From Alphaproteobacteria bacterium (lineage in GTDB: Bacteria; Pseudomonadota; Alphaproteobacteria; Sphingomonadales; Kordiimonadaceae): a stretch of DNA of 64,000 nucleotides. The position numbers were made by a program, and so were the translations under genes. The stretch spans positions 1-64,000 of the forward strand of contig JAJFIS010000029.1 of NCBI GenBank assembly GCA_021774735.1, read 5' to 3'. Below, piece after piece: positions 1 to 64,000 of this stretch; the stretch's first letter is position 1, and every line of letters starts with the position of its first letter. The notes beneath the pieces were generated by a model. The model searched no databases and was not told where the DNA came from. It worked only from the letters and a program-made list of their open reading frames with translations.

Positions 1-19
1 ACCCGCTTCGACGCGAAAA

Positions 20-77
20 CCCTGATCCTCACCTTCCAGTCGCCCCTAACGGGGCTCCTTCCAGGTGAGGATCAGGG
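20..77. repeat. Palindromic repeat with nested hairpin
   Basis: A perfect 15-bp inverted repeat (CCCTGATCCTCACCT at 20-34 and its complement at 63-77) encloses a second hairpin, GCCCC-TAAC-GGGGC at 42-55. The design, a CCTCACC/GGTGAGG outer stem around a GC-rich inner stem, resembles the REP-like palindromes scattered between and inside genes of many proteobacteria; family membership is inference. Frame 1 is open from the window edge to a TAA at 82-84, so the palindrome could lie in the 3' end of a truncated upstream gene, but 27 codons are too few to call one. No T-run follows, so a simple terminator is less likely. Confidence 0.6.
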
Positions 78-186
78 CAAATAACAGAAGCGGACAATTG
101 ATATGGTACATAAACCGGTCAATTCAGAATGTTATCGACACCCCTAAAATGTTTGTTTATTATAGGCGGATGTATCTTCATTGGTT

Positions 187-594
187 CTAATCCATTGAAT
201 GCTCTTGGGCTTGCCCAATGCCGTTGGCGCGTTGGGTTTCGCGGATGAAAGCGATGATTTGAGTAACTTGTGTCTCTGACAAGTCTTCCACGGGCGGCAT
301 GTCGCCGAATTGCCAGTGATGCGCTTTCACGCCCTTTTCCACGGCGCGGCGGATGGCGTAGTCCGCATGGTGACCGGGATGGTAAAAGGGGTGGATCAAA
401 GGCGGACCTTGCTCGGTTCCCCTTGCCTCAACGCCGTGACAGGCGGTACAATTATCTTTAAAGATAACATGGCCCGCTTGTGCGCTGCGGGACAAGGTTG
501 ATGCCGGTTCAGATGTTTCGGTATCATTATATAAAAACACTGCAAGGCTGAGGGCACCAATAACGACGAGGCTAATAAGTATATTTTTATTCAT
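187..594 (-). CDS. Small class I c-type cytochrome, membrane-anchored
   Basis: A 135-aa protein with an N-terminal hydrophobic segment (about residues 4-22) that should act as signal anchor, followed by a single cytochrome c domain. The heme-binding CTACH lies at 49-53, and the likely axial methionine is Met99 in a GDMPP motif, as in class I monoheme cytochromes. It should transfer electrons on the periplasmic face of the inner membrane. It lies 18 nt downstream of a large membrane protein on the same strand, so the two are probably co-transcribed and may work together. The redox partner cannot be read from the sequence. The C-terminal tail after the domain is short and polar. Confidence 0.85.
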   Translation of the reverse strand: MNKNILISLVVIGALSLAVFLYNDTETSEPASTLSRSAQAGHVIFKDNCTACHGVEARGTEQGPPLIHPFYHPGHHADYAIRRAVEKGVKAHHWQFGDMPPVEDLSETQVTQIIAFIRETQRANGIGQAQEHSMD

Positions 595-612
595 GGGCCT
601 AATCCAATCTCG

Positions 613-2133
613 TTAGTCGACGGCGACAATGGGCTGCGCCAAAATCCATAAGCTTATCATTGTATAGAAAATCATTAATGTCACTAAGGGAAGTTGGCTA
701 ACCAAAGCCAGCCATGGCCGCTTAAAGCTGCGAATGGCAATGATATGGGCGAGATATACCGCATAAATATGGCCGATGATAACCGCGCCCATGGCGAGCC
801 ACCATGTGGTGCTGACGCCGATGACACCCACATTAAGCTGAAAATTATGGACGCCGAGGAGGTTCCAGCCAAGCCCCAAGGGGTCGGAAAGCGTTGGGAC
901 TGCGAGCTGGCCGGCCAGCAGTAAAAAGGAGAAATAATGGGCAATATGATAGGCGAAGCTGATAGGCAGTAAGGTGACGATAAACAGCCCGGCATATTGC
1001 TTGCCTGACATAACTTGCGGCAGAGCCGTGCCTTGCCCCGCCCCCATCAATGTGACCAATTTTGCGCTGAAAGCACTGACGACGCTATAGGTGATGAAGA
1101 ACAAAATTGGCGTGAGTATCAAGCCGGTGGTTTCTAGAAAGATGTATAAATCAATGCCTTGTTGTTGAACCCATAGCAGGCCACCGTAAAGCCAACTGCG
1201 GGTTAAGGCCCAATCAACCAGCTCTTCCCACGAGGCTGTATCGCGAAAGCCATCGAAGGTGACACTGGCTAAAAATAACAATAAAAGCGATGTGGCGGCG
1301 CGGCTTGGGGCAGGGCGCTCTAATAGCCCGGTCATGGGATAGCGCAGCCATAGGCTATTTGCGGGGTTTTCGTCTCTGCTCCGTAACAATAAAGGTGCCA
1401 TTGAGCCGAGGTAGCCAAAGAGGATGGAAAAGACCTCACCATTTTCTAACCATTGCTTGCGGCCAAACAGGGCCATGCCCAACCATGTTATGGCAGAGTA
1501 AATTAGGATGATAACCGATAATGTGCTCGGTATTTCACCCATAGACGATATTTGCTCCAGCCACGCGAAGCCCCAGAATAACAGAACCGCAGGCCAGCAG
1601 CTTAAGCGTTCAGGGTAAGCTATAAAGCCGCCCTCAGGGTCACGTTTGATGAGGCTACATATGCCCTGATGAATTATCACCCAAGGGTTGGTGCGCTGCC
1701 ATATATCAAAGCCTAAAACCTGAATGATAACAATGCCGACCCACCAGAGAGACCAGATAAAGATGGGGGCGAAATTGCGTGTTGGACTATCCGGGCCCCA
1801 AAAGCCAGCCGCCAAAATCAGCACAAAAATAAACAGGCTGGATGCGGATGTCAGATGCCCTGTCCATTTCATCAAGGGTTTAAACAGGCCAGCACCATCC
1901 ATGAGCATGAAGCCGCGCATTGGTTTATCAGCGACGGGCGGTGCACGCACCAGCCAAACCGCAATGATGAAAGATAGGGTGACGGTGAGCCCTGCACCCA
2001 GCATATAATAATATAGCGGCGCTTCAAGCTGGTGGCGACTGCCAAAGGCATGGGCGAGCGCAGGCAGGGTGAAAGTAATTGTTGCAAACATCAGCCAGAT
2101 TAAGCTGGTAAAATTTCTTTTAAAAACAACCAT
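613..2133 (-). CDS. Polytopic membrane protein (family often labelled fenitrothion hydrolase)
   Basis: 506 aa with roughly 12 hydrophobic segments. The N-terminus, a hydrophobic stretch ending ALAHAFGSRHQLEAPLYYY, resembles membrane proteins commonly annotated 'fenitrothion hydrolase'; that name rests on one report and says little about function here. Several histidines sit in the late helices (AYHIAHY, GHIYAVYLAHI, GVHNF), a pattern that could bind heme, though this is inference. It shares a strand and an 18-nt gap with the small cytochrome c downstream, which suggests a redox role. A secreted beta-propeller gene is divergent across a 153-bp gap. No classical quinone or oxidase signature was recognised. 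Confidence 0.6.
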   Translation of the reverse strand: MVVFKRNFTSLIWLMFATITFTLPALAHAFGSRHQLEAPLYYYMLGAGLTVTLSFIIAVWLVRAPPVADKPMRGFMLMDGAGLFKPLMKWTGHLTSASSLFIFVLILAAGFWGPDSPTRNFAPIFIWSLWWVGIVIIQVLGFDIWQRTNPWVIIHQGICSLIKRDPEGGFIAYPERLSCWPAVLLFWGFAWLEQISSMGEIPSTLSVIILIYSAITWLGMALFGRKQWLENGEVFSILFGYLGSMAPLLLRSRDENPANSLWLRYPMTGLLERPAPSRAATSLLLLFLASVTFDGFRDTASWEELVDWALTRSWLYGGLLWVQQQGIDLYIFLETTGLILTPILFFITYSVVSAFSAKLVTLMGAGQGTALPQVMSGKQYAGLFIVTLLPISFAYHIAHYFSFLLLAGQLAVPTLSDPLGLGWNLLGVHNFQLNVGVIGVSTTWWLAMGAVIIGHIYAVYLAHIIAIRSFKRPWLALVSQLPLVTLMIFYTMISLWILAQPIVAVD

Positions 2134-2286
2134 TCTCTAGGCCTCACTCATAGTAATTTTACATCTGGAAAAATACATCTGCCTATAAATATTCTAAATC
2201 ATTATAATTTACTGTATAAGGAACATGCTTGAATATGTGTTTGGAGTAAAGGGGCTAACAATAATCCTATTGGGAGGGGCATTGCT

Positions 2287-3453
2287 ATGAAGCAATTTGC
2301 AAAAATATTAATAACACTATCTTTTTTTACATCATTCGCCGCACAAGCTGAAATTTTGGCGATGGTGAGCTATGAAACCAAGAGCGCGGACAGTCTAAAA
2401 TCGTTAAAAATTTCAACAAGCAGAGGCCGGGAAGAAGGTGTCGCCATTTTGGATGTCGATCCTGAATCGGATGCTTTTGGCAAAATCCTATGGCAAATGC
2501 CATTGCCTGCGGACCTGACAGCACACCATATATTCTACGACCGGACGATGAAGAAAGCCTATATGACATCCTTGTCGAAAAAGGAGCTTTATGTCTTTGA
2601 TATGGGGTCTTTTCCTATCCGCCATAAAATTCTCGATGTGAATTGCTCCATGGGAGAGGATGTCATCTTTAACGAGGATAACAGCCGTTGGTATTTAACC
2701 TGCATGGGTTCGGCCAATGTTATTGTTGGTGATGTGGTTACCGACAAAATTATTGATGATATAAGTCTGCCCGACAGCTACCCGCATGGTTTGGCGGTTA
2801 ACACTTCTATCAACCGTATTTTGGTAACCAGCACCATCAAGGGAGATCTGACCGATCCACGGGAGGTTATTACCGAGGTTGATGCCACAACCCATGAAGT
2901 GCTCGGCGTCCATAAGATGAGCAACAAGCCGACGCCGTCAGGTGTTGCACCGGTGGAAGTTCTTTTCGCACCGGGGGCATCAAGGCCCACCGCCTATGTT
3001 ACCAATATGTTTGGTAATACCATTTGGACAATGACGTGGGACGCAGCAACATCCAAGTTTGAAACAAATGAAGCCCATGCCTTTGATGGCAATGAAACCG
3101 GTGTGCCTTTGGAAATATACTTCACCGATGATGGCACACGGATGTATATAACCACTGCGGCGCCGGGGCATTTTCATATCTTTGACGTTAGCTCAGGCGA
3201 TGGCCACCCTAAGCATATGAAAACATTCAAGGTCGGCGAAGGCGCGCACCATGTTGGTTTCACCAAGGATGGCCGCTATGGCATCGTGCAAAACTCGTTT
3301 CTTAACCTGCCGGGCATGTCATCGGGCACTATTAGCGTCATCGACCTGAAAACCAATGAAGTGATTGACACAATCACGTCGCTGTCTGATGCGGGTTATA
3401 ATCCGAATGTGATTGTTCTATTGCCAGAATGGAATGCCTTCCTCGGTCACTGA
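2287..3453 (+). CDS. Secreted YncE/cytochrome-D1-like beta-propeller protein
   Basis: 388 aa beginning with a clear Sec signal peptide (MKQFAKILITLSFFTSFAAQA, cleavage near residue 21). The mature part shows repeated blade-like units ending in motifs such as VAILDVDPES, LYVFDMGS, ISVIDLKTNEVID and HIFDVSSG, typical of seven-bladed YncE-like or cytochrome d1-type propellers. No CxxCH motif is present, so it does not itself carry c-type heme. A strong Shine-Dalgarno (GGGAGGGG) precedes the ATG. It is divergent from the cytochrome/membrane protein pair, and such propellers often accompany periplasmic redox or metal systems. The molecular function is unknown. The stop codon is three bases from the start of the 58-bp repeat. 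Confidence 0.75.
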   Translation: MKQFAKILITLSFFTSFAAQAEILAMVSYETKSADSLKSLKISTSRGREEGVAILDVDPESDAFGKILWQMPLPADLTAHHIFYDRTMKKAYMTSLSKKELYVFDMGSFPIRHKILDVNCSMGEDVIFNEDNSRWYLTCMGSANVIVGDVVTDKIIDDISLPDSYPHGLAVNTSINRILVTSTIKGDLTDPREVITEVDATTHEVLGVHKMSNKPTPSGVAPVEVLFAPGASRPTAYVTNMFGNTIWTMTWDAATSKFETNEAHAFDGNETGVPLEIYFTDDGTRMYITTAAPGHFHIFDVSSGDGHPKHMKTFKVGEGAHHVGFTKDGRYGIVQNSFLNLPGMSSGTISVIDLKTNEVIDTITSLSDAGYNPNVIVLLPEWNAFLGH

Positions 3454-3456
3454 TTG

Positions 3457-3514
3457 AGCATGCGTCTTAGGAAATCAGTGTAGATATCGGTTAGCGTTTC
3501 AATGGCGCTAACCG
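3457..3514 (+). repeat. 58-bp direct repeat, left copy (duplicate of dapE 3' end)
   Basis: Positions 3457-3514 are identical to 6666-6723, which is the 3' coding end of dapE. After two mismatches another four bases match. The copy starts three bases beyond the stop of the propeller gene. Its right part is a hairpin, CGGTTAGCG-(9 nt)-CGCTAACCG at 3488-3514; in this copy flanking bases lengthen the stem to 12 bp (3485-3517), while the dapE copy has 9 bp. No T-run follows on the + strand. Confidence 0.95.
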
Positions 3515-3590
3515 ATACATAAATAATGTAACAGATTGCTTTATAATAATTATTACAAAATATTTTTTAATTCATTACTATCTCAAGCTA

Positions 3591-6488
3591 TTAACTCTCA
3601 ATAGAGGTTATGCTTTTGTCTGCTAATGATGGTTTTCCAAGATAATATCCTTGAAAATAGTCAACACCAATAGCATCAACTTGTTCATACACAGACTGGT
3701 CACAAACAAATTCTGCAATTGTTTGGGCGCCAATATTTTTAGAGAACTCTGTAATTAATGAAACAACTTTTTGCGCACTTTCATCATGAGCTATATTTTT
3801 TATGATCGACCCATCTATTTTGACAAAGTCTGGCGCTAGTTTCATTAAATATTCAAAATTAGAGTAGCCGGTGCCAAAATCGTCGATAGCTATTCTACAG
3901 CCAAATTCCTTCATTTCTTCAATAAATTCAAAGACATCATTATAATTCTCAATGCCCTCCGATTCTACTATTTCTAAAACTAAGCGGTGCGCGATTGAGG
4001 ACGTCTGTAATTTATGTGTCAGTATGCTTCTTGTTTTAGGGTTTAGAATGTCTTCAATGGTTAAGTTAATTGAGAAAGATTCAGTACGATCCGAAAAGTA
4101 GGAAAAACTTTTATTGATCATGATCTCGGTCAACTGTGGGTAAAGCCGGGCATATTTAGCAATTTCTAAGAAGAAGAATGGACTTATTTCTTTTCCATCA
4201 ACATCTATCAATCTCATCAAACATTCATATTTATTTATTTGTCCTGTCCTGCGGTCAATAATAGGCTGAATAAAGACTACAATTCGATCATCTTCGATGG
4301 CTCTTTTTATTTTCTTTGTCCATTCCATATTTTCCTTGCTGCGCTTTTGCAAGTCAAATTTGCTGGTGTAAAATAAAAGGGCTTGACGAGACTCTTTAGC
4401 AACTCTTAAAGCCATGCCAGCATTGACATAAACGTTGCCAATCATACTCGCTAGACCCACCGTGGCGGACACATTTATTTCATACTCATTTATATGAAAC
4501 ACATTGTTCTCAAGACTTGAAATGTAGTCTGCACATAATGTCTCAAGCTCATTTTCAGAAAGGGTACTGGTCAAAATAGCAAATTCATCACCTGTTAGCC
4601 TATATACCAATATGTCAGAAAAACTTTCTTTTAGCCGCTCTGAAAATTTAATTAATAATAGATCACCAATATCATTGCCATAGAAATTATTCGCTTCAGA
4701 AAAACGGTCAATATTAATCAGGGCAAGTATTGGCTTATCCATTTCTGTCAAGTCATCAAGTAGCTTCTGCCTGTTAGGAAGGCCGGTTAGATTGTCTGTT
4801 GTATGATTAAGTATTATTTGCTGTTGTCTGAATATTTCAGTGATATCTGTGCGAATTGCCATAAACTCTTGAATATTGTCATCTATATCTAAAATGGGAA
4901 CAATTGTGCTGCTTACATAATAGTCATCACCATTCTTGGCGCGGTTTTGAATGATGCCTTTCCATGTTTTTTTAGAATGAATTGTCTTCCATAAATCTTT
5001 AAAAAGGGATGGTGGAGTTTCAGGATGCCTAATTATACTGTGGCTACTGGAAAGTAATTCTTGAGCGCTATAGCCAGATATTTCACAAAAGGCGTCATTG
5101 ACATATGTTATTCTCCCCCGAGGGTCTGTTTTAGATACAATTGCACTTTCATCAACGGCCTTTTTATACTCATTAAGTAATGATTTGCTGACGACGGCTT
5201 GATGTGTCTGTTTGCGAAGCTCTTTTTCTAGAAGAATATTTAGCTTTCTAAAAGGCTGAATGATTAATTGTTTAAAGAAAAGCGTAAAGGCAATGAGCAA
5301 CGTTAATAAAACTGACGAGATAGTATAAATAAGCATTTCAACAGTGTGATTTATATCCTCCAGCACTTCATGCTTGTCTAATTCAGCAATGAGCACTGTT
5401 TGCTCCCCAAATAGCTGATATGGCTCATAGCTACTGAGCACGGGAACACCTCGGTAATCATTGATTATATGGTTCCCATCTTTGCCTTCCAAGCCAGCCT
5501 CAACTGAGCCTGTCTCCACATGCTGAATACCAACAGTCGTCTTTAATTCTTTGATGAGTGGGCTATCAATATCATTAATGAAGCGACTATTGTTTCTCAT
5601 CGTATGGTCGCTGCCAACAATATATGCTTCGCCACTATTCCCTAAACCTGCGCGCACAAGCTGACCATCAAAAGTCATAATTTTATTAATAGGCTCAACT
5701 GGAATCTGAATAGCAACACTTCCTAAAAGTTCGCCATTGCTATGAATAGGCATAGCTAAGAAGGCCGCTGGAACATTAAAGCTGGGCTCATAAGGTAAGA
5801 AAGATGAAAAAGAAATTTCACCGGGTAAACGCTTAATGGATTTAGTGAACGCATTTGCCAGTCCAGAATTTTGGTAAGGTCCAGTATAAAGATTGGTGGC
5901 AAAGTCAGGCTCTTTCATGACGCTATAGACAATGTTACCCTTAACATCAATTAAGAAAATATCATAAAATCCATGCGCTTTTAAGAACTGTTCAAACTGC
6001 TTATGCGTCGATGTATGAATGGTTTGATAAGGAGATGGTGCCTCTCTATTTTCTTTGTTCAAAATATATTGGTATTGTGCAATTTTAGCTGCATCTGACA
6101 GTGGAATGTAAGCCCTCGGCGACCTTAATTTCTCAGCGTTGGGGATTCCATGATGAATCTTATTAAGATAATTATTTTCGTAGAATTGAAGCAATTCAGC
6201 ATCAATGACAGTAATATCTTGCTTATATTTTTGCTGGTAAAAAGATGAGCTTAATTGCTGTAAAGCGGTGATTGTTGATGGAAGCTGGCTAATTAATGAG
6301 AGGTTTTCTGTCGTATTATCTTGGTAGGAATTTGTGTGCCTTTTCAAGCTCTCACGGATAGAGGTTAATTGCTCAAACCTTGAACTCAGCAATAATTCTT
6401 TTTGATATGACGTTAATGAAATAATGCCTATGGCCATTAAACCAAATAACAAAGTTAGCGCAGTTATAAGTCCAATTTTTATTTTCAT
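3591..6488 (-). CDS. Membrane sensor with PAS, degenerate GGDEF and EAL domains
   Basis: 965 aa from the ATG at 6488. Two membrane helices (about 4-26 and 384-405) bracket a periplasmic dCache-like sensory region. A PAS domain follows (about 440-555), then GGDEF (about 560-720) and EAL (about 730-955). The cyclase signature is TGDEF rather than GGDEF and no RxxD inhibitory site is visible, so diguanylate cyclase activity is doubtful. The EAL motif reads ECL, but the other phosphodiesterase residues are present: INLT, LEIVESE, IDDFGTGYS, VKIDG, AEF and FQGYYLGKP. It most likely hydrolyses cyclic-di-GMP in response to an external signal. The gene is AT-rich and lies alone between direct repeats, suggesting transfer. 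Confidence 0.85.
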   Translation of the reverse strand: MKIKIGLITALTLLFGLMAIGIISLTSYQKELLLSSRFEQLTSIRESLKRHTNSYQDNTTENLSLISQLPSTITALQQLSSSFYQQKYKQDITVIDAELLQFYENNYLNKIHHGIPNAEKLRSPRAYIPLSDAAKIAQYQYILNKENREAPSPYQTIHTSTHKQFEQFLKAHGFYDIFLIDVKGNIVYSVMKEPDFATNLYTGPYQNSGLANAFTKSIKRLPGEISFSSFLPYEPSFNVPAAFLAMPIHSNGELLGSVAIQIPVEPINKIMTFDGQLVRAGLGNSGEAYIVGSDHTMRNNSRFINDIDSPLIKELKTTVGIQHVETGSVEAGLEGKDGNHIINDYRGVPVLSSYEPYQLFGEQTVLIAELDKHEVLEDINHTVEMLIYTISSVLLTLLIAFTLFFKQLIIQPFRKLNILLEKELRKQTHQAVVSKSLLNEYKKAVDESAIVSKTDPRGRITYVNDAFCEISGYSAQELLSSSHSIIRHPETPPSLFKDLWKTIHSKKTWKGIIQNRAKNGDDYYVSSTIVPILDIDDNIQEFMAIRTDITEIFRQQQIILNHTTDNLTGLPNRQKLLDDLTEMDKPILALINIDRFSEANNFYGNDIGDLLLIKFSERLKESFSDILVYRLTGDEFAILTSTLSENELETLCADYISSLENNVFHINEYEINVSATVGLASMIGNVYVNAGMALRVAKESRQALLFYTSKFDLQKRSKENMEWTKKIKRAIEDDRIVVFIQPIIDRRTGQINKYECLMRLIDVDGKEISPFFFLEIAKYARLYPQLTEIMINKSFSYFSDRTESFSINLTIEDILNPKTRSILTHKLQTSSIAHRLVLEIVESEGIENYNDVFEFIEEMKEFGCRIAIDDFGTGYSNFEYLMKLAPDFVKIDGSIIKNIAHDESAQKVVSLITEFSKNIGAQTIAEFVCDQSVYEQVDAIGVDYFQGYYLGKPSLADKSITSIES

Positions 6489-6599
6489 ATTTATCAACAC
6501 TTTATATGCCTCTGGTAATGCCTAGACATTTCTATCTTACCTATCAGCCTATAATAATTTGTAAACGCGCAATATAATACTAATGATTGATTTATGTAA

Positions 6600-6632
6600 T
6601 AAAAATTACCCAATTCGACTGGGTGAATTTAA
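6600..6632 (-). terminator. Terminator-like hairpin after dapE
   Basis: On the minus strand, downstream of dapE, the sequence ACCCA-(7 nt)-TGGGT (6608-6624) can form a short hairpin followed by AATTTTTATT. The stem is only 5 bp, so this is a weak rho-independent terminator candidate. It would separate dapE transcription from the GGDEF/EAL gene on the same strand. Confidence 0.4.
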
Positions 6633-6658
6633 TTTGTTGATTGATAAGAATGTGGGAC

Positions 6659-7801
6659 TTAGGACAGCATGCGTCTTAGGAAATCAGTGTAGATATCGGT
6701 TAGCGTTTCAATGGCGCTAACCGGAACATGTTCATCAATTTTATGCATGGTCGCGCCGATAAGGCCGAACTCTACCACCGGGCACATGTCCTTAATGAAG
6801 CGTGCATCTGATGTGCCGCCAGAGGTGGAAAGCTCAGGTGTGCGGCCTGTATTTGCCTTAATCGCGTCGCTTAAAGCCTCGGTTAAGCTACAGGGTGTCG
6901 TGATGAAACTATCGCCGGATACCCACCAATCGACGCTGTAGCGCTCAACCCCCGCGCTTTGCAGGCGGGTAGTCAGCTCTTCTTTTAAGCTTTCAGGGGT
7001 CCAGACGCTATTAAAGCGTACATTAAAGCGGGCTTTTGCTTCTGCGGGCACCACATTATGGCTTTCATTGCCCACATGCATATCAACAATTTCTAAATTG
7101 CTGGGCTGGAAATGCGCGTTGCCGTCATCTAGTGGCGCTTCTAATGTGGCGAGCAGTTTCACCATATCTGTAATGGGGTTATGTGCCAGATGGGGGTAGG
7201 CCACATGGCCCTGCGTTCCGTGGGTGGTGATAAAACCATGCAGGCTGCCGCGACGGCCAATTTTAATCATTTCACCTAGCGCATTTGGGTTTGTAGGTTC
7301 ACCGACGAGGCAATAATCAAGCTCTTCACCGCGCTCTTGTAGCCATTTTAGCACTTTTCTGGTGCCATTGATCGCCGGTCCTTCTTCGTCTCCGGTTATC
7401 AGGAAGCTGATTGAGCCATTGATATCGGATGCCGCGTTGATATATCGCTCAGCTGCAACGGTGAAGGACGCTATAGCGGCTTTCATGTCAGCCGCACCCC
7501 GGCCATAAAGCTGGCCATCTTTCACTTGCGCCGTAAAAGGCTCAACACTCCAATGGTCTGCGGCACCCACCGGCACGACATCGGTGTGGCCAGCAAAACA
7601 AATGTTGGGGCTAGCCGTACCATAGCGGGCATAAAGGTTGGGCACGTCTGGTGTACCTTCCTCGCTGAAGATTAGCCGGTGACAGGTGAAGCCGAGACCA
7701 GATAAGGCGCTCTCCAATACATCCAAGGCACAGCCGGGGTCGGGCGTTACGCTCTCAGCGCGGATCAAGTCTTGTGCAAGGCTAATAACATTGAGGGTCA
7801 T
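6659..7801 (-). CDS. dapE: Succinyl-diaminopimelate desuccinylase
   Basis: 380 aa, the normal length for DapE, an M20 zinc peptidase that cleaves N-succinyl-LL-2,6-diaminopimelate to succinate and LL-diaminopimelate in lysine and peptidoglycan synthesis. Metal-ligand motifs are visible: AGHTDVVP (H72, D74), YGRGAADMK (about D105) and GDEEGPA (catalytic/metal Glu near 139-140). The C-terminal motif GGTSDARF is also typical. The start follows the dapD stop by 6 nt, so the two genes form an operon. Its last 20 codons are part of the 58-bp direct repeat; the final Ser and stop lie outside it, so the present C-terminus may have been supplied by the inserted segment. Confidence 0.95.
   Translation of the reverse strand: MTLNVISLAQDLIRAESVTPDPGCALDVLESALSGLGFTCHRLIFSEEGTPDVPNLYARYGTASPNICFAGHTDVVPVGAADHWSVEPFTAQVKDGQLYGRGAADMKAAIASFTVAAERYINAASDINGSISFLITGDEEGPAINGTRKVLKWLQERGEELDYCLVGEPTNPNALGEMIKIGRRGSLHGFITTHGTQGHVAYPHLAHNPITDMVKLLATLEAPLDDGNAHFQPSNLEIVDMHVGNESHNVVPAEAKARFNVRFNSVWTPESLKEELTTRLQSAGVERYSVDWWVSGDSFITTPCSLTEALSDAIKANTGRTPELSTSGGTSDARFIKDMCPVVEFGLIGATMHKIDEHVPVSAIETLTDIYTDFLRRMLS
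6666..6723 (+). repeat. 58-bp direct repeat, right copy (inside dapE 3' end)
   Basis: Identical to 3457-3514 and in the same orientation. Here it encodes, on the minus strand, the DapE C-terminal helix from about PVSAIETL to RRML. The hairpin CGGTTAGCG/CGCTAACCG (6697-6723) is present with a 9-bp stem. Confidence 0.95.
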
Positions 7802-7807
7802 TATGGC

Positions 7808-8653
7808 TTAATCCCGCAGCAATTCATTGATGCTGGTCTTTGAGCGGGTTTTGGCATCAACTTTTTTGACGATAACAGCGCAGTATAAATTTGGCCCTGG
7901 GCTGCCATTGGGCAGGGGTTTGCCAGGCAGGGTGCCGGGCACCACAACGCTGTAGGCGGGCACGCGCCCCATATGAATTTCCCCCGTGGCGCGGTCGATA
8001 ATTTTGGTCGAAGCGCCAAGATATACCCCCATGGAAATAACGGCGCCTTCTTCCACTATAACGCCTTCGGCCACTTCAGCGCGCGCGCCGATGAAACAAT
8101 CGTCCTCAATAATTACAGGACCTGCTTGCAGGGGCTCTAACACGCCGCCAATACCTGTGCCGCCAGATAGGTGTACATTCTTGCCTATTTGGGCGCAGCT
8201 GCCCACTGTCGCCCATGTGTCAACCATGGTGCCTTCGCCCACATGAGCGCCAAGGTTAACAAATGATGGCATCAACACAACGCCCTTAGCAATGAAAGCT
8301 GAGCGGCGAACGATGGCACCGGGTACAGCACGAAAGCCAGCTTGCTTGAAATTATCCGCGCCCCAACCTTCGAATTTGCTGGGAACTTTATCCCACCAAT
8401 TTGTATTTTCGCCGGGCCCACCTTGGATGACGGTCATGTCGTTCAGCCGAAAAGATAGAAGCACCGCTTTTTTAAGCCACTGATGGACAGCCCATATGCC
8501 ATTTTCTTTGCTGGCCACCCGCAATTTGCCAGAGTCTAATAATTCAAGGGCGGTATCAACAGCAGCGCGAATGTCGCCAGAGGTATCGCCGTTTACGCTG
8601 TCTCGGTCATCAAATGCGGCATTGATGGTGGCTTCTAATTGGGCGGTGTTCAT
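7808..8653 (-). CDS. dapD: 2,3,4,5-tetrahydropyridine-2,6-dicarboxylate N-succinyltransferase
   Basis: 281 aa from the ATG at 8653, chosen because an AAGG precedes it and the product begins [18 protein letters not shown] as DapD does; a longer reading to 8740 adds an unrelated leader. DapD succinylates tetrahydrodipicolinate using succinyl-CoA. The second half shows left-handed beta-helix hexapeptide repeats ([58 protein letters not shown]). It is the first gene of a dapD-dapE operon and lies 95 nt from the HAD nucleotidase upstream on the same strand, an arrangement common in alphaproteobacteria. Confidence 0.95.
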
Positions 8654-8748
8654 AGCAGTGTAACCTTGTTGAATAGGGCTTGTCGGATGGTGCGGTACAA
8701 TAACGTGGGTGGTAGTGATGTCAATGAAACTGCATGCCAATAACGCAT

Positions 8749-9474
8749 TTAAGCAGTGTGGTCATGTAGCCATTTGCTAAGGTCGTCAATTTCACCGTCA
8801 ATATATGTGGCATCCTCATGTGGGTTGCCCCATGGGCTGCTGGTATTCACCCACACCGTCGCCATGCCCATAGCATGGGCCGGTTCAAGGTTGCGGGCCA
8901 TATCTTCAAAAAAGACTGCTCTTGTAGGGTCTATGTCCATTTCATTGATGAAAAGGTCATAAGTTGGGGGCTGTGGTTTTGGAATAAGTCCGGCAGCAAT
9001 AATATCGAATATGCCATCAAAGTGGTCTTTAACACCAAGGCGACTGATAACTTGGTTAGTGTAATTACAGTCAGCATTGGTGAAGATAACCTTGCGGCCA
9101 TCAAGCCGGTCGAGCGCCTCAATCAAACGGCGATCTTCTTCAACGGGTGAGAAATCAATATCATGGACGTCCTCTAAAAATTCATGCGGGTCAACGCCGT
9201 GATGCTTCATCAGCCCAGCGAGTGATGTACCATATTTCATCAGGTAGCCCTTTTGAACCCGGCGGGCTTCTGTCCGGTCAGTGCTGAGCAAATTAGCGAT
9301 GAAACTGCCCATTTTCTCGTCTATTTGGGCAAATAGATCAATCCGGTGGTGGTATAGCGTGTTATCAAGGTCAAAGACCCATGTGTCCCTTGTGGACAAT
9401 AATTGCTCCAATCTTTCAGCTGAATGCGAAGCTTGGGAAAGTTTTTCAGATTTATATGATGATTTTTCTTGCAT
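8749..9474 (-). CDS. HAD-family pyrimidine 5'-nucleotidase
   Basis: 241 aa of the haloacid dehalogenase superfamily, subfamily IA. Motif I is [10 protein letters not shown] (nucleophile Asp near residue 35), motif [10 protein letters not shown], motif III the KPQPPTY region, and motif [11 protein letters not shown]. These match the pyrimidine 5'-nucleotidase group that dephosphorylates UMP or CMP-like nucleotides; the exact substrate is inferred. The first 25 residues are polar and outside the fold. The gene sits just upstream of dapD on the same strand, a frequent alphaproteobacterial neighbourhood with no obvious metabolic link, and is divergent from a diguanylate cyclase across a 54-bp gap. 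Confidence 0.85.
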
Positions 9475-9528
9475 GTTTAAACCCTATTAAGGGGTAATGA
9501 TTAAAGTGGCAAGGTAGGAAGGGATTTT

Positions 9529-11199
9529 ATGGCATTTGGCAGTAAAATAAATCCAGATAAAAAGATGGCATGGCCTTTAAGCGATGTGCAAGTGGACGCA
9601 ATTTCTGTTGCGATGGATGGCACTATTCTTGACCAAAGTCCATCAGCGGGTTTTTTAGTTTCTGCTTGGAGCGGTGGCTGTGAAGCTTTACGCAGTTTTG
9701 CCCACAACAGCGCGAGTGGAATACCAATAACCAGCGATGTCAGAAGTCTTGCAGTTGATGGCCATGAGCGGCGCTACCAGCTTACTTTGACACCTTTTTC
9801 AAGCGGCGCCTTACTTATCGTTGGCCGCGATGTAACTATTCAGGAAAGCCTGACACAGGCATTGGTTAATAGCCGGGAGCTATTACAAGACTTGGTCAGG
9901 CAAGGTGCTGATTTTGGCTTTGAAACTGATATAAATGGATATTTCACCTATGCTGGCCCTGATGATGTCATGGGGTATCAAGCCAGTGAACTGATTGGGA
10001 AAAAGGCCGGAGATGTATTTTTTGAGGGTGGTCAGTGCCCGCTGCCTTTAGATCCTTTTGAGGCTTTGGCCCCCTCCACACAGGACGCTCTACCCATTTT
10101 AGCGGCGGATGGTAACGTCCACACTATGTGGGTATCCTCCACACCTTTGATCTCTGAAAATGGCACCCGGGTAGGCGCTCGAGGCTTATTTAGGGATGTC
10201 ACTGACAGTTTTGAGAGTGAAAAATCCAGACGCCAGGAAACGGTGCGCCTGGCTATGCTTAACCGAATCACGCATTTGTTACGGTCTGCTGATAATGTTG
10301 CGGCCTTAACACAAGACTCGTTGAATGAATTGGTTGGGGCATTGCGGGCTGAAGCAGGTTGGATATGCCAAGCAAAGCATGGAATGCCCGTGCCAGCGGC
10401 GCATATCAGCCTGAGCGATGACCCTATTGATAGTGATGCCATCATTCAGGCGCTTCAGGATGCTCCAGAATGGTCTGATGGCTGCGAAAAATATTTCACC
10501 CTTCATATCGACGGGGCTGAGTTGTTATGCGTGACATTACTGGTTGAAAAAGGCCAAATGGCTGCCGTTTTATTAGCGCGTGATACTAGCCTTTTCCCGT
10601 GGTCGGATGCAGAGCATAAATTGCTGGAAAGTGTTGTAGATAATCTGGCCGTTGCCTTAAAACAGGCGCGGATGATTGAAGAATTAGAGCGGTTATCGAG
10701 CACCGATGAACTTTCTGGGCTGCTTAACAGGCGCGCTTTTAATAGCGCCGTAACAAGACGGTTAGCGCAACAAAAACGCGGCAGTAGCACGGGTTGTTTT
10801 CTCTATGTGGACCTTGACCACTTTAAAGAAGTCAATGACAGTTTGGGCCACGCAGCAGGGGACTTGGTGATTGCTAGCTTTGGTCAGATACTGCGTACTT
10901 CGGCCCGTGAGAATGATATTGTTGCGCGTCTTGGCGGCGATGAATTTGGCCTGTGGTTAGACGGCACAGACGAAAGTGGTGCGGTCACAAAATCCAAGTT
11001 TCTTCTAGATCAGATGAAACATATTCGTAGCGTTGCAGGTGCTGAGCATCTACGCCTTTCCTTGTCTGTTGGGATCGCTTCAGCAATACGCATGAAAGAC
11101 TTTTCTTTAGAAACATTATCCAATGCGGCTGATGTAGCCCTTTATCAAGCAAAAAAAAGCGGTCGCTCTGGTTATGCCATCGCAGAGGACGTGGAGTAG
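9529..11199 (+). CDS. PAS-GAF-GGDEF diguanylate cyclase
   Basis: 556 aa, with no membrane helix. A PAS-like region at about 15-110 is followed by a second PAS (about 125-235, FGFETDINGYFTYAGPDDVMGYQ), a GAF-like domain (about 245-395) and a C-terminal GGDEF domain (about 400-555). The active-site motif is intact at 469-473 (RLGGDEF), and an RxxD inhibitory site (R460-D463) lies five residues upstream as in product-inhibited cyclases. It probably makes cyclic-di-GMP in response to a cytosolic cue. The stop is 3 nt before the GTG start of the DUF2336 gene, so the pair is co-transcribed. AGGAAGGG precedes the ATG. Confidence 0.9.
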   Translation: MAFGSKINPDKKMAWPLSDVQVDAISVAMDGTILDQSPSAGFLVSAWSGGCEALRSFAHNSASGIPITSDVRSLAVDGHERRYQLTLTPFSSGALLIVGRDVTIQESLTQALVNSRELLQDLVRQGADFGFETDINGYFTYAGPDDVMGYQASELIGKKAGDVFFEGGQCPLPLDPFEALAPSTQDALPILAADGNVHTMWVSSTPLISENGTRVGARGLFRDVTDSFESEKSRRQETVRLAMLNRITHLLRSADNVAALTQDSLNELVGALRAEAGWICQAKHGMPVPAAHISLSDDPIDSDAIIQALQDAPEWSDGCEKYFTLHIDGAELLCVTLLVEKGQMAAVLLARDTSLFPWSDAEHKLLESVVDNLAVALKQARMIEELERLSSTDELSGLLNRRAFNSAVTRRLAQQKRGSSTGCFLYVDLDHFKEVNDSLGHAAGDLVIASFGQILRTSARENDIVARLGGDEFGLWLDGTDESGAVTKSKFLLDQMKHIRSVAGAEHLRLSLSVGIASAIRMKDFSLETLSNAADVALYQAKKSGRSGYAIAEDVE

Positions 11200-11202
11200 A
11201 AT

Positions 11203-12465
11203 GTGGTGCTAAAATCATTAAAAGGACTATTGGGTTTAGGGTCAAAAACGAATGATCCTGTGTCTTATGACAAAGCAAAAAACTTGCTCGAGAAGGGTTC
11301 TGAAAAACAGCGCTTAAACTTAGCTAGCCATAAAGATACAACGCCTGAGGTACTGTATTATTTAGCGGACGATGCATCTGCTGGAGTGCGCAAGCAAATC
11401 GCCCGAAATCCCAGCACCCCCATTCAGGCTGATGCGGCGCTTGTCAGTGATGAAGACGAAGAAGTGCGGGGAGAGCTAGCACGGAAAATAGCTCGGTTAG
11501 TACCGGGCTTAAACCCTGATGAGCAGTCGACATTGCGGGATTCTACCATTGAAATTCTTGAAAAATTAGCCTCAGACCAATTACCAAAAATACGGGCTAT
11601 AATTGCGGAGGAAATTAAAAAATCGGATGCGGTCCCTAAGCATATTGTGAGCCAGTTAGCACGGGATATTGAAGATATCGTCAGCGCGCCTATTTTAGAA
11701 TATTCACCATTGCTGAATGATGACGACCTACGGGAAATTATTGCAGCAGGCAGTTCGCAGTCAGCCCTGATAGCCATTGCAAGCCGTGAAGGAGTTAGTG
11801 GTGATGTGTCGGATGACTTGGCCGCAACGCTTGAAATTCCTGCTGTAGCAGCGCTGTTGACCAATCAAAGTGCACAGATCAGGGAAGACACTTTAGATCA
11901 AATCATTAATCAGGCAAAAAAAGTGAAGGATCTCCACCGGCCCCTTGCTGTTCGCGGGGAACTGTCAGTGCGGGCAATGAAACGTATTTCATCCTTTGTC
12001 GCTTCTGCTTTGGTCCATAGAATGATGGAGAAAAACCCTCTTGAAGAAGAACAAGCCGAAGAGCTATTGGACCGAGTGCGGGACCGGCTGGCTAATGAGC
12101 GTTTGGGAGAAAAAGAAGAATCTGTCTTAGCATTAAAAGCTAAGGAGTTTTACAGTCAGGGCCGCCTAGATGATAGCTTTATAAAAAAGCAAATAGAGAA
12201 GGGAAGCCGTGAATTTGTTCTGCAATGTTTGGCTTTATTGGCTGACATTCCCGTGAAGGCGGTGCGCCAAGTGATCCATTCAAAAAGTGGACGCGCTGTA
12301 ACGGCGCTGTCATGGAAAGCGCAATTAAAGATGCGGACCGCATATGAAATTCAGACCAAGCTCGCTTTGGTGCCAAATGGTCAATTGCTACCCGCTAAAA
12401 ATGGAACAAGCTACCCCATTAGTGAAGATGAGCTTGAGTGGCATCTAAGCTATTTTTTAGAGTGA
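11203..12465 (+). CDS. DUF2336 HEAT-like repeat protein
   Basis: 420 aa read from a GTG three bases after the stop of the cyclase gene; an ATG at 11201 hits a stop after three codons and is rejected. The protein is mostly short helical repeats (VLYYLADDASAGVRKQIARNPSTP, VRGELARKIARLVPG) of the DUF2336 type found in alphaproteobacteria, with a charged central region and no signal peptide or membrane helix. Its biochemical role is unknown. Tight linkage to a PAS/GAF/GGDEF protein is inferred to mean shared signalling, perhaps as an effector or scaffold. The gene is convergent with argB across 28 nt. Confidence 0.85.
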   Translation: MVLKSLKGLLGLGSKTNDPVSYDKAKNLLEKGSEKQRLNLASHKDTTPEVLYYLADDASAGVRKQIARNPSTPIQADAALVSDEDEEVRGELARKIARLVPGLNPDEQSTLRDSTIEILEKLASDQLPKIRAIIAEEIKKSDAVPKHIVSQLARDIEDIVSAPILEYSPLLNDDDLREIIAAGSSQSALIAIASREGVSGDVSDDLAATLEIPAVAALLTNQSAQIREDTLDQIINQAKKVKDLHRPLAVRGELSVRAMKRISSFVASALVHRMMEKNPLEEEQAEELLDRVRDRLANERLGEKEESVLALKAKEFYSQGRLDDSFIKKQIEKGSREFVLQCLALLADIPVKAVRQVIHSKSGRAVTALSWKAQLKMRTAYEIQTKLALVPNGQLLPAKNGTSYPISEDELEWHLSYFLE

Positions 12466-12493
12466 AAAATTCTGTATAGAGGCAATTAGAAAC

Positions 12494-13405
12494 CTAGTCA
12501 GTGTTTTTGACAATTAGGGTACCTGCGCCGCGTTCGGTGAAAATTTCAAGCAATATCGCATGCTCAACCCGGCCATCAAGAATAACGGAAGCCTCGGCTC
12601 CGTCATCAATGGCCCGCAGGCAGGTTTCAATTTTTGGAATCATACCACCGTGAATAGTGCCATCATTTTGCAATTTTGTAATTTCTTTTGGGGTCAGTTC
12701 GGTCATCAATTCACCGTCTTTGCTCAAAACACCCTCAACATCGGTTAGCAAAAATAGGCGGGTAGCCCCTAGTGCTGCCGCAATGGCACCGGCCATGGTG
12801 TCGGCATTAATGTTAAAAGTTTGGCCATTGTCACAAGGGGCGATAGGCGCAATTACGGGGATTATATTAGCTTCGATAAATTTGTGCAATACGGTGGGGT
12901 CAACAATATCGGGCTCGCCGACAAAGCCCAGATCAATAAGTTTTTCTATATTCGAATCTGGGTCCATTTTGGTGCGCTTTAAGGGCGTGGCCGTTACCAT
13001 TGCGCTATCTTTACCCGAAACACCAACCGCCCTACCACCAGCACGGCTAATGTTATCTACAATGCTTTTGTTAATGGAACCCGACAGGACCATCTCTGCT
13101 ACTTCAACCGTGGCTTTGTCGGTGATGCGCAAGCCATCGACAAATTCTGTTTTTATAGAAAGCCGCTCCAGCATTTTACCAATTTGGGGCCCGCCGCCAT
13201 GGACCACAACGGGGTTAATGCCTACCTGCTTTAAAAGCACGATATCTTCAGCAAATTTGTTGGCAAGCACCTCGTCGCCCATGGCATGCCCGCCGTATTT
13301 GATGACAAATGTTTTGCCGGAATAACGCCGCATATAGGGCAGTGCCTCCACGAGAGTGGCAGCTTTTTTTTGCAGGTTTTTCTTTTGATTGCTCACAATA
13401 ATCAT
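12494..13405 (-). CDS. argB: Acetylglutamate kinase
   Basis: 303 aa of the amino acid kinase family, phosphorylating N-acetyl-L-glutamate in the second step of arginine synthesis. Diagnostic motifs include [23 protein letters not shown], the binding segment FVDGLRITD, and [16 protein letters not shown] with MIPKIETC near the end. The N-terminal helix ([14 protein letters not shown]) is characteristic of ArgB forms that make arginine-sensitive hexamers, so feedback inhibition is likely. The start is ATG at 13405, although a GTG three codons in is possible. The gene stands alone, 102 nt from the YhhN gene upstream. Confidence 0.95.
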
Positions 13406-13507
13406 CAGTTCTCTACTTTAGGTCTTGTGGTAGTACTCAATGCTAGATATGGCGAAGAAAGGGTAAGCTGTCCAGCAGCAATTCGCTTCATAGCTTGGTT
13501 GAAAGGG

Positions 13508-14233
13508 TCAAAGTCGGTAGCCACCAATGACGGCTGGTTTGTCTCTAGCTGACATAATGCCAGTAGCGATTAATGTTTGACCACCAAAATAGAGGACCCA
13601 CACCGTAGGGCCTACCCATGAAGGGGCTTCGCTGAATTTTGCATATGAAAGCAAGCCATCAGAGATGAAAAACATGAGCGCACCAAGACCAACAATATAA
13701 GGATTATAGCGTGATAAAAGTGCCATAACGGTCATGGTTGTCAAAGCAACAACATAGATAATTACCCACATAAAAAGGTCACCAATGAGCGGCTGCAGAT
13801 ATACGGTCGTGGCTATGGCACCGAGCCATAGCAGGGCACATAAAATATATCGCAAACGGCCAACCAAAGATGGTTTTTCGCGGTTGGCTAAAAATACGCC
13901 AATATAAACAAGGTGGCTGGCTAAAAAGGCTATGAGGCCGTTAAGGAAAGGGATGGCAGGGTCACCTGACGGTATGGCAATAAGAACATCCCCCGCAGCA
14001 GATAGAAATAATGCCAAAGACAAAAATAAATGTGAGCGGGTGCGCCATGACAAAAAGGCATAAAGACCCAGCAAAGTTACACCAGCACCTTTTGCCATCA
14101 ACTGATATGGCATCTCCAAGTTTTCTGCCATGCCAAGGCCATGGACAAAAGCCGCTATGATGCCTAACAGAAGCATAATTTGTGCTACTGTCCTATTGCG
14201 CCTTTGATGACTGGTAGAATAAAATCGTGCCAT
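13508..14233 (-). CDS. YhhN-family membrane protein (lysoplasmalogenase-like)
   Basis: 241 aa from ATG 14233, which has a GAGGGAC Shine-Dalgarno; an upstream TTG reading lacks one. About eight transmembrane helices cover most of the length, with the YhhN-type motifs SLALFLSAAGDVL and ALMFFISDGLLSYAKF whose aspartates are probably catalytic. Some members of the family hydrolyse the vinyl-ether bond of lysoplasmalogens; in bacteria the substrate is usually unknown. It shares a strand with argB downstream (102-nt gap), but a functional link is unlikely. The neighbouring transporter upstream resembles LplT, so a lysophospholipid theme is possible but speculative. Confidence 0.8.
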   Translation of the reverse strand: MARFYSTSHQRRNRTVAQIMLLLGIIAAFVHGLGMAENLEMPYQLMAKGAGVTLLGLYAFLSWRTRSHLFLSLALFLSAAGDVLIAIPSGDPAIPFLNGLIAFLASHLVYIGVFLANREKPSLVGRLRYILCALLWLGAIATTVYLQPLIGDLFMWVIIYVVALTTMTVMALLSRYNPYIVGLGALMFFISDGLLSYAKFSEAPSWVGPTVWVLYFGGQTLIATGIMSARDKPAVIGGYRL

Positions 14234-14414
14234 TGTCCCTCGCTTGTCCTTAAGAAAGCCCTCTACTGCTTCCAAGTGAAACCCCAAAAAACATGAGGTT
14301 ACTGCCTGATATTATCTAGTGCCTTCATTTAAAAAGACTATTCTGCCCTAATTCGCTTTAATAACAAGTTTTAAATGGCTCACATATGCTTCACATATTC
14401 TTTATAGGCCGACA

Positions 14415-15707
14415 TTATTTACTAAAAATAGGTAAAGATCGCCAGATCAATGCGGCAACGATTAAACTGCCAATGCCCGAGCCCAACAGGATATCAGGTA
14501 TCGTTAGGCCCTGAGAAATCATGGTGAGTGAGTATATCGATGCCAGAACCATGAAACTGGAACTGACAATATTATTGACCGCGACCATACGAGACCGTTC
14601 TTTGTCAGCCGAGCGTTCTTGGATGAAGGTGTAAAAGGGTACGATGTAAACACCACCAGCCGCTGCGATCATGCCAAGGTCAAATATAAGGCGCCAACTG
14701 CCAGAAAGTTGGATGAAACTTTCAAGCCCAACCAATTCCCCTGTTCCTGAGCCCGCGATGGCCAAAGACGCAAAATAAAGATCGATAGTAAAAATTGCGA
14801 TTAAAACCCCAGCGGCAGGGGAATAACGAGCAGATATTTCACCCTTAAGCAGGTGGGCGCAGATGTAAGAACCAATGGCCGTGCCAATAGCAAAAACAGC
14901 GAGAAACACCAGCACCACTTCTGGGCCTGCGCCTAAGGTATTTTTAGTGAAGGCGGGAAACTGGGCTGTAAATAAAAACCCAATGAACCAAAACCAACCA
15001 ATGGCCAATATGCTGGTTATCACAGGCTTATTGCTGTTTGCGGAACGAACAATGGTGAAGGTTGAGCGAAAAATATTATAATCAATATCTAAGTCTGGTA
15101 CTGTACTTTTAGTGTCGGGTATTTTCAGGCTCATCAGCCAACCAACCAAGGCCGAGCCAATGGTAACGCCGGCGGTGAGCCAAATGCCATTTGGTGCCAG
15201 AATTAAAACACTTGCTATCAATAAACCGAGAACAATAGCAAAGAAGGTGGCCCCTTCAACATAGGCATTCCCTGTTATCAATTCCTTCTCTTCTAAAAGC
15301 TCGGGCAGCAAGGCATATTTTAAAGGGCCAAAAAAAGCTGACTGCGTAGCCATCAAAAACAGAAGGCCCAGCAATGCCCAAAAGCTACTAAAATAGAAAC
15401 CAATGGCACCAATAATCATGACAAGGATTTCAATGAATTTCACATAGCGTATTAATGTGGATTTTGAATATTTATCCGCGATTTGGCCCGCGAGAGAGGA
15501 AAATAGCACAAAGGGTAATACCAATACGGCCCCAGCATAGATGTTGATCTCTTCCTCTTTGATATCCACTTGGTCGGCAAGGACATAGGTGAAAAGCATG
15601 ACGATTGCCATTTTGAAGACATTGTCATTAAAAGCACCCAGAAATTGGGCGCTAAATAATGGAAAAAATCGGCGGGAACGAATAATGTTTTTATTAGAAT
15701 GTGAGAT
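14415..15707 (-). CDS. LplT-like MFS transporter with non-AUG start
   Basis: An MFS protein related to lysophospholipid transporter LplT and the membrane half of Aas-like fusions. The first ATG in frame (15611) would drop the family's conserved first helix, yet upstream the frame continues with FFPLFSAQFLGAFNDNVFK, the hallmark N-terminus. No ATG, GTG or TTG lies between the in-frame TGA (15723-15725) and that motif. The best start is ATC at 15705-15707, 7 nt after AAAGGG (15715-15720), giving 430 aa; ATT at 15684-15686 is an alternative. About 12 helices follow. The Shine-Dalgarno overlaps the stop of the CDF-like gene, implying an operon. Sequencing error at the start cannot be excluded. 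Confidence 0.75.
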   Translation of the reverse strand: MSHSNKNIIRSRRFFPLFSAQFLGAFNDNVFKMAIVMLFTYVLADQVDIKEEEINIYAGAVLVLPFVLFSSLAGQIADKYSKSTLIRYVKFIEILVMIIGAIGFYFSSFWALLGLLFLMATQSAFFGPLKYALLPELLEEKELITGNAYVEGATFFAIVLGLLIASVLILAPNGIWLTAGVTIGSALVGWLMSLKIPDTKSTVPDLDIDYNIFRSTFTIVRSANSNKPVITSILAIGWFWFIGFLFTAQFPAFTKNTLGAGPEVVLVFLAVFAIGTAIGSYICAHLLKGEISARYSPAAGVLIAIFTIDLYFASLAIAGSGTGELVGLESFIQLSGSWRLIFDLGMIAAAGGVYIVPFYTFIQERSADKERSRMVAVNNIVSSSFMVLASIYSLTMISQGLTIPDILLGSGIGSLIVAALIWRSLPIFSK

Positions 15708-15718
15708 AAATATACCCT

Positions 15719-16399
15719 TTATTCAATTGTTGCATGTGGATGGGGACGGGGATGGTCGTGGCCATCTGTATTTTGAGTAGATGTTTTAAGGCTGCGCATT
15801 TCTGCCACAGATTGACGGAAAATAGAAAGAGCTGACGATAAAAATAAACTTGCCATAATGCCAGCCACGGCAAGGTCAGGCCAACCGGTGTTGGAAACCC
15901 AAACCCCTGTTGCAGCCCCTAGAACAGCTATGTTGCCAATGGCATCATTACGGCTACACAGCCAAACGCTGCGCACATTGGCGTCACCATTGCGAAATCT
16001 GTATAGAATGAAGACGCTGGCTAAATTGGCGGCAAGTGCGGCTAAGGCAACACCGCCCATAATTTGGGCACTTGGAACTTGCAGAATAAATATATGATAG
16101 ACGGCAGAAGCCAATATCCAAAAACCCATCAAAGATAGGGTGATACCTTTGAATATTGCCGCCCGCGTTCGCCATATGAGCGCCCGCCCAATGACAAGCA
16201 AGGAAATGCTGTAGGTGAAAGTATCCCCTAGAAAATCGAGGCTGTCAGCTTTAAGCGCCTCACTGCCACCAATGAAGCCCATCGGCATTTCAACAAGAAA
16301 CATAAAAGCGTTTATGGCAATAACAAGCCATAGGGCGCGGCGAAATGCATCACTTGCCCCATCAAACTGGCTGTCATGACCGCAACAGCTTGTGCTCAT
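15719..16399 (-). CDS. Cation diffusion facilitator-like transporter
   Basis: 226 aa with about six membrane helices, resembling the membrane domain of CDF metal/proton antiporters. It starts MSTSCCGHD and ends with a His-rich tail (DGHDHPRPHPH), both likely to bind metal. Aligned to the canonical HxxxD site of helix 2 it reads DSLDFLGD, and helix 5 reads CSRND where HxxxD is usual, giving a CxxxD arrangement. This suggests altered metal choice or site chemistry. The usual C-terminal cytoplasmic domain is missing. It is probably co-transcribed with the MFS gene downstream and is divergent from hemH across 199 bp, in which no clear motif was seen. Confidence 0.75.
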   Translation of the reverse strand: MSTSCCGHDSQFDGASDAFRRALWLVIAINAFMFLVEMPMGFIGGSEALKADSLDFLGDTFTYSISLLVIGRALIWRTRAAIFKGITLSLMGFWILASAVYHIFILQVPSAQIMGGVALAALAANLASVFILYRFRNGDANVRSVWLCSRNDAIGNIAVLGAATGVWVSNTGWPDLAVAGIMASLFLSSALSIFRQSVAEMRSLKTSTQNTDGHDHPRPHPHATIE

Positions 16400-16598
16400 A
16401 ACTCTTTACCTTTCCCTCATCCAAGGATAGTTAGAGCAAATATGCTATTAATAAGCAAGTAGGGAGCTGCGCTGAAAAACTTACCAACGGAGAGCAATGT
16501 CCCAAAAAAGCTATTTTGAGGCATTGCATTAGGGGGTAAGTCAGGCATATTCTGCCAGCGCGATAGTGCATCAATATTATTTTTAAAGCCGTAACTTT

Positions 16599-17615
16599 AT
16601 GCCCGTGAATGATACCCACCCACCATTAAAAAGCCCACGCACTGGGGTCTTGCTGATTTCGCTTGGAACGCCTGAGCGGCCAGACGCAAGTGCTGTTCGG
16701 TCTTTTTTGCAGGAATTTCTGAGTGATCCAAGGGTGGTGGAGCTGCCGCGTCTGCTTTGGCTGCCTTTATTACACGGGCTTATATTGCCCTTCAGGCCAA
16801 AGCGCTCTGCTAAGGCTTACGCAAAAATTTGGAATTATGATACGGGCGAATCACCATTGAAGATGACAGCCGTTGCCCAAGCACAAGATTTAAATGCTCG
16901 GCTATCTAATGATGACATTATTGTCGATTGGGCTTTTACCTATGGCTCTACTTCCATCAAAGGTCAAATCGAACAATTGCAGAGCCTTGGCTGTAGGCGC
17001 ATTTTGTTGATGGCGCTTTACCCACAGTATAGTGCCACCACCACGGCGGCCGCTTACGACAAAGCCTATAAGGCATTAACGCAGATGCGGGTTCAACCGG
17101 CGGTGCGGACCATCCATAATTACCATGACCACCCTGCCTATATTGAAGCCTTGAGCAATAGCTTGAGGGATGGTCTGCAGCAATTGAATTGGGAACCTGA
17201 TGTGATTGTGGCGAGTTACCACGGCATTCCACAGCGTAGCTTTAACAAGGGAGACCCTTACCCATGCCATGCAAGAAAAACCAGCCGTTTGGTTAGAGAG
17301 GCATTAGAGCTGTCAGAGGATAAATTCGCGACCGTTTTTCAATCGCGTTTTGGCAAGGCCGAATGGGTCCGGCCCTACGCCGAAGAGACACTGAATGAAC
17401 TTGCTAAAAGCGGTAAGAGAAAAGTGGTGATATTCGCTCCCGCTTTTTCTGGCGACTGTCTTGAAACCTTAGAAGAAATAGACATTGGACTGCGCAGTTC
17501 CTTCATGGAAGCAGGCGGCACCCATTTCCATTATATCAATTGCTTAAACGCCTCAAAGCTTGGCATGGATATGTTGGAAACCATTGTGCAAGAAAATTTA
17601 GAAGGCTGGAAATAA
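16599..17615 (+). CDS. hemH: Ferrochelatase
   Basis: 338 aa, the usual length. The enzyme inserts Fe2+ into protoporphyrin IX, the last step of heme b synthesis. The N-terminal GVLLISLGTPERPD, the ALYPQYSATTTAA loop, the catalytic histidine in ASYHGIP (H208) and the acidic motif SGDCLETLEEID are all present. No CFX-type iron-sulfur cysteine set is evident at the C-terminus. The start ATG follows a weak AAAG. The gene is monocistronic, convergent with a copper chaperone gene 9 nt away. The same window holds a c-type cytochrome and siroheme sulfite reductase, which draw on the same tetrapyrrole pathway. Confidence 0.95.
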   Translation: MPVNDTHPPLKSPRTGVLLISLGTPERPDASAVRSFLQEFLSDPRVVELPRLLWLPLLHGLILPFRPKRSAKAYAKIWNYDTGESPLKMTAVAQAQDLNARLSNDDIIVDWAFTYGSTSIKGQIEQLQSLGCRRILLMALYPQYSATTTAAAYDKAYKALTQMRVQPAVRTIHNYHDHPAYIEALSNSLRDGLQQLNWEPDVIVASYHGIPQRSFNKGDPYPCHARKTSRLVREALELSEDKFATVFQSRFGKAEWVRPYAEETLNELAKSGKRKVVIFAPAFSGDCLETLEEIDIGLRSSFMEAGGTHFHYINCLNASKLGMDMLETIVQENLEGWK

Positions 17616-17624
17616 GTTATAGGC

Positions 17625-18074
17625 TTACTGGCTGGGCGCGCGTTTTCTTATCGTTGAATATACTGTGATTTTCCCAGCATTTTCAAAGGTTAATGTAACG
17701 GGAAAACGGGCACCAAGAGCAAGAGGCTGGTGTAGTTTCATTAACATTATATGGTGCCCCCCTGTCTTAAACTCAAAGCGCACACCGGGTTCAAGCGTTA
17801 TGAAATCCACAGCGCGCATCAACACAATATTATTGCTGTGAACTGTGCTGTGCATCTCAGCTATTTCCGCAATGGGAGTATCGATAGCTATGAGCTTATC
17901 TGCGCCCGTCATTTTGTTGGTTAGGGCCAAATATAATACAGCGCTCATGGTGCGGCCACCGGTAGGGCGGGACCAAACATTGGTTATTTCTATGGTGCCA
18001 TTCTCTGGCTCGCCTTGAGAAAAGCTGGGGCTGCTGAAGAGAAGCAATAGGGTTAGTGTGAAGTGTTTAATCAT
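17625..18074 (-). CDS. Periplasmic copper chaperone, PCu(A)C family
   Basis: 149 aa with a signal peptide (MIKHFTLTLLLLFSSPSFSQG). The cupredoxin-like domain carries the copper motif of the family, H-(M)-x10-M-x21-H-x-M, visible as AEMHSTVHSNNIVLMR followed by GGHHIMLMKL. PCuAC proteins deliver Cu(I) to the CuA centre of cytochrome oxidase or to other cuproenzymes in the periplasm. The start ATG overlaps the stop of the proline iminopeptidase gene by four bases (ATGA), so the two are co-translated although functionally unrelated. No SCO or oxidase gene lies nearby. Confidence 0.85.
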   Translation of the reverse strand: MIKHFTLTLLLLFSSPSFSQGEPENGTIEITNVWSRPTGGRTMSAVLYLALTNKMTGADKLIAIDTPIAEIAEMHSTVHSNNIVLMRAVDFITLEPGVRFEFKTGGHHIMLMKLHQPLALGARFPVTLTFENAGKITVYSTIRKRAPSQ

Positions 18075-19039
18075 AAGTCAACCGTATCTGTTGCAAGGAC
18101 AAGCTCGTGGATAATATCAGCCTCAAAAGCTGAATGACCCGCCACGGGCACTAAAGTTAATTGGGCTTTATCAAGTGTTTTTGAAAGTTCCCAAGCCGAG
18201 CCGGGGGGGCATATAGCATCATAGCGCCCTTGAATGATTTGGGTTGGAATATGGGCGACCTTGTCACAATTTTCTAAAATTTGATTGTCAGACTTCAAGA
18301 AGCCACCGTTGACAAAATAATGCGCTTCGATCCGGGCGAAAGCCAGTGCAAAGGGCATGGCTTCAGCTTGGGTATGATGCGTAGGGCTTGGCACAAGGGT
18401 GACACTGTTACCTTCCCATGCGCTCCAATGTTTTGCGGCCTCTATCTGAACGGCTTTGTTGGATGATGTAAGGCGCCTGTAATAAGCACCAATAATATCA
18501 CTGCGCTCATTTGTTGGGATGACAGAGACAAATTTTTCCCAAGCTTCGGGAAAAATCATCTTTGTGCCATGACCATAGAACCAATCTAATTCCTGTTGGC
18601 GCATCAAAAATATACCACGCAAAATCATTGCCTTCACGCGCTCAGGGTGGCTTTGAGCATATAATAGCGAAAGTGTGCTGCCCCAACTGCCGCCGAATAA
18701 AACCCAGCGTTTGACCCCAAGATCAATGCGAATACGTTCCATATCTGCGATCAGATCCCATGTGGTATTAGCCGTCAACGATGCATTGGGGCGGCTTTTC
18801 CCGCAGCCACGTTGGTCAAATAAAATGATATGAAAGCGCTCGGGGTTAAAAAACTGGCGCTGGATGGACGCAGTTCCCCCACCTGGGCCACCATGGACAA
18901 AAACAATGGGATATCCACGGCGATTTCCACTTTGTTCAACATAAATTTCATGGCCGTCTCCCACATCAATATGTCTAGCCGCAAAAGGCTCTATCCTAGG
19001 ATAGAGGCTGCGTTTCAGATGTTGGTTCGAATAGGGCAT
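18071..19039 (-). CDS. pip: Proline iminopeptidase
   Basis: 322 aa alpha/beta hydrolase of the S33 family that removes N-terminal proline from peptides in the cytosol. Visible are the oxyanion motif HGGPGGGT, DQRGCGKSRP, the nucleophile elbow GGSWGST, an acid residue in GRYDAICPP and the catalytic histidine in AGHSAFE. The start is ATG 19039; one codon upstream is a TTG in frame. The gene heads a two-gene transcript with the copper chaperone, overlapping it by four bases. It is divergent from the nucleotidyltransferase gene across a 258-bp gap that contains only a partial palindrome. Confidence 0.93.
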   Translation of the reverse strand: MPYSNQHLKRSLYPRIEPFAARHIDVGDGHEIYVEQSGNRRGYPIVFVHGGPGGGTASIQRQFFNPERFHIILFDQRGCGKSRPNASLTANTTWDLIADMERIRIDLGVKRWVLFGGSWGSTLSLLYAQSHPERVKAMILRGIFLMRQQELDWFYGHGTKMIFPEAWEKFVSVIPTNERSDIIGAYYRRLTSSNKAVQIEAAKHWSAWEGNSVTLVPSPTHHTQAEAMPFALAFARIEAHYFVNGGFLKSDNQILENCDKVAHIPTQIIQGRYDAICPPGSAWELSKTLDKAQLTLVPVAGHSAFEADIIHELVLATDTVDL

Positions 19040-19253
19040 CAATTTCTCATGTTTAAGTAGTGACTGATGACAGGTATGGCATAGTAGAATATGTTTGGCG
19101 GGGGATCAATGAATGTGATTTTTGCTCTAGACACTTCACCAGCGGAAACTCGTTGAAATAGTTCTCTGGAAATGTCCATTGCATGTTATGCTGCTTTTGT
19201 GCATACAGCCGGTGCAAGAAATTGAAGTCATGTGGTTCTGGTCGTAAAATTGG

Positions 19254-19277
19254 TATGCCCTAACTAGGGTAGGCATA
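19254..19277. promoter_or_regulatory. Imperfect palindrome upstream of nucleotidyltransferase gene
   Basis: TATGCC (19254-19259) and GGCATA (19272-19277) form perfect 6-bp arms 12 nt apart, with a further CCCT/AGGG match inside. It ends 20 bp before the start codon of the nucleotidyltransferase, a position suited to an operator or a leader hairpin. No T-run follows. The assignment is tentative. Confidence 0.3.
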
Positions 19278-19297
19278 GTAGGTGTTAGATAAGTGAA

Positions 19298-20128
19298 ATG
19301 GGTCAACCAATGAAGAAATTCTGTGCCGTTATTTTGGCAGGCGATAGGATAGGTGATGGTTTTGCCCGTGAGTTAGGGGTGAAGCGCAAAGTTCTCGCCC
19401 CTCTGGCCGGAAAGCCGATGCTGCTTTATGTTTTGGACGCTATTAGAGCCAGTGATTGTATTGGATCTATTTGGGTTGTCGCTAACCAGATTGATGATTT
19501 GGCGAATGATCCAGCGGTAAAAGCCTATTTGCAAGACAAGCAAGATATATCTATCAAATTTGAGGAGGGCTGTTCGTCCCCAACCCGGTCTGTTGCAAAA
19601 GTTATGGATAAAATCGGGTCTAATTTTCCTATGCTTTTAACCACAGGCGACCACCCTTTGTTGACTGCGGATGTGGTTTCAGAATTTTGTCAAGTGGTCT
19701 CAGCCAGTCAAGAGCATAATGAAATGGATTTTTATGCGGGTCTAGCTACGCGAAGTAAAATATTTGAAGCCTTCCCCGGGGTGAAGCGTACTTTTTATGA
19801 GCTGGAAGGCGAGGGCTATAGCGGCAGTAATATTTTTGCGATGATGACGCCTAATGCCCGCGATGTTGTATTGCAATGGGGCGGTTTGGACAGTAATCGC
19901 AAGAAAGCTTGGCGGATGGTTCTTGGCTTTGGGCCGATGGCTATATTACGCTATTTTTGTGGGCAATTAAGTCTTGAAAGTGCCATTAATGCTATTGCTA
20001 AAACATTAGATGCAAAAGTTGATACGGTTGTGTTGTCTGATGGCAAAGCCTCAATGGATGTTGACCGGATGGACCACTACCATATTGCCCAAGGCTTTCT
20101 GATAGCCCAAGAGGCTGCTCAACATTGA
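19298..20128 (+). CDS. MobA-like nucleotidyltransferase (paralog A)
   Basis: 276 aa with a Rossmann-like NTP transferase fold. The N-terminal AVILAGDRIGDGFARELGVKRKVLAPLAGKPML corresponds to the LAGG-R-K signature of MobA/GlmU-type enzymes, but the usual GGxSxRxG loop is replaced by a longer stretch before the lysine. A metal-binding aspartate is seen in LLTTGDHPLLT. GEGYSGSNIFAM and KKAWRMVLGFGP are shared with the paralog at 20857-21687. It should join a nucleotide to a phosphorylated small molecule, but the substrate is not recognisable. A GTG-start HAD phosphatase gene lies 34 nt downstream on the same strand. A second ATG four codons in is possible. Confidence 0.75.
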   Translation: MGQPMKKFCAVILAGDRIGDGFARELGVKRKVLAPLAGKPMLLYVLDAIRASDCIGSIWVVANQIDDLANDPAVKAYLQDKQDISIKFEEGCSSPTRSVAKVMDKIGSNFPMLLTTGDHPLLTADVVSEFCQVVSASQEHNEMDFYAGLATRSKIFEAFPGVKRTFYELEGEGYSGSNIFAMMTPNARDVVLQWGGLDSNRKKAWRMVLGFGPMAILRYFCGQLSLESAINAIAKTLDAKVDTVVLSDGKASMDVDRMDHYHIAQGFLIAQEAAQH

Positions 20129-20162
20129 AAATAAGAAAAATGCATCGCATTAGGATAAAAAC

Positions 20163-20840
20163 GTGACCGAAAAGCAAACCATTGCTGTTTTCGATATGGA
20201 TAGAACCATAACACGCTCGGGCACATTCTCCCCATTTCTGCTGCATTTTTGCAAATCCCACAAAGTGAAATATATCTATGTTCCTTATATTTTGGCTTCG
20301 ATGGTCGCATATAAGCTGGGCTTCTTTTCTCGCAAAGCCCTGAAGGAGAGAATGCTTAGGGTTTTTCTAGAAGGTAGCGAAAGGCAAGAAATAGATAGGT
20401 TTGCGGCTTCATTTTTGCAGCATTTGTTAGTGCGGGATGGCTTTTGCCCAGGGGCAATAAAGGCGATCGAAAGCCATAAAAATTCAGGGCATAAATTAGT
20501 TATAGCAACCGCCAGCATGACATTCTATGTCAGGGATATTGCAGATTATTTTGGTTTTGACCATATTGTCGCAACAGGGTCAGCTTGGTTAGAGGGCGAT
20601 ATTTTGAGCCGAGAAATAACAGGTGAGAATTGTTACGGTGAGGGTAAGTTAGCTATGGTAAAAGCAGCTTTGCCGGACGTTGATCAGAACCGGAACAGCT
20701 ACCATATTGTTGCTTATTCGGATCATCATACCGATATGCCGCTGTTTAATTGGTCGGATGAAGCCGTTGCGGTAAATTCCAATAGTAAATTACAAAAGAT
20801 GGCGGAAACTCGAGGCTTTCGAATTGAAAATTGGGGCTAA
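20163..20840 (+). CDS. HAD-IB family phosphatase
   Basis: 225 aa read from GTG. It belongs to HAD subfamily IB with phosphoserine phosphatase-like enzymes: motif I FDMDRTITRSGTF (nucleophile Asp and acid Asp), motif II VIATASMTFYV, and motif IV AYSDHHTDMPLF. The cap region between motifs I and II holds a hydrophobic stretch (YIYVPYILASMVAYKLGF) that could be a membrane-associating helix. It lies between two nucleotidyltransferase paralogs, in tandem with the first and convergent with the second. It may dephosphorylate a product or precursor of that pathway; this is inference from position only. Confidence 0.8.
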   Translation: MTEKQTIAVFDMDRTITRSGTFSPFLLHFCKSHKVKYIYVPYILASMVAYKLGFFSRKALKERMLRVFLEGSERQEIDRFAASFLQHLLVRDGFCPGAIKAIESHKNSGHKLVIATASMTFYVRDIADYFGFDHIVATGSAWLEGDILSREITGENCYGEGKLAMVKAALPDVDQNRNSYHIVAYSDHHTDMPLFNWSDEAVAVNSNSKLQKMAETRGFRIENWG

Positions 20841-20856
20841 TGTAACCGTTTGCAGC

Positions 20857-21687
20857 TTATGTAGACGGCGCATTACCTTCGCGCTCGACAAGATGTTGCT
20901 CAATAAAATTAAAGCTCGGTAAATCATCTGCATCAATTGGCGCATCAGCAAAGGGCATTTTTACTGCATGGGCATGAATTTTAAAAACCTTGCTGGCTTG
21001 TCGCGCTAATCCATCAAGTGAAGTTATGCCAAAGCGGTATAGAAAAAATGCCCACAAACCGACCATTGGTATCATTGCCCGGCGTTTCTTTTTATTACCA
21101 AATTGGCCCCCGCCTTTGAAAATTTCTATGGAGTTTAAGGCATGCTCAGATCCAACCGCATAAATATTGCAGTTAGACCATATGCCATCGCGTAATTTAT
21201 GCTGGCCGGTAATTTTTCCGGTACCAGGGTAAGTGCTTTGGACCAAAGAATCTGGTGTCATGCCCCAAGCGGCCTCAGCATCATTTGCATCAATGTCACC
21301 CAGAAAATATTCAATCATTTCAGGTGTGTGGAAACAATTGTCAGCGGTTGTAACCAAATAGGGCATCTTGTCTAGACCGGTGGACTTAACCGCATGCAAA
21401 ATACTTGTGTAAAGATTTTCCTGACTTTTTGTGAAGCTGATAGTGCCCGCATCAACAAGCGATTTAACGCTTGGAATCGCATGTAAAACTGAGGGGCTCT
21501 CAATGGAGATTACGATGCGAGAAATATGTTCACAGGCGCGTAAATTTTCAATCACCCGCTCAATCATGGGGGTTCCGTTAACCTCGACAACGCATTTATG
21601 GCTAACACCGAAATGTTTAGCAATGGGGTTAGTAACCCCAGGGCGTTGTGCGGCTAAAATGATAGCAGTATATTGTTTGCGGTTCAT
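20857..21687 (-). CDS. MobA-like nucleotidyltransferase (paralog B)
   Basis: 276 aa, the same length as the protein at 19298-20128 and visibly related: AIILAAQRPGVTNPIAKHFGVSHKCVVEVNGTPMI parallels the signature of paralog A, YLVTTADNCFHTPEM parallels LLTTGDHPLLTADV, WSNCNIYAV parallels YSGSNIFAM, and KKKRRAMIPMVGLW parallels KKAWRMVLGFGP. It should be a nucleotidyltransferase with different acceptor specificity. It is transcribed toward the HAD gene, with 16 nt between the stops, and is divergent from the ATP-grasp gene across 210 bp. The convergent pairing implies separate regulation. Confidence 0.75.
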   Translation of the reverse strand: MNRKQYTAIILAAQRPGVTNPIAKHFGVSHKCVVEVNGTPMIERVIENLRACEHISRIVISIESPSVLHAIPSVKSLVDAGTISFTKSQENLYTSILHAVKSTGLDKMPYLVTTADNCFHTPEMIEYFLGDIDANDAEAAWGMTPDSLVQSTYPGTGKITGQHKLRDGIWSNCNIYAVGSEHALNSIEIFKGGGQFGNKKKRRAMIPMVGLWAFFLYRFGITSLDGLARQASKVFKIHAHAVKMPFADAPIDADDLPSFNFIEQHLVEREGNAPST

Positions 21688-21850
21688 GTTTTAGGCACTT
21701 AACCCTTAGCTTAGACCTTACTCATTCATGTATTTTTAGACAAAATGAATGTTCCATTCTTTCCTAATACTTGACAGTTGAGAGTGCAAGAATTATCCCG
21801 TTGTATTCTAATATTGGGTCGATAAGTGAAAAACTATCTGCTTGTAGCGT

Positions 21851-21880
21851 TTGATAAAAATAGATTATAAATACTATATA
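21851..21880 (+). promoter_or_regulatory. Candidate sigma-70 promoter for the ATP-grasp gene
   Basis: TTGATA (21851-21856) and TATATA (21875-21880) are separated by 18 nt, just before the ATP-grasp start at 21898. The surrounding DNA is AT-rich, so chance matches are likely. The implied leader would be only about ten bases. Confidence 0.25.
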
Positions 21881-21897
21881 ACAATAAGGTTATGTTG

Positions 21898-22956
21898 ATG
21901 TCCGGGATCGCATTACGACACAAAATTAGAGAAAATGGAGCTCCCCTGCGCTTAAAGGATGAGGACCGGTCACGCTTGAAGCTATTGTTTTTAGCTAAAC
22001 ATGCGCTTGCGGGTGGCGCTTTCGATAAAAGCGATGGATCCCATGCCATATACCATAACGAAATTAAATCTTGCCTTGAGGAATTGAATATAGACCTTCG
22101 GGTCAAGGATAGTTATGAAGCGCTGTTCGAGCGGACCGACGCTAACTATATTTTCACGCTCTTTAATCGCGGAGGGTTTCGCAATAGTGAAATTTTAGCC
22201 TCCTGTCTTAGCGAATATCACGGCCTACCATATTTGGGTGCACCGCCGAGCATGCGGGGTTTTGCCGACGATAAACATCTGACCAAAATTCTCTATAACA
22301 GCTTGAACATTCCAACCCCGGCTTGGCAAATTTACCGCACTTCAGATATCAGCGCCCCTCATCCTAATTTTGAGGCCGAGCGCTATGTGATAAAACCCAA
22401 TAACAGTTCTGCGTCTTGGGGTATTAAACATAGTCAATCGTGGGAAGAGTTGCAGCCGGAAGTGAAGGCGCTTCTGCGAGATAACCATGATGTTATTGTT
22501 GAAGAATATGTGCCAGGCATTGATGTTACGGTGCCCTGTGTGGGGGCTGGGGACCCCTGGCTTTTATATCCCATGAAAAATCCATCGCAAGGCGATTTAA
22601 ACATTGTCACCTATGAGCAAAAGCGGGGCTTTGAGGGTGGGTCTAGCATTGAGCTGTTTAAACGTCATGAACAATTCCCCGAGCTCTATGAGTATACCAA
22701 ACTGACCAATAGTATGATTTGGCCCTATGATTATTCTCGGTTTGATTATCGCATTGAGCCGAGCGGCAAAGTATGGGCACTTGAGTTTAATATGAGCTGC
22801 AACTTGGGCCAAGGGCGGGCTATTATCGAATCCGCCAAGCTGCTTGGTCATAGCCAGAAAGATATTGTGGAATCTGTTCTCGCAAACAGCCTAGAGCGTC
22901 AGCGAGTAATGTTTGAGGCCGTTTGTTCAGGCGAGCATAAACGCTATGAAATGTGA
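21898..22956 (+). CDS. D-Ala-D-Ala ligase-like ATP-grasp enzyme
   Basis: 352 aa from ATG 21898, preferred over ATG 21892 because AAGG lies 8 nt upstream. The ATP-grasp pattern is visible: VIKPNNSSASWGIKH (ATP-binding lysine and loop), DVIVEEYVPGIDVTVPCVG, and the metal-binding end VWALEFNMSCNLGQG. It resembles D-alanine-D-alanine ligase-like proteins but lacks clear Ddl substrate motifs. It would form an amide or similar bond using ATP. Its neighbours are two nucleotidyltransferases and a HAD phosphatase, so a small-molecule or envelope-modification pathway is plausible. The acceptor is unknown. Confidence 0.75.
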   Translation: MSGIALRHKIRENGAPLRLKDEDRSRLKLLFLAKHALAGGAFDKSDGSHAIYHNEIKSCLEELNIDLRVKDSYEALFERTDANYIFTLFNRGGFRNSEILASCLSEYHGLPYLGAPPSMRGFADDKHLTKILYNSLNIPTPAWQIYRTSDISAPHPNFEAERYVIKPNNSSASWGIKHSQSWEELQPEVKALLRDNHDVIVEEYVPGIDVTVPCVGAGDPWLLYPMKNPSQGDLNIVTYEQKRGFEGGSSIELFKRHEQFPELYEYTKLTNSMIWPYDYSRFDYRIEPSGKVWALEFNMSCNLGQGRAIIESAKLLGHSQKDIVESVLANSLERQRVMFEAVCSGEHKRYEM

Positions 22957-22979
22957 GTAATATTTTCGTTGAATGGCCG

Positions 22980-24377
22980 CTACAATAAGCTTGATAAACT
23001 CTTCACTTTATAATTCCCAGAAAATGCTTTTAACGCGTCTTTGATGGCTTTTGGATCACGGGTGTTAGCCACACTGTGCAGGCAGGCATCAAATTTTGCC
23101 CATAGTTGCGCATCGGTCAGGGGTTCAGCATTGCTGCCAACTGGCATATTTGCTTCGGTATTATATATAGTGCCATCTTTGAGGCGCACTTGAATTTGCG
23201 TGTAAAAATCTGATTCTAGTTTTGGAACATATTCTTTGCGGATGCGGGGCAGCATGGCTTGCACCTCGGGCTTTAGAACAGCTTTAGGCGTGAAGTCATC
23301 AAGCGTATTGCTGCCCGTGAGCAGACCAACGGCCAAGCCATATTCAAGGGAAAATTTGGCCTCTAACGGGGTTTTCGGGCGGTCATAGGCCAAATTGTGT
23401 AAATGCCCTGCTGGTGCCCGGATAAAAACCTCTTCAACTTCATCTGCCTCAAACTGATATTCATCGCGTAATTGTAATAAGCCATCTAAAGCTCGATGAA
23501 CACTGCCGCAATTGGGGAAGCGTTTAACTTTCAAGCCAAATTTTTCTACATGCAAAGGCTCGCCAATAGTGTCAGGGCTAAAGGTAACATTTTGGCCATA
23601 TTCTTCCTTGCCGATCATACTTTCGCGTAATTGTTCGACATCAGGGCCGACCATAAGGGTTTGCAAACCTGTTTGGCCATCAAGCGTGGTCTCGCCTGCG
23701 GTTATGCCTGCGCGCGCCAACATCGCCGCCTGAACGCCGCCCGCCGCAGCAAAGCCCGCATGCAGACATTTGGTGTCAGAGCCAAATTGGCTCATGAAAC
23801 CCCCAGCCAAGCTTGTAGATATAGATATGGCATGGGCGGTTTTCTCTGCAGACAGCCCCAAAAGGCGGGCACAGGCTGCAGCAGCGCCGAGCGTGCCGAG
23901 GGTGCCGGTTGCGTGCCAACCGCGGTTGCGGTGAAATGGGTTAACACCTTGACCCACTTCACCGAGAATTTGGAGACCAACGATATAGGCATCTAACAGA
24001 TCATCAGCGCTTTTATCTGTCTCGTCAGCAAGCGCCATAAGGGCTGGGAATATAACCGCTGTTGCATGGGCTTTCGCGGGGTCAAAAATATCATCATAGT
24101 CTAACGCGTGGGCGCTGGTGCCGTTGACCAAGGCAGCCAAAGGTGCTGATAGACACTTAGGGTACCCCGCTACATTTGATTTGCCGTCACCCCACAGGCT
24201 AACCACTGACCAGAGTTTGGAGATCACTTTTTCGTGGGTTCCCGCAATCATGCAAGCTGTAATGTCGATCACGGCATTATGGGCTGTTTTTTTTGCTGCG
24301 GTTGACCAATCACGGGGGTGTTCTGCAGCCCAAATAGCTAACGCGTGAAGAGGATTAGTGGTCGACATTGCCTGCAT
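22980..24377 (-). CDS. MmgE/PrpD family protein
   Basis: 465 aa of the MmgE/PrpD fold, which includes 2-methylcitrate dehydratase, cis-aconitate decarboxylase and iminodisuccinate epimerase. Typical segments are NGTSAHALDYDDIFDPAKAHATAVIFPALMALAD, RGWHATGTLGTLGAAAACARLLGL and FPNCGSVHRALDG. Neither prpB nor prpC is adjacent, so the propionate pathway is not supported and the substrate is open. A GGAA precedes ATG 24377; a second ATG at 24368 is close. It is convergent with the ATP-grasp gene (23-nt gap) and divergent from the lipid transport operon. Confidence 0.85.
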   Translation of the reverse strand: MQAMSTTNPLHALAIWAAEHPRDWSTAAKKTAHNAVIDITACMIAGTHEKVISKLWSVVSLWGDGKSNVAGYPKCLSAPLAALVNGTSAHALDYDDIFDPAKAHATAVIFPALMALADETDKSADDLLDAYIVGLQILGEVGQGVNPFHRNRGWHATGTLGTLGAAAACARLLGLSAEKTAHAISISTSLAGGFMSQFGSDTKCLHAGFAAAGGVQAAMLARAGITAGETTLDGQTGLQTLMVGPDVEQLRESMIGKEEYGQNVTFSPDTIGEPLHVEKFGLKVKRFPNCGSVHRALDGLLQLRDEYQFEADEVEEVFIRAPAGHLHNLAYDRPKTPLEAKFSLEYGLAVGLLTGSNTLDDFTPKAVLKPEVQAMLPRIRKEYVPKLESDFYTQIQVRLKDGTIYNTEANMPVGSNAEPLTDAQLWAKFDACLHSVANTRDPKAIKDALKAFSGNYKVKSLSSLL

Positions 24378-24483
24378 TTCATAGTTCCACGTTTATTTTG
24401 GTTAGATTATAGCCCCATAGTTTGAAAAAACATATGTTAGAAAAATTGCTTTTCCAACCTCTTCTTGCCATGGTTATATCCGC

Positions 24484-25665
24484 GTGGATGTAAATATTAC
24501 AAACGGGGTAGGATTTTTGACACAGTCTTTGGGAGCATCACAGGGAATATTCTTGTCCTTTATCGAAGGCGATGAAGAGACATACCGCCTGGAAGCTCGG
24601 GGCAATTGGGCCATTGAAAATGCTAAGGAAATATTCTCCGCCATCAGTAACCTCGGCACACTTTCTAGAAAAGCATTTATCATTAATTTTTCTGGCCTTG
24701 AAGGATTGGATACGACCGGAGCTGTTCTAGTTCGGCGTCTGACCAAAAACCTTGGTGTTTATGGCCTTGTTATGCGGGAAGGTTTGACACCTAGTCAGGA
24801 AAATCTTTTGGCGCTGGTTGAAAATAAATTTAAGCGGGTGACTGCCGTCGAAGACGAAGAAGCTTGGTACTTTAAAATGCTCGCTGATGTTGGTGTGGCA
24901 ACGGAGACCGTTGTAAGTGGTGTTGGCCGCATTTTAAGCTTCGTTGGTCAGGTTCTGGGCGCTAGCTTACGGGCAATTGTAAACCCATCACGCATTCGTT
25001 GGACGGCCTTGGTCAAACAAATGGAACTGGTTGGTTTAACATCCCTAGGCATTGTTGGCCTGATTAGCTTCTTAATCGGTGGTGTGATTGTCAATCAAGG
25101 GGCTTTGCAGCTTGCAAAGTTTGGCGCTGATATTCTGGTTATTGATATGCTGGGTATTGGGCATTTGCGAGAACTGGGCATTTTATTAACCGCCATCATT
25201 GTTGCTGGGCGCTCGGGCAGCAGTTTCACTGCTCAAATTGGTTCTATGAAATTGAATGAAGAAATTGATGCCATGGTAACGATGGGGATGAACCCCATTG
25301 ATGTGTTGGTGTTACCGCGCTTGTTTGCGCTTGTTCTTTGCTTACCGCTTTTGGCTTTTTATTCTGATATTGTTGGCCTTGCAGGCGGCGCTCTGATGGC
25401 ATGGGTGCAGCTTGATATCGCTCCGACAACATTTGTTTCATATTTACAAACCGCCATTAGTTTTGACCATTATATGGTGGGCATCACCAAAGCGCCTTTT
25501 TTTGCGGCCGTCATTGCCATCAGTGGCTGCTATCAGGGCCTTAACGTTCATGGTAGCGCAGATTCGCTCGGTCTCTGCACCACGAAATCTGTTGTACAAT
25601 CTATTTTTCTCGTGATTGTTTTAGATGCCTTTTTTGCGATATTTTTTACGGCGTTAGACATATGA
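24484..25665 (+). CDS. mlaE: MlaE-type lipid ABC transporter permease with N-terminal STAS domain
   Basis: 393 aa read from GTG. The first 130 or so residues form a STAS-like domain (YRLEARGNWAIENAKEIF, FIINFSGLEGLDTTGAVLVRRL), the role played by the separate protein MlaB in E. coli. The MlaE permease domain follows, with about five helices and the family motif LRELGILLTAIIVAGRSGSSFTAQIGSMKLNEEIDAM. With its ATPase and MCE partner it should move phospholipids between inner membrane and periplasm. The stop overlaps the ATPase start by four bases. It is the first gene of a four-gene operon. Confidence 0.9.
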   Translation: MDVNITNGVGFLTQSLGASQGIFLSFIEGDEETYRLEARGNWAIENAKEIFSAISNLGTLSRKAFIINFSGLEGLDTTGAVLVRRLTKNLGVYGLVMREGLTPSQENLLALVENKFKRVTAVEDEEAWYFKMLADVGVATETVVSGVGRILSFVGQVLGASLRAIVNPSRIRWTALVKQMELVGLTSLGIVGLISFLIGGVIVNQGALQLAKFGADILVIDMLGIGHLRELGILLTAIIVAGRSGSSFTAQIGSMKLNEEIDAMVTMGMNPIDVLVLPRLFALVLCLPLLAFYSDIVGLAGGALMAWVQLDIAPTTFVSYLQTAISFDHYMVGITKAPFFAAVIAISGCYQGLNVHGSADSLGLCTTKSVVQSIFLVIVLDAFFAIFFTALDI

Positions 25666-26468
25666 CCCAAGCAGAGAAGAATATGGATGAAGATATTGCT
25701 ATCCGCTTACGCGGCATTAAAACGGCATTTGGTTCCCATGTTATTCATGACAAATTGGACCTAGATGTTCGCAAGGGCGAGATCATTGGTATTGTTGGTG
25801 GCTCAGGCACTGGTAAAACGGTGTTGCTGCGCACTATCATCGGGTTAAAAAAGGCTGAAACAGGCACTATTTTGCTAAACGGACGTGACCCAAACGCCTT
25901 CAGCGCTGAAGAATCACGCTTGTCCCGGCAAGACTGGGGAGTGTTGTTCCAAGATGGCGCGTTATTCAGCTCGCTTACCGTTGGTCAAAATGTTCAGGTA
26001 CCTATTAAAGAATTTTATGATTTCCCCCAAGAATTGCTTGATGATATTTCTTGCAGTAAAATAAGACTAGCGGGTTTGCCGATGGAATCAGCAAAACAGT
26101 TTCCATCGGATCTTTCAGGCGGCATGCGCAAAAGGGCTTCACTGGCTCGTGCGCTGGCCTTGGATCCGGCAATTTTATTTCTTGACGAACCTACATCAGG
26201 ACTTGACCCCATAACCGCATCAAGGTTTGATGACTTAATCATAGATTTGCGGGATGCGCTTGGGCTGACGGTTTTTCTCGTGACCCATGATTTGGACACT
26301 CTTTATAAGATATGTGACCGAGTTGCAGTACTTGGGGACAAGCGTATTTTGATAAATGCTCCCTTGGCTGAAGTTGAAAAATTTGATCACCCATGGACAC
26401 AGGACTATTTCAATGGGGAAAGGGGCCGCAATGCCTTTAATGTCTCCAAGCTGAACATGAAAATATAG
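25662..26468 (+). CDS. mlaF: MlaF-type ABC transporter ATP-binding protein
   Basis: 268 aa with Walker A GGSGTGKT, Q-loop LFQDGALFSSLTV, signature LSGGMRKRASLARALALDP, Walker B ILFLDEPTSGLDP and switch histidine VTHDLDTLY. The GMRKR form of the signature and the C-terminal tail that caps the partner are typical of MlaF. It powers lipid movement with the MlaE permease. ATG 25662 overlaps the permease stop; a second in-frame ATG at 25683 is possible. The MCE gene follows 14 nt after the stop, so the operon is tight. Confidence 0.92.
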   Translation: MTQAEKNMDEDIAIRLRGIKTAFGSHVIHDKLDLDVRKGEIIGIVGGSGTGKTVLLRTIIGLKKAETGTILLNGRDPNAFSAEESRLSRQDWGVLFQDGALFSSLTVGQNVQVPIKEFYDFPQELLDDISCSKIRLAGLPMESAKQFPSDLSGGMRKRASLARALALDPAILFLDEPTSGLDPITASRFDDLIIDLRDALGLTVFLVTHDLDTLYKICDRVAVLGDKRILINAPLAEVEKFDHPWTQDYFNGERGRNAFNVSKLNMKI

Positions 26469-26482
26469 ATAAGGACCAACCG

Positions 26483-27439
26483 ATGGAAACCCGCGCGCCT
26501 CATATGATAGTTGGTCTTTTTGTTATCAGCCTATTGCTGGCCGGTGTTGGCTTTGGAACATGGGTCGCTAATGTGGATATCGATGCAGAATATAAAGAAT
26601 ATGATATTTTCATGGAGGGTTCCGTGCTTGGCCTTTATGAGCAGGGAACGGTTTTCTATCTCGGCATTCCAGTTGGTAAAGTGTTAGAGATTGCGCTGGC
26701 ACCCGATGACCCCCGGATGGTTCAAGTAACCGTGCAAGTGCGTGCAGAAGTGCCTGTTAACGAGGGTAGTCGAGCCGTTTTAGAACTGCAGGCTTTGACA
26801 GGAATTACCAATATTCAAATATTTGGTGGTCCGCCAGACGCCAAAGAACTTGTCATTCAAGAAGGGCAACTCAGGCCGGTCATTCCAGCAGAGCCATCAC
26901 CGTTGCAGGAATTTTTCACTCAAACGCCAAATTTGATCAATGAATTATTATTGACCGTTGGCCGGATTCGTGAAGTTTTCAATGAGAAGAATATGAAGAA
27001 TATTAGTGAGATTTTGGAGAATGCCAATGGCATATCGCAAAACCTGAATGTTGGGACCAAGGACCTTGCGAAGGTTGTTCGTGAAGCCAGAGAAACCATG
27101 GATAGCGTTAAAAAAACCGCAGAAGACTTTAGCAAATTGGCTGCTAGTGGTGAGGCACTATTAACGGCGGATGGCAAACAGATAGTGAAAGAATTCTCCG
27201 AAACGCTGGCGTCTGCGCGTAAAATCTTTGATAATGTGGATAGCTTAATCGCGGCAAATGAGGGAGCTATTACCTCTTTCGCTAACAGCACTTTGGTGGA
27301 AGTGACCCGCTTGGTGATGGACTTGCGTAAAGCCAGTCAATCCTTAAACCGTCTTATGAGCCGGATAGAATCCGACCCCGTAGGGCTGCTTAAAGGTAAG
27401 AACCAATCCGAATACCAACCTGCAACGAATAACGAATAA
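26483..27439 (+). CDS. mlaD: MlaD/MCE family lipid-binding protein
   Basis: 318 aa with one N-terminal membrane helix (MIVGLFVISLLLAGVGFGTWVA) and an MCE domain at about 40-120 (YDIFMEGSVLGLYEQGTVFYLGIPVGKVLEIALAP). A long helical region follows (about 150-300), containing NISEILENANGISQNLN and similar heptad stretches that probably oligomerise or form a periplasmic needle. MCE proteins form hexameric lipid channels bound to MlaFE. It is longer than E. coli MlaD (about 180 aa) because of the C-terminal helices, as in many alphaproteobacteria. Confidence 0.9.
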   Translation: METRAPHMIVGLFVISLLLAGVGFGTWVANVDIDAEYKEYDIFMEGSVLGLYEQGTVFYLGIPVGKVLEIALAPDDPRMVQVTVQVRAEVPVNEGSRAVLELQALTGITNIQIFGGPPDAKELVIQEGQLRPVIPAEPSPLQEFFTQTPNLINELLLTVGRIREVFNEKNMKNISEILENANGISQNLNVGTKDLAKVVREARETMDSVKKTAEDFSKLAASGEALLTADGKQIVKEFSETLASARKIFDNVDSLIAANEGAITSFANSTLVEVTRLVMDLRKASQSLNRLMSRIESDPVGLLKGKNQSEYQPATNNE

Positions 27440-27451
27440 AAGGGCAAAGCA

Positions 27452-28081
27452 ATGAAAAAACTAGGTTGGAAAATAAAATATTTATCTGTGCCTTTTTTGG
27501 CTTTGTCTTTAAGCGGCTGTGGGCCATTAATTGACTTTGGCCCAGAGGCTACAACATCCCAAATATTCACCCTGACGGTACCAGACGGCGTGGTGAATAT
27601 TGAAGGTGGTCCTGTGCTTATGGTCGATGCGCCTAACTTACCTGGTGAAGCCAGTGGCATTCATATCCCAGTATCCATTGATGTTAATGAGGTAAGCTTC
27701 TATGCCGCAGCAGAATGGTCTCAAGGGGCACCAGAGATGTTGCGCCGTGTTATGCGGGAATGGATAGCAAACAGTTTAAAGCGCCCAGTCATAGGGTCAA
27801 TATCGCTGGATGTTAAGGCTGATTGTCGGCTTGCAACAGGTTTCAGCCGCTTTCATTATCGGGTAGCCTCGGGCGAGGTAGAACTTGCGGCTGTTGCACG
27901 ACTGATCGGCATCCAAAGCGGCGCATTAATTTCATCGCAGTCTTTTAGGGTCAGTATGCCGGTGGGTGAGGATAATGCTGCTGGTGTGGTTTCGGCTTTT
28001 GATAGCGGTGTTCAGGCCCTATCTGGGAACATGGCGACATGGCTTGCCGGTGTTGTGGATGGCTGTGAGGGCCAAGGCTAG
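27452..28081 (+). CDS. ABC-type transport auxiliary lipoprotein (PqiC-like)
   Basis: 209 aa with a lipoprotein signal (LALSLSGC, Cys23 the likely lipidated residue), followed by a domain like the ABC transport auxiliary/PqiC family: an early strand IFTLTVPD, VLMVDAPNLPGEASGIHI and a C-terminal helix VSAFDSGVQALSGNMATWL. It would sit on the inner leaflet of the outer membrane or in the periplasm as partner of the MCE protein. It is the last gene of the operon, 12 nt after mlaD. No MlaC or MlaA gene is present, so this protein may provide the periplasmic or outer-membrane end of the route. Confidence 0.82.
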   Translation: MKKLGWKIKYLSVPFLALSLSGCGPLIDFGPEATTSQIFTLTVPDGVVNIEGGPVLMVDAPNLPGEASGIHIPVSIDVNEVSFYAAAEWSQGAPEMLRRVMREWIANSLKRPVIGSISLDVKADCRLATGFSRFHYRVASGEVELAAVARLIGIQSGALISSQSFRVSMPVGEDNAAGVVSAFDSGVQALSGNMATWLAGVVDGCEGQG

Positions 28082-28099
28082 GCTTTGCTCATCGGGACT

Positions 28100-29272
28100 T
28101 TATTGTTTGCCGAGCGCGATTTTATCGTTTCGCCGTTCCATATTGGTCCAAGCGATAGCAACGACGCATAATATCATGATCAGGAAAAATGGCGCTGACG
28201 GGTTGATGCCTTCAAACAGGGTCCCTGCAAAAATGGGACCTGCCATGCGACCAAGCGCAGAAAGGCCATTCCCAAGCCCAAGGGCTGCCCCTTGGGTGTC
28301 GCTGGCACTACGGCGTGAAAGCATACTGTTCAATACCGGGAAGGCGATGGTGGAGCTACCTGCGATGGTTACAATGCATAGCCATGCCTTCCATGTGCCA
28401 TCAGGGGCAACAATCATCAAAATGCTGGCTATAAGGCCAAAGATTAGCCCGCCGCGATAGGTTGAGGCTTCCCCTATGCGTTTGAAGAACCAAGGTACGA
28501 TGAAGGTTTGAACGAGAAATATAATGAATCCCATGGCCATCATCAAATAACCCACCTGAATTTGGTTCCACCCCAGCACCGCTTGGCTCCAAAATGGTGT
28601 TATGGAAAATACCGTACTTTGAATAACTGCTGCGATGACAAATTGAATGAGAAGCATCAAAACTAACTTGGATTTGATGATCTCCCGAAGGCTGGCTCGC
28701 TTGCGGGGCTTGTTGTTGCTGTCTCGGTGACGATTGCTCTCTTTCATGAAAATAAGTGTAACCAAACAAGCTACAGCCGACGTTCCCGCAGCAATTAAGG
28801 CTGGCACCATAATGCTTGGGTTATCTGCGGGGCCTGATAGCAACCCCCCGATGCCGGGCCCCATGGCAAAGGCAAGTCCGTAAGTGCCACCGAAAAAACC
28901 CATCATCCTGCCACGGTTTTCTGGCGTAGTGTGATCGGCCACTGACGCCATGGCGATCGCAACATTACCAGCCATCGCGCCAGACATAGCACGGGCAAGA
29001 TAGAGCATCAGCAAGCTATCGGCGGTCGCTAAAAACAAATAGCTAGCAATCCCACCGACAAAGGTTAAGGCCATGCAGGGACGTCTTCCTATGCGGTCGG
29101 ACAGGCGCCCCCACAGGGGTGCAGAAATAAAAGCGGTCAGCGAGAAAATAGCGACAAGGCCCGTACCTGTGAAGGCGTCACCGCCATATTGAAGGTTTAG
29201 AAAGGGTAGTATCGGCAAAATTATACCGAATCCTAACACGTCTACAAATATGGCAAAAAATATTGCGGGCAT
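28100..29272 (-). CDS. MFS drug-efflux-type transporter (TetA-like)
   Basis: 390 aa with about 12 helices. The N-terminus MPAIFFAIFVDVLGFGIILPILPFLNLQYGG and the loop motif LWGRLSDRIGRRPCMAL are typical of DHA1/TetA-group drug/proton antiporters, as is the motif C region GPGIGGLLSG. A drug resistance role is inferred from family only. The gene begins 9 nt after the phaR stop, so it is probably co-transcribed with that regulator. It is convergent with the lipid transport operon. Confidence 0.82.
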   Translation of the reverse strand: MPAIFFAIFVDVLGFGIILPILPFLNLQYGGDAFTGTGLVAIFSLTAFISAPLWGRLSDRIGRRPCMALTFVGGIASYLFLATADSLLMLYLARAMSGAMAGNVAIAMASVADHTTPENRGRMMGFFGGTYGLAFAMGPGIGGLLSGPADNPSIMVPALIAAGTSAVACLVTLIFMKESNRHRDSNNKPRKRASLREIIKSKLVLMLLIQFVIAAVIQSTVFSITPFWSQAVLGWNQIQVGYLMMAMGFIIFLVQTFIVPWFFKRIGEASTYRGGLIFGLIASILMIVAPDGTWKAWLCIVTIAGSSTIAFPVLNSMLSRRSASDTQGAALGLGNGLSALGRMAGPIFAGTLFEGINPSAPFFLIMILCVVAIAWTNMERRNDKIALGKQ

Positions 29273-29281
29273 TGATGGCGG

Positions 29282-29974
29282 CTATTTTTGAGAAAGTTGT
29301 TCGACCTGCTTTTGCAATGCAGCGAGTTGGGTTTGCAAAGCAGAAAGGGTATCATCACGGGATGGTTCATCATCGGTCTGTGCAATTTTTTTACTGTCTG
29401 CGGCCAACTCGTCTGCGGGCTCACTAGTGTCTTCACCTGCTTGGCTCTTACGTCCGCTCAGGCTGGGAATACCCGACAGCAACCCTTTTGCAATATTGCC
29501 TTTTGGTGCAAAAGGATTAAGCACTTCAACGGCCTGTTCAAATAATTTCATATTCTGCCGGGCCATTTCTTCAAAAATTGGCATGGTGCCAGTCAATGGT
29601 GATTTGCGAGCGTTAATTAAAAGCTTTCGGAATTCATCCTGATTTTTTGAAAAGGCCTCCATCGCTGATTGGAGGTAATCGGGCACCATTGTTTGCAAGC
29701 CATCGCCGTAAAAGCTAATGAGTTGGCGTAAGAATTTGGCGGGCAACATATTGGCGTCGGTGCTTTCTTTCTCAAATATAATTTGCGCCAGCACCGTTCG
29801 AGTGATGTCATCACCTGTTTTCACATCAAGAACAATAAAGTCGGCTCCCTCTTTGACCATTTCAGCCAAATGATCCAGCGTTACATAGCTAGAAGAATGG
29901 GTATTATATAAGCGGCGGTTTGCATATTTTTTAACAACGATGGGTTCGCCGTTTGTATATTTTGACTTTGCCAT
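29282..29974 (-). CDS. phaR: Polyhydroxyalkanoate synthesis repressor PhaR
   Basis: 230 aa from ATG 29974, which follows AAGGGGC. The N-terminal PhaR DNA-binding domain is clear (PIVVKKYANRRLYNTHSSSYVTLDHLAEMVKEGADFIVLDVKTGDDITR), followed by the polyhydroxybutyrate accumulation regulatory domain (LAQIIFEKES, LLPAKFLRQLISFYGDGLQ). The tail is acidic and ends in a short coiled coil (LQTQLAALQKQVEQL). PhaR represses phasin and its own gene until polyhydroxyalkanoate binds it. No phaC or phasin gene is in the window. TGC-rich motifs upstream are possible autoregulatory sites. Confidence 0.93.
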   Translation of the reverse strand: MAKSKYTNGEPIVVKKYANRRLYNTHSSSYVTLDHLAEMVKEGADFIVLDVKTGDDITRTVLAQIIFEKESTDANMLPAKFLRQLISFYGDGLQTMVPDYLQSAMEAFSKNQDEFRKLLINARKSPLTGTMPIFEEMARQNMKLFEQAVEVLNPFAPKGNIAKGLLSGIPSLSGRKSQAGEDTSEPADELAADSKKIAQTDDEPSRDDTLSALQTQLAALQKQVEQLSQK

Positions 29975-30092
29975 GATCGCCCCTTTTTTGGTATTGCGGC
30001 TGTATATTGGTTTTTCGCAATCTGTGCTATGGTGAAATACATCCATGTTGCATGTGCGAAATTTTCAATCAGACTCTGGCGTGTTTTCGCCG

Positions 30093-30136
30093 TTGCTGCA
30101 AGAATTTTGTGCATTTGCAAAAAGTTTTTGTTGCAC
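30093..30136. promoter_or_regulatory. TGC/GCA-rich palindromic cluster, possible PhaR operator
   Basis: Between phaR and the divergent methyltransferase gene lie TTGCTGCAA (30093-30101), GTGCA...TGCAC arms (30109-30113 and 30132-30136) and, between these arms, CAAAAA-G-TTTTTG (30118-30130). PhaR proteins are known to bind TGC/GCA-containing palindromic sites near their own gene, so autoregulation is a reasonable inference. Confidence 0.35.
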
Positions 30137-30190
30137 CTGCGTTGTTCGCTTCGCAAACTAACAAACTTGATATTATAATAAGGTGAAGAG

Positions 30191-30895
30191 ATGCGACCCG
30201 ATGTGATGACATTGCGGCATTTTTATCATACGCCCCTTGGTATAGTGGCGGCCGATATGCTTGCCCAAGCGGTCATGCGATCTGGCTGGCACGAGCGCCA
30301 AGGCACCAATATCGCACTCGGTTACTGCGAAGCTATCCTTGATAGTGCATCTATGCCCCTCTGTTCTGCATCTTTCATGCCTGCAGCCCAAGGGGCTGCA
30401 TCAGATACCAAAAATTGCACAGCCTTAGTTGAAGAGGCATGCCTACCTGTATCTGACGCAGACATAGACAATATTTTGGTCATTCATGCTCTAGAGCATT
30501 GCCAGCATCCGCAAGCTTTGATGCGGGAAATTTGGCGCGTTTTGGCCCCGGGTGGTCGAGTATTATTTGTCGTGCCTAATAGGCGAAGGACTTGGGCTTC
30601 CATGGAGTTCACACCCTTTGGCCACGGGCAGCCTTTTAGCAAGCGGCAGCTTACCAACTTACTTGGGGAACACCTACTATCCCCTCTGTCTATTGCTACG
30701 GCGCTATTTATGCCGCCAACACGCTTGCTTGGAATGGACAAATTAGCAAAGATGAGCGAAGGCTTGGCATTAAGTCTTTTCCCATCTGCGGGTGGTCTAT
30801 TGATGGTGGAAGCCGAGAAACGTGTGGGAGGTGCAATACCCACAGGTCCAAGCAAGAAAAAACTGCAAATAGCGACACCTTGGTCAAGTGGGTAA
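30191..30895 (+). CDS. SAM-dependent methyltransferase-like protein
   Basis: 234 aa. The start FYHTPLGIVAADMLAQAV is a signature of an alphaproteobacterial methyltransferase-domain group often found beside gloB. Of the Rossmann motifs, the post-motif-I region is weak, but VIHALEHCQHPQALMREIWRVLAPGGRVLFVVPN clearly matches motifs II-III of type 11 methyltransferases. The canonical GxGxG loop appears replaced by ALGYCEA, so SAM binding should be tested. The substrate is unknown. It is divergent from phaR, with the PhaR-like operator candidates between them, and gloB lies 24 kb away. Confidence 0.75.
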   Translation: MRPDVMTLRHFYHTPLGIVAADMLAQAVMRSGWHERQGTNIALGYCEAILDSASMPLCSASFMPAAQGAASDTKNCTALVEEACLPVSDADIDNILVIHALEHCQHPQALMREIWRVLAPGGRVLFVVPNRRRTWASMEFTPFGHGQPFSKRQLTNLLGEHLLSPLSIATALFMPPTRLLGMDKLAKMSEGLALSLFPSAGGLLMVEAEKRVGGAIPTGPSKKKLQIATPWSSG

Positions 30896-31013
30896 GCTGA
30901 TCTTTCGAAAACAAAAAATATTAGTTTTATTGTAATTTATTTGCTTTATTTTGTCATTTTACGCAGTATTATAACCTAAATATCGGCAATCATTAAGTTA
31001 CAGGAGTTTCCAA

Positions 31014-31223
31014 ATGTCCGCAAACGATCCACAGGCCCCCAACAATAGTGATCATGAAGCTGCCATTCGCCAGATCGCTAATAATCTTCATCGCTTGAAT
31101 GAAGCAGTAATGAATGCTGTGAATGCGGGCATAAGTGTGGAGCTGATGCGGGCATCTCGTTATCATAACGAGGAAGGTGCATGGGGCGATATGCTGGTGC
31201 CAATCATTCATAAACGGGACTGA
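31014..31223 (+). CDS. Small conserved-looking cytosolic protein, 69 aa
   Basis: 69 aa without signal peptide or membrane helix. The start ATG is preceded by ACAGGAG at good spacing and the gene is followed by a terminator-like hairpin, which argues for a real gene. The sequence is a polar N-terminus followed by a helix-rich segment (AAIRQIANNLHRLNEAVMNAVNAGISVELMRAS). A charged C-terminus ends in HKRD. I do not recognise a named family; its position upstream of, and convergent with, metW gives no strong hint of function. Confidence 0.65.
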   Translation: MSANDPQAPNNSDHEAAIRQIANNLHRLNEAVMNAVNAGISVELMRASRYHNEEGAWGDMLVPIIHKRD

Positions 31224-31253
31224 TAGGCAGGTCACCAGATATCAATGAATATT

Positions 31254-31285
31254 AGTCACGGCTGACGGTCGTGGCTTTATTTTTG
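31254..31285 (+). terminator. Rho-independent terminator candidate
   Basis: AGTCACG (31254-31260) pairs with CGTGGCT (31270-31276) through seven pairs including one G-T wobble, followed by TTATTTTTG. It would end the transcript of the 69-aa gene. Confidence 0.6.
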
Positions 31286-31288
31286 CTA

Positions 31289-31903
31289 TCAACCTTTAGA
31301 TAGGACAAAAAGGGCTTGAGCGGCTAATAAGTTCGCCATCCGCTGTCTCTTATGCATTTCATTGCCAGCCTCTGTGACGGGGACAAATTTTTCAAGCTTG
31401 TAGTTGTAGGTATCGACCAGATGAAACATGTCTTTTATAGTGCATAGATGGATATTCTGCGTTTCAAACCAAGTGTCAGGCAGGTCTGCTGTTACAGGCA
31501 TGCTGCCATGGAGCAGTAAATAGCGGCGTATTTTCCAATGGCCAAAATTGGGAATGGTGACGATGGCTTTCCGGCCAATACGCAGTAATTCTTCCAGCAC
31601 TTCGTTCGGGCGGTGGACCGCTTGCAGCGTACGGGACAGCACAACATAGTCGAACGACTGGTCGCTATAATCACTAAGGTCAGCATCGGCATCGCCTTGA
31701 ACCACAAAAAGGCCCTTGGCGACACAAGCATTCACATTCTCGACTTCCAGTTCAAGGCCACGGCCTTCAACTTGCTTTTCCTCGCGCAGATAATGCAACA
31801 AGTCACCATCCGCGCAACCAACATCCAACAGGCGACTTCCCGCTGTAATTTGGTCAGCAATCAGTTGTAGGTCTTTGCGCAGGGGGGCATTTGGCATGGT
31901 CAT
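31289..31903 (-). CDS. metW: Methionine biosynthesis protein MetW
   Basis: 204 aa with a class I methyltransferase fold: motif [16 protein letters not shown], then [19 protein letters not shown], and [37 protein letters not shown], all diagnostic of MetW. The protein associates with MetX and is needed for homoserine acylation in several proteobacteria. Its ATG overlaps the metX stop by four bases, so the two are translationally coupled, the normal alphaproteobacterial arrangement. Confidence 0.95.
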
Positions 31904-33039
31904 ATCTCCCGTGCTTCTGATGAACGTTGCAGAAAACCATCAAGCATGCGGTCGATCTCGGGCATTTCCAGCAAAAAGCTATCATGGCCGAAATCAGATT
32001 TAATATCCGTGTAACTAACCCGCACACCAGCGGTGATTAAAGCACGGACATAATGCTTGTTTTCTGGTGACGGATAAAGCCAATCAGAGGAAAAGGACAA
32101 CACACAGCAACGGACATGGGAAGCGCTTTTAAAAGCGTCAGCAAGGCGGCCGCCAGTGCGCTCACTAATATCGAAATAGTCCATGGCACGGGTGATATAG
32201 AGGTAACTATTAGCGTCAAAGCGGTCCACAAAGGTGGAGCCTTGGTGGCGCAAGTAGCTTTCCACTTGGAAGTCGGCTTCAAAGCCAAAGGCAACGCTAT
32301 CGCGATCTTGCAAGCTTCGGCCAAATTTTTGTGCCAGTGCATCCTCGGACAGATAGGTGATATGCGCTGCCATGCGGGCAACCGACAGGCCCTTGGCGGG
32401 GGAAGTGCCAGCTTCCAGATACTTACCGCCATGCCAATTGGGATCGGCCATAATCGCTTGCCTGCCAACTTCATGAAAGGCGATATTTTGGGCTGTATGC
32501 TTGGCGGCAGTTGCAATGGGAATGGCGGCAAATAACTTTTCTGGGTAACTCGCCAGCCACTCTAACACCTGCATGCCGCCCATAGAACCACCAATGACGG
32601 CAAATAATGTTTCAATGCCTAGTGCTTCAATAAGTGCCGCTTGAACTTTGACCATATCGCGGATGGTAATAACGGGAAAATCGAGCCCCCAAGGCTTGCC
32701 GGTCTCAATGTTATTTTCGCTTGGGCCTGTGGTACCAAGGCAACTGCCGAGCACATTGCTGCAGATGACACAGTATTTGTCGGTGTCAATAATTTTGCCG
32801 GGGCCAATAAGCCGAGACCACCAACCGGGCTTGTCGGTTACCGGATGGCTGTCAGCACAATATTGGTCACCGGTTAGGGCATGGCAGATTAAAATAGCAT
32901 TCGATGCCTCAGCGTTTAAGGTACCGTGGACCGTATAGCCCACATGAACAGGAGATAGCGAGGCACCACTGTCAAGCTGAAGTGCATCAGCTTCAAACAG
33001 ACTTATGGTTGGACTAGTGTTTTGACTATCAACGGACAT
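31900..33039 (-). CDS. metX: Homoserine O-acyltransferase MetX
   Basis: 379 aa alpha/beta hydrolase-fold enzyme acylating L-homoserine, the first committed step of methionine synthesis. [10 protein letters not shown] forms the oxyanion region, the nucleophile is Ser152 in IGGSMGGMQ, the acid is in SFSSDWLYP, and the histidine in SDFGHDSFL. Whether acetyl- or succinyl-CoA is used cannot be decided by eye. The operon metX-metW is divergent from hisC-tyrA. The 5' region was searched for a SAM-II riboswitch without a convincing match. Confidence 0.95.
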
Positions 33040-33141
33040 TTTTAATCTATTCCTTTAAAGCGACAGAAAGCAGGGGAAGGTAGCCTTTGTCAACAAATCA
33101 GGTGGACTTCTGAAAAAATAACCTATTTTTCCAAGTTTCCT

Positions 33142-33171
33142 TTGCCTTTGCGGTTAACTAGACCCTATATC
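33142..33171 (+). promoter_or_regulatory. Weak candidate promoter for hisC-tyrA
   Basis: TTGCCT (33142-33147) and TATATC (33166-33171) are 18 nt apart, each matching four of six sigma-70 consensus bases, about 50 nt before the hisC start. The evidence is weak. Confidence 0.25.
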
Positions 33172-33219
33172 TTTGCCCCAATAGTAGCAGCGGCGCTTAT
33201 AGACGCAGATGGTGGTGAA

Positions 33220-34323
33220 ATGTCGGCTCCAAGAGCACATAGATGGTTACAGGGTCTTAGTCCATATAAACCGGGCTTGTCGAAAGCTGCGGGTGTTGAT
33301 GAGCCCGTGAAACTGTCGGCGAACGAATCTTCTTTTGGGCCTAGCCCTGCGGCTTTAGATGCCTATGCTGCAGCATCAGCTAGTTTATCGCGGTATCCAG
33401 ACGGCGGAGCCAAGTATCTACGACAGGCTTTGGCGCGGCTTCATAACCTTAAAGCTGATCAAATTGTCTGTGGGGCAGGCAGTGATGAAATTTTATTATT
33501 GCTTGTACAGGCATTTTCAGGTGTCGGTGATGAAATTATCCATAGCAGCTATGGGTTTTCCTATTTTCCCCTGATGGCGAAAGGGGTTGGCGCATCGCCA
33601 ATTGCCGTTATGAACAATGATTGGGCGGCTTGTGTTAATGGTATTTTGGCGGCGGTTACCCCAAAAACCAAACTGATATTTCTAGATAACCCCAATAACC
33701 CCACGGGCGCTTATTTGCCGTTCACAGAGGTTAAACGCCTGCATGCGGGACTGCGGGAAGATATTATCTTAGTGCTTGATGGTGCTTACGCAGAGGCTGT
33801 TAGCGCGGGTGACTATGATGCTGGCTCAGTCCTTGTTGAGGCATTTGATAATGTGGTGATGACCCGGACATTCTCAAAATTATATGCCCTCGCGGGCTTG
33901 CGGGTTGGTTGGGGCTATATGCCGCCTGCTATCGCTGATATTTTGAACCGAATTAAAAGCCCGTTTAATTTGTCTGGCCCCGCTGAAGCCGCCGCGATTG
34001 CAGCGGTGGGGGACCAAGAGCACCTTAACGCAGCGAAGGCATTTAATGCTGCTGAGCGCGAGACCATCTCGGCAGCTTTAACCTCTATGGGGCTGTCAGT
34101 GGTGCCAAGTCAGACAAATTTTGTCCTTATTGAATTTCCATCGGGTGAAAATGAAAATGCTGAGGCAGCAAACGCTTATCTAATGAAAAATGGTTATTTG
34201 CTGCGCTGGCTGCCCGAGCAAGGATTGGAAAACCATTTACGGATGACTGTTGGCGCCAAGCAAGACAATCGGGCTATATTGATGCTACTGCGAGAATTTT
34301 TAAGCGGCATAGAGATTAAATAG
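33220..34323 (+). CDS. hisC: Histidinol-phosphate/aromatic aminotransferase
   Basis: 367 aa from ATG 33220, chosen because the product begins MSAPRAHRWLQGLSPYKPG as HisC-like enzymes do and GGTGGTG precedes it; a TTG at 33142 adds an unsupported leader. The fold type I PLP enzyme shows VKLSANESSFGPSP, DNPNNPTGAYLP, LVLDGAYAEAV and the PLP lysine in TRTFSKLYALAGLRVGWG. Because it lies 9 nt before tyrA, it probably serves tyrosine/phenylalanine transamination as well as, or instead of, histidine synthesis. Confidence 0.9.
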   Translation: MSAPRAHRWLQGLSPYKPGLSKAAGVDEPVKLSANESSFGPSPAALDAYAAASASLSRYPDGGAKYLRQALARLHNLKADQIVCGAGSDEILLLLVQAFSGVGDEIIHSSYGFSYFPLMAKGVGASPIAVMNNDWAACVNGILAAVTPKTKLIFLDNPNNPTGAYLPFTEVKRLHAGLREDIILVLDGAYAEAVSAGDYDAGSVLVEAFDNVVMTRTFSKLYALAGLRVGWGYMPPAIADILNRIKSPFNLSGPAEAAAIAAVGDQEHLNAAKAFNAAERETISAALTSMGLSVVPSQTNFVLIEFPSGENENAEAANAYLMKNGYLLRWLPEQGLENHLRMTVGAKQDNRAILMLLREFLSGIEIK

Positions 34324-34332
34324 GGGGTTGCC

Positions 34333-35262
34333 ATGGGGCATAGCCATTATGAGAAAATAACCATTATAGGTGCAGGGCTGATTGGTTCATCTTTGAGTCT
34401 TGCCATTAAAGCGGCCGCTTTGGAAAGTTTCGTTACACTTTCTGATAGTTCAAAAGAGACCCTTGAACAGGCAGAAAAGCTCGCTTTGGCCGATACATAT
34501 ATTGCCGATGTCACCATGGCTGTTGCCGACGCTGATTTGGTAATATTATGTGTGCCCGTTGGGGCTATGTCTGCAGTGGCTTCTGAAATTTCGGCTTGTT
34601 TAAAAATTGGTGCCACTATCAGTGATGTGGGGTCGGTAAAAGAAGTCGTGCTAACCGGGGTTGGTGAGAAGTTGCCAGATACAGTGCATTTTATTCCCGG
34701 GCACCCAGTGGCGGGCACAGAAAAATCTGGGCCTGAGGCCGGTTTTGCGACCCTGTTCAAGGACCGTTGGTGTATTTTGACCCCAGATGAGGGCTGTGAC
34801 CAAGGGGCACTAGATAAGTTGGTGGGCTTTTGGCAATCGCTGGGCAGCAAAACAGAAGTAATGGATGCTCGGCACCATGATATGGTGCTGGCAATAACTA
34901 GCCATGTGCCGCACCTTATTGCCTATAATATTGTTGGTACGGCCTCTGATTTGGAGCGAGTTACCCGCTCAGAGGTCATTAAATATTCAGCTGGTGGTTT
35001 CCGCGACTTTACCCGTATTGCGGCGTCTGACCCAACCATGTGGCGGGATGTGTTTCTGTCGAACAAAGGTGCAGTTTTGGAGATGCTTAGTCGCTTCAGT
35101 GAGGACCTAACAGCCTTGCAACGGGCTATTCGTTGGGGCGATGGGGACGCACTTTATGATCTTTTTAGTCGTACAAGAGATATTCGACGCAGTATCATTG
35201 ATGCAGGCCAAGATGATGATATTGCAGACTTTGGCCGTCCCCATGACGGCGGTGATGCTTAA
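34333..35262 (+). CDS. tyrA: Prephenate/arogenate dehydrogenase
   Basis: 309 aa. The N-terminal NAD(P)-binding loop IIGAGLIGSSLSLAI, then VILCVPVGAM and the substrate region HFIPGHPVAGTEKSGPEAG mark the TyrA family. The later AITSHVPHLIAYNIVG and FRDFTRIAASDPTMWRDVFLSN are the helical dimerisation part. It oxidatively decarboxylates prephenate or arogenate for tyrosine synthesis; cofactor and substrate choice are not determined. It forms an operon with hisC and is convergent with the DUF2125 gene (5-nt gap). Confidence 0.93.
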   Translation: MGHSHYEKITIIGAGLIGSSLSLAIKAAALESFVTLSDSSKETLEQAEKLALADTYIADVTMAVADADLVILCVPVGAMSAVASEISACLKIGATISDVGSVKEVVLTGVGEKLPDTVHFIPGHPVAGTEKSGPEAGFATLFKDRWCILTPDEGCDQGALDKLVGFWQSLGSKTEVMDARHHDMVLAITSHVPHLIAYNIVGTASDLERVTRSEVIKYSAGGFRDFTRIAASDPTMWRDVFLSNKGAVLEMLSRFSEDLTALQRAIRWGDGDALYDLFSRTRDIRRSIIDAGQDDDIADFGRPHDGGDA

Positions 35263-35267
35263 AATAC

Positions 35268-36254
35268 TTAGCGCAGAATAATTGGCAATTCAGTCATTTT
35301 ATAACCGTCTAATCGCAGGTCGCCATTTTGTAAATTAAGCGATAAATTATTGATGTTACTCGCTGCCATTTCTGCCTGAATTTGTTTAATATCATGGGCC
35401 TTGCCCCAGCCTTCTTTGTGTAATTGATCAAGCAATAAGGCAATATTCGTCGACCCAACTCCAAAGCTGCCCATGGGTTTTAAGCGGTGATCTAATGTTA
35501 AACTGCCAGAGCCACTAATTTCTGTACCGCGCCATTTGGCGGCTAAAGCTTCAATTTCCAGCAGTCCTCCATCATCACGCCAATCGCTCAAGCTATCTTT
35601 TGTCCAATCACTAATGCCAGCACCAATCAATGACCCTTGGACCTCCCCTTGTTTTAGGGTAATTTTGTTTGATGCGTTGATCTTTAAGTTAGCAACTCTA
35701 ACACTGAAGGAAATAACCTTTTCTCCATATAGTCCTTCGCGTTCATTCGCTTCATTATTTCCCTTTATTTCGCGCATCACATGCACTTCAAAGCGCTCAA
35801 CAGTGGCAGCATCATCGATGCCAGGAGCTTTGAATATAGTGGCCCCGTTCAGCTCAATGGAACCTATCCATGCAGCTTCTTTTAAGGTCCAACGCCCACG
35901 AATATCATTGTCTTTAATTTTAAGGCTGTTCTTTGCTAAGGCAAAATCTAGTTCATCTCCCAATAACATCCAATCTCCGGGGGTCCAGAGGTGGCTGATA
36001 AGCTGTGCATTAGCCAAGCTGACATGAATGCCTTTTCGTTTTGATGTGACCTTGATTCTATCAATTTGCAAAGTCATCCGGTAGGGGAAGCCGGCTATTT
36101 CAGGGTCGCTAAAGGCCACTTGTAAGCCACTATCGCGCAGTTCTCGCAGTTCGGCGGATACGGCTTTTTTAGCGTCTAATGCCAAACTATACCAAAGGGC
36201 ACTATATAAAATGGCGAGAGCAGCTAAGCCTATAAAAAGAGAACGAAAATGCAT
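35268..36254 (-). CDS. DUF2125 periplasmic/membrane-anchored protein
   Basis: 328 aa with one N-terminal hydrophobic segment (SLFIGLAALAILYSALWYSLAL) followed by a beta-rich domain. The start RELRDSGLQVAFSDPEIAGFPYRMTLQIDRI and the repeated amphipathic strands (VRVANLKINASNKITLKQGEVQG, LEIEALAAKWRGTEISGSGSLTLDHRLKPMGSF) match the DUF2125 family of alphaproteobacteria, whose fold recalls AsmA-like lipid-handling proteins. The function is unknown. It follows the YdcF-like gene by 45 nt on the same strand. Confidence 0.82.
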   Translation of the reverse strand: MHFRSLFIGLAALAILYSALWYSLALDAKKAVSAELRELRDSGLQVAFSDPEIAGFPYRMTLQIDRIKVTSKRKGIHVSLANAQLISHLWTPGDWMLLGDELDFALAKNSLKIKDNDIRGRWTLKEAAWIGSIELNGATIFKAPGIDDAATVERFEVHVMREIKGNNEANEREGLYGEKVISFSVRVANLKINASNKITLKQGEVQGSLIGAGISDWTKDSLSDWRDDGGLLEIEALAAKWRGTEISGSGSLTLDHRLKPMGSFGVGSTNIALLLDQLHKEGWGKAHDIKQIQAEMAASNINNLSLNLQNGDLRLDGYKMTELPIILR

Positions 36255-36299
36255 GAATTATCCTTGGGTCTTTAGCATATTGGGGCACTGAGCGCTTTT

Positions 36300-36851
36300 T
36301 TAAATATTGGTGAAAAGGGTGACCAAATATTTATGATATTCTTTGATGAAATATTGGGTAGATATATCAGCTTTCACTGGATATGGCTGAATGTTGGCAT
36401 AGGGAATACGTGCCTTGAATAATAGCATCGCGCGCGGCACATGATAGCTAGCGGTTACCAGATAGAAGCTATCTATTTTGCGGCGGTTGGTCCATTCGGC
36501 CGCTTCATCAGCGTTGCCTATGGTATCACCGGCCTCGGTGCCAGTTTCAACGCAGCAGCTGATCAGTTTAGCCTCCGCCCCTGATAACTTTGCCAGATCA
36601 AGTGTCGTAACAACCGGATTAACCCCTGAGATTAGCATCAGGTTGGCATGCTTTTTTTCCAGCAGATCAAAGCCTGCTTGAATGCGGCCTGCGCCGCCGG
36701 TTAGCACTACGATGCCGTCTAATGTTTCAGTGGGAGCCGTTCCTTCAATGCGTGTTTGGGCATAGAAATATGCCAATCCTAAAGCCCATATAGCCCCAAG
36801 TACCATCAGCATGGTTAGGATGAAACGTAATGTGCGTAAGCGTATTTTCAT
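36300..36851 (-). CDS. YdcF-like DUF218 protein
   Basis: 183 aa with an N-terminal membrane helix (FILTMLMVLGAIWALGLAYFY) and a DUF218 domain: DGIVVLTGGAGRIQAGFDLLEKKHANLMLISGVNP, ETGTEAGDTIGNADEAAEW and YLVTASYHVPRAMLLFKARIP. DUF218 proteins bind or act on nucleotide- or envelope-related substrates and some promote envelope integrity, but the reaction is unknown. It begins 14 nt after the ftsX stop in the ftsE-ftsX-ydcF order common in alphaproteobacteria. The acyltransferase gene that often follows in that neighbourhood is absent. Confidence 0.82.
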   Translation of the reverse strand: MKIRLRTLRFILTMLMVLGAIWALGLAYFYAQTRIEGTAPTETLDGIVVLTGGAGRIQAGFDLLEKKHANLMLISGVNPVVTTLDLAKLSGAEAKLISCCVETGTEAGDTIGNADEAAEWTNRRKIDSFYLVTASYHVPRAMLLFKARIPYANIQPYPVKADISTQYFIKEYHKYLVTLFTNI

Positions 36852-36865
36852 TCTTCACCCATGTT

Positions 36866-37753
36866 CTACAGCATTTCCAGCAGGGCCCGGCGCACTGTAA
36901 TGCGGGCTGTCATCATCGTGATAAAGGCCGTTATAGCAGGCAATAACAAAAGCGTGGCAAGAACATGGCTTTCAGGAGAAAGGCTACTAAGCAAGCCTTG
37001 TCCCATTTTTTGTAACAAAGAGACGGTACCATACAGAACCATGAGAGCCGTGAACAGGCCAAATAAGCCGCCTTTCAGCCCGTGCCAAAGGTAGCGATAG
37101 TCAAATTCTCTGGCTATCAGAGCATCCTCAGCGCCCATGAGATGCATAATAGAGATGCTTTCATGGTGGGTGGCGAGGCCAGCGCGGCAGCCAAAAATGA
37201 CAATGGCAACCGTCGATAAAAGCACCATCAGTATAATGCCAATGGCACCCCATTTAACGATGCCTGCAAAATTCAATACCCGGTGCATCCAGGCTTGGTG
37301 GTTGTCTAGTTTTGCTCCCGCTGCCGTGGCGTTTAGGCGGATGGAAAGCGCATCTAGGTCGACCGAGCCGGGGTTATCTAGTTTCACATCAATCAAAACA
37401 GGTACGGGTAGGCCGCTTATATTGGCCGCATTGCCAAGCCAGGGTGATATCATATCCAATATTGCTTCCCGGTCGATCTCATCAGCGCTCGCAATGCCGG
37501 GAGTGGCCCGCAACATTTTAAGCGCAGCTTCGGAATCGCGGATCCTAGCTGCATCATCTGCTTGAATGATCTGCACCGAGATGCGGGCCGCCAACCCTTG
37601 GCTCCAACTTGCTAGCCCTGATTGGATCGACATGGTCGCGGCTACTGAGAGACATGTCAGAAACATCATTACCGCAATAACCCACGGTAATAGGGCATCG
37701 GTACGGCCTTCTTTGGGCAGAAAGTCCAGCCGTTCACGGAATAGGTGTTTCAT
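36866..37753 (-). CDS. ftsX: Cell division protein FtsX
   Basis: 295 aa. An N-terminal cytosolic arm precedes helix 1 (VIAVMMFLTCLSVAATMSI), then a periplasmic loop (about 45-165) and three C-terminal helices (GAIGIILMVLLSTVAIVIFGCR; GLKGGLFGLFTALMVLYGTVSLL; HVLATLLLLPAITAFITMMTA), the FtsX topology. With FtsE it forms the type VII ABC complex that activates peptidoglycan hydrolases at the septum. The start overlaps the ftsE stop by four bases. The loop includes LKMLRATPGIASADEIDREAI, as in other FtsX proteins. Confidence 0.92.
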   Translation of the reverse strand: MKHLFRERLDFLPKEGRTDALLPWVIAVMMFLTCLSVAATMSIQSGLASWSQGLAARISVQIIQADDAARIRDSEAALKMLRATPGIASADEIDREAILDMISPWLGNAANISGLPVPVLIDVKLDNPGSVDLDALSIRLNATAAGAKLDNHQAWMHRVLNFAGIVKWGAIGIILMVLLSTVAIVIFGCRAGLATHHESISIMHLMGAEDALIAREFDYRYLWHGLKGGLFGLFTALMVLYGTVSLLQKMGQGLLSSLSPESHVLATLLLLPAITAFITMMTARITVRRALLEML

Positions 37754-38466
37754 GTCCTATCTTCTTTGCGTCTAAGATATGGATTTGTGGTCGATGGCGT
37801 TTCCGTACCGGGTAAAACCCTCAGTTCTCCCTTTTCCAGCCTTAACACAGGGGCACCAATTTGATTGACCAATCCTTCATCATGGGTGGCGATAACGGTG
37901 GTTGTGCCTTGCTTGTTGAGCTCCACAAATAAATGCATTAATCGCTGTGCCAATGCCGGATCCACGTTACCTGTGGGTTCATCGGCTAGCAAAAGGTCTG
38001 GTTTGTTGATCACCGCTCGGGCGATGGCAACTCGTTGTTTCTCGCCACCAGAAAGTGTTGGCGGTTTGGCTTGCATTCGATCTTCAAGGCCAACCCATGA
38101 AATTAATTCTTCCACATGCTCGCGAATATCCGCCAGCCGTGCCCCTTTGAGCCTCAAGGGAAGGGCAACATTTTCGAAGGTAGTAAGGTGTTCGAACAAG
38201 CGAAACTCTTGAAATACGACACCAATTTTACGGCGCAAACGGGGTAAATCTTTTCGGTTCACAGAAGAGATATCTTGACCAAACATATTCACTAGGCCCC
38301 GTGAAGGGCGCTTGGCTAGGTAAAGTAATTTCAACAGGGTGGATTTACCTGCCCCGCTGTGGCCGGTTAGGAAATGCAAGGACCCAGGCTCCAGCGAAAA
38401 GCTAACATCCTTGAGCACTTCGCCGCCCATGCCATAACGCATACCAACATTTTCAAAGCTAAACAC
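37750..38466 (-). CDS. ftsE: Cell division ATP-binding protein FtsE
   Basis: An ABC ATPase with Walker [11 protein letters not shown]-loop [12 protein letters not shown], signature [14 protein letters not shown], Walker [14 protein letters not shown] and H-switch IATHDE. No ATG lies near the expected start; GTG 38466 gives [22 protein letters not shown] after Met, matching FtsE, and has GGGG about five bases upstream. GTG 38472 and 38511 are alternatives. It drives FtsX in septal hydrolase control. It is divergent from the zinc-ribbon gene, with a 217-bp gap. Confidence 0.92.
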
Positions 38467-38590
38467 AAGCACCCCAAATTTATCCACATCAGAAGACCAA
38501 GCTTTACACACCCTAGGCCCATTGGTCTAGTAACCTTGGCCAATGTGTGCATAAAACTACAACTGTTTGTGGCTTAGCCATTGAAGAATC

Positions 38591-38619
38591 TTGTTTTTTT
38601 GTGATTGTCGCCCTATAAA
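38591..38619 (+). promoter_or_regulatory. Candidate sigma-70 promoter for the zinc-ribbon gene
   Basis: TTGTTT (38591-38596), a 17-nt spacer and TATAAA (38614-38619) precede the ATG at 38684. The -10 element is good and the -35 element is weak. The predicted leader is about 58 nt. Confidence 0.4.
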
Positions 38620-38683
38620 ATTAGAATATAGGCTCATTTGGGAATATGGCCGTACGAATAAGAGATATTATGGAACCAGCATT

Positions 38684-39694
38684 ATGCTTTTAACTTGCCC
38701 TAGCTGCAGTTCGACATATGAGGTGGCCGACGGTGCAATTGGTAGCGCTGGCCGCAAGGTGCGCTGTACATTCTGTAGCCATGTTTGGATGGCGACGCCT
38801 AACACAGATCTGCCAATAGAAACAACCGAAGAAGTATTAACGAGCGTAGCAGATGCAGTGCGGGAAGCTGTGGACAACTTTGATGATGATGTCAGCGAAG
38901 AAACCACTGTGGATGAGGCTGATCATATTGATGACGATGATGATTTAATGTTTACAGATGAGCAGAGCGACAGCTCTGGTGAAAGCGAAGCACCAGATGT
39001 GGGTTTATCAGCAGATATAGATAACGGTGAAATTGACCAAATAGTTGAAGTAGATGAAGACGAGCCTGTCCACAGCAACTATGATGAAAAAGAAGACCGT
39101 GCATCGCGCCGTGAGGCGAAAGTGCTGAGAGAGCAAGAAAGGGAACGTCTTGCCCGCAAACAGCGTATTGTTACAACAGGTTGGGCAGTTTGGCTGGTTT
39201 TTATTCTTGGTGTTCTAGCAACGCTTTATTTCGCGAAAGAACAGGTTTTAAACACCTTTCCCGGCATGCAAAAGCTCTATGATTATTCTTATGAGTTTGG
39301 GCACCCGGAAGAATTTATTGATGTTTTGCCTATTGAAGAACAAGGTCCAAAATATACCGACAGGCAATTACCCAACCTAAAAATTACGGTTGATACTCCG
39401 ATAGTGGTTGATGAGGATGGAATCAAGAAGATCAAAATTACTGGAAAAATACTCAGCCAGGGCAAGCAAACCTTTAAAATTTATAAATTGATTGGGGTCT
39501 TTAAAGATGCAAGTGGCCGCACGGTCGGCGAATGGACCTTTGACCCTGAAATGACCCTGCTCAGCCGTGGGGCTACCTTAGAGTTTTCATCAACACACGG
39601 CCCAATTCCTGCGGGCTCTAGCATTGTGACCCTTGACTTACTGTTAAATGATAACAAGCGATATAATGACCTGCAGGCGGGTGGTGGATCATGA
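38684..39694 (+). CDS. MJ0042-type zinc-ribbon membrane protein
   Basis: 336 aa from ATG 38684, which places the zinc ribbon at the N-terminus as usual: TCPSCSSTYEV and RKVRCTFCSHVW supply Cys5, Cys8, Cys28 and Cys31. A long acidic linker (about 45-140) leads to a charged region and a single helix (about 164-184), then a periplasmic DUF3426-like domain (GIKKIKITGKILSQGKQTFKI, ASGRTVGEWTFDPEMTLL). Its function is unknown. The stop overlaps the phosphoribosyltransferase start by four bases, and the ftsE-side linkage is widespread in alphaproteobacteria. Confidence 0.85.
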   Translation: MLLTCPSCSSTYEVADGAIGSAGRKVRCTFCSHVWMATPNTDLPIETTEEVLTSVADAVREAVDNFDDDVSEETTVDEADHIDDDDDLMFTDEQSDSSGESEAPDVGLSADIDNGEIDQIVEVDEDEPVHSNYDEKEDRASRREAKVLREQERERLARKQRIVTTGWAVWLVFILGVLATLYFAKEQVLNTFPGMQKLYDYSYEFGHPEEFIDVLPIEEQGPKYTDRQLPNLKITVDTPIVVDEDGIKKIKITGKILSQGKQTFKIYKLIGVFKDASGRTVGEWTFDPEMTLLSRGATLEFSSTHGPIPAGSSIVTLDLLLNDNKRYNDLQAGGGS

Positions 39695-40245
39695 GTACTT
39701 ACTTTAATTTTGACCGCTTGAGTGATGTCCATCAGGGATTAGAGACATTATTCACAGTGCAAGAAATTAAAAATGCCATTGACCAATTAGCCGATAAATT
39801 AGCAAAATGGTTTGACGAAGAACCAATCGCCGAAGTGGTGATGAATGGGGCCTTTATTTTTGCGGCAGACTTGGTGCGGGCACTATCAAACCGGGGTGTA
39901 ATATTAGAAATGGATTTTATCCGCCTGGAAAAAGACCGACGAGCGGGTAAAGTAACATTAATTGCGGCAAATGACCGTCCGGTAGTGGGCCGAGAAATAT
40001 TACTGATCGATGGTATATTTGAGCATGGAAAAACGCTAGAATATGCCAAGAAGCATTTCGAACATTTGGGGGCCAGTGGTATAACAAGCTGCGTATTGCT
40101 GGACAAAAGCGATGGCATAGAAACCAAGATGAAGCCAGATTTTACAGGATTTAAATGTCCTAATGTTTTTGTTGTTGGATACGGCCTAGATGTGGGGCAT
40201 CGGTACCGGGAGGTGCCGTTCATTGCCAGATTAGGGCAAGCTTAA
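39691..40245 (+). CDS. Hpt-like phosphoribosyltransferase
   Basis: 184 aa resembling hypoxanthine phosphoribosyltransferase: AEVVMNGAFIFAADLVRAL, LEMDFIRLEK, the PRPP loop ILLIDGIFEHGKTLEYA and FVVGYGLDVGHRYREVPFIA. In the PRPP loop the usual acidic pair (DD, with DTG) reads DG and EHG, so catalytic competence is uncertain. It could salvage purines or have another role with the zinc-ribbon protein and CpdR, with which it is regularly clustered. It overlaps the zinc-ribbon gene by four bases and is followed 40 nt later by cpdR. Confidence 0.75.
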   Translation: MSTYFNFDRLSDVHQGLETLFTVQEIKNAIDQLADKLAKWFDEEPIAEVVMNGAFIFAADLVRALSNRGVILEMDFIRLEKDRRAGKVTLIAANDRPVVGREILLIDGIFEHGKTLEYAKKHFEHLGASGITSCVLLDKSDGIETKMKPDFTGFKCPNVFVVGYGLDVGHRYREVPFIARLGQA

Positions 40246-40285
40246 CGGGGATGATTAATGATTTGGTCTGAGGAGCATACAGCCA

Positions 40286-40639
40286 ATGGCGCGTATACTG
40301 GTTGCAGAAGATGATCAATCGATGCGGGACTTTCTAGCCCTTGCTCTTAATAAGAAAGGGCATGAGGTCGTGTTGACGACCGATGGTGGCTCAGCGCTGG
40401 AAGCTTTGCGTGAAGGCCATTTTGATCTTTTGATCGCCGATATCGTTATGCCTGTTATGGACGGTATTGCTCTTGCCTTGAATGCGGGGGCTGAAAAACC
40501 GGACCTACCAGTTATTTTAATGACGGGTTATAGCGCTGAGCAACAGCGAGCCTATAATTTATCCAGCTTGGTCGGGGCGGTAATAGCCAAACCTTTCACC
40601 GTGAACCAGCTAGATAAATTGATCGATGGAATTGTTTAG
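40286..40639 (+). CDS. cpdR: Single-domain response regulator CpdR
   Basis: 117 aa, a lone receiver domain beginning MARILVAEDDQSMRDFLALAL. The acidic pocket is D9/D10, the phosphoacceptor D52 (LLIADIVMP), the conserved Thr80 (MTG) and Lys102 (AKPF). The position after a phosphoribosyltransferase and the N-terminus match CpdR, which when unphosphorylated recruits ClpXP substrates in the alphaproteobacterial cell cycle. It ends DGIV, without the two C-terminal alanines reported as a degradation signal in Caulobacter CpdR. Its stop codon overlaps that of the convergent rsmD. Confidence 0.9.
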   Translation: MARILVAEDDQSMRDFLALALNKKGHEVVLTTDGGSALEALREGHFDLLIADIVMPVMDGIALALNAGAEKPDLPVILMTGYSAEQQRAYNLSSLVGAVIAKPFTVNQLDKLIDGIV

Positions 40640-41193
40640 CTGTCAGGTTTAAGGCGTAGGAGAACTACCCGCTGGATACCTTGACTGCGGTCATCAACTA
40701 AGTCGATTGATGGGGGCAAATCCAAGCCATCACTTATATGCATTTCACAGATAATAACACTATCACTATTCACCCAGCATTGGGCAATTAATGCGTCCAA
40801 AGTGGGTCGTATTAGGTCATGGCCATAGGGCGGGTCCATAAATATATGGCTGAAAGCTGTATCAACTTTTGGTAATTGTGTGGCGCGGGATCTGAGTGTC
40901 TTCACAGCGCCATCAGCTTTTAAAGTCGCTATATTTTCCTTTAAACAAGTCAGCGATGACGGGCTTTTTTCGACGAAAGTAACATGTTCTGCGCCGCGAC
41001 TGAGGGCTTCTAGGCCCAAGGCCCCGGTGCCAGCAAAGAGGTCTGCTACCTTTGCACCAGCAAGGGCCGGATATTGGTGGTTTTGTAATATTGAAAAAAC
41101 GCGCTCACGCATACGGCCCGTGGTTGGACGGATATCTTTGCCTTCGGGAGATGCCAATTTACGGCCACGGTATGTGCCGGCGATGATCCTCAT
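40636..41193 (-). CDS. rsmD: 16S rRNA (guanine(966)-N(2))-methyltransferase RsmD
   Basis: 185 aa. The start MRIIAGTYRGRKLASPEGKDIRPTTGRMRERVFSIL is diagnostic of RsmD. SAM motif I VADLFAGTGALGLEALSRGA and catalytic MDPPYG (DPPY) are intact. It methylates G966 of 16S rRNA in the assembling small subunit. The start overlaps the pseudouridine synthase stop by four bases, forming a two-gene RNA-modification operon. The TAA at its end overlaps the TAG of convergent cpdR. Confidence 0.95.
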   Translation of the reverse strand: MRIIAGTYRGRKLASPEGKDIRPTTGRMRERVFSILQNHQYPALAGAKVADLFAGTGALGLEALSRGAEHVTFVEKSPSSLTCLKENIATLKADGAVKTLRSRATQLPKVDTAFSHIFMDPPYGHDLIRPTLDALIAQCWVNSDSVIICEMHISDGLDLPPSIDLVDDRSQGIQRVVLLRLKPDS

Positions 41194-42221
41194 GAATTGC
41201 CGGGATTACGCTTTTTTCGCGGCTTATAATCGCCGATCATGCCGCCTGCGATACCGCGCCGAGCTGGTCTGCGGACCGGGTCATTACCGCGCTTATCCGT
41301 GCCGCCGGTAACCCCTTTATGGTCTTCTCTGGGTGCTCTTTGGTCATCGCTGGGTGATTTTTTACGCCGCTTATCGCCGGGCTTTGTATCTTTTGGTTTG
41401 GCTTTGGCCCATTTGCTTTTGTCAAGCGCTTTGCTTGTTGGAGCGGCAACGCTGCCTTTGCGGCCTTCGAAAAAGCCGGGCAAAACATCAATAAGCTGGT
41501 GACGTGAAACACCAGCCACCGCATCACGCTGCAGCGTACCAAGGGTGAAGGGCCCGTAAGAGATGCGAAGTAGGCGGTTAACCTCAAGCCCCAAATGTTC
41601 CATCACCTTGCGCACTTCACGGTTTTTGCCTTCTTTGATCGCAATACTGATCCAAGCATTGGCCCCATTTTGGCTATCAAGTTTAGCGTCAATTTCACCG
41701 TAATTAATGCCGTCTATTGTGACGCCGTTCGCGAGCTTTTTCAGCTCGGCTTCGCGGACATAACCATGGGCGCGCACCTTATAACGCCGGACAAATCCAT
41801 GCTCAGGCAGCTCTAACCACCGGGCAAGCTCCCCGTCATTGGTTAGCAGCAATAGACCTTCGGTATTCATGTCAAGGCGGCCAATGGCGATAACACGGCC
41901 CATATGGCCGGCTAGATTATCAAAAACCGTCGGGCGGCCTTCAGGGTCTTTATGGGTTGTTAAGCAACCCCGACGCTTGTGCATCCGCCATAATTTTGTT
42001 TCAGGGGCGCTTTCAACAGGATTGCCATCAACCAAAATACCATCAAGTGAGGTTATTAAGGTTGCGGGGGTCTCTAAAGTTTTACCATTGAGCTTAATCC
42101 GCCCAGCTTCGATCATGCGTTCCACATCGCGGCGCGATGCTATGCCAGCCCGGGCGAGGGCCTTAGCGATACGTTCACCCTTCGGGGCGGTATCATCAAT
42201 TTTTGTGTCAATATCGGTCAT
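41190..42221 (-). CDS. RluB/RsuA-family pseudouridine synthase
   Basis: About 343 aa from ATG 42221; ATG 42233 is nearly as good. An N-terminal S4 RNA-binding domain (GERIAKALARAGIASRRDVERMIEAGRIKLNGKTL) is followed by the synthase domain with the catalytic aspartate in AIGRLDMNTEGLLLLTNDGELA and the region LPEHGFVRRYKVRAHG. After about residue 245 comes a basic, disordered tail (KPKDTKPGDKRRKKSPSDDQ...) typical of alphaproteobacterial members. It probably modifies 23S rRNA near U2605 as RluB does; the exact site is inferred. Confidence 0.9.
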   Translation of the reverse strand: MTDIDTKIDDTAPKGERIAKALARAGIASRRDVERMIEAGRIKLNGKTLETPATLITSLDGILVDGNPVESAPETKLWRMHKRRGCLTTHKDPEGRPTVFDNLAGHMGRVIAIGRLDMNTEGLLLLTNDGELARWLELPEHGFVRRYKVRAHGYVREAELKKLANGVTIDGINYGEIDAKLDSQNGANAWISIAIKEGKNREVRKVMEHLGLEVNRLLRISYGPFTLGTLQRDAVAGVSRHQLIDVLPGFFEGRKGSVAAPTSKALDKSKWAKAKPKDTKPGDKRRKKSPSDDQRAPREDHKGVTGGTDKRGNDPVRRPARRGIAGGMIGDYKPRKKRNPGNS

Positions 42222-42303
42222 GGCGCGCACCATATGGCTTGGCGACAGCAATAGCAACAAGAACCCACTTGACCGAGCCTTTCCTTATCCGCAGAGTGAA
42301 ACC

Positions 42304-42756
42304 ATGATTGATAAATTCCCTCATATGGATGAAGCACTAATACAAGCTGGCTTAGCAGCAACCGCTGGCGAGGTTCCTGTGGGCGCAGTTTTGGTGCGCG
42401 GTGGGGCAATAATCGCTCGAAGTCATAATCGGGTCATTACCCCACCGGACCCCACGGGGCATGCAGAAATATTAGTGCTACGCGCGGGTGCCAAGCTGCT
42501 TGGTAGTTCTCGCCTCGGGGACTGTGATCTCTATGTAACGCTCGAGCCTTGTGCCATGTGTGCCCAAGCAATTGCCTTTGCCCGCATCCGGCGGATTTAT
42601 TACGGTGCTGATGACCCTAAGGGTGGGGGCGTGGCCCATGGTGCCTGCATTTTTGACCAGCCAACATGTCATCATAAGCCAGAGATTTATGGGGGTATAG
42701 GCGCGGGTCAATCCGCAAAGCTGCTCAAGGACTTCTTTGCCACAAGACGAGATTAA
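42304..42756 (+). CDS. tadA: tRNA-specific adenosine deaminase
   Basis: 150 aa from ATG 42304 (ATG 42325 is an alternative). The zinc deaminase motifs are HAE at 53-55 (TGHAEILVLR) and PCAMC with Cys83 and Cys86. GAVLVRGGAIIARSHN and FARIRRIYYGADDPKGGGVAHG are typical of TadA, which converts A34 of tRNA-Arg(ACG) to inosine. It is divergent from the pseudouridine synthase gene. The MscS channel gene follows after 34 nt on the same strand and may be co-transcribed. Confidence 0.95.
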   Translation: MIDKFPHMDEALIQAGLAATAGEVPVGAVLVRGGAIIARSHNRVITPPDPTGHAEILVLRAGAKLLGSSRLGDCDLYVTLEPCAMCAQAIAFARIRRIYYGADDPKGGGVAHGACIFDQPTCHHKPEIYGGIGAGQSAKLLKDFFATRRD

Positions 42757-42790
42757 GGTATAGTCATCAACAAGTTTTTCGGAGAGCAAT

Positions 42791-44173
42791 ATGCAAGACG
42801 CGTCACCAGAACAAGCAGCAGATGTGGCCCAACAAGCTGCACCATCAGCGAGCTTGGGTAAGGTCCTTGAGTTTTTTGAAACTGTCATGAGTTGGGCCAA
42901 GAGCGAACTTCTTCAAACTGAGAGATTGATTGAAGTTCTGGTTATCATTACTGCTATCTTTGTTGCCAACATAACCTGTAAATGGGCGCATCTGGGTCTT
43001 TTGCGGATTGCTGGAGACCATGCGTTTTTTCAAAAAGCAGATAAGCGATTTTTACATCCCCTTTTAACGGGGCTTATGGCTTTAATATTGATTTGGACCG
43101 CGCGTTTCCTGCTTGAGCCCGTTATGGGGCCAACATATTTTCTTGATTTTGCCACCAGTCTTTTCGGAGCATGGTTGGTTATTCGTCTTGCAGCCGGCCT
43201 CGTGGCGAATAAAGAACTGGCGCGGATAGTGGCCATAATGGCCTGGACGGTGGCAGCGCTGAATATTATAGGACTTCTTGACCCTATTTTGCAGGTGATG
43301 GAAGCAGCACAACTGCCTCTTGGTGAAGCCCATGTTAGTCTGCTTGATGTTATCACGGGCATTTTGAGCTTTGCGTTATTTCTTTGGCTGGCCGGTTTTC
43401 TGTCTAAGCAAATTGAAAGTCAAGTCACCAAGGTAAGCAGTGTGCCACCAAGTGCGCGGGTGCTGATTGTTAAATCAAGCAAGATCATTTTGATCGGCTT
43501 AGCCTTTATGATGGCGCTTAATAGTACCGGCATTGATATGACGGCCTTTGCGGTATTTGGCGGCGCACTTGGTGTTGGTCTCGGTTTTGGTTTGCAAAAA
43601 GTTGTTGGTAACTTCATCTCTGGCATCATTCTATTATTAGATAGGTCGATAAAGCCCGGCGATGTTATTGAAGTTGGTAAAACATATGGCCGCATCAATA
43701 AGTTAGCGGCACGCTATACCAGCGTTATAACTCGTGACGGCACCGAATTTTTAATTCCGAATGAAGATATGATCACCCAACCTGTGGTGAATTGGTCCCA
43801 TTCTAACCGTTTAGTGCGGCAGCGCATCCCGGTGCAAGTGGACTATAAAAGTGACATTCGAAAGGCAATGATTTTGATGGAGCAAGCCGCTGGGAAAGAA
43901 CAAAGAATATTAAAAATACCAGCGCCCAAAACATTGTTGCAAGGGTTCGATGCTGATGGGGTGAATTTGGAGCTTCGCATGTGGATTGATGATCCACAGG
44001 AGGGCGTATCCAATGTCGGTAGTAAAGTGAGGCTTAATATCTGGGATTTATTTGGAGAAAATGATATTAAGTTCCCATATCCTCAGCGTGTGATTCACAT
44101 AGCCCGTGAGCCGGACAGTGAAACATTAGCCTTTGACTTGAGTGAAATGGCAAATACTGATAGCCAAACATGA
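42791..44173 (+). CDS. MscS-family mechanosensitive ion channel
   Basis: 460 aa with several N-terminal helices and the MscS core. The pore helix and beta-domain junction are evident in FAVFGGALGVGLGFGLQKVVGNFISGIILLLDRSIKPGDVIEVGKTYGRINKLAARYTSVITRDGTEFLIPNEDMI, which contains the Gly/Ala-rich pore repeat. Four extra helices before the core make it larger than E. coli MscS (286 aa). It should release solutes under hypo-osmotic stress. The start ATG is preceded by GGAGAG. Confidence 0.92.
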   Translation: MQDASPEQAADVAQQAAPSASLGKVLEFFETVMSWAKSELLQTERLIEVLVIITAIFVANITCKWAHLGLLRIAGDHAFFQKADKRFLHPLLTGLMALILIWTARFLLEPVMGPTYFLDFATSLFGAWLVIRLAAGLVANKELARIVAIMAWTVAALNIIGLLDPILQVMEAAQLPLGEAHVSLLDVITGILSFALFLWLAGFLSKQIESQVTKVSSVPPSARVLIVKSSKIILIGLAFMMALNSTGIDMTAFAVFGGALGVGLGFGLQKVVGNFISGIILLLDRSIKPGDVIEVGKTYGRINKLAARYTSVITRDGTEFLIPNEDMITQPVVNWSHSNRLVRQRIPVQVDYKSDIRKAMILMEQAAGKEQRILKIPAPKTLLQGFDADGVNLELRMWIDDPQEGVSNVGSKVRLNIWDLFGENDIKFPYPQRVIHIAREPDSETLAFDLSEMANTDSQT

Positions 44174-44223
44174 TGAGCGCAGTGTTTTATCTGTCACTGT
44201 GAATTACTTGGCTATAATCTGTC

Positions 44224-44252
44224 TTGTTAATATCAAAGTAAGATTATACAAT
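44224..44252 (+). promoter_or_regulatory. Candidate sigma-70 promoter
   Basis: TTGTTA (44224-44229), a 17-nt spacer and TACAAT (44247-44252; five of six consensus bases) precede the small membrane protein gene at 44320. Spacing is ideal. Leader length would be about 60 nt. Confidence 0.5.
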
Positions 44253-44319
44253 GCATAGTTATAGATAGCACGGTTACTGATTGTGGTTAGGGGGCCACGT
44301 AGAAACTTTGGAGGGAGCT

Positions 44320-44712
44320 ATGAGCGCATTTCGCTTTTTGCTCACAGTAGCTATTGCTTATTCTGTCATGTGGATATTTTCAGGGTTGATACCTCTGTTG
44401 TTCCCGGATGCTTTGGAAAGCTATATTAAAATTGTGCGCCCAGAGGGTGCCTTTTTGGGACTTATATATATTTCACGTTTGATACAGGTGATTGCTATCG
44501 TTGCTTTGTATAATTACTTCATCGCCCGTAAAGATATTCAGACAGGAATGTGGGTTGGATTTATTTTTGGGATATTTGGTGCGGGTGGAGTAGTTAGCAA
44601 TTATGCTTTTTTACCGATCGATTTTATGGCCTGTGCAATCAGCTCAAGCACTTATCTGATAGTGTCAATATTAATTGGTGGCATTTCTGGCTATATGTAC
44701 CGCAAGGGCTAG
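44320..44712 (+). CDS. Four-helix small membrane protein
   Basis: 130 aa from ATG 44320, selected for its GGAGGG Shine-Dalgarno over an upstream TTG. It has four hydrophobic segments (FRFLLTVAIAYSVMWIFSGLI; LGLIYISRLIQVIAIVALYNYFI; TGMWVGFIFGIFGAGGVVSNYAFL; SSSTYLIVSILIGGISGYMY) with few charged residues. I recognise no named family; transport or envelope roles are guesses. A good promoter lies upstream. Its stop is 3 nt from the end of the convergent thioredoxin-like gene. Confidence 0.7.
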   Translation: MSAFRFLLTVAIAYSVMWIFSGLIPLLFPDALESYIKIVRPEGAFLGLIYISRLIQVIAIVALYNYFIARKDIQTGMWVGFIFGIFGAGGVVSNYAFLPIDFMACAISSSTYLIVSILIGGISGYMYRKG

Positions 44713-44715
44713 GTG

Positions 44716-45552
44716 TTATTTAGGCTCTACATCGCGGTCTATGAATAATGGATAGTCAGGGTAGACAAGCTTTATGTCTGCTTCGCCTGCGAAGGTTTTC
44801 GCCTGCACTTCATTGCGTAACCGGGCTAAGTCAACAGTGATGGCATATCGCATCTCGCTCAATTCTTTCCACAAGGCCATAAAATTTTCTGGTCTTTCAC
44901 TTTTGGGCAGGGCCAGCATGGGGCCAATCACAGCAAAGGCCTTATAAATACGCTCAGATTGTTCAATTTCAAAGGCATCAATTTCTTTCAATAAAGCCTC
45001 TAATTCAGGCGAATTAAACTTTTCCGTCTCCGAGGGCTCGGCGTTGGCGTAGCTTGATAGATAAGCGAATGCATCACTTGATGAAAATTTATCGGCGTCG
45101 CGCCATTGCTGCATATCTTTATGGTTGAGTTGTTTTTCAGTTACGGGATCAATGATTAAAACTGTCGGAGTGCCATAAATGACCGGCATGCCGAAGCGAT
45201 TGATAATAGTACGGCCACGTTCTAAATAACCAACATCCACCAAAAGTATCTCATATTTTTGTTGGGTTAAGTTTTGCACAGCCGGGTCAGCCAAATGCCG
45301 AACAAAGGCTTGGCTATCGTGGCACCAATTAGCCCCCATTACGATTAAAGCTAACGTATCATTATCACGTGCACGGGATAGAAGCACGTCAATGTCTCGC
45401 ATGGCATCAGCAGAAGGTTGAAAAGGGGTTGCTTGTCTGTGTAACCCTGGTATTTCTATCACACCGAATTTGTGCAAACCATATCCACCTATAAAAGCAC
45501 CTCCCATAACAGCAATTAAAAATCCAGTTAGAAGAAAGGTGCGTTTAGTCAT
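44716..45552 (-). CDS. Membrane-anchored thioredoxin-fold protein with single active-site cysteine
   Basis: 278 aa with an N-terminal anchor (FLLTGFLIAVMGGAFIGGYGL) and a thioredoxin-like domain at about 50-170: ALIVMGANWCHDSQAFVRHLADP, YEILLVDVGYLERGRTIINRFGMPVIYGTPTVLIIDP. The active site is WCHDS, with one cysteine instead of CxxC, and the cis-proline is seen in GTPTVL. It probably does not act as an ordinary disulfide reductase. The C-terminal third is helical and unassigned. It follows the D-amino-acid aminotransferase gene by 28 nt on the same strand. Confidence 0.75.
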   Translation of the reverse strand: MTKRTFLLTGFLIAVMGGAFIGGYGLHKFGVIEIPGLHRQATPFQPSADAMRDIDVLLSRARDNDTLALIVMGANWCHDSQAFVRHLADPAVQNLTQQKYEILLVDVGYLERGRTIINRFGMPVIYGTPTVLIIDPVTEKQLNHKDMQQWRDADKFSSSDAFAYLSSYANAEPSETEKFNSPELEALLKEIDAFEIEQSERIYKAFAVIGPMLALPKSERPENFMALWKELSEMRYAITVDLARLRNEVQAKTFAGEADIKLVYPDYPLFIDRDVEPK

Positions 45553-45580
45553 GGCTTTTCCTATTTCTCAAGTTTGGATA

Positions 45581-46435
45581 TCAGTCTTGGTCCAGTTTTT
45601 TCATATAAACGGCTAATAGTTTTAGCGCAATTGGCCCAGGCTTACCGGCACCGATTTTTTTGCCGTTAAGACCAACAATAGGCATGGCACAGCTGGTGGT
45701 GCTGGTCAAAAACATTTCAGCGGCACCATAAGCTTCATCAAGGGAAAAGGCCCGTGTTTCCACCTTTAAGCCCAGCTCAGCGGCAACCTCTAGTATAACC
45801 GCACGGGTTATGCCCGGCAGAATGTTATCAATGGTATCGCGGGTTATTAAAGTGCCAGCATCGTCCACCATCCATATGTTGGTGCTGCTGCCCTCTGTTA
45901 TCAGCCCATCACTGTCTACCAGAATAGCTTCAAAGGCACCGGCTTCGCGGGCTTCTTGTTTGGCTAAAACATTGGGAAGCAGACTGATAGATTTTATATC
46001 ACATCGTCCCCAGCGGATATCGGTTGTTGAATGGGCTAAAACACCAACCTCGGCGCGCTTCGCAACCCCGTCGAAATCTAATCTGCGGCAAGTAATGCTG
46101 AGCGATGGCACTGCGTCTAATGGAAAGGCATGATCGCGCCTGGCCGTACCGCGAGTGACTTGAAGATAGATGAAACCATCACGCAGTCTATTGCGGCGAA
46201 CCACCTCTCGCAGCACCATTGTCAGGGGCCCATGGGCCATGGGAATATCAATCATTAACCCCTTCAAAGACCGCCATAGTCTGTCTAAATGGGGCTGTAG
46301 ATCTCTGATCTGGCCTTTTCGAACCGCAATGCCCTCATAAACACCATCAGAAAATTGGTGGCCACGGTCCTCGATGTTAACACTAGCAAGAGACAATGGC
46401 AGATATTGACCATTTACATAGGCGATGCGAGACAT
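45581..46435 (-). CDS. dat: D-amino-acid/branched-chain class IV aminotransferase
   Basis: 284 aa from ATG 46435, giving the typical start MSRIAYVNGQYLPLSLASVNIEDRGHQFSDGVYEGIAV. Class IV PLP enzymes: PLP lysine in CDIKSISLLPNVLAKQEA, phosphate-binding SSTNIWMVDD and LPGITRAVILEVA. The sequence agrees best with D-alanine aminotransferase; 4-amino-4-deoxychorismate lyase or BCAT activity is less likely. A GcvA-like LysR gene lies 80 nt upstream on the same strand and a thioredoxin-like gene 28 nt downstream. Confidence 0.85.
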   Translation of the reverse strand: MSRIAYVNGQYLPLSLASVNIEDRGHQFSDGVYEGIAVRKGQIRDLQPHLDRLWRSLKGLMIDIPMAHGPLTMVLREVVRRNRLRDGFIYLQVTRGTARRDHAFPLDAVPSLSITCRRLDFDGVAKRAEVGVLAHSTTDIRWGRCDIKSISLLPNVLAKQEAREAGAFEAILVDSDGLITEGSSTNIWMVDDAGTLITRDTIDNILPGITRAVILEVAAELGLKVETRAFSLDEAYGAAEMFLTSTTSCAMPIVGLNGKKIGAGKPGPIALKLLAVYMKKLDQD

Positions 46436-46515
46436 GACGAACTTTCTACTGCTGGGTTTATACGTCTTAATTGCCAATGGTTTGCAATTTATTATCGACA
46501 ATTTTAAGGCAGCGT

Positions 46516-47436
46516 TTAAAGAGCTTCCATCAAAGGTGGGTTTGCCTCACAGTTGAGCCAATCAATGAAAGCCTGAACCCGAGGTAGCTTTAGGTTTTCT
46601 TCCGGGCAGACAATATAATGGGCAAAGTCAACGGGGACCGCCTCCCCAAATGGTTTGATGAGGCGACCCGCTTTAAGGTCTTCTTCCGCAATGGTTGAGC
46701 GCGCAAGCACGATGCCCCTGCCTGCAACAGCCGCCTCAATCGCTAAGCTATGCGTATTGAAATGCAAAGCGCGGTGACCTTCCAAGTCGCCAAGGCCCGC
46801 AGCCTTCAGCCACATGCTCCAATTAGGGGCACTGTCATCTTCAATGAAGCTATCATCATGAATAAGTGTCGCATGGACAATATCTTCAGGTGTGCACAGA
46901 CCGTGGCCGTCTGTGCAATGATCTGGACTGCATACGGGGAAAACGGTTTCGCGCATCAGCTCTTCACAGTGTAATCCTGGGTATTTACCGGTGCCATAAC
47001 GTACCGCCAAGTCAACATCTTCACTGCGGAAATCGGTAATGGTCATGGAGGCTGAAACCTTAACGATGGCGTCGGGATGCAGTTCATAATAATTGGCAAG
47101 TCGCGGCACGAGCCATTTGGATGCCAGCGAGGGCGAGACACTAACCCGGACAATATGGTCTTCTTGGGCGCTTTGAATGGCGCGAACTGACGCCTCAAGT
47201 GCGTCAAAGCCCGCATTAATGTCATCCAGCGACAATTGGGCGGGCTCTGTAAGTATTAGCGACCTGTTGGTGCGCTTAAAAAGCTCTACGCCTAAAACAT
47301 CTTCAAGGTGACGAATTTGCTGGCTAACCGCTGCGGGCGTGACCGAAAGCTCATCAGCCGCTTGTTTAAAGCTTAAGTGGCGGGCGGCAGCGTCAAAGGC
47401 TCGTAGGGCATTGAGGGGGAGAAGGGCGCGTTTCAT
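46516..47436 (-). CDS. LysR-family transcriptional regulator (GcvA-like)
   Basis: 306 aa. The winged helix-turn-helix is at about 1-60 (LNALRAFDAAARHLSFKQAADELSVTPAAVSQQIRHLEDVLGVELFKRTNRSLILTE), the effector-binding domain at about 90-300 (VRVSVSPSLASKWLVPRLANYYELHPD). Sequence order and the VPRL/FxxxHP motif match the GcvA subgroup, which regulates glycine cleavage or other amino-acid genes. It lies between cysH and a D-amino-acid aminotransferase gene on the same strand. Which of these it controls is open. Confidence 0.9.
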   Translation of the reverse strand: MKRALLPLNALRAFDAAARHLSFKQAADELSVTPAAVSQQIRHLEDVLGVELFKRTNRSLILTEPAQLSLDDINAGFDALEASVRAIQSAQEDHIVRVSVSPSLASKWLVPRLANYYELHPDAIVKVSASMTITDFRSEDVDLAVRYGTGKYPGLHCEELMRETVFPVCSPDHCTDGHGLCTPEDIVHATLIHDDSFIEDDSAPNWSMWLKAAGLGDLEGHRALHFNTHSLAIEAAVAGRGIVLARSTIAEEDLKAGRLIKPFGEAVPVDFAHYIVCPEENLKLPRVQAFIDWLNCEANPPLMEAL

Positions 47437-47518
47437 AATGTATATCCGGCTATTTTTTAGAGGGTCACTTCACCATAGTTTTTCTATAAAAGCCAGCATA
47501 GACGCCGCTTGATGATAT

Positions 47519-48292
47519 TTAATCAGTCGCTTGAGATATTTTATTCATCCGCGCAACATTGCTGGCGAAACTTAAGTGAATGCCGCATTCACTTTTAGCG
47601 CGACCTCGCCAACGCCCGGCGCGCACATCTTCGCCTTCTTCGGCACGGTCCGTGCAAGGCATGCAGCCAATAGACTTGAAACCTTCGGTGACCAATGGGT
47701 GTTTTGGCAGGCCTTTTTCTGCGATATAGGCTTCCACTTCATCGTGGTTCCAATAGGCAAGTGGGTTAACTTTTACTCGGCCATCGCTGTGATCAAATTG
47801 ACGAAGTGAAGTGCGTTCGCCCGCATGAAAACGCTTGCGACCACTTGCCCAAGCGTCAAAACCATCAAGGGCTTGCTTTAAGGGCAGTACCTTGCGGTGA
47901 AAACAGCAGCTGTCCGTATCTTGGGTCCAAAGGGCACCTTTGGGATCATGGGTTTTCAAGCTATCTGCATTTGGCTTGATGATGCGGACATCCGTTAGCC
48001 CAAGTTTGGCGGCCAAGTCATCACGGTAGCCTTTTGTTTCGCCAAATAGCTTGCCCGTATCCAGAAATATAACCGGAATGCTTTTATCCACATTGCTGGC
48101 GATATGCAGAAGAGCGGCGGATTCAGAACCAAAGCTGGAAACAATTGCGAGCTTATCACCAAAGCGTTCACGGGCGGCAGCAAGGGCCCCTTCGGCGCTA
48201 TTCTGGTCATAAAGACTATTTAGGCGCTCAGTTTCTGCGGCGGCATCAAAATCATAGGAAACCTGGTCCAGCGTGTGGATGTTGGAAGTCAT
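47519..48292 (-). CDS. cysH: Phosphoadenylyl-/adenylyl-sulfate reductase
   Basis: 257 aa PP-loop enzyme reducing (P)APS to sulfite. FGDKLAIVSSFGSESAALLHIA is the PP-loop, LDTGKLFGETKGYRDDLA binds nucleotide. CCFHRK plus CMPCTD provide two cysteine pairs, which indicate a [4Fe-4S] cluster and APS rather than PAPS as substrate, and the C-terminal ECGIHL carries the catalytic cysteine. It is the last cys gene of the operon; its start overlaps the DUF934 stop by four bases. ATP sulfurylase genes are not in the window. Confidence 0.95.
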   Translation of the reverse strand: MTSNIHTLDQVSYDFDAAAETERLNSLYDQNSAEGALAAARERFGDKLAIVSSFGSESAALLHIASNVDKSIPVIFLDTGKLFGETKGYRDDLAAKLGLTDVRIIKPNADSLKTHDPKGALWTQDTDSCCFHRKVLPLKQALDGFDAWASGRKRFHAGERTSLRQFDHSDGRVKVNPLAYWNHDEVEAYIAEKGLPKHPLVTEGFKSIGCMPCTDRAEEGEDVRAGRWRGRAKSECGIHLSFASNVARMNKISQATD

Positions 48293-48801
48293 GATACTTT
48301 CCTAACATCACTCACGGGGTGACGAAGCTTAGTAACGGGTACGCTGCCATCCTGTGCTGATTGGTAAAACAGAGCAAAACGGGTCAAGGACGTTTGAAAA
48401 TCTGCTTTTCGGCATGTGTCTTCTAGCACTAAACTATCAAAACCAGTACGGGCCAAATACTGCGTTTGGTCAGGCATTAAGGGGCCAGATGCCCGCAGTT
48501 CACCTTTGAAGCCAGCATCGCGGCGAATACGGCGCGCTAGGGTGAAGCCACGGCCATCGGTGAAAGCGTTAAAATGAATATTGATCAGAGAAAATTGCTC
48601 AAGGTCCTGTGGCAGGGCACCGAAGTCATCACCGCCATTGACCATTAAACCAATGGATCCGGCTGAGGATAACACCGCTGGGTCAAAGTCGGTTAAATCT
48701 GTGGCCGACAGCAGAACGGCTTGCCCTTCGGCAATATTGCTGCCTTCTTCGATGCGGTCGATCCGTTGTGGTACGATCCCTGATAGACTAAGCGTTTCCA
48801 T
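48289..48801 (-). CDS. DUF934 protein of the sulfite reductase operon
   Basis: 170 aa from ATG 48801, which has an ideal AAGGAGG and overlaps the end of cysI by 14 nt. It contains DLTDFDPAVLSSAGSIGLMVNGGDDFGAL, INIHFNAFTDGRGFTLARRIRRDAGFKGELRASG and PDQTQYLARTGFDSLVL, the signature of DUF934. Such proteins are invariably near cysI/cysH in alpha- and betaproteobacteria and have been proposed to assist sulfite reductase, perhaps in electron delivery; the biochemical role is not established. Confidence 0.88.
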   Translation of the reverse strand: METLSLSGIVPQRIDRIEEGSNIAEGQAVLLSATDLTDFDPAVLSSAGSIGLMVNGGDDFGALPQDLEQFSLINIHFNAFTDGRGFTLARRIRRDAGFKGELRASGPLMPDQTQYLARTGFDSLVLEDTCRKADFQTSLTRFALFYQSAQDGSVPVTKLRHPVSDVRKVS

Positions 48802-50440
48802 ATAGGGCCTCCTTAAAAGGTTGGGTGCCAAGGCGGCGAACTGCATGTAGGAAAAGTTCACCTTCTTCGCGGGCATCCATATAGACACCGACAACGGTTT
48901 CAATGGCACCGACGATTTGGTCGGCAGGAAAGCCGCGACCAAGCAAGATGCCTTTGCTGGCATCAGCGTCACCGCTACCGCCTAGCATGATTTGGAATAG
49001 CTCTTCGCCTTTACGGTCAACCCCCAAAATGCCGATATGGCCCGCATGGTGATGGCCGCAGCTGTTGATACAGCCACTGATTTTGATCTTCAGTTCACCG
49101 ATATCTTCCAGCCGCTGGATATCATTAAAGCGGTTGGTTATAGCCTGCGTGATGGGGATCGAGCGCGCATTAGCCAGCGCACAGTAATCGAGCCCCGGAC
49201 AGGCGATAATATCGGTGAGCAAACCAGCGTTCGGGGTGCCAAGACCCGCTTCGTTTAGAATTTTATATAGCGCTGGCAAGTCGCGTTCTGCCACATGCGG
49301 CAGGATGAGATTTTGCTCATGGCTGACCCGAATTTCACTTTGGCTATAGCTGTCTGCAAGCTCTGCGACCAAGTCCATCTGATCGGCGGTGGCATCACCC
49401 GGGATACCGCCATGGGGCTTTAAGCTAATGGTAACGATGCGGTGGCCAGACACTTTGTGGCTATCTGTGTTATTGCGCAGCCAACTGCTGAATTTTGGGT
49501 CTTTAGCGCTGATTGTTTCAAGATCGCTCCAAGCGGGAAGCACTTCCAGCGGCGGTGGTGTGAAATGAGCCCGGATGCGCGCTTCTTCTTCGGCGGGGAA
49601 GTCGATGCCGTCATTACGGGTGCGGGTCCATTCGTCTTCAACCTGTTTGGTGAAAATATCGACGCCGGTTTCTTCAACCAGAATTTTAATCCGGGCTTTA
49701 TATTTGTTATCGCGGCGGCCAGCGGCGTTATAGACCCGCAGAATGGCTTCAAGATAACTTAACAGATCATCTTTGGGCAAAAAGTCACGAATGGTTTTAC
49801 CGATAACCGGTGTCCGTCCCATGCCGCCACCAACAACAACTTCAAAGCCAAGGTTACTGGCTGCATCTTGCTTCAATACAAGGCCAATATCATGCCAGCG
49901 AATGGCAGCACGGTCTTTGTCAGCTGCCGTGATGGCAATTTTAAATTTACGCGGCAAAAAGGCAAATTCAGGGTGAAAGCTAGACCATTGCCTAATCAGC
50001 TCAGCGTAAGGCCGTGGGTCTTCTAATTCTTCATTGGTCGCACCGGCAAACTGGTCCGTGGTCGTGTTGCGGATGCAGTTGCCAGACGTTTGAATGGCGT
50101 GCATTTCCACTTCAGCCAGCTCCTGCAAAATGTCAGGGGCTTCGACCAATTTTGGCCAATTATACTGGACATTTTGACGTGTAGTAAAATGGGCATAGCC
50201 TTTGTCATAGCGCCGCGCGATATGGGCAAGCCGCTTCATTTGCACACTGTTCAGGGTGCCATAAGGAATGGCAACGCGCAGCATATAGGCGTGTAATTGC
50301 AGATATAGACCATTCATTAAGCGCAGAGGGCGAAACTCTTCTTCGCTCAAAGCACCAGAAAGGCGACGCTCAACTTGATCGCGGAATTCGGCGACGCGGG
50401 CACTAACTATGGCATGATCATATTTATCGTAAGCATACAT
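48788..50440 (-). CDS. cysI: Sulfite reductase hemoprotein (nitrite/sulfite reductase family)
   Basis: 550 aa. Duplicated ferredoxin-like and siroheme/[4Fe-4S] domains: the N-terminal YLQLHAYMLRVAIPYGTLNSVQMKRLAHIARRYDKGYAHFTTRQNVQYNW and SGNCIRNTTTDQFAG, then the cluster cysteines in ACPGLDYC and SGCINSCGHHHAGHIG. It reduces sulfite to sulfide using siroheme and a [4Fe-4S] cluster. The flavoprotein subunit CysJ is absent, so ferredoxin or another donor is likely. Its partner cysG is two genes upstream in the same operon. Confidence 0.93.
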   Translation of the reverse strand: MYAYDKYDHAIVSARVAEFRDQVERRLSGALSEEEFRPLRLMNGLYLQLHAYMLRVAIPYGTLNSVQMKRLAHIARRYDKGYAHFTTRQNVQYNWPKLVEAPDILQELAEVEMHAIQTSGNCIRNTTTDQFAGATNEELEDPRPYAELIRQWSSFHPEFAFLPRKFKIAITAADKDRAAIRWHDIGLVLKQDAASNLGFEVVVGGGMGRTPVIGKTIRDFLPKDDLLSYLEAILRVYNAAGRRDNKYKARIKILVEETGVDIFTKQVEDEWTRTRNDGIDFPAEEEARIRAHFTPPPLEVLPAWSDLETISAKDPKFSSWLRNNTDSHKVSGHRIVTISLKPHGGIPGDATADQMDLVAELADSYSQSEIRVSHEQNLILPHVAERDLPALYKILNEAGLGTPNAGLLTDIIACPGLDYCALANARSIPITQAITNRFNDIQRLEDIGELKIKISGCINSCGHHHAGHIGILGVDRKGEELFQIMLGGSGDADASKGILLGRGFPADQIVGAIETVVGVYMDAREEGELFLHAVRRLGTQPFKEALYGNA

Positions 50441-50442
50441 AT

Positions 50443-50763
50443 TTAAGCTCCTGCGCCTTCGGCTTGATAGCCGAGGTCAAGGCGCACCGTTGGGCCTGTA
50501 TTTTGAATGATGTGTTTGGCATGGGTAGGAACTGGTCCGTTTTCGCTATCTGAAGCGCCAATAAATTCGATGCCGATAACAGTGTTATCTGCATCGGATT
50601 TCATCGCTGCTTCCATAGCTTGTTGTTGAGCAGCTTCATCAATAGCCAGCCACGCGTCACTCGCTTGGTATGACCAGTTCTGTTTTGGGGTGAAAAATAC
50701 CGCGCGGCCATCGTCCAACCGATTAGCGAGAATGATTTGTGGGCCTTTAATTTTTTTTGCCAT
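50443..50763 (-). CDS. DUF2849 protein of the sulfite reductase operon
   Basis: 106 aa with the DUF2849 pattern: MAKKIKGPQIILANRLDDGRAVFFTPKQNWSYQASDAWLAID, then VIGIEFIGASD and the C-terminal VPTHAKHIIQNTGPTVRLDLGYQA. It occurs between cysG and cysI in many alphaproteobacteria. The gene ends 2 nt before the cysI start and begins 11 nt after cysG. No enzymatic motif is visible. A role in sulfite reductase assembly or activity is inferred from linkage. Confidence 0.88.
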   Translation of the reverse strand: MAKKIKGPQIILANRLDDGRAVFFTPKQNWSYQASDAWLAIDEAAQQQAMEAAMKSDADNTVIGIEFIGASDSENGPVPTHAKHIIQNTGPTVRLDLGYQAEGAGA

Positions 50764-50774
50764 TTTCTTTTTCC

Positions 50775-52184
50775 TTAAACCGCTAGCTTAAGTACGTCAT
50801 CAAGGACGAGGTCCGCCGCAAGGGCGACCACTTCACCAATGATGATGATGCCGGGGCTTTGAATTCTATTGCTTTCAACCAATTGCGCCAGACCAGCTAG
50901 GGTGCCGTAAAAGCGGCGCTCACCAGTGCGGGTACCATTCTCGACAATCGCTAGGGGCAGATCACTTGGCAGGCCGTGGGCTAGCAGCTTGCTTTCAATG
51001 TCGGCGGCGGTGGTCAGGCCCATATAAATGGCCAAGGTCCGGCCCTTGCTGGCGAGGCCGGCAAAATCCTGTATGTCGCCGTCTTTCAATTGGCCCGTTA
51101 CCAGCGTTAATGCTTGCGCGTGGTCGCGGTGGGTTAGGGGTATTTGGGTTGCTGCACTAACGCCCGCCAGCGCCGTAATGCCGGGGATAATGTCAACTTT
51201 AACCCCCGCAGCCCGGGCCGCATCTATTTCTTCGCCAGCGCGACCAAAGACCATCGGGTCACCCGCTTTCAGCCGCACAACACGCTTGCCTTCACATGCA
51301 CCTTTAATGAGCAAAGCATTGATACCGTCTTGGCCAATGCCGTGGTCGCCTTTGCTTTTGCCGACATAAATAAATTCAGCGTCGCGGCGGGCAAGGGCAA
51401 TAACATCGCCAGATACTAATTTGTCATAGATAACAATATCTGCCTGCTGCAATGCCCGGTGGGCTTTCAGCGTAAGCAATTCAGGGTCACCCGGGCCCGC
51501 GCCAACTAGCTGAATAAGGCCTGTGTTAGAGGATGTAATTTTTGCCGCCAAATTAGTTATATGGGCATCCAAAACATCCGTGTCGCTCTCAGTGAATGCC
51601 GCTTCGTGAGCGCGGTCAAATAAGCTATCCCAAAAGCCGCGACGTGCCGTGTCGGAGGGGATTATGGACTTAATTTTATGGCGCAAACGCCCAGCACTTG
51701 CAGCAATGTAACCTAAGTTTTTTGGCAAGGCGCTTTCTAAGGCCGCGCGAAGACGACGGGCAAACACTGGGGCATTGCCGCCGGTGGAAAAAGCAATTCG
51801 CACGGGTCCACGCTCTAACATAGCGGGGGTGATGAAATCACTCTCAGCCGGGTTATCCACAATGTTCAGTGGGACTTTCTTTAACCGCGACCATGTAACA
51901 ACACGGTCTATTTCTGATTGATCATCACTGGCGATATATACCAATGACTTTCCCATCAGGTCAGCTTCATGGAAAGGGCGGTTTATAGTTTTGATGCGGG
52001 GCTCTGAAACGCTATCGACGCTTACACCGGCACGGCGAATAGAGGCACCAGCCTTTTCACCGACCATGGTTACTGCCACACCAGCTTCCATGAGTAAGCG
52101 AAGCTTGGCGGTGGCGGCCACAGTATCACCAACCAGTAAAACTGATTGTTTTCCACTTTTTAAGAATAAAGGAAAATAACTCAT
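50775..52184 (-). CDS. cysG: Siroheme synthase (dehydrogenase/chelatase plus uroporphyrinogen methylase)
   Basis: 469 aa from ATG 52184 preceded by GGAG. The N-terminal half is the precorrin-2 dehydrogenase/ferrochelatase domain (MSYFPLFLKSGKQSVLLVGDTVAATAKLRLLMEAG). The C-terminal half is CobA-type uroporphyrinogen-III C-methyltransferase (VQLVGAGPGDPELLTLKAHRALQQADIVIYDKLV, KGDHGIGQDGINALLI, RLKAGDPMVFGRAGEE). It makes siroheme for sulfite reductase. Its ATG shares four bases with the stop of a 45-codon ORF upstream, so the two are translationally coupled. Confidence 0.95.
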   Translation of the reverse strand: MSYFPLFLKSGKQSVLLVGDTVAATAKLRLLMEAGVAVTMVGEKAGASIRRAGVSVDSVSEPRIKTINRPFHEADLMGKSLVYIASDDQSEIDRVVTWSRLKKVPLNIVDNPAESDFITPAMLERGPVRIAFSTGGNAPVFARRLRAALESALPKNLGYIAASAGRLRHKIKSIIPSDTARRGFWDSLFDRAHEAAFTESDTDVLDAHITNLAAKITSSNTGLIQLVGAGPGDPELLTLKAHRALQQADIVIYDKLVSGDVIALARRDAEFIYVGKSKGDHGIGQDGINALLIKGACEGKRVVRLKAGDPMVFGRAGEEIDAARAAGVKVDIIPGITALAGVSAATQIPLTHRDHAQALTLVTGQLKDGDIQDFAGLASKGRTLAIYMGLTTAADIESKLLAHGLPSDLPLAIVENGTRTGERRFYGTLAGLAQLVESNRIQSPGIIIIGEVVALAADLVLDDVLKLAV

Positions 52185-52318
52185 ATTAATACTCCGGCGC
52201 CCTGTAGCGGCGTTGCACATGGATTACGCTTCACCGTTGGCTTTGGTCCTGCAGAATAGGGCGTAACCTTGGGGCATGCACCATGGGGCATTTTCTTATG
52301 CAGTGTTAAATGTGCCAT
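52181..52318 (-). CDS. 45-aa small ORF translationally coupled to cysG
   Basis: From ATG 52318 to TGA 52181, whose bases overlap the cysG ATG as ATGA. It has an excellent Shine-Dalgarno (GAGGAT, 8 nt upstream). The peptide starts MAHLTLHKKMPHG, is basic and proline-rich in its middle, and has two cysteines (C15, C34). No signal peptide or helix span is present. It leads the sulfur assimilation operon, so it may be a cysteine-sensing leader peptide or a small protein acting with siroheme synthase. I do not recognise a family. Its function is unknown. Confidence 0.6.
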   Translation of the reverse strand: MAHLTLHKKMPHGACPKVTPYSAGPKPTVKRNPCATPLQGAGVLI

Positions 52319-52410
52319 CGATTTATCCTCAAATATCCTAAGTGTCGTGCTCAGGCCGTCATGTTTTTGTGTCGCGATATATGGGCATAATCACCCTTTT
52401 ATGTCTAAAA

Positions 52411-52439
52411 GATATAAGCGCAAAAGTGCTAAGCGACAA
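52411..52439 (-). promoter_or_regulatory. Candidate promoter of the cys operon
   Basis: On the minus strand TTGTCG (52434-52439) and TATATC (52411-52416) are exactly 17 nt apart, each matching four of six consensus bases. It would give a leader of about 85 nt before the 45-codon ORF. The remaining AT-rich stretch up to 52600 shows no clear operator. Confidence 0.35.
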
Positions 52440-52600
52440 ACGAGACTTCCTAATGACTATGTATAGAAAATTTTTCCTGTTAACGGGGTAAATATAATGT
52501 ATTTTCGAATAAAATTTCTGTGATAATAATTATTTAGAATATTAATCTAATATTTTTATATTATTGAAATATTTTTACCACTAATATCTATGAGCATGAA

Positions 52601-52630
52601 AAAAGGGAGCTATTGCTCCCTTTCTACAAT
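52601..52630 (-). terminator. Rho-independent terminator after the S9 peptidase gene
   Basis: AAAGGGAGC (52602-52610), TATT loop and GCTCCCTTT (52615-52623) form a perfect 9-bp stem. On the minus strand it is followed by a run of T (opposite the A-run 52599-52604), downstream of the peptidase stop at 52655. Confidence 0.88.
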
Positions 52631-52654
52631 TTTTTAATTCTATAGTGGTGTTAT

Positions 52655-54808
52655 TTAATCGCTCAATTTTTGCATTAAATAGACCACTTGCAGCGCGTCG
52701 GTATAGGCTCGTTGCTTGAGGTTAGCTGCCGCAGAATGGCCCCCTTCGGTATTTTCATAGTATAGAACCGCGTGGCCCTGTGCCATGGTTTTTGCGGTCA
52801 TCTTGCGGGCGTGCCCCGGGTGAACCCGGTCATCCTTGGTTGAAGTATAGTAAAATACTTCAGGGTAAGTACCGTCCGCTTTCAGGTTTTGGTACGGCGA
52901 ATATTTAGCTATATAGGCACGTTCTTCGGCGATATCTGGATTACCATATTCCCCAACCCATGAGGCACCGGCGAGCAATTTATGATAGCGCAGCATATCA
53001 AGCAGTGGCACCGCAGTGATGACGGCCTTAAATAGATCAGGGCGCTGGGTCGTCATAACGCCCATCAGCAGACCGCCATTGGAACCGCCACGAATGCCAA
53101 GCTTTGCGGCAGTTGTTAGCTTAGCCGCAATGATGTCTTCCGCGATAGCGATGAAGTCGTCATAGGCCAGTTGGCGGTTTTCTTTCAGAACGGATTGGTG
53201 CCACTTTGGCCCATATTCACCGCCGCCGCGAATGTTGGTAAGCACATATGCGCCGCCAGATTCCAACCAGAGCTTATTAACGCCGCCGAGGTAAGAAGGG
53301 GTCATTGAAATCTCAAAACCACCATAACCATAGAGCAATGTTGGTGTGCTGCCATCCATCGGCGTGTCGGCGTGTTTAACGATGAAATAGGGCACTTTGG
53401 TGCCGTCTGACGAGGTGGCGAAATGTTGCTCGGTAACCATGTCGCTGGCGTCAAAGCGCGCGGGCAGGCTTTGCACATCACTGCGGCTGCCATCTTCGGC
53501 AATCAGTTGCAGGGTGTCAGGGGTTAAGAAGCTCTCAAAGTTAACCAGCGCTTGGTCAGACCAATCATCGGTGCTGGTAACACTGATGCGGCCATTCGCT
53601 GGCATATCCACTGTTGTCATTGCCCAACCACCGCTGTTCGGGGTGGCAGTGATTAATTTACCCGTCACATTTTCCAAGAGACCAATGTAAATTTTGCTCT
53701 TGGCGATTGATATGCTTTGGATCGAACTTTCTGCATTTGGCATATAAACAGTTTCTAAGCTATTTTCTGGTTTTCCTGCGATCAGGTCAGCCACTTCAAC
53801 GCTAATCAAAGATCCAGCCTTGGCAATTTTTTCGCCAACGACCCAGTCCGCGCGCATTTGAACCAGCATCTTACTGCCGAGAAAACCTTCAAAATCAATC
53901 TCATGGGGCAAAGGTAAATGCTTGAGCGCGCCATCCACCATTAAATGTATTTCTTGCGTGAAGAAGCTGGGGCCTTTCAGCACGCCGCTATAGGTGCCGT
54001 CTTCGCGGTGGCTGGAAAAAGGAAAGGAGAAGACATCTTCGTGCGTGCCTTCAAAAATCTTTTCTGCCGTATCAAGCGCGGTGCCACGCTTCCAGACCCG
54101 AACTTGGCGGGCATATCCCGAAGCATTCATCGTGCCTTCGCCGAAGTTGGTCGCGACCATAACGGTGTCAGCGTCAACCCAAGCCATGGACTGTTTGCTC
54201 TCGGGGGTGATGAAGCCGTCTTCGACGAAACTTTTGGTCTCCATGTCAAATTCACGGGTAACCACAGCATCGCCGCCGCCGCGAGATAGCCGAATGAGGC
54301 AGCGGTTGTTATCGGGCGCTAGGCAGCTCCTGCCTTTCATGACCCAATTTTCGCCCTCGGTTTTCGCGAGCGCGTCCAAATCTAAAATGGTCTCCCATTC
54401 ACCGCTGTTGCTGGCATAGTCAGTTAGTGGTTTCACCCGCCATAGCCCCCGCACATTGGTCGCGTCTTGCCAATAATTATGGGCTTGTGTACCAATGATG
54501 CTGGCGTATGCGATTTTGTCGGTGGCGTTATAGTCGCTCAAAGACCGCGCCATCAAACCCTCAAAGCGCGCATCATCTTTCAAGCGAGCGAGGGACTTTG
54601 TATTCTGTTCTTCGACCCAAGCTAGGGCCTTTTCGCCTTCAACTTCTTCAAGCCACAGGAAAGGATCTGCCGCTTCTGTGGTTTCTGCCATCGGGGTATT
54701 GCCTTCTTCTGATTTTGTTTGTTCATTCTCTGTGGGGCTGCAGGCACTAACGACGCTTAATGCCACGCCGGTTATAATTGCTGTAAAATATTTTGCTGGG
54801 TATATCAT
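52655..54808 (-). CDS. Prolyl oligopeptidase-family (S9) lipoprotein
   Basis: 717 aa from ATG 54808, preceded by GGAGA. It has a lipoprotein-type signal (VALSVVSAC, lipidated Cys23). Residues to about 420 form the propeller cap and the rest the alpha/beta hydrolase. The catalytic serine is in GIRGGSNGGLLMG, the aspartate in STKDDRVHP and the histidine in EGGHSAA. DPFLWLEEVEGEKALAWVEEQN is the family N-terminal motif. It should cleave short proline-containing peptides at the periplasmic surface. It shares a strand with gloB (28-nt gap) but not an evident pathway. Confidence 0.92.
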   Translation of the reverse strand: MIYPAKYFTAIITGVALSVVSACSPTENEQTKSEEGNTPMAETTEAADPFLWLEEVEGEKALAWVEEQNTKSLARLKDDARFEGLMARSLSDYNATDKIAYASIIGTQAHNYWQDATNVRGLWRVKPLTDYASNSGEWETILDLDALAKTEGENWVMKGRSCLAPDNNRCLIRLSRGGGDAVVTREFDMETKSFVEDGFITPESKQSMAWVDADTVMVATNFGEGTMNASGYARQVRVWKRGTALDTAEKIFEGTHEDVFSFPFSSHREDGTYSGVLKGPSFFTQEIHLMVDGALKHLPLPHEIDFEGFLGSKMLVQMRADWVVGEKIAKAGSLISVEVADLIAGKPENSLETVYMPNAESSIQSISIAKSKIYIGLLENVTGKLITATPNSGGWAMTTVDMPANGRISVTSTDDWSDQALVNFESFLTPDTLQLIAEDGSRSDVQSLPARFDASDMVTEQHFATSSDGTKVPYFIVKHADTPMDGSTPTLLYGYGGFEISMTPSYLGGVNKLWLESGGAYVLTNIRGGGEYGPKWHQSVLKENRQLAYDDFIAIAEDIIAAKLTTAAKLGIRGGSNGGLLMGVMTTQRPDLFKAVITAVPLLDMLRYHKLLAGASWVGEYGNPDIAEERAYIAKYSPYQNLKADGTYPEVFYYTSTKDDRVHPGHARKMTAKTMAQGHAVLYYENTEGGHSAAANLKQRAYTDALQVVYLMQKLSD

Positions 54809-54836
54809 TATTATCTTCTCCAATGGTTTGGGCTTT

Positions 54837-55607
54837 TTAGCCTCTGAAAGTATCTTTTAAGGAGCGCGTTTTGGCGAATATTACGACGCGGTCTGCACCG
54901 TTCAGGCCAATATTGGCAGCTAGTATAGGGTCATTGGTGCGTAGAAATGGGTTGGTAGCCAGTTCATCACCCATCAAGCTTGGCACGGTGGCGGTGCCAG
55001 CATTGCGCAGGGCAGTGATGGTCTCCATTCGCTTGATCAGGGCTTGATTGTCTGGATCAATGCTCAGGGCAAATTTGCCGTTGGAGAGCGTATATTCATG
55101 GGCGCAGTAAATGCGGGTATCGGCGGGCAGGGCGGCCATTTTATCGAGCGAGTTTAACATTTGTGCTGGGTTGCCTTCAAACATGCGGCCGCAGCCCAGG
55201 GCAAAAAGCGCGTCCCCACAAAATAACGCTGAGGCAGTTTTGAAATGGTAAGCGCAGTGGCCTAATGTATGGCCAGGCACATCATAAACGTCCGCGATAT
55301 GGTCGCCGAAGGTGAAGGTTTCCCCGTCACTAAGGGCAATATCAATGCCCGGAATGCGGCGCTCGTCCGCCTTGGGGCCCACAATGGTGCAGCCATATTT
55401 GGCTTTCAGCGCCATATTCGCCCCCACATGGTCGCCGTGGTGGTGGGTGTTTAAAATAAAATCAAGCTGCCAACCGCGGCTCATTAGTTCATCAACCACC
55501 GGGGCTTCAACCGCCGGGTCCACCACCGCCGTTAAGCCGGTGGCATGGTCATGCAAAAGATAAATATAATTATCCGACATTACCGCTATTTGAACTATGT
55601 CCAGCAT
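54837..55607 (-). CDS. gloB: Hydroxyacylglutathione hydrolase (glyoxalase II)
   Basis: 256 aa of the metallo-beta-lactamase fold. The binuclear metal motif is THHHGDHVG, with further ligands in GHTLGHCAYH and FCGDALFALGCGRMFEG. The C-terminal substrate-binding helix region NPFLRTNDP is typical. It hydrolyses S-D-lactoylglutathione to lactate and glutathione, completing methylglyoxal detoxification. It lies between the S9 lipoprotein and the methyltransferase-like gene on the same strand, 50 nt from the latter. Confidence 0.95.
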   Translation of the reverse strand: MLDIVQIAVMSDNYIYLLHDHATGLTAVVDPAVEAPVVDELMSRGWQLDFILNTHHHGDHVGANMALKAKYGCTIVGPKADERRIPGIDIALSDGETFTFGDHIADVYDVPGHTLGHCAYHFKTASALFCGDALFALGCGRMFEGNPAQMLNSLDKMAALPADTRIYCAHEYTLSNGKFALSIDPDNQALIKRMETITALRNAGTATVPSLMGDELATNPFLRTNDPILAANIGLNGADRVVIFAKTRSLKDTFRG

Positions 55608-55657
55608 TAGAAGTCACCTTAACCTATTAAATCATCAATTAATGTCAGCATGAGATA

Positions 55658-56440
55658 TCAGCCCGCAAATGTCCAGCATCCAACGGTCATGCTTATATCG
55701 GTTTTACGGTCAACCTCACCTTTGGGCGCGATATGCCATGACCATTTATCCAGCGGGTCACTGGACAGTATGCCCGGCTGGACGCTTTGGATCAGGTCTA
55801 ATTCTTTGCCGCGCGATTCGATGCGCTCAAAATCGCTTATTACCAGAACCTGCCCGCCGTGGGCCTTAAGGGCGTTCATATGGCTGCGCTGCAAAGCCAC
55901 CATTAAATGGCTCTCGGCTTCGCTCACCGGCGGCACCTCAAGGAAGGCAAGCGGCAACTGCGACAATATATTCAGCGATATAACCAGATCAGCGCTATCA
56001 ATTGGCAAAGGCGCACTTGTGGGCGGAATAGGGGTGCTCTGAGCGTCCTCATCCCATGCATCCCACGCTTGTGCCAGCCCCGTCAGGTCAGCATTAACCA
56101 GCGTGAAGTTCTTAATGAGGCGGGCCCGCAGTCGCGCAGCGGGCAGATGGACCATATCGACCAGCATAATTTCCGCGCCGTGCTTGGCCAGCGCCCGCAC
56201 GGGCATATCGAGCCACGCTCCGGAGCCTAAAATGACGATTTTGCCCGTGGATGGCACTTGGCTAATAGCGCTCTTGATGGCTTTTTTGCAGGCCTTCAAG
56301 TGGGGCCGCCAAGCGCGAAAGCAACGGGTGTGCCGGGCGCTGATGCCAACAGCCTCGTATAAATAACCCATCCGCCGCGCTAGCTTTTCATGCGCAGTTT
56401 TTGTCGGCGTGATAGTGGCGGTCAATACTTCAAGTATCAT
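55658..56440 (-). CDS. Rossmann-fold methyltransferase-like protein
   Basis: 260 aa. IVILGSGAWLDMPVRALAKHGAEIMLVDMVHLPAAR resembles SAM motif I followed by an acidic ribose-binding residue, and SADLVISLNILSQLPLAFLE could be motif II. The remaining sequence does not match a family I know. It overlaps the hisI stop by four bases, so it is translated with histidine genes, though no histidine role follows. The N-terminal region (KLARRMGYLYEAVGISARHTRC) is basic and may bind RNA or another acidic partner. Confidence 0.6.
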   Translation of the reverse strand: MILEVLTATITPTKTAHEKLARRMGYLYEAVGISARHTRCFRAWRPHLKACKKAIKSAISQVPSTGKIVILGSGAWLDMPVRALAKHGAEIMLVDMVHLPAARLRARLIKNFTLVNADLTGLAQAWDAWDEDAQSTPIPPTSAPLPIDSADLVISLNILSQLPLAFLEVPPVSEAESHLMVALQRSHMNALKAHGGQVLVISDFERIESRGKELDLIQSVQPGILSSDPLDKWSWHIAPKGEVDRKTDISMTVGCWTFAG

Positions 56441-56859
56441 TCAGCCATAACCAGCTTCCAGCCGTCGCCGTCTGCGCCGCCGTCATCGCCCAGTGGTATA
56501 ATGCGGTAAAAGCAGCTGGCGCGCCCGGTGTGGCAACAGCCGCCGCCGGATTGCTTGACAATATAGTGCAGGCAATCTTGGTCGCAGTCGGTGCGTATTT
56601 CCGTCATATATTGAATTTCGCCGCTGGTAGCGCCCTTATGCCAGAGCGTCTCCCGTGAGCGGCTAAAATAATGGGCCTCACCGGTTTTAAGGGTGAGCTC
56701 CACGGCTTCTACACTCGCCCAAGCTTGCATCAGCAGCTTGCCGGTGTCGGCGCAGGTGGTGACCACGGGTATCAACCCGCGATCATCAAATTTTAGGGCA
56801 AGTTTGTCGCCGTTCTCAAGTTCATCGCGGTCATCGCGCCCGGCCATGGTGATCGCCAT
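56437..56859 (-). CDS. hisI: Phosphoribosyl-AMP cyclohydrolase
   Basis: 140 aa, a stand-alone HisI opening the adenine ring of phosphoribosyl-AMP in histidine synthesis. LIPVVTTCADTGKLLMQAW, FSRSRETLWHKGATSGE, and the Zn/Mg motif DCDQDCLHYIV with HTGRASCFYR are all present. It lacks the HisE fusion found in other bacteria. It begins 12 nt after folE, the usual alphaproteobacterial folE-hisI pairing with an Fe-S scaffold gene nearby. Confidence 0.95.
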   Translation of the reverse strand: MAITMAGRDDRDELENGDKLALKFDDRGLIPVVTTCADTGKLLMQAWASVEAVELTLKTGEAHYFSRSRETLWHKGATSGEIQYMTEIRTDCDQDCLHYIVKQSGGGCCHTGRASCFYRIIPLGDDGGADGDGWKLVMAE

Positions 56860-56871
56860 CGGATTTATCCT

Positions 56872-57501
56872 TTATCCTCTGACCAAATCCCAAAAGCGCC
56901 GTTCCATATCAGGCTCGCGGAAGCAACCCCGGAACTGGCGGGTAATGGTGTAAACATCAGGCTTTTTAACGCCGCGCGTGGTCATGCACTGGTGAGCAGC
57001 GTCCAGCACAATGGCAACGCCCTTGGGCTTTAAGGCCTTTTCAATGGCATCGGCGATTTGCGCAGTCATGGTTTCCTGCGTTTGCAAGCGGCGGGCAAAA
57101 ATATCAATCACACGCGCTAGCTTGGAAATACCCACCACTTTACCGTCGGGCATATAGGCGATGTGCGCCTTGCCGATAATCGGCACCATGTGATGTTCGC
57201 AGTGGCTCTCAACGCGAATATCGCGCAGCACGACCATATCGTCGTAGCCTTCTACCTCCTCAAACGTGCGCATCAACACTTCAACCGGGTCTTCTTTGTA
57301 GCCCGCGAAAAATTCTTCATAGGCGTTAACAACGCGCTTGGGCGTATCAAGCAGGCCTTCACGGGTGGGGTCATCACCGGCCCAACGCAGCAGGGTTAAT
57401 ACGGCGGCTTCGGCTTCTTTTCGACTGGGGCGAACATCGGTGTCTGATTCAGAGACCTTCAGTTCAAGGCCCTCTTCGGGCCTTTCAAGTACGGCATCCA
57501 T
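56872..57501 (-). CDS. folE: GTP cyclohydrolase I
   Basis: 209 aa from ATG 57501, which has AAGGA about nine bases upstream; the longer reading to 57552 is unlikely. It catalyses GTP to 7,8-dihydroneopterin triphosphate, the first step of folate synthesis. Zinc and catalytic motifs include [33 protein letters not shown] and [15 protein letters not shown]. It is divergent from the Fe-S scaffold gene across 155 bp. Confidence 0.95.
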
Positions 57502-57656
57502 GACAGATGTCCTTTCAATTGTGAGCGCGGCGGCAAACTGTAGCGACCGCATAAGTGCAATTTAAGACGGTTTTGGTATGATTTCAAGGGGACAAGGGGA
57601 AACTTTACAAAAAAGTGAGCTTGGCAAGGCCGCAAGATCGCCGTATGTAGGCAGTT

Positions 57657-58088
57657 ATGAGCGAACTTTACACAAAAGATATTTTACGGTTGGCGGCGAT
57701 GATCCCCTTGCACGAGCGTTTGGAAGGGGCTGATTTTAGCATCACCCGCACCAGCAGGGTGTGCGGCAGCAAGGTCAGTGTTGATATCAGTTTTGAGGGT
57801 GGGCGAATAAGTGCCTTCGGTCAGCAAGTTAATGCCTGCGCACTGGGCCAAGCCTCGGCTTCGCTGCTTGCGCGTAAGGTCATAGGGCTGGATGATAAAG
57901 CGCTAAAGGCAGGCCGGGAAATGTTTCAAGGGCTGATAAAAGACGGTGCAATAATCACGGACCCTGACTGGGCTGGCTTTAACCAGTTGGCGGTGGTACG
58001 GGACCATCCCAGCCGGCATATGTCGGTCATGCTGCCTTTTGAAGCCTTAATCATAGCTTTTGATATGCTTGAAAAGTCAAACGCCTAA
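57657..58088 (+). CDS. NifU/IscU-like iron-sulfur scaffold protein
   Basis: 143 aa related to the IscU/NifU N-terminal scaffold. RLAAMIPLHERLEGADFSITRTSRVCGSKVSVDISFEGGRISAFGQQVNACALGQASASLLA places two cysteines (Cys36 and Cys61) as in the alphaproteobacterial family beside folE-hisI. The third ligand cysteine of classical IscU is not obvious, so cluster assembly is inferred. It overlaps the convergent selO gene by 12 nt. Confidence 0.85.
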   Translation: MSELYTKDILRLAAMIPLHERLEGADFSITRTSRVCGSKVSVDISFEGGRISAFGQQVNACALGQASASLLARKVIGLDDKALKAGREMFQGLIKDGAIITDPDWAGFNQLAVVRDHPSRHMSVMLPFEALIIAFDMLEKSNA

Positions 58089-59486
58089 GGCTTCACCCAT
58101 CTGGCGGATGGCCTCAATTTTGCTATAGAGCGGCTGCCAATCATCACTATCAGCGATATGGGCCCAGAGCGTCTCCACCTCTTCGATCAACATGGTGCAA
58201 GGCGCATTTTGCTTAAAATAAGGGTGGTCGAGTTTTTGCGCGTCAATCACCTCATAGCTTGTAATGGCATTCATGAAACCTTCGGCGGCTTTGCTGGCAT
58301 AGTGCTTCTGCGCCGGGCTTTTTGCAGCGCGGTCTCGGCTGGCACCACCACCAAACCAGTCAAAGAATGTTTGCGCGTACCCTGCCCCGGTGCGCGACAT
58401 GAATTCATGCAGATGGGTTAGCATGGCTCCGTCTTCCGCTTGGCTTTTGGGCTTGACGCCAAGGCGCTGCATCAGGGCGCGGTGCATCGCCCCCTCAAAG
58501 CGCTTGGGATATTGTTCCACTATATCAAGCAGGTCCTTTTCCGGTATCAGGGCGCTGAAGGCCCCGGCTAATTGATATAGATCCCATTGGATCGCTTGTG
58601 GCTGTCGGCCATAAGCATAAAGGCCGCGCTCATCAAAGTAAGCGGCGGTAAATTCAGGCTCAAAGTGGGGCAGGAAGCGCCACGGCCCATAGTCAAAGCT
58701 TTCACCAGTGACATTGATATTATCGCTGTTGAGCACCCCGTGGACAAAGCCCGACGCCATGGTTTCTGCTGCCAATTGGGCGGTAGTGCTGGTAACAAAA
58801 TCAAGCAATTTCAGCATGTTGTCTTTGCTATCGGCGCTTGAGCTTTCACCGAAATAGGTGGTGAGAACATAGTTGGTTAGCTGTTCAAGGCGGACATTAT
58901 CTTGAATAAAGCTAAGGCGCTGGAAGGTGCCGATGCGGATATGGCCGTGGCTCAAGCGGGTGAGAACGCTGGAGCGCGTCGGGGAGGGCTCATCGCCGCG
59001 CATCAGCTCTTCATGGGTTTCAATGAGCGAGAAGCTTTTGCTGGTGTTGACGCCGAGCGCTTCCAGCATTTCGGTTGCGAGTATCTCTCGTACGCCGCCC
59101 TTGAGCGTTAAGCGGCCATCGCCTGAGCGACTATGGGGGGTGGTGCCGCTGCCCTTGGTGCCAAGGTCGAGCAGGCGACCGCTATCATCACGCATTTGAG
59201 CGAATAGAAAACCGCGCCCGTCACCAATCTCAGGGTTATAAACCCTGAACTGATGACCATGATAGCGCTGGGCGAGCGGTTGAGGGAGGTTATCTTTTAG
59301 GGGCTTGAAATGGCCAAAATGCTGGATCCAATCATCATCGCTTAAGCCATCAAGACCGACCGTAGCCGCTGCACGGTCATTGCGGTAGCGCAATGTAAGA
59401 TTACTGAATTTGGCGGCCTCGACAATATCCGCGAATCCTTCACCGAGGGTAAGGAAACAAGGATCGGCTATATAGGGGGTGCTCAT
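58077..59486 (-). CDS. selO: Protein adenylyltransferase SelO (YdiU)
   Basis: 469 aa pseudokinase-fold enzyme that transfers AMP to Ser/Thr/Tyr of target proteins. The family signatures are present: YHGHQFRVYNPEIGDGRGFLFAQM, DLGTKGSGTTPHSRSGDGRLTLKGGVREILATEMLEALG, and the metal/ATP site VHGVLNSDNINVTGESFDYGPWRFL. The selenocysteine-like C-terminal CxxU/CxxC motif of longer homologues is absent; the protein ends at RQMGEALGV. It starts within a 4-nt overlap of the nitroreductase stop. Confidence 0.93.
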   Translation of the reverse strand: MSTPYIADPCFLTLGEGFADIVEAAKFSNLTLRYRNDRAAATVGLDGLSDDDWIQHFGHFKPLKDNLPQPLAQRYHGHQFRVYNPEIGDGRGFLFAQMRDDSGRLLDLGTKGSGTTPHSRSGDGRLTLKGGVREILATEMLEALGVNTSKSFSLIETHEELMRGDEPSPTRSSVLTRLSHGHIRIGTFQRLSFIQDNVRLEQLTNYVLTTYFGESSSADSKDNMLKLLDFVTSTTAQLAAETMASGFVHGVLNSDNINVTGESFDYGPWRFLPHFEPEFTAAYFDERGLYAYGRQPQAIQWDLYQLAGAFSALIPEKDLLDIVEQYPKRFEGAMHRALMQRLGVKPKSQAEDGAMLTHLHEFMSRTGAGYAQTFFDWFGGGASRDRAAKSPAQKHYASKAAEGFMNAITSYEVIDAQKLDHPYFKQNAPCTMLIEEVETLWAHIADSDDWQPLYSKIEAIRQMGEALGV

Positions 59487-60076
59487 CTAGGCATACCTAT
59501 GGTGACCCGATCTTCAAAGGATGGGCGGGGGCGCTCGCTTGGCACGCGCCCCATGCTGCCAATAAAAATAAAGCCTGCGATCCTCTCACCGCCAGTCAGA
59601 CCAAGCCCGCGCATGACATCTGCTGATGAGGCAGCCCAGCCGGTTAGCCACTGGGCGACAAAGCCTTTGGCATGCACGGCATTGATAAGATTTTGACAGG
59701 CAGCACCGGTTGACAGTTGTTGCTCCCACTTGGGGATGGCTTTCTTCGTATCTGAAGGGCTGTAGACCGCAACAATAAGCAAGGGGGCTTGGGTGGCATA
59801 GCCTGCCATTTTGGCCGCTGTATCATCGCTGACATCGCCTTCGGACAATAAGCTTGTTTCGATCAGGTCTCCTAATTTTTCTTGCTGGGCTTTACTGTCC
59901 AGTAGTATGAAGCGCCAAGGAGCCAGCTTGCCGTGGTCCGGCACCCGCATGGCGGCGGCCATAATGGCGCGTATTGTGGCATGGCCAGGGCCCGGCTCTA
60001 CCATGTCGCGGGTTTTAACCGAGCGGCGGTTGATCAGAAAATCATAGGCGTCTGGCGCTGGCTCATTAAACGGCAT
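59483..60076 (-). CDS. Nitroreductase-family protein
   Basis: 197 aa FMN-dependent fold: YDFLINRRSVKTRDM (FMN phosphate site), RVPDHGKLAPWRFILLDSKA, AAACQNLINAVHAKGFVAQWLTGW and AGFIFIGSMGRVPSERPRPSFED. This matches the YdjA-like group, which reduces nitro compounds or quinones with NAD(P)H. The physiological substrate is unknown. Its stop overlaps the start of selO, so it is translationally coupled. It is divergent from the TonB receptor gene. Confidence 0.88.
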   Translation of the reverse strand: MPFNEPAPDAYDFLINRRSVKTRDMVEPGPGHATIRAIMAAAMRVPDHGKLAPWRFILLDSKAQQEKLGDLIETSLLSEGDVSDDTAAKMAGYATQAPLLIVAVYSPSDTKKAIPKWEQQLSTGAACQNLINAVHAKGFVAQWLTGWAASSADVMRGLGLTGGERIAGFIFIGSMGRVPSERPRPSFEDRVTIGMPR

Positions 60077-60207
60077 CTAAAATGTTACTTTCTCGTTGGC
60101 TTATTTGTGAGTTGCGGGCAGTATTCCCACTCGCTAGTCTTTGGTGTTAGAGTTTAGGGTAAATGGCTTGAGCAGAAAAGTCAGAAAAAGAATTAGGAGT
60201 TATTTGT

Positions 60208-62274
60208 ATATTTAAATCTCTCTTAGTTGCAGCATTTTTTGTGACCTTTACAATCGGCACAGCGCAAGCGGCAGAGGATGATCCGCAAGAAATCATTGTT
60301 GCAGATGTTTTGCGCAGGCCATTTTCTAGCAATAAGCATGCCCATACCCGGGTGTTAGACGGCGCTGCCTTGCAGCAAATGCCGGCACTTCGGCTTGATC
60401 AGATATTGCTCAGCGTGCAGGGGGCGAGCTTGTTTCGCCGCGCCGATAGCTTAACCGCTCACCCCACGGCGCAGGGCCTAAACTTGCAGCCAATTGGCGG
60501 CAATGCTGCGGGTCGGGCATTGGTGTTGCTTGACGGGGTTCCACTGAACGACCCGTTCGGTGGCTGGGTAAATTGGTCATCGCTTGATGTAGGTTCTATG
60601 GACCGGGTTTCACTGGTGCGCTCTGGGGCAATTGGTGTCTTAGGGTCACAAGCTTTAACGGGCACTTTGATGCTGGAAAGTACAGAAATTCAAGATATTG
60701 GGGGTAAGGTGAGGCTATCTTATGGTAACCGCAACACCAAAAATGTGACAGTCCAAATGGGGTTCAAAAGCACTAAAGGATATTTATCGATTGCGGGCCA
60801 TGGCTTTGACACGGATGGCGTTCATTTATTAGCAAGTGAGCAGCGGGGCGCGGCGGACGTGCGGGCGGCCAGTGATGCGTACGGTGTGACCCTGCGCGCT
60901 GGTTATGATATTGCTCCAAACACCAAGCTGGCCTCGACCTTTCGGTGGTTCAATGAGATGCGCGTGAATGGCATCGACGGCGCGCTGAACAGCACAGAAG
61001 GGATTGATGCATCCCTGCGCCTGATGTTAGAGCGCGACCAAATGGACCATGAAGTGACGGTCTATTATCAGTACCGCGATTTTGAGAATATTTTTGTCGC
61101 TGCCCGCGATGATAGAGCGACCACACGCCCTGTGCTTAATCAATTTGATGTTCCGGGTCGGGGCTTTGGTGCCACCATCAGAAATATATGGGCATTTGAT
61201 GAGGGCAGTTTAGAGTTTGGCGCAGACTTCCAGCACAAGCGAGGCGCGACCAACGAACAGTTCCGTAACTTAGGTGCTGGCTTCACGCGGTTACGCAGGG
61301 CAGGCGGTGAGCAAAATCTTACGGGGGCTTACCTTCATTACAGGCAGGAAATATCCGGCTTTGCATTCAGCGGAAATTTGCGCTTTAACCACTATCGCAC
61401 TTTTAATGGCAGCCGCAGAGAGCATGATATCGCCTTGGGCACCCTTCTGCGCGACGAAGATATAAGTGATGTATCTGGTTCTGTTTTAACGGGCCGGTTG
61501 GAAGCTCAGAAGCAAATTGCCGGGGCGTTTAAGCTGAGCGGCGCGCTCTATAAAACTTACCGCCTTCCGACGATCAATGAATATTACCGGCCCTTCAGGG
61601 TGGTGAATGATATTACTGAGGCCAACGCTAACCTGACACATGAGCGTTTGTTTGGGCTGGAAATTAGGCTGCACTATCAACCACTTGCAACCGTTGAGCT
61701 GTCGGCGACATACCACCGTAATTGGTTAAAAGACGGTATCGGCAATGTCACCATTGGCTTTGGCCCGGGCTTTTTCCCGCTTGGTGGTTTTGTGCCTGCG
61801 GGTGGCAGCTTGCGCCAACGCACCAATGTAGACGAGAGCATCACCGATGCTTTGGAACTGGACGCCAGTGTTGGTTTTTATGATAATTTCACCCTCCGCT
61901 TTAGCTATCTATACGCTGATGCCCGCATTACGAAATTTGCCGCTATGCCAGCACTTATTGGCAATCGACCTGTGCAAACGCCGCGTCACACCATCAGTAG
62001 CGGTCTTACATGGAACGGCGTGAAAGGCCATTGGTTTACCCTGCAAGCGCGCTATATATCGGGCCAATATGACGATGATACAAATGAGCGCTGGCTAAGC
62101 TCTGCCCTGACTGTTGATGCCGGTTTATCTGTGCCTGTGAGCGATGCAATAAGTTTGCGCATGGACGCTGAGAATATTTTTGACGCTAAGGTTATCGCGG
62201 CGCTGTCCTCATCAGGTCTTGAAACACTGGCCAAACGTCGGGCGTTCAGAGCGAGCATCAATCTGACATTTTAA
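60208..62274 (+). CDS. TonB-dependent outer membrane receptor with candidate AUA start
   Basis: With a start at ATA 60208 the product is 688 aa and begins with a proper signal peptide (FKSLLVAAFFVTFTIGTAQA after Met). AGGAG lies eight bases before that codon. The first standard start, GTG 60241, would leave a leader of only about nine residues. A plug domain (LDGAALQQMPALRLDQILLSVQGASLFRRADS, RALVLLDGVPLNDPFGGWVNW) precedes a 22-strand barrel ending in ...RASINLTF, with terminal phenylalanine. The ligand is unknown; no vitamin B12 riboswitch was seen. The gene is divergent from the nitroreductase. Confidence 0.85.
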   Translation: MFKSLLVAAFFVTFTIGTAQAAEDDPQEIIVADVLRRPFSSNKHAHTRVLDGAALQQMPALRLDQILLSVQGASLFRRADSLTAHPTAQGLNLQPIGGNAAGRALVLLDGVPLNDPFGGWVNWSSLDVGSMDRVSLVRSGAIGVLGSQALTGTLMLESTEIQDIGGKVRLSYGNRNTKNVTVQMGFKSTKGYLSIAGHGFDTDGVHLLASEQRGAADVRAASDAYGVTLRAGYDIAPNTKLASTFRWFNEMRVNGIDGALNSTEGIDASLRLMLERDQMDHEVTVYYQYRDFENIFVAARDDRATTRPVLNQFDVPGRGFGATIRNIWAFDEGSLEFGADFQHKRGATNEQFRNLGAGFTRLRRAGGEQNLTGAYLHYRQEISGFAFSGNLRFNHYRTFNGSRREHDIALGTLLRDEDISDVSGSVLTGRLEAQKQIAGAFKLSGALYKTYRLPTINEYYRPFRVVNDITEANANLTHERLFGLEIRLHYQPLATVELSATYHRNWLKDGIGNVTIGFGPGFFPLGGFVPAGGSLRQRTNVDESITDALELDASVGFYDNFTLRFSYLYADARITKFAAMPALIGNRPVQTPRHTISSGLTWNGVKGHWFTLQARYISGQYDDDTNERWLSSALTVDAGLSVPVSDAISLRMDAENIFDAKVIAALSSSGLETLAKRRAFRASINLTF

Positions 62275-62351
62275 GGTCTGATAGATATTCATAACAATGA
62301 TTTTATTGGCAAATATTTCCATTTCTCACCGCTCTACTATAATCTAAAGTC

Positions 62352-64000
62352 ATGAAACATTTCATGCTGGTCATTGCCATATGGTTTTTTAGCACTTCGC
62401 AAGCGTTGAGCGCAGTTGATGAAGGCCGTGCACCGACACTCACTGAACTGACAGCAGACACACCCGTTGCAGCGGCGACCTTGTCATCAGATGGCAAGTG
62501 GCTTTCAAGTTTACTGGCGCGAGACGGCAAGCGCTATCTAGTCATCCAATCAATTTCAAGTGATGGTACGCTGGGTGTTCCCTTTGAGCCGGGTTTTGAG
62601 CGCCATGACATTGCTTGGATGAGCTGGGTCGGCGGCGGGCAATTGATCTTATTGACCAAATCAGACGGGGCTTTCCAACTAAAACGCATATCCATGAAGG
62701 ACCGCACACAAGACATGCTGCTGACCTCGCGGCAAATGTCTGTCGGTGGTATGGTCCCCATGTTAGTGGCTCCCTTGGCAGATGATCCAAAGCGGATTTT
62801 GCTGGCAATCGACGGGGTGGTTTATAATTTCCCAACCGTTTATGAACTGCGGCTTGATAGCTTAGAGCTAACCGAGGTGGTGGCGGCGCAGGCCCCAATT
62901 GTGCGCTGGTTTGCCGGGCCAGACGGCTATGTGGGGCTTGGTATTGGATATCGAGGACGTCGTAGGATTGTAATGGCGCGGGCAAAGGGTGAAAGCGCTG
63001 TTTGGTGGGAAATAAATACTGGTAGCCATTTGGAAGACCCTGCCTTTGAACCCATTAGCATTGACCGAGGCGGCCAGAGTGCGGTGATACTCTCTGGTGC
63101 ATTTGGTGATACCCACGCTTTGGCGCGGGTTTCGCTTATTCAACCCAACACTGATGGCACCCCCAAACAACAGCTAATCGCGCAGCATGACCGCTACGAT
63201 ATTATGCGCGGTTTGTTTCATCCTTCTACTGGGCAACTTACCGGTGCTTATTACCGAGATCACGGGGGTGTTGTTTTACCAGTTGATGATGGCTATCGGG
63301 CTGTCCGCAAAACTGTGCAGAGCTATCTAGGTCACGTTAATTTTGAGCTGCCAGCTGTAAGCTTGAACGGTGATCGTTGGTTGGTGCGGGTGGTGAGCGA
63401 GACCATCCCGCCCCATCACTATATTTATATACCAAGCAATGATAGTGACCCCGATGTTTTTAAACGGTTGACCCCAACTGGATTGGATAAGGCCGTCACC
63501 CTGCAGGCTAGCCGTAAGGTGCAAATTCCCATGAAGCACGGCCCGCCGATGGAAGGGCTTTTAACGCTAGCAAGGGACAATCCATCGGGCACTCGCAAAG
63601 CAGTTATGTTGCTCCATGGTGGCCCCGTGAGACGAGACTATGCCCGCTGGCAACCTTTAGTACAGTTGCTTGCTAGCCGGGGCTATGCAGTTTTGCAGCC
63701 TAACTTTCGTGGGTCATCAGGATATGGGGACAAATGGCGTAAGGCGGGTTACGGCGAGTGGGGCGGCATTATGCAAGATGATGTGGCGCGGGCTGCAAAA
63801 TGGATGATGCGCCGTGGGCTGGTGGATAAAAAACATTTATGTGCGGCTGGTGGCTCATACGGCGGTTATGCGGCCTTGATGGCAGTAGTAAAAAATCCAA
63901 AGCTGTTTCGCTGTGCCGCGTCCATGAATGGGGTCACCAGCATTATTGCCCAAGTGGAACATTTTAACCTTGGTCGCTTTTCAGCGCTGACGGTGCCGCG
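62352..64000 (+). CDS. S9-family peptidase (acylaminoacyl-peptidase/DPP-like), 3' end beyond window
   Basis: An open frame from ATG 62352 running to the window edge (549 codons seen) with no stop. A signal peptide (MKHFMLVIAIWFFSTSQALSA) is followed by a propeller cap (TPVAAATLSSDGKWLSSLLARDGK, LILLTKSDGAFQLKRISM) and the start of the hydrolase (LLHGGPVRRDYARWQP, QPNFRGSSGYGDKWRKAGYGEWGG). The nucleophile is in LCAAGGSYGGYAALMA. The catalytic Asp and His must lie beyond the end. It follows the TonB receptor by 77 nt on the same strand. Confidence 0.9.
   Translation, partial: MKHFMLVIAIWFFSTSQALSAVDEGRAPTLTELTADTPVAAATLSSDGKWLSSLLARDGKRYLVIQSISSDGTLGVPFEPGFERHDIAWMSWVGGGQLILLTKSDGAFQLKRISMKDRTQDMLLTSRQMSVGGMVPMLVAPLADDPKRILLAIDGVVYNFPTVYELRLDSLELTEVVAAQAPIVRWFAGPDGYVGLGIGYRGRRRIVMARAKGESAVWWEINTGSHLEDPAFEPISIDRGGQSAVILSGAFGDTHALARVSLIQPNTDGTPKQQLIAQHDRYDIMRGLFHPSTGQLTGAYYRDHGGVVLPVDDGYRAVRKTVQSYLGHVNFELPAVSLNGDRWLVRVVSETIPPHHYIYIPSNDSDPDVFKRLTPTGLDKAVTLQASRKVQIPMKHGPPMEGLLTLARDNPSGTRKAVMLLHGGPVRRDYARWQPLVQLLASRGYAVLQPNFRGSSGYGDKWRKAGYGEWGGIMQDDVARAAKWMMRRGLVDKKHLCAAGGSYGGYAALMAVVKNPKLFRCAASMNGVTSIIAQVEHFNLGRFSALTVP

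Follow-up and report, generated by a model that had tools for sequence, protein, structure and literature searches.

A recombinase-free segment with a GGDEF/EAL gene between att-like repeats of the dapE 3′ end in a Kordiimonadaceae bacterium

The dapE locus and the inserted segment

The DNA analysed here, referred to as the window, is a stretch of 64,000 nucleotides (positions 1 to 64,000 of contig JAJFIS010000029.1, assembly GCA_021774735.1) from an alphaproteobacterium of the family Kordiimonadaceae. Its first 150 nucleotides, where the contig starts, hold a 27-bp inverted repeat that is possibly the end of an IS at which the assembly broke. Further inside, dapE, an essential gene that encodes succinyl-diaminopimelate desuccinylase, converges with a gene for a YncE-like beta-propeller protein, and the DNA between them, segment A, has the following anatomy:

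2287–3453, + strand: YncE-like beta-propeller gene, convergent with dapE (Pfam)
3447–3453: inferred pre-insertion dapE stop TGA (3447–3449, − strand), beside the propeller stop TGA (3451–3453, + strand) (sequence reading)
3457–3520: left repeat, attL-like, 58 bp exact and 62/64 when extended (repeat comparison)
3485–3517: perfect 12-bp inverted repeat around 9 bp, TATCGGTTAGCG-TTTCAATGG-CGCTAACCGATA, candidate recombinase core site
3515–3590: noncoding AT-rich insert DNA, from the left repeat to the cargo stop codon (sequence reading)
3591–6500, − strand: intact cargo gene for a PAS-GGDEF(TGDEF)-EAL membrane protein of 969 aa (Pfam)
6501–6665: insert DNA 5′ of the cargo gene, the dapE-side end of which gives a new Ser codon and TAA (6659–6664)
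6666–6729: right repeat, attR-like, coding 3′ end of dapE (repeat comparison)
6659–7801, − strand: dapE, the target, with its frame kept (Pfam Peptidase_M20 and M20_dimer)

Pairwise comparison within the window shows that positions 3457–3514 and 6666–6723 are direct repeats with 58/58 identity, exactly where the initial annotation had placed them. The copies extend to 3457–3520 and 6666–6729 with 62/64 matches and a start-to-start spacing of 3209, and both mismatches sit together, close to the right edge. A chance origin of the 58-bp pair is negligible, and no further copy of the repeat was found in the host's own genome. The right copy had been described as the coding 3′ end of dapE; it does lie inside dapE, but the last codon and the stop codon are just outside the repeat. 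These, together with one more base, occupy positions 6659–6665, in insert-derived DNA. The present dapE ends with TCC TAA supplied by the insert, giving the tail RRMLS*. The left copy, when read in that frame, runs on with CTC AAT CAG TGA, and RRMLNQ* is the former DapE tail predicted when the two flanks are joined.

The DNA between the repeats comprises 3,151 bp and has a foreign composition, with a G+C content of 0.358, whereas the 1.5-kb flanks have 0.455 and 0.535. This matches the AT-rich interior of about 3.15 kb with a single cyclic-di-GMP gene reported initially, as does the absence of an integrase. Because the single ORF of 969 aa fills all but 76 bp and 165 bp of noncoding DNA, segment A has no space for an integrase, and neither the ORF list nor the Pfam analysis revealed a recombinase inside it.

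The N-terminal part of the cargo protein has stretches that look like membrane segments, and the PAS (E-value 7.9e-15), GGDEF (1.2e-17), and EAL (2.7e-58) domains follow. The GGDEF motif reads TGDEF, the EAL-domain motifs ECLMR, DDFGTGYS, and KIDGS are all there, and the protein aligns with PA0861 (5xgb) and further EAL proteins. It is likely a c-di-GMP phosphodiesterase, as predicted from its sequence, and the function of its cyclase half is uncertain. With a G+C content of 0.366, the cargo ORF falls in the lowest 1% of 1,281 sampled own-genome ORFs (≥200 aa), and it is the only one so low among the 292 that reach 500 aa. No orthologue or full-length relative was found in 60 relatives. In 384 further genomes from the class, no match reached E ≤ 1e-90, and viral contigs gave no match. 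The best partial matches, 39–43% identical over the C-terminal half, belong to other members of the phylum and to one Sulfurimonas plasmid.

Tyrosine recombinases bind paired arms flanking a short spacer. An arrangement of this kind is present at 3485–3517, where the right arm of the inverted repeat is insert-derived and belongs to the left copy, and its inverted-repeat score is matched by 0.05% of random 82-bp windows of the own genome. In the right copy (6666–6729), the inverted repeat measures just 9 bp (CGGTTAGCG / CGCTAACCG). Searches for the attachment core elsewhere in the own genome and in viral contigs were negative, as was one that covered 300 genomes from the order and tolerated up to 3 mismatches, and a search on plasmids did not find the insert-end sequences of segment A.

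The dapE site in relatives

The dapE gene is present in 61/61 genomes, and the closest sequences (69–70% identical) come from Kordiimonas and other Kordiimonadales, all compared relatives being outside the host genus. These relatives have a single dapE end, but with different neighbours from those of the host; the propeller gene, at E ≤ 1e-20, is missing from 30 relatives. The initial annotation had named two observations that would speak against an insertion, namely a second dapE end in relatives that lack the cargo gene, or a cargo gene that is ancestral and just as AT-rich across the genus. Both were looked for, and no relative holds a second dapE end, even in a sensitive scan, or the cargo gene. 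It had also proposed a search for integrase-bearing insertions at the dapE 3′ end, which gave a negative outcome: none was found in the genomes compared, and none of the 72 loci with more than 3 kb of downstream DNA holds a larger element there. In two genomes (L091 in G010 and L092 in G003), an AT-rich gene (G+C 0.33–0.46) adjoins dapE (0.65) on its downstream side, and no repeat of ≥12 bp accompanies it. A literature search returned no paper plainly reporting dapE as an integration site.

Sister segments in the same genome

Direct repeats were scanned in about 2.03 Mb of the own genome, in separate stretches representing roughly 73% of it. Four segments were found to be AT-rich by ≥0.09 G+C between direct repeats, and 4/4 are located at a gene 3′ end. 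Segment A is thus one of at least four segments of one to three genes in this genome, each at a different gene 3′ end. The other three, AT-rich by 0.09–0.13, 1.3–2.8 kb in size, and with cargo mainly for toxin-antitoxin or defence functions, are as follows:

Segment B (L145:8583–10452, contig C7): LysR gene end, 28-bp exact repeat, 1.84 kb, AbiEi and AbiEii
Segment C (L204:5876–7154, contig C11): hydrolase end, 22-bp repeat, 1.26 kb, Fic and a 68-aa ORF
Segment D (L249:6055–8887, contig C21): yicC end, 20-bp repeat, 2.8 kb, AbiEii-like toxin and PDC-S31

Segment B has a G+C content of 0.388 vs. 0.517, and its toxin stop codon lies 14 bp from the repeat. Segment C adjoins a convergent Mg-chelatase-like gene. 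In segment D, the two yicC copies show a synonymous difference. When extended, all four pairs show diverged target edges (A, 62/64; B, 41 bp at 93%; C, 40 bp at 80%; D, 33 bp at 91%), and since these edges are diverged target sequence, each insert appears to have carried its own copy of the gene end. The exact repeats range from 20 to 58 bp and have no motif common to the four, so that one recombinase cannot account for all of them. An inverted-repeat core was found in A alone, and not in B, C, or D.

A control scan of 1.19 Mb around dapE in 80 other genomes, which covers one chromosomal region and uses a threshold picked after A–D had been seen, gave no repeat pair with an interior poorer in G+C by ≥0.05. 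Other repeats of the own genome (L252, L239, L150, L157, and L177) were set aside because they were judged to be gene duplications, regulatory repeats, or RHS/IS-like repeats, and four more (L192, L195, L183, and L232) were left out of the segment count. At L232:9759–11975, a 134-bp exact repeat, with copies 2.08 kb apart, surrounds an ABC permease and an ATPase in DNA that is not AT-rich. At L195:7006–9297, a 28-bp repeat, with copies 2.26 kb apart, gives two different ORFs a common 3′ end and stop codon.

Empty and occupied sites at yicC and LysR

The site of segment D can be compared directly with its empty form, as the yicC-gmk gap measures 14–122 bp in 27/29 relatives, while it is occupied in the host. 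An independent insert of 1.4 kb (L264) occupies the same gap in G007, which belongs to another genus. It carries one serine-hydrolase-like gene, has a G+C content of 0.318, and is flanked by diverged copies of the yicC end. The gmk-side copy encodes the conserved QNIE*, whereas the yicC-side copy encodes QNIQ*, so that this element must have arrived with a gene end of its own. The 380 kb of G007 that were sampled revealed no case besides this insert. At the LysR site, coordinates alone indicate that the partner gene, a cyclophilin-HEAT gene, is 11–85 bp away in 10 relatives, where the site is empty. The distance is 331 bp in one more relative and 1.4–2.6 kb in five others (G002, G008, G009, G011, and G023), where the site is occupied. 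From this occupancy in relatives, it follows that both gene ends have been used repeatedly. The yicC 3′ end is in fact a known target of tyrosine integrases (PMC5704250, PMC8409611).

Candidate recombinases

Three genes with a PF00589 domain were found in the own genome. Two of them are Xer-sized, and the third, on contig C43, has a tRNA-like 3′ end next to it. This third gene (L130:241–1338) encodes a tyrosine integrase near repeated tRNA-like 3′ ends (1588 and 10145) and phosphate-uptake genes. As the sole PF00589 gene that is not Xer-like, it was considered as the integrase partner and rejected on account of its location at a tRNA-like 3′ end. The PF00589 search, which covers recombinases of the tyrosine type, did not find one of fitting specificity in the own genome. 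As no recombinase is encoded in the element, a tyrosine recombinase would have been supplied in trans, or would since have been lost.

Comparison with known systems

Among known kinds, CIMEs and restriction-modification units inserted with a long target duplication come nearest to segment A. Autonomous IMEs, ICEs, and prophages have a recombinase of their own, which segment A does not. Judged by its anatomy, segment A fits the structural definition of a CIME (PMC5704250), with attL/attR-like repeats at a gene 3′ end and no integration or transfer genes. Unlike CIMEs, the segments described here hold 1–3 genes in 1.3–3.2 kb and occupy several unrelated targets in one genome, and no larger relative was found at their sites. 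The islands found at ssrA in Dehalococcoides (PMC3146451) are similar in that many att-flanked cargo islands without integration genes occur in one genus; however, all of them use one tmRNA site and have integrase-bearing partners, whereas various protein-gene ends are used here and no partner was found.

Segment D and the G007 insert share the yicC 3′ end with IMEs and MGIs such as MGIVflInd1 and SGI1-like elements (PMC8409611, PMC5704250), but these published elements are tens of kb long and encode a tyrosine integrase, which neither of the two inserts has. Restriction-modification units inserted with a long target duplication, known from the work of Kobayashi and co-workers through passages in PMC3031569 and PMC3874152 that cite Nobusato 2000 and Furuta 2010, also consist of a small unit with addictive or defence cargo between long target repeats, in the absence of a recombinase. 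In contrast, the cargo here is c-di-GMP, AbiE, Fic, or PDC-S31 and includes no restriction-modification system, and the repeats look insert-carried rather than target-copied because they are found at gene 3′ ends with diverged edges. The minimal mobile elements of Neisseria are named in a passage of PMC3082526. They are alike in that single genes located between two conserved genes are exchanged, with no mobility genes involved. Nevertheless, their exchange takes place by homologous recombination of both flanks and is not known to leave a target repeat. An integron gene cassette was also considered and rejected, as the 58-bp repeat fits the attC ends (RYYYAAC / GTTRRRY) neither in order nor in letters.

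Origin of segment A

The layout had initially been recognized as fitting an integrated element by which the target gene is restored, and this reading gains from the foreign composition, the lack of a cargo orthologue, the att-like repeats, and the three sister segments. Segment A is probably a cargo-only, att-flanked integrated element, whose recombinase either acted in trans or has been lost. According to the proposed mechanism, a circular DNA with the GGDEF/EAL gene and an attachment site mimicking the last ~60 bp of dapE would have recombined with the dapE 3′ end, with a crossover inside the 58-bp identity, possibly within the 9-bp spacer that separates the inverted-repeat arms. Each end would then have been left with one hybrid copy of the repeat, and the dapE-side copy would have rebuilt the frame with a last codon and a stop encoded by the element, which yields RRMLS* instead of the presumed RRMLNQ*. 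The tyrosine recombinase would have been supplied in trans or deleted afterwards. Several observations weigh against this proposal: no fitting recombinase was found, the inverted-repeat core is limited to segment A, and no empty dapE site was found. Moreover, 58 bp of identity between attP and attB in a poorly conserved gene end requires a source very close to the host.

The strongest competitor, although clearly less probable, is that segment A is what remains of an IME, ICE, or prophage at the dapE end that lost its integrase and transfer genes while keeping attL, attR, and one gene. It involves the same site-specific step, and only the history of the recombinase differs. CIMEs are documented (PMC5704250), as are 15 Dehalococcoides ssrA islands without integration modules (PMC3146451), and toxin-antitoxin genes such as those in B–D resist loss, but the cargo of segment A is no toxin-antitoxin pair. 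In addition, A–D consist of whole genes packed near the repeats with no recognisable integrase fragments, and decay to 1–3 genes at four sites, together with yicC in another genus, would be a repeated coincidence. Of the three possibilities offered in the initial annotation, a recombination product is the least likely, and sequence alone does not separate a minimal element mobilised in trans from a decayed island; even so, the compact, whole cargo near the repeats and the use of several sites modestly favour mobilisation in trans.

It is rather unlikely that a linear or circular fragment was inserted with a long, variable duplication of the target, with no sequence-specific recombinase taking part. 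This phenomenon is known and explains a segment with no recombinase, and it agrees with repeat lengths that vary (20–58 bp exact) and have no common motif. However, fresh target copies should be identical and have unrelated flanks, while the mismatches found here cluster at the edges and the sequence beyond the repeats still resembles the target. The yicC end is used in two genera, and the LysR end is occupied repeatedly, both of which point to site preference. Site-specific integration is therefore preferred over plain target duplication because of the diverged edges, the gene ends reused across genera, and the coincidence of one of them with a published tyrosine-integrase site.

Ordinary homologous recombination is improbable, whether through a RecA-type crossover with a circle or fragment that bore the dapE end of a relative, or through a duplication in situ. 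A 58-bp identity could allow rare exchange, and the synonymous change in the yicC repeat of segment D is of the kind found in orthologous DNA, but the identities of 20–22 bp in C and D are rather short for such exchange, and this reading does not explain why breakpoints lie at 3′ ends, why frames are kept, and why the same ends are used repeatedly. Lastly, an assembly error or a chance repeat can practically be dismissed, for although this is a 51-contig draft genome and the window starts at a contig end, the 58-bp exact repeat is beyond chance, the insert is internal to one 152-kb contig, and segment D matches empty sites in 27 relatives.

A possible wider class of cargo-only elements

A much bolder proposal, which is speculative and rather doubtful at present, is that many bacteria hold cargo-only elements, in which 1–3 genes, often for toxin-antitoxin, defence, or signalling functions, are combined with an attachment site able to restore the 3′ end of a core gene. 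These elements would depend wholly on the recombinases of others and would use the same gene ends as landing sites in many genera. If so, their relation to integrases would parallel that of MITEs to transposases, and dapE would be one more protein gene with an end used for integration. Such a class, if real, would have a signature searchable in any genome, consisting of a second copy of a gene 3′ end at a distance of a few kb, AT-rich DNA in between, and diverged repeat edges, and it would account for the spread of single defence or signalling genes where no mobile element is visible.
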